From: Anaerolineales bacterium
Lineage (GTDB): Bacteria > Chloroflexota > Anaerolineae > Anaerolineales > Anaerolineaceae
Reading direction: 5' to 3'
DNA length: 23,041 bases
Assembly: GCA_020060485.1 (NCBI GenBank)
Contig: JAGVAB010000121.1
Span: forward strand, 1-23,041
The position numbers and the translations under genes are program-made. Below the pieces are notes generated by a model. The model did not search any database. It was not told where the DNA came from and worked only from the letters and a program-made list of their open reading frames with translations. This document shows, in pieces, positions 1-23,041 of the stretch (positions are counted from its first letter, which is position 1; each line of letters begins with the position of its first letter).

Positions 1-85
1 CAGCCCATTATCATCAGCATTTTGCATCTACTTTGGTCTGGATGACCTTGACCGTTTTGGAAAATCGTAAATGTCAAGCTTTCTT

Positions 86-177
86 GAGAATGCCATGGCT
101 ATTTGCATTGCTTTCTTATAATTCGGAATGAAAGTTCATAAAATATCAAGAGAACATGAGAAAGCCACAGCTATTTG
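86..177 (+). repeat. Imperfect 20-bp direct repeat, two copies
   Basis: GAGAATGCCATGGCTATTTG at 86-105 and GAGAAAGCCACAGCTATTTG at 158-177 agree at 17 of 20 positions; their starts are 72 bp apart. Each carries a GCC-NN-RGCT core, palindromic in the first copy (GCCATGGC). A third, weaker relative lies on the minus strand at 22951-22931 upstream of murA. The arrangement looks like operator sites rather than a mobile repeat, but no known regulator site was recognised. Confidence 0.4.
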
Positions 178-282
178 GAAGGCATCAGTAATGACCAGGG
201 GTAGAAGAAACAATTTTGGTGTAATGGACTGGCTGACGCGGCGAATCAATCCTGAACTCAACAGCTACAGATCAAGTTGGGC

Positions 283-311
283 TTGCATAATCGAGTTGTG
301 AGGGTTACAAT
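283..311 (+). promoter_or_regulatory. Candidate promoter for folC-lon
   Basis: TTGCAT at 283-288 and TACAAT at 306-311 are separated by 17 bp. Initiation would fall near 318, giving a leader of about 34 nt that includes the GGGAAGAAG ribosome binding site at 336-344. The -10 box matches consensus at five of six positions; the -35 is weak. A separate TATAAT at 117-122 could be an additional start. Confidence 0.35.
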
Positions 312-351
312 CCGACCCGTATTACAACCTCATTTGGGAAGAAGTATCAAT

Positions 352-1740
352 ATGGAAGTTGACCAAAAATATCAAGAAGCTCTGGATTATCTATACAGTT
401 ATGTAGATTACAGTCTGACCCGCACTATGCGCTACGCGGCAGAGAATTTTGACTTGGGCCGGATGTATGCGCTTCTGCGGTTAATGGGCGACCCACAGTT
501 GCGGTACAAAGTAATCCATGTGGCTGGAACGAAGGGGAAGGGCTCCACCTCGGCAATGATGGCCAGTGCATTGAAAGCCAGTGGTTACCGGGTGGGGTTC
601 TACACATCGCCGCATTTATCAGACTACTGCGAACGCATTCAGATCAATGGGATTTCCATTTCACATGAACTTTTTACAGCGTTGGTGGAAGAGATTAAAC
701 CTTTTGTGGCGCAGGTTGAAAAACTGACTACGTTTGAAATATCGACCGCACTGGGATTTTGGTATTTTGCCCGGGAAGACGTAGATGTAGCAGTGGTTGA
801 AGTGGGGTTGGGCGGACGCCTGGACGCAACCAATGTGGTCTGGCCGCTGGTATCGGTGATAACATCCCTTTCTCTGGATCATATGGATGTCCTGGGAGAT
901 ACGCTGGCCAAGATCGCTGCTGAAAAGGCAGGGATCATCAAGCAAGGCAGACCGTTGGTATTATCACCACAGCGTGAAGAAGCAAGATTGGTGGTGACCA
1001 GGATAGCAGAAGAACGCCAGGCACCCTTGACCCTGGTTGGGCATGATTACCTATACGCTCCCTGGTCACATTCCTTGAGCGGGCAATCCATGCTGGTTTG
1101 GCCAGCCGCAGATCAGCCTTTGGTAGATGAGTACATTGAGTCTGGTGGAAGGGAAAACTGGGAACCGCTGCGATTGTCATTGCCCTTGCTGGGTCATCAC
1201 CAGGTAGAAAATGCGGCCACTGCTTATTCAGCATTGCAAGTTGCCAGAGCGGAAGGATTGCTTATCCCCGACTCGGCCATTCAAAAAGGGTTTTCTGAAG
1301 TGTTCTGGCCGGGGCGGTTTGAGGTTTTGAGACGCAACCCTTTGTTGATCGTGGACTCGGCGCACAACCGCAATTCGGCACAAAAATTGCGTCAGGCTAT
1401 TGATGATTATCTGCCGGCGCAGCCGGTGATCCTGATCTTTGGCGCCTCAGAGGACAAGGACGTGAAGGGCATGTTCGCGGAATTATTACCGAGGGTTCGG
1501 CAGGTGATTGCCACAGAATCGGTGCATCCACGGGCGATGCCGGCGGATGAGCTTGTGAACCTGGCACATCGCTTTGGCCTCCCGGCGCAGAAGGTTTTAC
1601 CACTAGAGGAAGCAGTAGATCAAGCCCTGCGCATGGCGGGGAATGAATTTGCAATTGTGGCGGCAGGCAGCCTGTTTGTGGCCGCTGCCGTACGGGAAAT
1701 TTGGGAAAGCAGGGTAACTGCTTCGACTTTAAGGGAGTAA
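352..1740 (+). CDS. folC: FolC bifunctional folylpolyglutamate / dihydrofolate synthase
   Basis: This cytosolic ATP-dependent ligase adds glutamate to dihydropteroate and/or folates, so it acts in folate synthesis and retention. The 462-aa protein has the Mur-ligase fold. The P-loop GTKGKGS is at residues 59-65, followed by the substrate loop YTSPHLSDYCERI, the conserved LGGRLDATN stretch, a DHMD motif and a C-terminal VDSAHN motif. Length is slightly above the usual ~430. The frame is open to a TTG at 277, but the ATG at 352 has GGGAAGAAG 7 nt upstream and begins just before the first conserved helix, so I chose it. The stop lies 4 bp before lon, and the lon ribosome binding site sits inside the folC 3' end, so the two are probably cotranscribed. 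Whether it makes dihydrofolate, polyglutamates or both cannot be read from sequence alone. Confidence 0.93.
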   Translation: MEVDQKYQEALDYLYSYVDYSLTRTMRYAAENFDLGRMYALLRLMGDPQLRYKVIHVAGTKGKGSTSAMMASALKASGYRVGFYTSPHLSDYCERIQINGISISHELFTALVEEIKPFVAQVEKLTTFEISTALGFWYFAREDVDVAVVEVGLGGRLDATNVVWPLVSVITSLSLDHMDVLGDTLAKIAAEKAGIIKQGRPLVLSPQREEARLVVTRIAEERQAPLTLVGHDYLYAPWSHSLSGQSMLVWPAADQPLVDEYIESGGRENWEPLRLSLPLLGHHQVENAATAYSALQVARAEGLLIPDSAIQKGFSEVFWPGRFEVLRRNPLLIVDSAHNRNSAQKLRQAIDDYLPAQPVILIFGASEDKDVKGMFAELLPRVRQVIATESVHPRAMPADELVNLAHRFGLPAQKVLPLEEAVDQALRMAGNEFAIVAAGSLFVAAAVREIWESRVTASTLRE

Positions 1741-1744
1741 TTAA

Positions 1745-4201
1745 ATGCCATCAAACGACTGGTTTAATCATCAGGATCCGCCGGAAGATATGGCAAACGC
1801 GCTTCATCAGCGTACGGAAGAATTGTATCGGATTGCCAGTATGGAAACAGATGCGGATGGCGTTTTTGAGTGCAATGCCATCTTATTGCGGGATATTGTC
1901 GTTTTTCCACATATGATCTCGCCTATTTTCATCATTCCGGGCCCCAATCTGTTTGCCATTCAGGATGCACAGTTCAATTTTCAAACGGTGATCGCCCTGG
2001 TGCAAAATGACCCCGATGACGACGAGCCTGCACCCGATGAATTCCTGAGTGTAGGCGTTGAGTTGGCAGTGGGGAGATTGCTGAGTCTGCCGGAGGGCAA
2101 CAATTCTGCGTTGGTACAGGGGCGGCGGCGGGTGGAAATCCTGGCGATCATCGAGTCGGCTCCCTTTTACAAGGTGCGCGCGAAGGTGATTGTGCAGGAG
2201 GATGAGGCAGGCCCGGGCATAGATGCCTTGATGCGTACGACACGTGACCTTTTTGCGCGTTGCGTTCAGTTGGATCACAGCTTGCCAGAAGAAGCACATT
2301 TATTTTCACTGAACATTGCTGAGCCGGGCTGGCTGGCAGATATGATTGCCACGGCAATTTCTCTGCCTTTTCGTGAGCGGCAAAATTTGCTGCTGGAGCA
2401 GGATGTGGAAAAGCGGCTGCATTTGGTAAACGGACTTTTGGCGCAAGAACTGGATGTGCTTGAACTCGAAGAGGAAATCCAGTCACGTGTGCAGAGCGAG
2501 GTGGATCGCAGTCAGCGAGAGTATTACTTGCGCGAACAAATGAAGGTGATCCAGAATGAGTTGGGGGAAGGTGACATCTGGGCGCGGGAGATCGGCGAAC
2601 TGCGCGTCAAGGTAACGGAAGGTGATTTCCCGGATGAGGTTCGGATGCAGGCCTTGAAGGAGCTGGAAAGATTGACGCAGATGCCGGCCATGGCTCCGGA
2701 GGTTGGCATTATTCGCAGTTATCTGGATTGGATACTGGAATTGCCGTGGAAAACGGCCACAGAGGATAATCTGGATGTGATCAACGCAGCCAAGGTGTTG
2801 GACCAGTATCACTTTGGATTGCAGAAAGCCAAAGACCGCATTCTGGAATATATCGCCGTTCGCAGCCTTAAGCCAAAACGCGATCGGCAGCCTATCCTTT
2901 GTTTTGTTGGACCGCCTGGCACAGGCAAGACGTCCCTGGGACGTTCGATTGCCGAGGCGTTGGGCCGCAAGTTTGTGCGGCTTTCACTGGGCGGTGTCCG
3001 GGATGAGGCTGAGATACGCGGTCACCGGCGCACATATATTGGGGCGTTGCCGGGACGCATTCTTCAAACCATGCGCCGGGCGGGGTCGATCAATCCATTA
3101 TTCATGCTGGATGAGATTGAAAAGATGGGCTCAGATTTCCGGGGTGACCCCTCTGCGGCGCTGCTAGAGGTGTTGGACCCCGAACAGAACAATTCATTCT
3201 CTGACCATTATCTTGAGCTTGCTTACGATCTTTCGAGAGTGATGTTCATCACTACGGCCAATTCGGTGGATACGGTTCCGCCGGCACTGCTGGATCGGAT
3301 GGAATTAATCGAGTTCCCGGGGTACATCGAAGAAGAGAAGCTGGAAATTGCCAACCGGTTCCTGGTCCCGCGACAAATTGAGGAATGCGGTTTGGAACTG
3401 AAGGAGCTGAGATTCCAGGATGCGGCAATCAGCAAGGTGATCCGTGAGTACACCTATGAGGCAGGGGTGCGCAACCTGGAGAGAGAGTTGGGGCGTATGT
3501 GCCGCAAGGTGGCGCGCTTGAAGTCTGAAGGCAAACCCTTTCCATCCCGCATTGGGGTGCAATCGGTGGAAAAATACCTTGGTCCGCCAGAATTCTTTAT
3601 GACCGAAGCAGAACGTCAGGATGAAGTGGGGGTGGCCATGGCCATCGCCTGGACGATGAATGGCGGCGAAATCATGCCAGTGGAAGTGTTGATCCTTGAA
3701 GGCAAGGGAAATTTGCAAATCACGGGTCAGGTGGGTGATATCATGCAAGAGTCAGCCCAGGCTGCATTGTCGTATTTGAAGGCGCATTCGAGGGAGTTCG
3801 ATCTCAAGCCTGAAATCTTCGAAAATCTGGACGTTCATATCCATGTACCAGAGGGTTCCATTCCCAAGGATGGACCCAGCGCGGGAATAACAATCGCAAC
3901 TTCACTGGTATCGGCTTTCACGAGACGCCCCATCTACAAGGAAATTGGCATGACAGGTGAGATCACTTTGCGCGGGCGGGTATTGCCGGTTGGCGGGGTA
4001 CGTGAAAAAGTGCTGGCAGCCCACCGGGCAGGATTGAAGATGGTGCTTTTGCCGGAACGGAACGTGAAAGACCTGGTGGATGTGCCGAAAAAAGTGAAGG
4101 ATGATATCAAGATCGTGCCAATTACCCATATCGATGAAGTGCTAAAACTATCGCTGCATCCGGCAGCGGCACCTGAAAAGGCAACTGGCAAGGCGAAATA
4201 A
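1745..4201 (+). CDS. lon: Lon ATP-dependent serine protease (LonA type)
   Basis: Lon is a soluble hexameric AAA+ protease that unfolds and degrades misfolded and regulatory proteins. The 818-aa product has the full LonA order. An N-terminal substrate-recognition domain (about residues 38-235) is followed by a coiled-coil linker. The AAA+ module has Walker A GPPGTGKTS at 389-397, Walker B FMLDEIEKMG and the LSLGGVRDEAEIRGHRRTY stretch. The C-terminal protease domain has the catalytic Ser712 in PKDGPSAGIT and Lys755 in GGVREKVLAA. The 43-residue Ser-Lys spacing equals that of E. coli Lon (S679/K722). No membrane segment is present, which excludes LonB. The start ATG follows folC by 4 bp with GGGAG about 8 nt upstream. 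The last residues are an Ala/Lys-rich tail. It converges on the DivIVA-like gene over a shared hairpin. Confidence 0.97.
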   Translation: MPSNDWFNHQDPPEDMANALHQRTEELYRIASMETDADGVFECNAILLRDIVVFPHMISPIFIIPGPNLFAIQDAQFNFQTVIALVQNDPDDDEPAPDEFLSVGVELAVGRLLSLPEGNNSALVQGRRRVEILAIIESAPFYKVRAKVIVQEDEAGPGIDALMRTTRDLFARCVQLDHSLPEEAHLFSLNIAEPGWLADMIATAISLPFRERQNLLLEQDVEKRLHLVNGLLAQELDVLELEEEIQSRVQSEVDRSQREYYLREQMKVIQNELGEGDIWAREIGELRVKVTEGDFPDEVRMQALKELERLTQMPAMAPEVGIIRSYLDWILELPWKTATEDNLDVINAAKVLDQYHFGLQKAKDRILEYIAVRSLKPKRDRQPILCFVGPPGTGKTSLGRSIAEALGRKFVRLSLGGVRDEAEIRGHRRTYIGALPGRILQTMRRAGSINPLFMLDEIEKMGSDFRGDPSAALLEVLDPEQNNSFSDHYLELAYDLSRVMFITTANSVDTVPPALLDRMELIEFPGYIEEEKLEIANRFLVPRQIEECGLELKELRFQDAAISKVIREYTYEAGVRNLERELGRMCRKVARLKSEGKPFPSRIGVQSVEKYLGPPEFFMTEAERQDEVGVAMAIAWTMNGGEIMPVEVLILEGKGNLQITGQVGDIMQESAQAALSYLKAHSREFDLKPEIFENLDVHIHVPEGSIPKDGPSAGITIATSLVSAFTRRPIYKEIGMTGEITLRGRVLPVGGVREKVLAAHRAGLKMVLLPERNVKDLVDVPKKVKDDIKIVPITHIDEVLKLSLHPAAAPEKATGKAK

Positions 4202-4202
4202 C

Positions 4203-4237
4203 AAAAAAGAAACCAGCCGAGGACTACTCGGCTGGTT
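4203..4237 (-). terminator. Rho-independent terminator of the coaD-side operon
   Basis: A perfect 11-bp stem, AACCAGCCGAG (4211-4221) with CTCGGCTGGTT (4227-4237) around a 5-nt loop, is followed on the minus strand by TCTTTTTTG (4210-4202). The stem overlaps the stop codon of the minus-strand gene at 4224. The U-tract is on the minus side, so it terminates the asp23-to-divIVA operon; the plus side has no U-run, so it may only weakly stop lon transcripts. Confidence 0.88.
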
Positions 4238-4688
4238 GTCTGTTCAGCTCATCCTGAAGGGTTCTGACACCATTGCGTACCTGACCCAGCACCCTTTCAA
4301 GTTCCATCTCCAGATCAGCAAGCGTTTGTAACGCGTAAACGTCAGCGTCTCTTTTGATCGATTCGACGTCCTTTTCTGCCTGGGCGAGAATTTGATCAGC
4401 GCGTTCTTTGGCTGCCTGGACAACAGCATCTTGATCAATGATCTGTTCCCCTTTTTCGCGGGCAAGCGCCAGTGTTCTGTTGGCTTCTTCTTGCGCCTGG
4501 GCTAACATACGATCCCGCTGGGCAAGCAGTTGCTGAGCTTTCTTGATCTCGTCGGGAATGGTGACACGCATTTGATCGATGATATCAAGCATGCGGTCCT
4601 CATCCACAATGACGCTGTGGGTGAAGGGGATGGATCGGCTTACATTGAACAGTTCTTCCAAACGGTCAACCAGGTGCAGGATATCCAT
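4224..4688 (-). CDS. DivIVA/SepIVA-like coiled-coil protein
   Basis: The 154-aa protein has no membrane segment or enzyme motif. Residues 1-50 are a conserved N-terminal region with the signature SRSIPFTHSVIVDEDRMLDIIDQMR. The remainder is a long Glu/Gln/Ala/Arg-rich coiled coil ending in a Leu/Glu-rich helix. The N-terminal pattern (SRSxPxxxSxxVxxxxLLxxxxxxR) matches, from memory, the DivIVA-like proteins encoded next to coaD in Actinobacteria, the SepIVA group that acts in septation and envelope growth. The same neighbour, coaD, lies directly upstream (64-bp gap), supporting the match. Start: ATG with GGAGG 7 nt upstream. Some annotations label such proteins as V-type ATPase subunit H because of the coiled coil; nothing here supports that. 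Function in this organism is inference. Confidence 0.75.
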   Translation of the reverse strand: MDILHLVDRLEELFNVSRSIPFTHSVIVDEDRMLDIIDQMRVTIPDEIKKAQQLLAQRDRMLAQAQEEANRTLALAREKGEQIIDQDAVVQAAKERADQILAQAEKDVESIKRDADVYALQTLADLEMELERVLGQVRNGVRTLQDELNRQPAE

Positions 4689-4752
4689 ATACCGTCCTCC
4701 ATAGAAGTATCACCCAAAAGGTTGCAATAAGCGGGCCAGGTTCTGAATTCTC

Positions 4753-5277
4753 TCAGTCACGCAACGAATTTTGGGGAACAATCTCTTGTTCTTCTCCCAA
4801 TTCCCGAAAACGTTTGTTCAGGGCAGTTGCTACATGGGGGGGCACCATGCTGGTAATATTTCCGCCCAAAGCTGCAATTTCCCGAACCGTTGAGGATGAC
4901 AGGAAGGAATGTTCTTCGTTGGTAATGAAGGCAATGACTTCCACATCCTTTGCGAGGCGATGGTTGGCAAGGGCCATGCGGAATTCGTACTCAAAGTCCG
5001 AAAATACTCGCAAACCTCTGACGATGACCTGCGCATCAATTTTATGACAGAAATCAACAGTGAGACCAGAATACCCCATGATGTTGATTTTGGGACAATC
5101 GATAAATGACTGGCGCACCAATTGCATGCGCTCAACCGGAGAGAACAGAAGGTTCTTTAGAGGACGGTCGTATACTGCTATGATAACTTCGTCGAACAAT
5201 CTGGCGGATCGATTGGCAATATCAATATGCCCAAAATGGATGGGGTCGAAAGTTCCAGGAAAGACGGCGCGCACCAT
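4753..5277 (-). CDS. coaD: CoaD phosphopantetheine adenylyltransferase
   Basis: CoaD transfers AMP from ATP to 4'-phosphopantetheine, the penultimate step of coenzyme A synthesis, in the cytosol. The 174-aa product shows the nucleotidyltransferase motif FPGTFDPIHFGHIDI (residues 6-20, with the catalytic His17), the substrate loop YSGLTVDF, the VRGLR motif and the FLSSSTVREIA motif near the ATP site. The frame extends 11 codons upstream, but ATG at 5277 puts the conserved strand at the N-terminus as in all family members. AGGAG lies 13 nt upstream, inside the 3' end of recG. RecG stops 2 nt before this ATG, so the two are probably translationally coupled. The C-terminus carries an acidic, poorly conserved tail. 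Confidence 0.96.
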   Translation of the reverse strand: MVRAVFPGTFDPIHFGHIDIANRSARLFDEVIIAVYDRPLKNLLFSPVERMQLVRQSFIDCPKINIMGYSGLTVDFCHKIDAQVIVRGLRVFSDFEYEFRMALANHRLAKDVEVIAFITNEEHSFLSSSTVREIAALGGNITSMVPPHVATALNKRFRELGEEQEIVPQNSLRD

Positions 5278-5279
5278 GG

Positions 5280-7811
5280 TTAGCTCACATCTCCTGATCC
5301 GGCTGGCCAAAATCGTTTCATCATTTTCTTCAGCTCCGCGTGTTCTGGACTGGATAAATCGGGGTCAATCTGGAACAGATCCTGGGCCTGGTTACGGGCA
5401 TTTTCGATGAGGTGGATATCAGAAAGGTCGGCTAATTTCATCTCGGCAAACCCGGATTGCCGGGTGCCAAGGAATTGACCCGGGCCACGTAGTTCCAAAT
5501 CGCGCTCTGCCAAAACAAAGCCGTCATTGGTCTCGGTCATTGTGGTCAAACGCTGATTTTCGACTGCGTCTGAATTTTCAGGGATCAAGACACAGTAGGA
5601 TTGAATATCACCGCGGCCGATTCGCCCGCGGAACTGGTGCAATTGTGAAAGCCCAAACCGATTGGCGCCTTCGACCAGCATGGCGGTGGCGTTGGGGATG
5701 TCTACGCCAACTTCGACAACCGATGTGGAAACCAGAATGTCAAATTCCTGGCGGCGAAATGCGCCCATGATCATTTCTTTTTCGTCTGGTTTAAGGCGGC
5801 CATGCATCAATCCCAATTTGAATTGTGGAAATACGTTTTTCTGTAATCGTTCGTATTCCTGAACGGCGGCCTGGCGTTCGTTTTGGTCTTCGTTTTCTGC
5901 CTCAACCAAGGGGTAGATGATGAAAGCCTGGCGCCCTTTTTCCACTTGAAACCGGATCAACTGGTAAGCCTGTTCCCGTTCATGGGGGTGAAGAACGCGG
6001 GTGTCAACGGGCAATCTGCCGGCAGGCAGTTCGTCCATTACTGTGAGATCAAGGTCACCATAGACGGTGAGCGCCAACGATCGCGGAATGGGGGTGGCGG
6101 TCATGACCAGCAAATGCAGGTTTTTGCCTTTGGAGCGCAAATTGGCTCTCTGGGCGACACCAAAACGATGTTGTTCGTCGATGACTGCAAAATGAAGATT
6201 GCGGAATTGAACCGGGTCTTCAAGGAGGGCGTGGGTGCCCACTACAACCTTGATCGAGCCATCTTCCAACCCCTGGCGGATGACTTGTTTTTCGGATTCA
6301 GGCGTATCGCCGATCAGCAAATGGATTTCTTCAGGTTTTATCAGGTTTGTTTCAGGTGACCCTGAGGTTAGAAATTCTTGCATTTTCTGGTAATGCTGCT
6401 CGGCTAGAATGGATGTGGGAGCCATGATCGCAGATTGCGCACCGTTTTCGGCCACAATTGCCATGCCAATGGCAGCAACGATGGTTTTTCCCGATCCGAC
6501 ATCTCCTTGCAACAGACGATTCATTGGCTGCCCGGACTGGAAATCATTCCGCAGATCGTTGATCGCCCGTCTTTGGGCCGAGGTAAGTTCAAATGGCAGG
6601 GTATTCAAGCGGTTGACAAGCCACTCGTCGGTGATCTTGAATATCTGTGCAGCAGCTTGCTGCCATAATCTTTTTTGAGCAAGAACGCCCATCTGGAGCA
6701 TAAATATTTCGTCAAAGGATAGGCGGTTGCGGGCTGCTTTCAGCTGTTCCGGAGAATCCGGGAAGTGGATTTGCAGGATGGCATTTGCCATATCCAAAAG
6801 ACGGGCTGATTTGAGGATTTGGGCTGGCATGTGATCGCGAATGCGGGGTGCCCAATATGTTACGGTTTGGTGCATCATTCTACGCAGCCAGCGCTGGGTG
6901 ATTTTAGCAGAAAGCGGGTACACAGGCACAATGCGATTGGTGTGAAGATGTTCCTGCTCCAGGGGTTCCCATTCGGGATTGGTCATCACCAAACGACCAA
7001 GGTACATATCCACCTTGCCAGAGAGGACAAGCTGCAAGCCAGGCTTCATGCGGCTTGCAACCCAGGGTTGGTTGAACCAGGAGAGCCGCAAAAAACCGGT
7101 GCCATCACTGACAATGACTTCTGTGATATTCAAACGACCATTGTTAATCTGGCGGGATGATGAACTCTGCACAGTGGCAATGATGGTCAGCTCGTCACCG
7201 TATTCAAGGCGGTTGATGGGCTTTAATTTGCTGTAATCATCGTAACGCCGAGGAAAATAAAAGAGGAGGTCATACAGGGAGTTGATCCCAAGTTTGGAGA
7301 AAGTTTGGGCGTACCGTTTTCCAATTCCGCTCAAGGTTGTCAGCGGTGCGCCAAGCGCCACCATATCTGAATCCCTGAGGCCAGGAGATTTGGGGACTGG
7401 CGCGGATTCCGGAGTTTCCGTTGAATGCTCGGTTATGCGAGCCGGTTCCGACACAGACTGCACTGGAGCAGGCTGCGGGGTATGCAGCGGAGCAGGTTCT
7501 TGGGAAGAGGGCGGAATGATTTGCTGGTTTTCAGGTTGGCGGCTTTCGGATTCAATAGGGGGGCGTGCTTCTTTCAGTTCCGACAATAGATCGTAAACCG
7601 TTTCCTTGCGTCCCTGTGTATCCAACCCAGCGTACTCATCGATCTTGCGGACTACATAGTCGATTAGTTGTTGTTCGACTTTTTCGTCCTGGGCTTCTTT
7701 CGTCCAGGCGGGTATGATTTTATCTAACCCTCCAACCACAGCACGGTTATCATAGCTGCGTTCGGATTCCAGTTGCAAAAATTTTTGGAGTTTTCGTATT
7801 GATGATTGCAT
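5280..7811 (-). CDS. recG: RecG ATP-dependent DNA helicase
   Basis: RecG is a superfamily-2 helicase that regresses stalled forks and branch-migrates Holliday junctions. At 843 aa it is about 150 longer than E. coli RecG. Residues 1-85 form a helical N-terminal domain (the RecG_N type found in Chloroflexota, Thermus and relatives), followed by a Pro/Glu/Ser-rich linker to about residue 145. Next comes the wedge domain, starting near LGAPLTTLSGIGKRYAQ with its HhH-like segment and OB fold. The helicase core has Walker A GDVGSGKT, the DEQH box in VIDEQHRFGV, TATPIPRSLA, the MDELPAGR motif and QFRGRIGRG. No ribosome binding site precedes the ATG; instead TAAAAT ends exactly 6 nt upstream, so it may have its own leaderless transcript in addition to the operon message. 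The 173-bp gap to degV is the largest in this operon. Confidence 0.96.
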   Translation of the reverse strand: MQSSIRKLQKFLQLESERSYDNRAVVGGLDKIIPAWTKEAQDEKVEQQLIDYVVRKIDEYAGLDTQGRKETVYDLLSELKEARPPIESESRQPENQQIIPPSSQEPAPLHTPQPAPVQSVSEPARITEHSTETPESAPVPKSPGLRDSDMVALGAPLTTLSGIGKRYAQTFSKLGINSLYDLLFYFPRRYDDYSKLKPINRLEYGDELTIIATVQSSSSRQINNGRLNITEVIVSDGTGFLRLSWFNQPWVASRMKPGLQLVLSGKVDMYLGRLVMTNPEWEPLEQEHLHTNRIVPVYPLSAKITQRWLRRMMHQTVTYWAPRIRDHMPAQILKSARLLDMANAILQIHFPDSPEQLKAARNRLSFDEIFMLQMGVLAQKRLWQQAAAQIFKITDEWLVNRLNTLPFELTSAQRRAINDLRNDFQSGQPMNRLLQGDVGSGKTIVAAIGMAIVAENGAQSAIMAPTSILAEQHYQKMQEFLTSGSPETNLIKPEEIHLLIGDTPESEKQVIRQGLEDGSIKVVVGTHALLEDPVQFRNLHFAVIDEQHRFGVAQRANLRSKGKNLHLLVMTATPIPRSLALTVYGDLDLTVMDELPAGRLPVDTRVLHPHEREQAYQLIRFQVEKGRQAFIIYPLVEAENEDQNERQAAVQEYERLQKNVFPQFKLGLMHGRLKPDEKEMIMGAFRRQEFDILVSTSVVEVGVDIPNATAMLVEGANRFGLSQLHQFRGRIGRGDIQSYCVLIPENSDAVENQRLTTMTETNDGFVLAERDLELRGPGQFLGTRQSGFAEMKLADLSDIHLIENARNQAQDLFQIDPDLSSPEHAELKKMMKRFWPAGSGDVS

Positions 7812-7817
7812 GAAGTT

Positions 7818-7823
7818 ATTTTA
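7818..7823 (-). promoter_or_regulatory. Possible leaderless -10 box for recG
   Basis: On the minus strand TAAAAT is followed by 6 nt (AACTTC) and then the recG ATG. Initiation 7 nt after the box would fall on the A of ATG. No -35 with good spacing was found (a TTGGAA lies 21 bp upstream), and no Shine-Dalgarno sequence precedes the start. The same geometry occurs at 13190 and 15106. Confidence 0.35.
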
Positions 7824-7984
7824 CCGCAAGTTTGCTGAACGATGTTCCAACCTGAGTGGATGATTAAACTTGGGGACATTATTTTGAAACATTTTTCCCC
7901 CAGGGATCATCGGTTCTTTGAAATCGTCAATTTAGATTGACTGCACCCTTTGTTAGGGTAAGCAGGCTTTGTGATGGCATGGGT

Positions 7985-8830
7985 TCAGTCTTCCAAGTCG
8001 CTTTCAACAACTGTCAAGGCCGTAGCTGATGGCCCAAACAGCGTAGCCAAAGGCAAATTGAGAGAATGCTCGCTGAAGGAAGTTCCAGGAAAGTGATCAT
8101 GAACATGGTCTTTGATCAACCTGGCTTCGCTGGCGTCCGCTCCAGGACTTTGCACCAGGGCGATGTGTTCCAATTGATCGAATTCATCGATGAATTCCTG
8201 GAAATGAATACTGATGTGCCTGGCGGTGCGTTTTTTTTCAACAGGGATGAGTTTCCCTTCTTCCATGGTAAAAATCGGGAGCAGTTCCAGCATCTCACCA
8301 ACTGTTGCCTGGGCATGATCGATAAAACCACTATATTGCAGGTATGAGAGATTGGATGTGCTGATCAGAAAGTAGGTGCGATTCATCAGGCTTCGCACTT
8401 TTCGCTCGATATCGGTCAGGCTGCCAAGATGGACGATGGCCTCGGCAGCCTTTTGTACCATCAAGCCTTGTCCAATGGACGTGGTCATTGAATCCATGAT
8501 CTGGATCTTTGGGCCACCACGTAAACTGGTAACAGCTTCACAGGCATTCTGGTAACAGTCATTCAGATAGGAGGACAGAAAGATGCCGATGATCTCGTTG
8601 TATTGTTTTGACAGCCGGGAAAAAATTTGTTTGAATTCTTCAACGGTAGGGGCAAGCAAGCGCGGGGACATTTCCGGGCTGGCGAATGGCGGCAAGTTAA
8701 TTTCTTTGGATTTGACAATCTCGCCGTGCAATACTGTGTCTAATGAAATGATCTTAATGATATTCTGGCCGTAAAACGCGGCATTTGAGAATTGTACAGA
8801 ATTGTCTGTAACGATGCAAACAGAATACAT
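7985..8830 (-). CDS. DegV family protein (FakB-like, divergent)
   Basis: DegV/FakB proteins bind a fatty acid and present it to the kinase FakA for phosphorylation. The 281-aa product has the two-lobed DegV outline: N-terminal IVTDNSVQFSN, FLSSYLNDCYQNA in place of the usual SSxLSGTYQSA, and DSMTTSIGQGLMV, which fits the family well. Two usual signatures are altered. The GGRI segment reads YSGFI, and the C-terminal HxGPG motif reads TLFGPSATAL, so the His thought to contact the carboxylate is gone. The gene starts 2 nt after the fakA-like stop, so a FakA-FakB pair is the obvious reading. Ligand binding may be altered or lost. There is no secretion signal. Confidence 0.85.
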   Translation of the reverse strand: MYSVCIVTDNSVQFSNAAFYGQNIIKIISLDTVLHGEIVKSKEINLPPFASPEMSPRLLAPTVEEFKQIFSRLSKQYNEIIGIFLSSYLNDCYQNACEAVTSLRGGPKIQIMDSMTTSIGQGLMVQKAAEAIVHLGSLTDIERKVRSLMNRTYFLISTSNLSYLQYSGFIDHAQATVGEMLELLPIFTMEEGKLIPVEKKRTARHISIHFQEFIDEFDQLEHIALVQSPGADASEARLIKDHVHDHFPGTSFSEHSLNLPLATLFGPSATALTVVESDLED

Positions 8831-8832
8831 AT

Positions 8833-10485
8833 TTATTCAACTGCAATGATGAACTGGTAGTGGGGTTGACCGCCTTCGTGCAATTCAATTTCATGCGCCG
8901 GATACGTAGAACGGATTTGATCTATGATCTGGTTGACTTCCGGCCTGGAGATATTGTCTCCGTAAAACAGCGTGATGCGTTCGCGGTCATTGGTTTCACA
9001 TTCTTCCAGCAAGCCGAGACAGGCTTCTTCAAGGGAAGAGGTTGCTTGTACCAATTTACCATTATGCAAAGCAATGACCTGGCCTTGATCCACTTCCACA
9101 TCGTTGATGGTAACCGAGCGAGTGGCAATTGTGATCTCTCCAGTCTCCACGTCTTGCAGGGCATCAGTCATTTCTTCGACCACTGTTTCAAATTCCATAT
9201 CCGGGATCAGGCGCAGCATGGCGCTCAGGCCTTGGGGGACAGTGGAGGAGCGAATTACGGCCACCTGTTTGACGGTCATTGATCTGGTGGCTTCGGCTGC
9301 CATGATGATATTTTTGTTGTTGGGCAGGATAATGATCTTGTCTGTGGGCAAGTTCTCAAATGCACCCAGGATCTCTTTGGTACTTGGATTCATGGTCTGC
9401 CCTCCCTCGACGATTGCAGCCACTCCCAGGCTGGCAAAGATGCGGGAGATTCCGGGGCCTGGCGACACAGCCACAACGGCAATTTGGCCAGGTTCAACGG
9501 CTGCCAGTTTTATTGGGTGGCTTTCCTTTTCTTTTTCCAGACTTTCCATTTGGTCCATGAGGTTTTCGATGTATACCTTGGTGATGGTGCCAATGCCCAT
9601 AATGTAATCGATGGGAATATAGCGATTCTCAGTTGGGACGTGAATATGCATACGGTAAATGCCTTCCCCTTCACCAACCTGGATGGAGGTGCCCATTTCG
9701 GAAAGATGTTCGTAAAAATCCTCAAGGATCAATTCACTGCCTGGCCGAAAATCGACCACAACCTCATAATCTTGCCCTGGTTCAATGGTTTCCATAGTCT
9801 CACTTATTTGCATTACTGCCAGTGGCTGGACAGTCATCAGTGCGGTCTCGAGGGGCTGGTGGTTGAGGTGACGGAGCATGCCTTCGAGGATGAAAAACAG
9901 CCCCTTGCCGCCAGAATCAACCACACCAGCCTGCTTGAGAATAGGCAAAAGTTCCGGGGTATGTTGAACAGAGTCATCGGCGGCCTTGACAATGATTTCC
10001 AGCATTTCCTGAAGATCCTGGGTGTGTGCTTCTTCAGCCGCGGCGGCGATATCCTTGCCGACTGTGAGGATGGTGCCTTCTACAGGGCGGACAACGCCTT
10101 TGTAGGAAGTGTTACGCGCCTCAGCCAGGGCTTTTACCAGCAGTTCGGTGTCCAGATGGGGAAGGTTATCGCATGCACGGGCAAATCCACGCCAAAGCTG
10201 CGAAAGGATCACGCCCGAATTTCCACGGGCACCGATCAATGCGCCGCGCGCAACAGCCTGCGCCATTTTACCAATATTTTTCTCACCGGAATTGGCAATT
10301 TCATCATAGGCAGCTTGCATGGTGAGCAGCATGTTAGTTCCCGTGTCTCCATCCGGGACAGGGAATACATTCAGGGCATTGACGATTTGCTGATTGGTTT
10401 TGAGCCAGGTTAATCCGGCTTCAATTAATTCCTTAAGTCCCTGGCCGTCCAACTGACTCACGGCATTTGAAGAATCAATATTCAT
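8833..10485 (-). CDS. fakA: FakA-like DhaL-domain kinase (fatty acid kinase catalytic subunit)
   Basis: FakA phosphorylates fatty acids bound to FakB, feeding exogenous or recycled acyl chains into phospholipid synthesis. The 550-aa product begins with a DhaL/Dak2 domain (about 1-205). This carries the Asp-rich ATP-Mg loop NVFPVPDGDTGTNM and the GARGNSGVILSQ motif. The FakA middle domain follows and keeps the MHIHV motif, and a C-terminal domain of DegV-like fold includes the IILPNNKNI segment. The middle-domain GYCTEF signature reads YEVVVDF, so the Cys that helps bind zinc in the staphylococcal enzyme (from memory) is missing. Start: ATG with AGGAG 4 nt upstream. It sits between asp23-like and degV genes, as in many Gram-positive genomes. 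Activity on fatty acids is inferred from family and context. Confidence 0.87.
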   Translation of the reverse strand: MNIDSSNAVSQLDGQGLKELIEAGLTWLKTNQQIVNALNVFPVPDGDTGTNMLLTMQAAYDEIANSGEKNIGKMAQAVARGALIGARGNSGVILSQLWRGFARACDNLPHLDTELLVKALAEARNTSYKGVVRPVEGTILTVGKDIAAAAEEAHTQDLQEMLEIIVKAADDSVQHTPELLPILKQAGVVDSGGKGLFFILEGMLRHLNHQPLETALMTVQPLAVMQISETMETIEPGQDYEVVVDFRPGSELILEDFYEHLSEMGTSIQVGEGEGIYRMHIHVPTENRYIPIDYIMGIGTITKVYIENLMDQMESLEKEKESHPIKLAAVEPGQIAVVAVSPGPGISRIFASLGVAAIVEGGQTMNPSTKEILGAFENLPTDKIIILPNNKNIIMAAEATRSMTVKQVAVIRSSTVPQGLSAMLRLIPDMEFETVVEEMTDALQDVETGEITIATRSVTINDVEVDQGQVIALHNGKLVQATSSLEEACLGLLEECETNDRERITLFYGDNISRPEVNQIIDQIRSTYPAHEIELHEGGQPHYQFIIAVE

Positions 10486-10532
10486 GCTACTCCTAAATGA
10501 TTACAAATATAAGACCAAAAAAGAACAGATTA

Positions 10533-10889
10533 TTAATCGGTATTGCTAATGCGCAAGCCGCGCACATGAACGTTCACTTCACTGACAGTGATGCCCAGCG
10601 CCTTTTCAATTTGATAGCGCACACTGCTGGCGACACTGGTCGCCACTGATTTGATGTGTGTTCCGTATTCAACGATAATGTACATCTCGATCTTGATCTG
10701 CTGGCCATCAAAGTCAATCTTCACTCCCATGGTGGGATCCTTAACGATAGCCTGGGTGATGCCTTCGGTAAAGTTCTTGGCTGCAAGGCCAACCACGCCA
10801 TAAGATTCAAGGGCGGATTGGTAGGCTATGGTAGCGATGGCTCTGTGTGAAATATAGACGTTCCCAAGCGGGTTTGTTTCTTCTTTCAT
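10533..10889 (-). CDS. Asp23/Gls24 family envelope stress protein
   Basis: Asp23/Gls24 (DUF322) proteins are small cytosolic proteins that coat the inner face of the membrane and rise under alkaline or envelope stress; their biochemical role is unknown. The 118-aa product covers the whole family: NVYISHRAIATIAYQSALESYGVVGLA at the N-terminus, the KIEMYIIVEYGTHI strand, then an amphipathic helix and the VNVHVRGLRI ending. It is the first gene of the minus-strand operon, 47 bp ahead of fakA, the usual position of this family. The AmaP membrane anchor known from staphylococci is not encoded in the window. The ribosome binding site is weak (CAGAGAA, about 7 nt from ATG). Confidence 0.92.
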   Translation of the reverse strand: MKEETNPLGNVYISHRAIATIAYQSALESYGVVGLAAKNFTEGITQAIVKDPTMGVKIDFDGQQIKIEMYIIVEYGTHIKSVATSVASSVRYQIEKALGITVSEVNVHVRGLRISNTD

Positions 10890-10927
10890 GGTTTATTCTC
10901 TGTTCTGGTATCAATTCTGTTGAATTG

Positions 10928-10936
10928 TGGTATACT
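10928..10936 (+). promoter_or_regulatory. Extended -10 promoter for rpmB
   Basis: TGGTATACT is an extended -10 element (TGn-TATACT). No good -35 sits 17 bp upstream, as expected of an extended -10 promoter. Initiation near 10943 gives a leader of about 70 nt to the rpmB ATG. The GTATAC core is palindromic and the asp23 gene is divergent, so a minus-strand promoter probably overlaps this 123-bp gap too, though I cannot place it. Confidence 0.45.
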
Positions 10937-11012
10937 ACCTCGTTGCTGTGAAACCCGATAAAATTTAGTTGCTATTGTACAGCACTTAATCATTTTAGGA
11001 AAGGATAATACG

Positions 11013-11198
11013 ATGGCAAAGTGCGAAATCTGCGGCAAGACTACGAGATTTGGGCATAACCGTTCTTTTTCCATGCGTGCAACCAATCGTGCTTTTCGTC
11101 CCAACCTTCAGAAAGTCTCTGTTTTCGAAGAAGGCCGGAAAGTTCGAAAAACATTGTGCACCCGATGTATTCGTACCATGGTTAAAAGCAGTAAGTAA
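11013..11198 (+). CDS. rpmB: Ribosomal protein bL28 (zinc-binding form)
   Basis: bL28 is a large-subunit ribosomal protein. The 61-aa product has two zinc-knuckle pairs, CEIC at residues 4-7 and CTRC near 49-52, making it the zinc-containing C+ paralogue type. The conserved GKTTRFGHNRSFSMRATNR segment and RPNLQKV follow the family pattern. A clear AGGAAAGG lies 8 nt before the ATG. It is monocistronic: its own promoter is upstream and a 16-bp terminator stem follows. The position divergent from asp23-fakA-recG is common in many bacteria. Confidence 0.97.
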   Translation: MAKCEICGKTTRFGHNRSFSMRATNRAFRPNLQKVSVFEEGRKVRKTLCTRCIRTMVKSSK

Positions 11199-11218
11199 CA
11201 GGTTAAACCGTTACTCGT

Positions 11219-11256
11219 AATACAAAGATCACGGTATTTCCGTGATCTTTGTATTT
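11219..11256. terminator. Bidirectional terminator between rpmB and rpe
   Basis: A perfect 16-bp stem runs from 11219-11234 to 11240-11255 with a 5-nt TATTT loop (core AAGATCACGG / CCGTGATCTT). The base of the stem is A/T-rich on both sides, giving short U-rich tails in either direction. It sits between two convergent genes (rpmB ends at 11198, rpe at 11266), so it can serve both. Confidence 0.85.
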
Positions 11257-11265
11257 AAGCACTGA

Positions 11266-11928
11266 TCAGGCAACAGATTGACGTAACGCCCGAATACCGG
11301 CGGCGATCCCCTGGGGGTGTTTGAATACTGATGTGGCAGCTACGATGTTTCGGGCGCCAGCCTGATAAACGAGTGGCAGGGTTGTTTCGGTCAGGCCACC
11401 GTCAACCTGGATCGTAGCTGAAGAGTTCATGGCTTTAATCATCTGGTGGACCTCTGTGATCTTGGTGACGGTTTGCGGGATGAAGGACTGCCCTGAAAAA
11501 CCGGGGTTTACCGACATGACCAGTACAAGGTCAACTTCGGGAAGCACTGCCTTGATGGATGAAGCAGGTGTGCCTGGGTTGAGCGTGATGCCGGTTGTGC
11601 AGCCCAGTTTGTGGATTGCCTCCAGCGTGCGGTAGACATTAGGGTTGTTCTCAATATGGATGGTGATATTGTTCGCGCCAGCATTTGCAAAGGCGTTTAT
11701 GTGGTTCTCAGGATTTTGAATCATCAGATGAACATTTAATGGCGCATCGGTAATCTTTTTGCATGTTTCAACAATAAACGGGCCCATGGAGATATTCGGT
11801 ACAAAAACCCCGTCCATAACATCAATATGAACCCAGTCCATACCGGCCTCAAGGGCAGCATTAATCTCAGCTTCGAGATTGCGAAAATCAGCTGAAAGGA
11901 TTGAGCCAGACAAAATAAACGTATTCAT
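11266..11928 (-). CDS. rpe: Ribulose-phosphate 3-epimerase
   Basis: Rpe interconverts D-ribulose 5-phosphate and D-xylulose 5-phosphate in the pentose phosphate pathway. The 220-aa TIM barrel keeps the metal-binding and catalytic set: His34 and Asp36 in HIDVMDG, His67 in NVHLMI, and the Asp of QVDGG. The SVNPGFSGQSFIP loop that holds the phosphate is also present. It lies 37 bp downstream of a Ser/Thr kinase on the same strand, echoing the prkC-rsgA-rpe order of Firmicutes, although no rsgA is present here. The ATG has no recognisable ribosome binding site (AGCAACCCC precedes it), so translation may depend on readthrough from the kinase. Confidence 0.96.
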   Translation of the reverse strand: MNTFILSGSILSADFRNLEAEINAALEAGMDWVHIDVMDGVFVPNISMGPFIVETCKKITDAPLNVHLMIQNPENHINAFANAGANNITIHIENNPNVYRTLEAIHKLGCTTGITLNPGTPASSIKAVLPEVDLVLVMSVNPGFSGQSFIPQTVTKITEVHQMIKAMNSSATIQVDGGLTETTLPLVYQAGARNIVAATSVFKHPQGIAAGIRALRQSVA

Positions 11929-11965
11929 GGGGTTGCTCGCAATTTGTGATTAATCAAGGAAATAA

Positions 11966-13099
11966 TTACTGGCCGCTATTTAAAACAAACCAGATATAAA
12001 GCCAAAATGGAACGAGGCCAGCAACCATAATGAAAGCCAAGAAGCCTAAACCAATTGTCGCCCAGTCAATTTGAATCGGAGATTCTTCTTCCAATTGTGG
12101 TTCTGGCGCTGGTGTGGGCCAAGGTATAGAGGCTGCCGGCAGTGTCTCTTCATACATGTCATTGTTTGAATGGTATGGAACAGGCATTGCGGGCGTGGAA
12201 GGAAGATTGGTGCCGGCGGGTAAAAAGGCTGCCCCCCTGTTCAAAGTGAGCCAGTGCTGGAGGAAGCTTTGTAAAATGCGTCCAAATTGCTCGGCTGTTC
12301 TGTAGCGAGAGGCAGGCTCTTTGGAAAGCACTTTCAGCATAATTTGTTCCAGCTCCAGCGGGATTTCCTGGTTGTAAGCACGTGGATGGGCGGGAGCAAT
12401 CCGTTGGTGGGCTTCGATCAATTCCTGAGGGTCATTGGAAGAAAACGGCAATCGGCCAGTCAGCATTTCATACATGATGACGCCCAGAGAATAGACATCT
12501 GATGCTGGCAGCGGGGCTTTGCCAGCGGCCTGCTCGGGCGAGATGTATTGAGGCGATCCCCAAACAAATTCGTTTTGTTCGTCCGGTTGAATGGTGGAGA
12601 GCAAGCGAGAGATGCCGAAATCGGCGACTTTGAGACGGTTTTCCGGAGTGACGAGCAAATTTTGGGGCTTGACATCGCAATGAACCACCCCAGCTCGATG
12701 CGCATAGCCAATTCCCGCTGCCGCCTGGGTGATCAAATTGACAGTTTCTTCAATGCTGAAAACGAGTCCTTCTTCAATTCGCTGGCGAATGATGGTCTTG
12801 AGGTCATTCCCGGGCAGATGTTCCATGACGATATACAGACGCTCTTCATCAAAACCAAAATCGTGCACGGTGACGATATTGGCGTGTGCCAGATTAGCGG
12901 CAGATTTTGCTTCCTGACGAAAGAGAGCCTGCACAGATTCATTTTCTGAATAGTCTTTACGCAGGATCTTGATGGCAACTGTACGATCCAGTAAAGTATC
13001 ATACCCGCGGTAGACAACGGCCATCCCGCCGGTACCAAGAGTCTCTTTGAGTAGATACCTTTTGCCAAGCATTACTGGGTGATATGACATGTTTTCCAT
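11966..13099 (-). CDS. Tail-anchored Ser/Thr protein kinase, non-RD type
   Basis: This is a Hanks-type (PknB/PrkC-like) kinase of 377 aa. The glycine loop GTGGMAVVYRG is at 22-32, VAIK Lys44 pairs with Glu63, the catalytic loop HCDVKPQN is at 140-147, DFG is at 160-162, and SPEQA replaces APE. The HRD Arg is Cys141, so it is a non-RD kinase and may not need activation-loop phosphorylation. Residues 285-345 are a Pro-rich linker. One hydrophobic segment (about 347-372) ends only a few residues before the C-terminus, so there is no external sensor such as PASTA repeats. The first ATG has no ribosome binding site and lies 11 nt after an extended -10; a second ATG at 13090 is preceded by GGAAAAC and could be the real start. 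It is cotranscribed with rpe and divergent from a membrane SH3b gene. Confidence 0.93.
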   Translation of the reverse strand: MENMSYHPVMLGKRYLLKETLGTGGMAVVYRGYDTLLDRTVAIKILRKDYSENESVQALFRQEAKSAANLAHANIVTVHDFGFDEERLYIVMEHLPGNDLKTIIRQRIEEGLVFSIEETVNLITQAAAGIGYAHRAGVVHCDVKPQNLLVTPENRLKVADFGISRLLSTIQPDEQNEFVWGSPQYISPEQAAGKAPLPASDVYSLGVIMYEMLTGRLPFSSNDPQELIEAHQRIAPAHPRAYNQEIPLELEQIMLKVLSKEPASRYRTAEQFGRILQSFLQHWLTLNRGAAFLPAGTNLPSTPAMPVPYHSNNDMYEETLPAASIPWPTPAPEPQLEEESPIQIDWATIGLGFLAFIMVAGLVPFWLYIWFVLNSGQ

Positions 13100-13110
13100 A
13101 ATTGAAGTCG

Positions 13111-13119
13111 ATTATATCA
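13111..13119 (-). promoter_or_regulatory. Extended -10 promoter for the tail-anchored kinase
   Basis: On the minus strand the sequence reads TGATATAAT, a perfect -10 with the TGn extension. Initiation would be near 13104, leaving only about 5 nt before the first ATG (13099) or 14 nt before the second (13090). No -35 is evident, which fits an extended -10 promoter. The leader is too short for a normal ribosome binding site for the first ATG. Confidence 0.5.
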
Positions 13120-13164
13120 TTAAGCCTTTCGTAGTTCCTCAAAATAAAATGTTACTTTGGGCTT

Positions 13165-13195
13165 TTGAGAGATTGGTTTTAGATTGAGATATAAT
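13165..13195 (+). promoter_or_regulatory. Candidate leaderless promoter of the SH3b gene
   Basis: TATAAT at 13190-13195 is followed by TTCGGGT-like sequence and ATG at 13202, exactly 6 nt after the box, so initiation falls at the A of the start codon. TTGAGA at 13165-13170 is a possible -35 with a long 19-bp spacer. No Shine-Dalgarno sequence is possible in this arrangement. Confidence 0.5.
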
Positions 13196-13201
13196 TCGGG
13201 T

Positions 13202-13693
13202 ATGCGACATAACTTTGCTGAGTTCTTTAATCGACTGCGCGACCGATGGAATCTTTGGATTGGTCTGGGGGCGGTCGTATTTTCCGGTGTGATCTGTTTG
13301 GCGCTTTTTCTGTTCGTTTGGCTGCTTGCTCCGGGTGATTCTTCATCTGGCGTACCAGACAGGGCCGTGGTAACCCGCTTGCCAGCGCCAACATATACAG
13401 CCGTGGTGCAGGCCACGGCCACTGTGCCGGTTCTGGAAACAGAACCGGATGGGATTATGGTGGGGATGGAGGTTGAAGTATTTGGCACGGGCGGTTCCGG
13501 GCTTCGTTTCCGGGTTGAGCCGGGCGTGAATTCCGAGATCAAATTCATTGCTCCTGATCAGGGAGTGTATCTTGTGGACGGCGGGCCGGTGGAAGAGGAT
13601 GGTTTTGTGTGGTGGTTCCTGGTGTCCCCGCAAGTCGGTGACCGGCGAGGCTGGGCAGTATCAAATTATCTGCGGCCAGCTGTTATCAATTGA
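13202..13693 (+). CDS. Membrane-anchored SH3b-domain protein
   Basis: The 163-aa protein has a short basic cytoplasmic N-terminus, one transmembrane helix at about 18-41, and a Thr/Ala/Pro linker (about 50-75). A single bacterial SH3-like domain occupies about 85-157, recognisable by GLRFRVEPGVNSEIKFI, the WWFLVSP strand and GWAVSNYL. Orientation is probably N-in, C-out, so the SH3b domain faces the cell wall, where such domains usually bind peptidoglycan or peptides. The frame extends to a TTG at 13184, but that codon lies upstream of the TATAAT; the ATG at 13202 fits a leaderless message. It is divergent from a kinase that lacks an ectodomain. Ligand and function are unknown. Confidence 0.8.
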   Translation: MRHNFAEFFNRLRDRWNLWIGLGAVVFSGVICLALFLFVWLLAPGDSSSGVPDRAVVTRLPAPTYTAVVQATATVPVLETEPDGIMVGMEVEVFGTGGSGLRFRVEPGVNSEIKFIAPDQGVYLVDGGPVEEDGFVWWFLVSPQVGDRRGWAVSNYLRPAVIN

Positions 13694-13724
13694 GAATGCC
13701 AGGTACGTCATCTTTTGATTAAGC

Positions 13725-13759
13725 AAGCAAGTGCTCCTCGCTGGAGGGCACTTGCTTTT
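13725..13759 (+). terminator. Terminator after the SH3b gene
   Basis: AAGCAAGTGC (13725-13734) pairs with GCACTTGCTT (13748-13757) over 10 bp, with a further CTCC/GGAG pairing inside the loop. It is followed by TT and then AGGAC, so the U-run is TTTT at 13756-13759. It lies between convergent genes (SH3b ends at 13693, DUF362 at 13774) and may work in both directions, better on the plus strand. Confidence 0.7.
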
Positions 13760-13773
13760 AGGACAGGAGTTCC

Positions 13774-14865
13774 TTAGCCTGGATACTGTTCAAAAAGTTG
13801 ACCCCAGGGGCTATTCTTTTTCCATTCATCCACCACAGGTTTTCCTTTACGCGGGTACCAGAAGTGATCATGATAGTATTCGCTGGCAAAGATAAAGATA
13901 TTGACCAGCGGCGTGTGGAACAGGAGTTTTTGAAAGACTCTTAATGGAGAACGCCAGAGCAGCATACCAGTACCTGTGCCAAGGTTGACGCCGACTTTGA
14001 AGCCCCAGTTTTCTTCGGCTACTTCAGGCATGCCCACGATCTCAATTTCACGCGGGTCGCCCTGGCCGAGGCCGCGTTGGGTGGCGTGATTGATGTAACA
14101 AATACTCATTGGATCAAAGCCCATCATTTTCGCAGCTACGGCATCTATGGCGACCATATCATTAGAAGCCAGGATGACATCTTTTTGATGGGGAATGAGG
14201 GTACGCGGTCCAGGGCCGCTGCCGGCAGTGGTGCCGTCCATGGTGCAGAAGAGGCCGGTATGAATTTCTTTTTGAATAGCCAGCAGGTCAACGATGGTGT
14301 CGTGAATCCAGGTGTGGGTGTAATGGCGGTGGGTGTTGAGCAGCCCACCGAACGCGTTCTTTAGGGCACCAGTTGTCACAGTGTAGCTGTGGGTCTTTAC
14401 GGTGGGCAGATGTACAATGTTCTTGCCTATAAAGTAATCGGGGATGAAAATACCGTCTGGAAAAATCTGGTTTAGAACGGCCATTTTTGCTTGCGGTTTG
14501 TAATCAATCCAGGTCATGTCCTGGGAGTCAAAATTGTATTTTTTGGGGATGCCATATTTTTCGAGTACGGGGCCAAATTTGTTGTATTTGTCACCCAGAT
14601 CGGCAATGGTGACGACGGTTTTATTGTGTACGTCTACCAAATCGTTGAGGCCAGCATTCTGCAGTCCAAGAATAGTGCCTTCCAATTGCCAGGGCGTTGT
14701 GTTTGAACTTGGGTATAATAGATGCCAACTGATGTTGTCTTTAATAATTGTGGTTGCCGAGTTGTCCAGGGATTGTTGCATCCCCGCCAGTTCACAGAGG
14801 CGTTGATAATCGCTTAAAACAGTCTCGGGGGTGGTGCGCAATACCGCTACTTTTGATTTCGCCAT
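13774..14865 (-). CDS. DUF362 domain protein without ferredoxin clusters
   Basis: The 363-aa protein matches the DUF362 family, whose biochemical function is not settled; many members carry a [4Fe-4S] ferredoxin domain. The family core is visible as NIVHLPTVKTHSYTVTTGAL, KNAFGGLLN, FCTMDGTTAGSGPGPR and DMVAIDAVAAKMMGFDPM. The C-terminal 80 residues are hydrophobic in part (LLWRSPLRVFQKLLFHTPLVNIFIFA) and might associate with the membrane. No CxxCxxC pattern is present, so no iron-sulfur cluster is predicted. Start: ATG with AAGGAG 7 nt upstream. It is a single minus-strand gene between two terminator or promoter regions, divergent from the signalling operon. I do not assign a reaction. Confidence 0.8.
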   Translation of the reverse strand: MAKSKVAVLRTTPETVLSDYQRLCELAGMQQSLDNSATTIIKDNISWHLLYPSSNTTPWQLEGTILGLQNAGLNDLVDVHNKTVVTIADLGDKYNKFGPVLEKYGIPKKYNFDSQDMTWIDYKPQAKMAVLNQIFPDGIFIPDYFIGKNIVHLPTVKTHSYTVTTGALKNAFGGLLNTHRHYTHTWIHDTIVDLLAIQKEIHTGLFCTMDGTTAGSGPGPRTLIPHQKDVILASNDMVAIDAVAAKMMGFDPMSICYINHATQRGLGQGDPREIEIVGMPEVAEENWGFKVGVNLGTGTGMLLWRSPLRVFQKLLFHTPLVNIFIFASEYYHDHFWYPRKGKPVVDEWKKNSPWGQLFEQYPG

Positions 14866-15049
14866 ACCATACTCCTTGGACGCATCCCCGTCAATCCATG
14901 ATCAACTGGACGCGTTCATCTTATTGGATAATGGTATCATTTTATGATAATGAACAAGAATCGTCCAGCGCGGTTTGCATTCAATTTGAGGTGTTACTGA
15001 ATGGATATGCTGTTTTTTGGGTGACATCAGCGCTGAATCAGTAACTGTG

Positions 15050-15066
15050 TTAAGAAAAGCTTAAGA
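15050..15066 (+). promoter_or_regulatory. TTAAGA repeat with 11-bp period, possible response-regulator site
   Basis: TTAAGA at 15050-15055 recurs at 15061-15066, exactly one helical turn apart, and a degenerate TTTATA follows at 15072-15077, 5 bp before the -35. Direct hexamer repeats with an 11-bp period are typical binding sites of PhoB/OmpR/PhoP-type winged-helix regulators, and such a regulator is encoded at the end of this operon. The same bases also form a short inverted repeat (TTAAG-N5-CTTAA), so a dyad reading is possible. Confidence 0.4.
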
Positions 15067-15082
15067 TTTGTTTTATATTTTG

Positions 15083-15111
15083 TTGCAAATCGCTGGTTTG
15101 GTGTTTATAAT
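15083..15111 (+). promoter_or_regulatory. Sigma-70-type promoter of the signalling operon
   Basis: TTGCAA (15083-15088), a 17-bp spacer, and a perfect TATAAT (15106-15111). It is the best -35/-10 pair in the window. Initiation would be near 15118, about 60 nt upstream of the kinase start and exactly at the ATG of a small ORF. Confidence 0.65.
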
Positions 15112-15117
15112 TTAACC

Positions 15118-15198
15118 ATGTTCGACCAATTATCTGCGATATTGTTATTTTCGGTGCGGGGAAAGAGACAGCGCATAAATGGAGGGAAAGCTGGATAA
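15118..15198 (+). CDS. Possible leaderless upstream ORF overlapping the kinase start
   Basis: This ORF encodes 26 residues (MFDQLSAILLFSVRGKRQRI followed by NGGKAG): a hydrophobic start and a basic end. Its ATG is 6 nt after TATAAT, so it would lie at the very 5' end of the message. It reads in a different frame through the kinase ATG (15179) and stops at 15196-15198, 17 nt inside that gene. The kinase itself has only a distant GGGGAAAG about 13 nt upstream, so translation of this ORF could control kinase expression by termination-reinitiation. No homologue was recognised, and it could also be chance. Confidence 0.3.
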   Translation: MFDQLSAILLFSVRGKRQRINGGKAG

Positions 15199-17074
15199 TC
15201 ACGATCACACCCAAGGTTTTGAGGATGACCTGACATTACCCTCCCAATTGCAGTCTGGTATCACACTGGTCAATCGTTATGCCATTCAGGATGTTATTGG
15301 CCTTGGTGGAATGGGATCGGTCTATCTTGCCAAGGATCTTCATTTTCCTGCTGTTGAAAAACTGGTGGCAGTGAAGGAGATGATCAACTCGGCCCCCGAC
15401 CCTTTGGTGAGGCAAACAATCGTTCGCAATTTTGAGCGGGAAGCGAATATTCTGGTGACCCTGTCGCATCCTTCGATTCCCCAGATCTTTGACTATTTTA
15501 CCCATGACCAGCGTTCTTACCTGGTGTTGGAATATATTCAAGGCAAAGACCTTGAAGCAGTATTGCAGGACACAAAAGGTTTTCTGGATGAAGCACAGGT
15601 GACCGCCTGGGCGGTGGAATTGTGTGATGTTCTGCAATACCTGCATACCTACCAGCCGGAACCGATCATTTTCAGGGATATGAAGCCCTCCAATGTGATG
15701 ATCAATCACCAAAAGCACATCTTCCTGGTGGATTTTGGGATCGCCAAAACTTTCCGGATGGGGCAAAAAGGAACGATGATCGGCACGGAGGGGTATTCAC
15801 CTCCTGAACAATACCGGGGGGAGGCCTCGCCTCAGGCGGATGTTTATTCACTGGGTGCCACTTTGCATCATTTATTAACCAAGCACGACCCGCGTTTGGA
15901 AGCGCCATTCACATTTTCAGAACGCCCGATCAGGAAGCTCAACCCGGCTGTTTCAACCGAGGTGGAAGCAGTGATCAACACTGCTTTACAGTATGAACCC
16001 AAAGACAGATTCCAGACTGCTGCCGCCATGAAAGAGGCACTCTTGATGGCAGCCAAGAAGACTGGGATGCTGAATAATACTGCGATCTGGAGTGGGGGCG
16101 GAATACAGTCCGATCAGGAACTCCAACCTGTGTGGACATTCAGCTGTGAGGATGAAATTCGCGGCGCAGCCACGGTGCATAATGGCGTGGTGTATGTTGG
16201 CAGCTACGATAATAATTTATATGCATTGCGGGCTGAAGATGGCCAGTTCTTGTGGAAGTTTGCCGCCGAAGGCAGTATTGCCGGGCAACCACAAGTACAC
16301 AATGGCGTGGTCTATTTCGGTTCAGGGGACTCAAAACTGTATGCGATCTCTGTGCGAAACGGCCGCCTGTTTTGGGAGTATTCTACCGAGGGCCCCATCC
16401 GCAGTTCTCCCAGAATTGCTGATGGGCATGTATTTATTGCTTCAGATGATGGCTTTTTGCATGCAGTGAATCTCACCAGCACGCGACGCGCCTGGCGGGT
16501 GGACCTGGGAGAGCCGGTGCGTTCGACGCCGTTTCTTACCAAGGAGTATATTTACATCGGCAGCGAAAATGGGGAGGTGGTTTGCGCGAATTATCGGGGA
16601 GATGTTCGTTGGCGTTTCAACGCCAAGCGGGCTGTAACGGCTTCTCCGATTGTGGCGGATGATGTGGTTTACTTGACGTCGCTTGATTCAACATTGTATG
16701 CACTGGATGCCAAATCTGGATGGGGAATTTGGAAGTTCCGCATGAATAAAGGGTCTGTTTCAACGCCAGCGAAATTTGAGAATCGGGTGTTCTTTGGGTC
16801 TGCGGATGGTAATTTGTATTGTGTGGAAGACCGGCGAGGGAAAGAGGTCTGGCGCTTCAGTGCGGAAGACCAGGTGAGCGGTTCTCCAATTATCCATAAG
16901 GGTGAGGTATTTTGCGGTGCAGCAGACCATTATTTGTATTGCCTAGATCAGAAAACCGGACGGCTTCAATGGAAATTCGGTACACGCGGCGTGATCACCA
17001 GCGCGCCATGTGTTGAAAAGAACTTGTTGTATATTGGATCATCAGACAGACGTTTTTACGCCTTGCCTGTATAA
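15179..17074 (+). CDS. Soluble Ser/Thr kinase with eight-repeat PQQ-like propeller
   Basis: The 631-aa protein joins a Hanks-type kinase (about 30-300) to a C-terminal propeller (about 320-631). Kinase motifs: GLGGMGSVYLAKD at 41-53, Lys66, Glu88, FRDMKPSN at 165-172 (Phe for the HRD His, as in many bacterial relatives), DFG at 185-187, and YSPPEQYRG. The propeller has eight repeats of about 39 residues, each opening with W-x-F/Y/V and carrying the pattern VVYxGSxDxxLYAL, the PQQ/YVTN-type blade. There is no signal peptide or membrane segment, so the propeller is cytoplasmic and probably binds a protein or ligand rather than PQQ. Kinase activity is expected since all core residues are present. 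It heads an operon with PP2C, J-vWA, FHA and response-regulator genes. Confidence 0.95.
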   Translation: MEGKLDNHDHTQGFEDDLTLPSQLQSGITLVNRYAIQDVIGLGGMGSVYLAKDLHFPAVEKLVAVKEMINSAPDPLVRQTIVRNFEREANILVTLSHPSIPQIFDYFTHDQRSYLVLEYIQGKDLEAVLQDTKGFLDEAQVTAWAVELCDVLQYLHTYQPEPIIFRDMKPSNVMINHQKHIFLVDFGIAKTFRMGQKGTMIGTEGYSPPEQYRGEASPQADVYSLGATLHHLLTKHDPRLEAPFTFSERPIRKLNPAVSTEVEAVINTALQYEPKDRFQTAAAMKEALLMAAKKTGMLNNTAIWSGGGIQSDQELQPVWTFSCEDEIRGAATVHNGVVYVGSYDNNLYALRAEDGQFLWKFAAEGSIAGQPQVHNGVVYFGSGDSKLYAISVRNGRLFWEYSTEGPIRSSPRIADGHVFIASDDGFLHAVNLTSTRRAWRVDLGEPVRSTPFLTKEYIYIGSENGEVVCANYRGDVRWRFNAKRAVTASPIVADDVVYLTSLDSTLYALDAKSGWGIWKFRMNKGSVSTPAKFENRVFFGSADGNLYCVEDRRGKEVWRFSAEDQVSGSPIIHKGEVFCGAADHYLYCLDQKTGRLQWKFGTRGVITSAPCVEKNLLYIGSSDRRFYALPV

Positions 17075-17110
17075 AGGTCGTCAAAGCGATTGGCTCAAGG
17101 AGGTAAACAC

Positions 17111-18001
17111 GTGCTCACATTTATTAAGAATTTGTTTCGGGCGCAGTCCAGTGCGTCGGTAGAAGTGAAAACAAAACCACTGTCCCGGGAACACCTTAAG
17201 CGGACAGCAGGCGAATCAATGCATGTGGAACCTCAGCAACTGGTCATCGGCTGTGGGCAGTCTGTGGGCAGGCAACGCGATCACAATGAAGATTCATTGT
17301 TTGCCATGACGTCGGTTATGTCGGACGGCGAAATGGAATTGCCATTTGGGATATTCATTGTGTCGGACGGTATGGGCGGACATCAACATGGCGAGGTGGC
17401 CAGCAGTGTTGCCACGCGGGTGATGGCGGAACACCTGGTGCGGGAGGTTTACTCACGAGTGATTTCCCCCTCTATTGCCAATATTGAGAGTCTGCATGAA
17501 ATCATGGAAGAAGGTGTGCGCAAGGCTCAGCAGGCTGTGTTGAGCAAGGCGCCTGGTGGTGGAACCACGCTTACCGTGGCGCTGGTACTTGGGGAAAGGA
17601 TCACGCTGGCGCATATTGGCGACAGCCGGGCGTATTTGATCAGGCCTGACGAAAAACTGGAAGCGATAACGAAAGATCATTCGCTGGTAGGCAGACTGAT
17701 TGAGTTGGGCCAAATCACGGAAGAAGAAGCGGCGATCCACCCGCAACGCAATGTGTTATATCGCGCACTTGGACAAGCAGAACCATTTGAACCTGATCTT
17801 GATATGCAGGTCTTTCCCATACCGGGGATATTAATGCTTTGCAGCGACGGGCTTTGGGGAGTTGTGGCAGAAAGCGATATCTGCAGGATTGTTGAGAATT
17901 CCTCTTCCCTACCGGAAGCTTGTAAAAATTTGGTGGATGCGGCCAATGAAGCAGGCGGCCCGGATAATATCAGTGTAATTTTGGTTGAGTATCTGGATTA
18001 G
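17111..18001 (+). CDS. PP2C-type Ser/Thr protein phosphatase
   Basis: The metal-dependent (Mn/Mg) protein phosphatase probably reverses the kinase encoded upstream. The 296-aa product has all PP2C motifs: GRQRDHNEDS (Asp61), VSDGMGGH (Asp86), GGTTLTVALV, AHIGDSRAYLI, TKDHSLVGRLIELGQI, LCSDGLWGVV and GGPDNISVILVEY. Its N-terminal 40 residues are basic and unconserved; no membrane segment is seen, so it is cytosolic. The frame is open to a TTG at 17090, but a perfect AAGGAGGT (17097-17104) lies 6 nt before GTG at 17111, so I chose GTG. It follows the kinase by 36 bp and precedes the J-domain gene by 14 bp. A prpC-like symbol is possible, but the partner is not a PASTA kinase. Confidence 0.95.
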   Translation: MLTFIKNLFRAQSSASVEVKTKPLSREHLKRTAGESMHVEPQQLVIGCGQSVGRQRDHNEDSLFAMTSVMSDGEMELPFGIFIVSDGMGGHQHGEVASSVATRVMAEHLVREVYSRVISPSIANIESLHEIMEEGVRKAQQAVLSKAPGGGTTLTVALVLGERITLAHIGDSRAYLIRPDEKLEAITKDHSLVGRLIELGQITEEEAAIHPQRNVLYRALGQAEPFEPDLDMQVFPIPGILMLCSDGLWGVVAESDICRIVENSSSLPEACKNLVDAANEAGGPDNISVILVEYLD

Positions 18002-18015
18002 AAGGCGGGGTGTGC

Positions 18016-19488
18016 ATGTGCGACTATTATCGCACTTTGGGAATTGAGAAAGACGCCAGTAAGGATGAGATACGCGATGCGTATTATGAGGCTGCGCGTC
18101 AAAAGCACCCTGATGCCAGCAAGGATCCAGCGACAGAAGAACAGTTTCTCGAGATACAGAAGGCATATGAAGTACTCATTGACCCGGTGCAACGGGCAAT
18201 GTATGATGCCAGCCTTGAAAAAGAGACAGGGCAGCCTGAGGTCGTTGTGGACACGATTTATAGCAGCCCTGTACTGGCAAGACTGGATGAGCCGCAATTG
18301 GTTTATGCGGTTATGACCATTGGCTGCAAAGGTGATTTCGCTGAATTCAAAAGAGTGCCAGCCAATATTTGCCTGGTCGTAGACAAATCGACCTCCATGG
18401 AGGGTGACCGGCTGGAGGTTATTAAGCGGAATATCTTTAAGTTGTTTGAGAGATTAGATGGTGAAGATATTTTCAGCCTGGTTACCTTCAATGATCGGGC
18501 TGAAGTGGTAATCCCGCCAACCCTGGCGGTAAACCTGCCATCATTGAAGAAACAGGTTTCCGGGATCAAGGCTGAGGGTGGCACAGAAATTTTTCAGGGC
18601 TTGATTCGGGGGTATGAGACTCTATCGCATGCCAGCCTAAAGGCAGGAGGGCGGTATCTGGTCATATTGACCGACGGACATACTTATGGGGATGAGACCT
18701 CATGCTACGCAATGGCTCGAACGGCAGCCCAGGAAGGGATTGTGATCCAGGCGTTGGGGATTGGGCATGAATGGAACGACAATTTCCTGGACCGCCTGAC
18801 CGGCCTGAGCGGCGGTTCGGCTCAATTTATTAATTCTCCCGAAGATTTGTTAAACAGCCTGGACAAACGGCTGAATTCACTCGGCTCGATTTATGCCAAT
18901 CACCTTCGCTTGCAGTTTGAGGACAACAATGATTGCGCGATTCGTACCATTTTCCGACTAGCACCGGATTCTTCACCGCTGAGTACGGAGAACCCGATTA
19001 CATTGGGAAATCTTGATTATCAAAGAAAGCAAGTCTATTTAATTGAATTCCTGGTTTCTCCGCCACAGAAGCCAGTACGGCGGATAGACCTTTTACGCGG
19101 AGAACTTGTCATGTCTGTGATCCGCAAGAATGCCGAGGTGCGTTTCCCCTGCCGGCTTAGGCGGGAAATTGTCGATTCGGTGGATGGAGAGGCGCCACCC
19201 GATGAGATCATGAAGGCTGTCTCCCGGTTGACGTTGTATCGATTGCAGGGAAAAGCGCGCACTGCGCTTATGGAAAACAACACTACAGAGGCAACACGCT
19301 ATTTGCAGAATCTGGCAACCCATTTGCTTTCTCAAGGCAATCCCAAGATGGCCAAGACAGTTTTGAAAGAAGTTGAAGCCATTCAGGAGACGGGCCATTT
19401 CAGTAAGTATGGAGACAAAAACCTGAAATACGGAACAAGAGCATTGATGCTGCCGGCTGAAAATGGCGGGCAAGAGGGGATAACATGA
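18016..19488 (+). CDS. J-domain / von Willebrand A (vWA) fusion protein
   Basis: The 490-aa protein starts with a J domain (3-68) with an intact HPD at 31-33, the motif that stimulates DnaK/Hsp70 ATPase. A vWA domain follows at about 115-285, with a complete MIDAS: DKSTS at 123-127, Thr190 in EGGTE and Asp220 in LTDGHTYGDE, so metal-dependent protein binding is expected. Residues 290-400 form a beta-rich segment, and the C-terminus (about 390-470) is helical and TPR-like (ARTALMENNTTEATRYL). There is no Gly/Phe region, zinc finger, signal peptide or membrane segment, so it is not a canonical DnaJ. The frame opens at a GTG (18010), but the ATG at 18016 with GGCGGGG upstream suits the J domain. 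It overlaps the FHA gene by 4 nt. Function is unknown; a chaperone-linked scaffold in a phosphorylation circuit is my inference. Confidence 0.88.
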   Translation: MCDYYRTLGIEKDASKDEIRDAYYEAARQKHPDASKDPATEEQFLEIQKAYEVLIDPVQRAMYDASLEKETGQPEVVVDTIYSSPVLARLDEPQLVYAVMTIGCKGDFAEFKRVPANICLVVDKSTSMEGDRLEVIKRNIFKLFERLDGEDIFSLVTFNDRAEVVIPPTLAVNLPSLKKQVSGIKAEGGTEIFQGLIRGYETLSHASLKAGGRYLVILTDGHTYGDETSCYAMARTAAQEGIVIQALGIGHEWNDNFLDRLTGLSGGSAQFINSPEDLLNSLDKRLNSLGSIYANHLRLQFEDNNDCAIRTIFRLAPDSSPLSTENPITLGNLDYQRKQVYLIEFLVSPPQKPVRRIDLLRGELVMSVIRKNAEVRFPCRLRREIVDSVDGEAPPDEIMKAVSRLTLYRLQGKARTALMENNTTEATRYLQNLATHLLSQGNPKMAKTVLKEVEAIQETGHFSKYGDKNLKYGTRALMLPAENGGQEGIT

Positions 19489-20000
19489 TTATCTGTCCAA
19501 ATTGCCACCATCAGGAATATGCCGGTGCGTTATTTTGTTCTGAGTGTGCAGCGCAACTGGTGGTTACGGAAAAGAACTATGTAGTGGGTGCTACTGATAT
19601 CATCAGTGACTCTGAAATCGATCTTTTGGCCACACGAAGGGAAAAAAGTCAGGGAATTAAACCGCAAGGTGAGGAAATTCACTTGAAGATCATGGTTGAC
19701 GGGTCGATGGTTAAGCTTTCCGGAACCCGGGAATTCACAATTGGGCGGGGCGTGAAGGGACAATTGATCCTGCCTGATATTGATCTGGGGCTTTATGATG
19801 CATTTTCCTTGGGGGTATCACGGTTGCATGCTGTGATGAAACTGAACCAGGATATGGTCATAATCATGGATTTGGGTTCTTCCAATGGCACCTGGATCAA
19901 CGGTCACAGAATTGAACCTCATGTGGAAAGTGAACTTAGCCATGGCGACATTGTCGCATTGGGTAAGCTCCAATTTGAAGTGTTGTTCGATGTGAAATAG
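19485..20000 (+). CDS. Zinc-ribbon / FHA domain protein
   Basis: The 171-aa soluble protein has an N-terminal zinc ribbon (CPNC at 4-7, CSEC at 18-21) and a linker. A forkhead-associated domain spans about 67-170: FTIGRG at 84-89, VSRLHA at 111-116, DLGSSNGTWINGHRI at 129-143 and HGDIVALGKLQFEV. Arg88, Ser112/Arg113, His115 and Asn134 match the phosphothreonine-binding set of known FHA domains, so it should read Thr phosphorylation. The linker holds Thr28 and Thr37 as possible kinase targets; this is inference from GarA-like proteins, without a matching motif. The ATG overlaps the stop of the J-vWA gene (ATGA) and has GAGGGG 5 nt upstream. Confidence 0.93.
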   Translation: MIICPNCHHQEYAGALFCSECAAQLVVTEKNYVVGATDIISDSEIDLLATRREKSQGIKPQGEEIHLKIMVDGSMVKLSGTREFTIGRGVKGQLILPDIDLGLYDAFSLGVSRLHAVMKLNQDMVIIMDLGSSNGTWINGHRIEPHVESELSHGDIVALGKLQFEVLFDVK

Positions 20001-20013
20001 AGGATAAGCCAAA

Positions 20014-20256
20014 ATGCCAATGTTAATTTTGCATATTCAAAATGAGCCGGCAGTCATTGGGGAGGCAGACACAATGCCTTCACCTACCGATACGATGATC
20101 GGCATACGAAATCCCACCCGGCTTGACGGGAAGGAGCTGGATTATCTTGATTCCAGAGTGAACTTTGTCGTGTGGCCATTAATCCGGTTGAATTTCATTG
20201 AGATCGTGCCATCTGGAGAGGAAGAAGAGATCATTTCGTTCGTGCGGGAGAAATGA
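20014..20256 (+). CDS. Conserved-looking 80-aa protein of unknown function
   Basis: I do not recognise a family. The 80-aa product is soluble, acidic, and has a strand-rich pattern: a short hydrophobic strand (MLILHI), then MPSPTDTMIGIRNPTRLDGKEL, then VNFVVWPLIRLNFIEIVPSGEEEEIISF. Alternating hydrophobic residues suggest a small beta-barrel. It is a real gene because it has AGAGGA 9 nt before its ATG, starts 13 bp after the FHA gene, and shares an ATGA overlap with the response-regulator gene. Its fixed place between an FHA reader and a response regulator suggests an accessory or adaptor role, but nothing in the sequence proves it. Confidence 0.75.
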   Translation: MPMLILHIQNEPAVIGEADTMPSPTDTMIGIRNPTRLDGKELDYLDSRVNFVVWPLIRLNFIEIVPSGEEEEIISFVREK

Positions 20257-20990
20257 CAATGGGTGAGGATCAATTTGCTAATAGCACAATTTTGGTGGTG
20301 GATGACGAAGAACGCATGGCGCGCTTCATCCGTTTGAACCTGGAATATGATGGCTTTCAGGTGCTGGAGGCTTATCGTGGAATGGATGCTATTCACGTCC
20401 TGCGCGACAAGATGCCAGATATGGTCTTGCTGGATGTGATGCTGCCAGACCTGGATGGTTTTGAAGTGTTGAAGACCATTCGGGAAGTCAGCACTGTGCC
20501 GGTGATCATGCTGACTGCGAAGGGTGAAGAAGACGACCGGGTGCAGGGACTGGAACTGGGAGCGGATGATTACATCACCAAGCCATTTTCACCACGCGAG
20601 CTGGTTAGCCGGGTGAAGGCAGTTCTGCGACGAACAGAGCTGGCTGGCACAACCGGGACGCATGATGTCATCAAGGTGGACGACCGTTTGAAAATTGATT
20701 TTGGGCGCAGGGAAGTGTGGGTGGATGATGAACTGGTGAAGTTGCGTCCAACGGAGTATCGATTGTTATATCATTTGGTGCAAAATGCTGGCTGGGTGAT
20801 GACATATGATCAAATTCTGTCAAAGGTGTGGGGCTATGAATACCGGGACGAACCGCATTATGTGCGTTTGTATGTGAACTATCTGCGCCAGAAACTGGAG
20901 GAAGATACTTCCAATCCAAAATATATCCTCACAGAGCGCGGGGTAGGGTACCGGTTTGTGGATTTTCACCGTTCTCAATTGGGTGAATAA
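20253..20990 (+). CDS. OmpR/PhoB-family response regulator (orphan)
   Basis: The 245-aa protein has a receiver domain (13-125) with acidic pair Asp17/Asp18, phosphoacceptor Asp61 in LLDVMLPD, Thr88, and Lys110 in TKPF. A winged-helix DNA-binding domain follows (about 145-240), with RPTEYRLLYHLV, HYVRLYVNYLRQKLE and the wing ILTERGVGYRF. All catalytic residues of the receiver are intact, so it should be phosphorylatable, yet no histidine kinase gene is beside it. It is the last gene of the Ser/Thr signalling operon and overlaps the preceding small gene by 4 nt. An 11-bp-period TTAAGA repeat upstream of the operon promoter is a candidate site for it. No terminator hairpin is evident after it. 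Confidence 0.96.
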   Translation: MTMGEDQFANSTILVVDDEERMARFIRLNLEYDGFQVLEAYRGMDAIHVLRDKMPDMVLLDVMLPDLDGFEVLKTIREVSTVPVIMLTAKGEEDDRVQGLELGADDYITKPFSPRELVSRVKAVLRRTELAGTTGTHDVIKVDDRLKIDFGRREVWVDDELVKLRPTEYRLLYHLVQNAGWVMTYDQILSKVWGYEYRDEPHYVRLYVNYLRQKLEEDTSNPKYILTERGVGYRFVDFHRSQLGE

Positions 20991-21147
20991 AGAGTGGGTT
21001 GTGGCAGTCTGATTAGGAATGAAAGATTGAGGGAGAAAGGGTGAGGTTTCGGAAAAAAATCAGGCCAATTAATTTGATTATTATGGTAATATTATATTGT
21101 ATTTACGGAATCCATTATTCGTATCAGTGGTACTCAGGAGAAAAAAT

Positions 21148-21495
21148 ATGTACACAGAGCCAATCGATGTAACCGATGATGAATTTGAAGAGACTGTTTT
21201 GCAGTCTTCGTTGCCGATCGTGGTGGATTTTTGGGCTGAGTGGTGCGGGCCTTGCCGGATGGTCGCCCCGACATTAAAGAAATTTGCCAGTGAATATACA
21301 GGCAAGTTGATCGTTGCCAAAGTTGACACCGATAAAAATTCAAAATGGGCACACGAATACAATGTGCAGGGTATTCCGACTATGTTGTTCATCCACAATG
21401 GAAAGATAATTCACCGGCAACAGGGCGCATTACCGGAAGGCATGCTGCGCCGGGTGGTGGATGATTTTCTGACAACAGTTGAGGAAAGCAAATAG
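21148..21495 (+). CDS. Thioredoxin-family protein
   Basis: Thioredoxins reduce disulfides in cytosolic proteins. The 115-aa product has the WAEWCGPCRM active site (Cys33, Cys36), the VDTDKN segment, and the cis-Pro loop GIPTM. It lacks a signal peptide or membrane anchor, so it is cytosolic. The frame is open to 21097, but ATG at 21148 has CAGGAG 7 nt upstream and gives a normal thioredoxin length. The N-terminal segment (MYTEPIDVTDDEFEE) is typical. The 157-bp gap from the response-regulator gene is A/T-rich, with TTGATT at 21074 among other candidates, so it probably has its own promoter. A strong terminator follows. Confidence 0.95.
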   Translation: MYTEPIDVTDDEFEETVLQSSLPIVVDFWAEWCGPCRMVAPTLKKFASEYTGKLIVAKVDTDKNSKWAHEYNVQGIPTMLFIHNGKIIHRQQGALPEGMLRRVVDDFLTTVEESK

Positions 21496-21531
21496 TTCGG
21501 TTTGACACCCAAATATCACAATTGAATGTGG

Positions 21532-21566
21532 AGCGGTCTGGGATTTGATTTCCAGACCGCTTTTTT
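21532..21566 (+). terminator. Rho-independent terminator of the thioredoxin gene
   Basis: A perfect 10-bp stem, AGCGGTCTGG (21532-21541) with CCAGACCGCT (21552-21561), a 10-nt loop, and TTTTT directly after the stem (21562-21566). It lies between the convergent thioredoxin and murA genes. The U-run is on the plus strand only. Confidence 0.92.
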
Positions 21567-21589
21567 GATGCCGGGGATTTGAGAAATTC

Positions 21590-22867
21590 TTAGATACGGG
21601 TTATGCAAGCGCCGAGCCCGATCAGTTTCTGGTCGACTTTTTCGTATCCTCTGTCTATCTGGCCGATGTTGCGGATGGTAGAACGGCCTTGCGCTGACAA
21701 TGCCGCCAGCAGCAGGGCCATGCCGGCGCGAATATCGGGGCTTTCCATGCTTTCGCAGAGCAATGTGCTGGGGCCATTGACGATACAGCGGTGAGGATCG
21801 CAAAGAACGATCTTGGCACCCATGCCGACCAATTTATCAGTGAAGAACATACGGCTGGGGTACATCCAGTCATGGAAAAGGACGGTGCCTTTCGACTGGG
21901 TGGCGATGACGATGGCGATGCTCATCAAATCGGTGGGGAAGGCTGGCCAGGGCATGACGCTGATCTCGGGGATCATATCGCCCAAGTCTGGATCAATCTC
22001 CATACGCTGGTTGGCAGGCACAATGATGTCTTCCCCCTCGACGATTACGTCTACGCCCAGACGGCTTAAAACCATGCGCACCATTGCCAGGTGCTGCGGG
22101 CCAGCATTACGTACACGGATTTCGCCTTTGGTGACAACGGCTGCACCAATGAAACTGACTACTTCCAGATAATCTGGACCAATGGTGAATTCTCCTCCAT
22201 GCAATTTTGGGACACCTTGAATATGAAGGGTGTTGGAACCGATTTGCTCAATCCGGGCACCCAATTGATTCAAGAGCAGGCACAGATCCTGGATGTGCGG
22301 CTCGGAAGCCGCGTTGCGGATGATGGAATCGCCATTGGCGGTAACGGCCGCCATAATAGCGTTTTCGGTACCGGTTACACTGGCTTCGTCCAGCAGGATA
22401 TCTGCACCATGCAAGGAGCCGGCGGTGAAGTTAAAAGCCCGGTTGTCATAATTCACTTTTGCGCCCAATGATTCTAGTGCAAGGATATGGGTATCCACCC
22501 TGCGGCGGCCGATGACATCACCGCCGGGTGGGGGGAGATGCAGTTCCCCGCAACGGGCGGTCAGCGGGCCAGCAAGGAGGATCGAGGCGCGTATTTTGCG
22601 ACAAAGGTCAGGGTCCAGCAGGCCAGGTTGAACGTCTTTGGCATGGATCTGCCAGGTGTGCTGGTCGACATTCGTTATGGAGACCCCCAAACTCTCGATC
22701 AAGGAACGCATGGCGAGCACATCCAGTATCTGGGGAACGTTATGCAGGATCACTGGCTCATCTGAAAGCAGGCAGGCAGCCAGCAGAGGCAGAGCAGCAT
22801 TTTTATTCCCAGATGGGGTTACTTCACCCTGAAGGGGGTGTCCACCTTCGATTATAAATTTTTCCAT
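21590..22867 (-). CDS. murA: MurA-like UDP-GlcNAc 1-carboxyvinyltransferase (Cys-to-Asp type)
   Basis: MurA transfers enolpyruvate from PEP to UDP-GlcNAc, the first committed step of peptidoglycan synthesis, in the cytosol. The 425-aa EPSP-synthase-fold protein keeps Lys22/Asn23 in PSGNKNAALP, the IRASILLAGPL segment (Arg93), and the Asp of FPTD (E. coli Asp305). In the flexible loop the usual GGCxIGxRPVD reads GGDVIGRRRVD, so Asp117 stands where E. coli has Cys115. This Asp form is active but resistant to fosfomycin in mycobacteria and chlamydia. The two extra Arg replace A and P. Start: ATG at 22867 with AGGAGG 5 nt upstream; a GTG two codons before would break that spacing. It is a single minus-strand gene. 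MurA versus the MurZ-type paralogue cannot be separated here. Confidence 0.92.
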   Translation of the reverse strand: MEKFIIEGGHPLQGEVTPSGNKNAALPLLAACLLSDEPVILHNVPQILDVLAMRSLIESLGVSITNVDQHTWQIHAKDVQPGLLDPDLCRKIRASILLAGPLTARCGELHLPPPGGDVIGRRRVDTHILALESLGAKVNYDNRAFNFTAGSLHGADILLDEASVTGTENAIMAAVTANGDSIIRNAASEPHIQDLCLLLNQLGARIEQIGSNTLHIQGVPKLHGGEFTIGPDYLEVVSFIGAAVVTKGEIRVRNAGPQHLAMVRMVLSRLGVDVIVEGEDIIVPANQRMEIDPDLGDMIPEISVMPWPAFPTDLMSIAIVIATQSKGTVLFHDWMYPSRMFFTDKLVGMGAKIVLCDPHRCIVNGPSTLLCESMESPDIRAGMALLLAALSAQGRSTIRNIGQIDRGYEKVDQKLIGLGACITRI

Positions 22868-22891
22868 CTGCACCTCCTGTGTAATGCCCCC

Positions 22892-22920
22892 ATTATAATG
22901 TCTTAATTGCTAAAGGGTTA
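22892..22920 (-). promoter_or_regulatory. Candidate murA promoter
   Basis: On the minus strand TATAAT (22897-22892) is preceded, 18 bp upstream, by TTAACC near 22921-22916, a weak -35. Initiation would be close to 22885, giving a leader of about 18 nt that contains the AGGAGG ribosome binding site. Confidence 0.5.
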
Positions 22921-22930
22921 ACATAACAGG

Positions 22931-22951
22931 CCAGGAAGCCAAGGCTTTCTC
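22931..22951 (-). repeat. Relative of the 86-177 repeat, upstream of the murA promoter
   Basis: On the minus strand this site reads GAGAAAGCCTTGGCTTCCTG and then G, agreeing with the copy at 158-178 at 15 of 21 positions. Its core AAGCC-TT-GGCTT is a perfect dyad. It sits about 10 bp upstream of the likely murA -35, a normal activator or repressor position. Significance is uncertain because the match is imperfect. Confidence 0.3.
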
Positions 22952-23041
22952 AAAGTTAATTTTCCATTTGTTTCTTTTATTGATGGCACAAGGCTGGACG
23001 AAAGACGGTCTGTGCATCACCGGGGTTTATTCACCCCACCC

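What the first reader, a model, noticed from the sequence alone, without database searches (positions are those of the whole stretch)
15179..20990. Six-gene phosphorylation circuit with kinase, PP2C, J-vWA, FHA, small protein and response regulator
One operon with gaps of 36, 14, -4, 13 and -4 bp encodes a writer (propeller kinase), an eraser (PP2C), a phosphothreonine reader (zinc-ribbon FHA), a MIDAS vWA protein carrying a J domain, an unknown 80-aa protein and a two-component response regulator. Kinase/PP2C/vWA triads are known from Ter-type stress systems, but there the vWA is TerY-like and no J domain is present. The combination here joins Ser/Thr signalling, Hsp70 recruitment and transcription control in one unit. 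I know of no described system with this exact set.
Basis: partly seen in the sequence, partly recalled or inferred. Interest (0 to 1): 0.72.

Follow-up and report, generated by a model that had tools for sequence, protein, structure and literature searches.

The report
Conserved bacterial ArnAB-like phospho-switch operon
A six-gene bacterial operon, kept in the same order across many Chloroflexota, appears to encode a phosphorylation switch built like the archaeal ArnA-ArnB switch, plus a small unstudied protein that accompanies it in most of the lineages examined.

Summary
The six genes are as described. The proposed refutation (genes rarely adjacent in relatives) fails: of the best 80 of 401 matching loci, 70 carry kinase-PP2C-J/vWA-FHA-80aa-regulator in order. 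Nine of the other 10 are cut by a contig end or broken frame; one has an extra gene.

J domain and regulator look lineage-specific: 12 fetched loci keep the other five genes without either. The HPD motif is lost in 7 of the 15 top-ranked relatives. The 80-aa protein is the more constant partner: elsewhere it pairs with the kinase alone or the FHA protein alone; it is predicted to be a small Sm/SH3-like barrel with a conserved tail.

New variant of a known kind.

The parts
15083..15111 (+). candidate promoter TTGCAA-17 nt-TATAAT ahead of the kinase gene
   Evidence: Form TTGCA[A/T]-16..18-TATAAT found around the kinase start (300 nt upstream to 100 nt inside) in 38 of 72 loci (looser TTGNNN form 56 of 72), against 0 and 2 of 613 windows inside the cassette. 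The control windows are coding DNA, so the contrast is partly composition.
15179..17074 (+). cytosolic Ser/Thr kinase with C-terminal BamB/PQQ-type beta-propeller (631 aa)
   Evidence: Pfam; catalytic Lys 92 of 96 (4 gaps), catalytic Asp 94 of 96 (2 gaps), DFG 95 of 96 (1 gap); closest NCBIfam model AfsK, 237.9 bits, below its cut-off of 1300
17111..18001 (+). PP2C-type Ser/Thr phosphatase (296 aa, GTG start)
   Evidence: Pfam; Asp of the GDS, SDG and GGxDN motifs 134 of 134; Stp1/IreP model 217 bits, just under its cut-off of 230
18016..19488 (+). J domain + ArnB-like vWA/beta-sandwich/helical bundle (490 aa)
19435..19437 (+). codon of invariant Thr474 (KYGTRxL) in the last helix of the bundle: candidate phospho-site for the FHA domain
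   Evidence: Thr in 119 of 119 cassette orthologues, 127 of 130 with other vWA relatives included, 118 of 120 database relatives (one truncated, one with a garbled end); phospho-role inferred
19485..20000 (+). ArnA-like zinc-ribbon + FHA protein (171 aa)
   Evidence: Pfam FHA; Cys4 132 of 132; FHA Arg 132 of 132, Ser, His and Asn 131 of 132; hits ArnA 5a8i/8s05_C weakly, E 0.008-0.009
20014..20256 (+). 80-aa predicted small beta-barrel protein with conserved acidic/hydrophobic tail
20253..20990 (+). OmpR/PhoB-type response regulator (245 aa); no histidine kinase among the 19 window ORFs scanned
   Evidence: Pfam; phospho-acceptor Asp and switch Lys 105 of 105; closest NCBIfam models RpaB, MtrA, YycF, all below cut-off

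Best explanation
A bacterial phospho-switch that works like archaeal ArnA-ArnB, with its own writer and eraser in the operon. Steps: (1) the propeller kinase senses something through its propeller (inferred) and phosphorylates threonines in the C-terminal helical bundle of the vWA protein, T474 being the best candidate (inferred). (2) The partner protein holds the unphosphorylated vWA protein through its zinc ribbon and binds the phosphorylated bundle through its FHA domain (inferred from ArnAB; fold by model, gene pairing and binding-site residues shown). (3) PP2C resets it (inferred). (4) The 80-aa barrel protein is a companion of kinase and FHA protein, probably an adaptor acting through its conserved tail (pairing shown, role inferred). 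(5) In Anaerolineae-type genomes the switch is coupled to transcription through the co-encoded OmpR-type regulator and to protein folding through a J domain; an hsp20 or thioredoxin gene often follows. So the most likely output there is a stress/protein-quality response (inferred).
Confidence: 0.6

Rival explanations
1. Proteostasis sensor: the J-vWA protein is a specialised Hsp40 that brings DnaK to vWA-bound clients, and the kinase/PP2C pair tunes that chaperone activity; the FHA and 80-aa proteins are regulators of it.
For: HPD intact in the window and in 113 of 120 listed proteins, the window's own included; hsp20 downstream, 6-228 nt after the regulator, in 25 of 69 loci.
Against: 14 fetched loci with the 80-aa gene have a J-less vWA protein (L124, L125-L135, L139, L142); L116, L121 and L122 keep a J-like segment without HPD; 7 of the 15 top-ranked relatives lost HPD.
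Confidence: 0.2
2. Ter-type kinase/PP2C/vWA stress triad, as the first reader suggested as nearest kin.
For: Same trio of enzyme and vWA classes (Ter triads recalled).
Against: No Ter family appears in Pfam scans of 19 window ORFs or in the relaxed scan of the vWA protein; the fold match is ArnB-like over the whole part after the J domain. Ter genes were not sought in the relatives.
Confidence: 0.05
3. Co-transcribed but separate parts: the regulator is driven by a histidine kinase encoded elsewhere, and the Ser/Thr genes form an independent circuit that only shares the promoter.
For: In five genomes with a J-less cassette the regulator's orthologue (61-65% identity) lies elsewhere, and in one of them directly after a GAF-PAS histidine kinase (L195; the neighbours in the other four were only partly examined). 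Its phospho-acceptor Asp is 105 of 105.
Against: 70 of 80 relatives keep it as the last gene of the cassette, median gap 3 nt.
Confidence: 0.15

Closest known systems
ArnA-ArnB switch of Sulfolobus acidocaldarius (with kinase ArnC and phosphatase PP2A)
   Same: vWA split into a beta-sandwich plus C-terminal helical bundle; partner with N-terminal zinc ribbon and C-terminal FHA; the two genes adjacent; a Hanks kinase and a Ser/Thr phosphatase act on them in archaea (PMC12852372, PMC6509490)
   Different: here kinase and phosphatase are in the operon; PP2C replaces PP2A; propeller kinase; added J domain, 80-aa barrel protein and OmpR regulator; targets unknown
von Willebrand protein 4fx5 of Catenulispora acidiphila
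   Different: aligned only to the part after the J domain; its function and gene neighbourhood were not examined here
AfsK-type propeller kinases of Streptomyces
   Same: kinase followed by PQQ-type propeller (NCBIfam NF053615 is the best model)
   Different: 237.9 bits against a cut-off of 1300; no vWA/FHA/80-aa partners recalled for AfsK
Ter-associated kinase/PP2C/TerY triads (recalled)
   Same: kinase, PP2C and vWA classes together
   Different: no Ter proteins among the window ORFs scanned; vWA protein is ArnB-like and carries a J domain
GAP1-N2 neighbourhoods with kinase, PP2C and stand-alone vWA, and others with DnaJ fusions (PMC7159879, section 29 read)
   Same: same classes of parts in predicted bacterial systems
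   Different: the DnaJ fusion there is to an FNIII-repeat protein; no GTPase or FNIII family was seen among the window ORFs scanned, though GAP1 itself was not sought by name

Membership tests
ArnAB-type FHA/vWA switch | ArnB architecture: vWA within a beta-sandwich, then a C-terminal helical bundle | tested here: met
ArnAB-type FHA/vWA switch | partner with N-terminal zinc ribbon and C-terminal FHA | tested here: met
   Cys4 132 of 132; FHA 4.7e-16; ArnA itself hit only at E 0.008-0.009, last of 28. ArnA's finger is called RanBP2-type in PMC12852372; here the type is a generic ribbon
ArnAB-type FHA/vWA switch | the two genes adjacent | tested here: met
   79 vWA-FHA pairs measured in the window and 80 loci, all within 60 nt, median gap -4 nt
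ArnAB-type FHA/vWA switch | Pfam ArnB_C domain (PF18677) | tested here: inconclusive
   not listed for the window protein at E<=10; E 0.27 over 17 residues in L125
ArnAB-type FHA/vWA switch | kinase phosphorylates bundle threonines and FHA binds them | not testable with these tools
   T474 invariant 119 of 119 is only suggestive
archaellum regulatory network proper | PP2A as the phosphatase of the pair | tested here: not met
   the operon phosphatase is PP2C; so not filed as a member of that network. Targets could not be tested
Ter system | Ter-specific domains near the triad | tested here: not met
   window only: no Ter family in Pfam scans of 19 ORFs nor for the vWA protein at E<=10
J-domain co-chaperone (Hsp40) | J domain with HPD | tested here: met
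   window has KHPDAS; HPD kept in 113 of 120 listed proteins, all 7 losses among the 15 top-ranked relatives
Sm/LSm proteins | Sm fold and sequence motifs | tested here: inconclusive
OmpR/PhoB response regulators | receiver with Asp/Lys plus winged helix | tested here: met
   Pfam; Asp and Lys 105 of 105
AfsK | NCBIfam equivalog cut-off | tested here: not met
   237.9 bits against 1300

The most novel reading that the evidence does not exclude
The 80-aa protein founds a Chloroflexota-wide family of Sm-like nucleic-acid-binding proteins that is a core part of a Ser/Thr kinase module. The kinase/FHA switch would then control an Sm-type protein directly, linking Hanks-type phosphorylation to RNA or DNA handling. 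In a further lineage its relatives sit beside topA and dprA, which fits a nucleic-acid role.
Probability: 0.25. Interest if true: 0.82.

Novelty: new variant of a known kind. Interest (0 to 1): 0.62.

Why it matters
The ArnAB switch is known from archaea, and its structural authors judged that most ArnB-like proteins elsewhere are not in such phosphorylation circuits (PMC12852372, section 9). A conserved bacterial operon pairing an ArnB-fold protein with a zinc-ribbon FHA protein, a kinase and a phosphatase would show that the switch is a cross-domain module and give a compact system, with its enzymes encoded alongside, in which to test how it works. It also gives a function hypothesis for an orphan small-protein family and for proteins now labelled 'Ca-activated chloride channel homolog'.

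Tried and rejected

Joint searches on the parts gave no paper on this set: no paper at all, two each in 83 and 90. Only openly licensed PMC text is held, so subscription papers are not excluded. PMC12852372: abstract, sections 5, 6, 9 and passages read. PMC6509490: abstract and passages. PMC10470591: abstract. PMC7159879: passages and section 29. PMC1262709: passages. Others: listings only. The Ter description, the AfsK background and the pThr+3 preference of FHA domains are recalled.

Full report
The observation. Pfam confirms the named domains; the zinc ribbon is sub-threshold but its cysteines are invariant; the 80-aa protein has no match even at E<=10. Active-site and ligand residues of kinase, PP2C, FHA, vWA MIDAS and receiver are conserved across the aligned relatives (these sets include some paralogues). 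None of the six window proteins shows a strong membrane-spanning stretch, so the system looks cytosolic.

Neighbourhood test. The J-vWA protein has 1587 relatives at E<=0.001, of 7998 candidates scored; 120 were listed. A scan of one genome per species found 401 relatives, of which the best 80 loci were kept. Of these 80, 70 show kinase-PP2C-vWA-FHA-80aa-regulator in order and on one strand. The other 10: L016, L021, L030, L051, L053, L054 and L073 end at a contig border; L039 has its regulator cut by the border; L068 has a split regulator frame; L036 has an extra FHA-type gene inserted. The sample is biased to the best matches. Gaps are short, with median -4 nt between vWA and FHA and 50 of 79 pairs overlapping by exactly 4 nt. 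A promoter of the form TTGCA[A/T]-16..18-TATAAT lies around the kinase start in 38 of 72 loci (56 of 72 in a looser form), against 0 and 2 of 613 windows inside the cassette (coding DNA is an imperfect control).

Wider distribution. In 400 genomes drawn from the phylum, 125 match the vWA profile at E<=1e-40. By my count of the listed rows (the list is cut), 36 genomes have a match that includes the J region; the other listed matches begin after it. Fetching 30 further regions showed a lineage (L125-L135, L139; 12 loci, three of them near-identical) with kinase-PP2C-vWA-FHA-80aa in the same order, no J domain and no regulator. L124 has a regulator but no J domain; L118 has a J domain but no regulator; L123 lacks PP2C. 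L136-L138, L140, L143-L147 are further vWA relatives (paralogues or distant orthologues) without a hit for the 80-aa gene; L136 and L137 among them still have PP2C, FHA and kinase genes alongside. A quick tree of the vWA part needs three changes of J state; deep forks are weak and the root is unknown, so gain or loss of J is unresolved. In five genomes with the J-less cassette the regulator's orthologue lies elsewhere at 61-65% identity, well above the next relatives at 40-46%; in one (L195) it directly follows a GAF-PAS histidine kinase, and the other four surroundings were only partly examined.

The J domain. HPD is present in 104 of 130 fetched vWA proteins (duplicates removed); 22 have no J domain, of which 14 lie beside an 80-aa gene; four others read differently, of which L116, L121 and L122 keep a J-like segment and L144 does not look like one. 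Among the 120 listed database proteins 113 keep HPD, and all 7 exceptions fall among the 15 top-ranked relatives of the window protein. The window itself keeps HPD. Hsp70 contact is therefore plausible for the window protein but not a defining function of the cassette.

Possible output. Of 69 loci (window included) with a regulator and at least 700 nt beyond it, 25 have an hsp20 gene and 28 a thioredoxin gene downstream on the same strand within 1.4 kb, 43 have one or both, and 17 have a second response regulator (two checked by Pfam are LuxR-type); 16 have none of these. The hsp20 genes start 6-228 nt after the regulator. Eight genomes with the cassette have only 3-6 hsp20 matches each, so the association is unlikely to be chance, though shared descent of gene order contributes. 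The window has thioredoxin downstream. This supports, but does not show, a stress or protein-quality output.

Verdict. The finding is real and the operon is highly conserved. It works most likely like ArnAB, with the enzymes built in. It is not filed as a member of the archaeal network, since the phosphatase family differs and no target is known. The J domain and regulator look like lineage-specific parts; the 80-aa protein is the part most worth following.

Noticed in passing
L173-L175, L177-L180, L182 (SML-like ORFs, e.g. L173:7044-7382 +): Distant relatives of the 80-aa protein, with a long tail ending in an acidic/hydrophobic motif (seen in the three printed, L173, L174, L177), lie next to topoisomerase I in 8 of 9 loci and near dprA in 8 of 9.
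   Followed up: partly
L153-L161, L163 and L162, L164-L171, L181: Reduced versions of the cassette: kinase + 80-aa gene only, or FHA + 80-aa gene only, in the fetched stretch.
   Followed up: partly
window 21097-21495; L002, L014, L045, L056 and others downstream of the regulator: A thioredoxin or hsp20 gene often follows the cassette.
   Followed up: partly
L195:2593-4934: Orthologue of the cassette regulator directly after a GAF-PAS histidine kinase in a genome whose vWA cassette lacks the regulator.
   Followed up: partly
P0002, P0003, P0012-P0016: J domains of these close relatives have lost HPD, a local decay of the Hsp70 contact.
   Followed up: partly
window 11966-13099 (-): A second Ser/Thr kinase, beside ribulose-phosphate epimerase and an uncharacterised 142-aa ORF; weaker kinase matches on the opposite strand upstream of the cassette in many relatives.
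   Followed up: no
L036:11976-13199: An extra FHA-type gene inserted between the FHA gene and the 80-aa gene.
   Followed up: no
P0053: Database protein joining J-vWA and FHA looks like a frameshift artefact.
   Followed up: partly
J-vWA relatives: Many are named 'Ca-activated chloride channel' protein in source databases, probably a misleading label.
   Followed up: no
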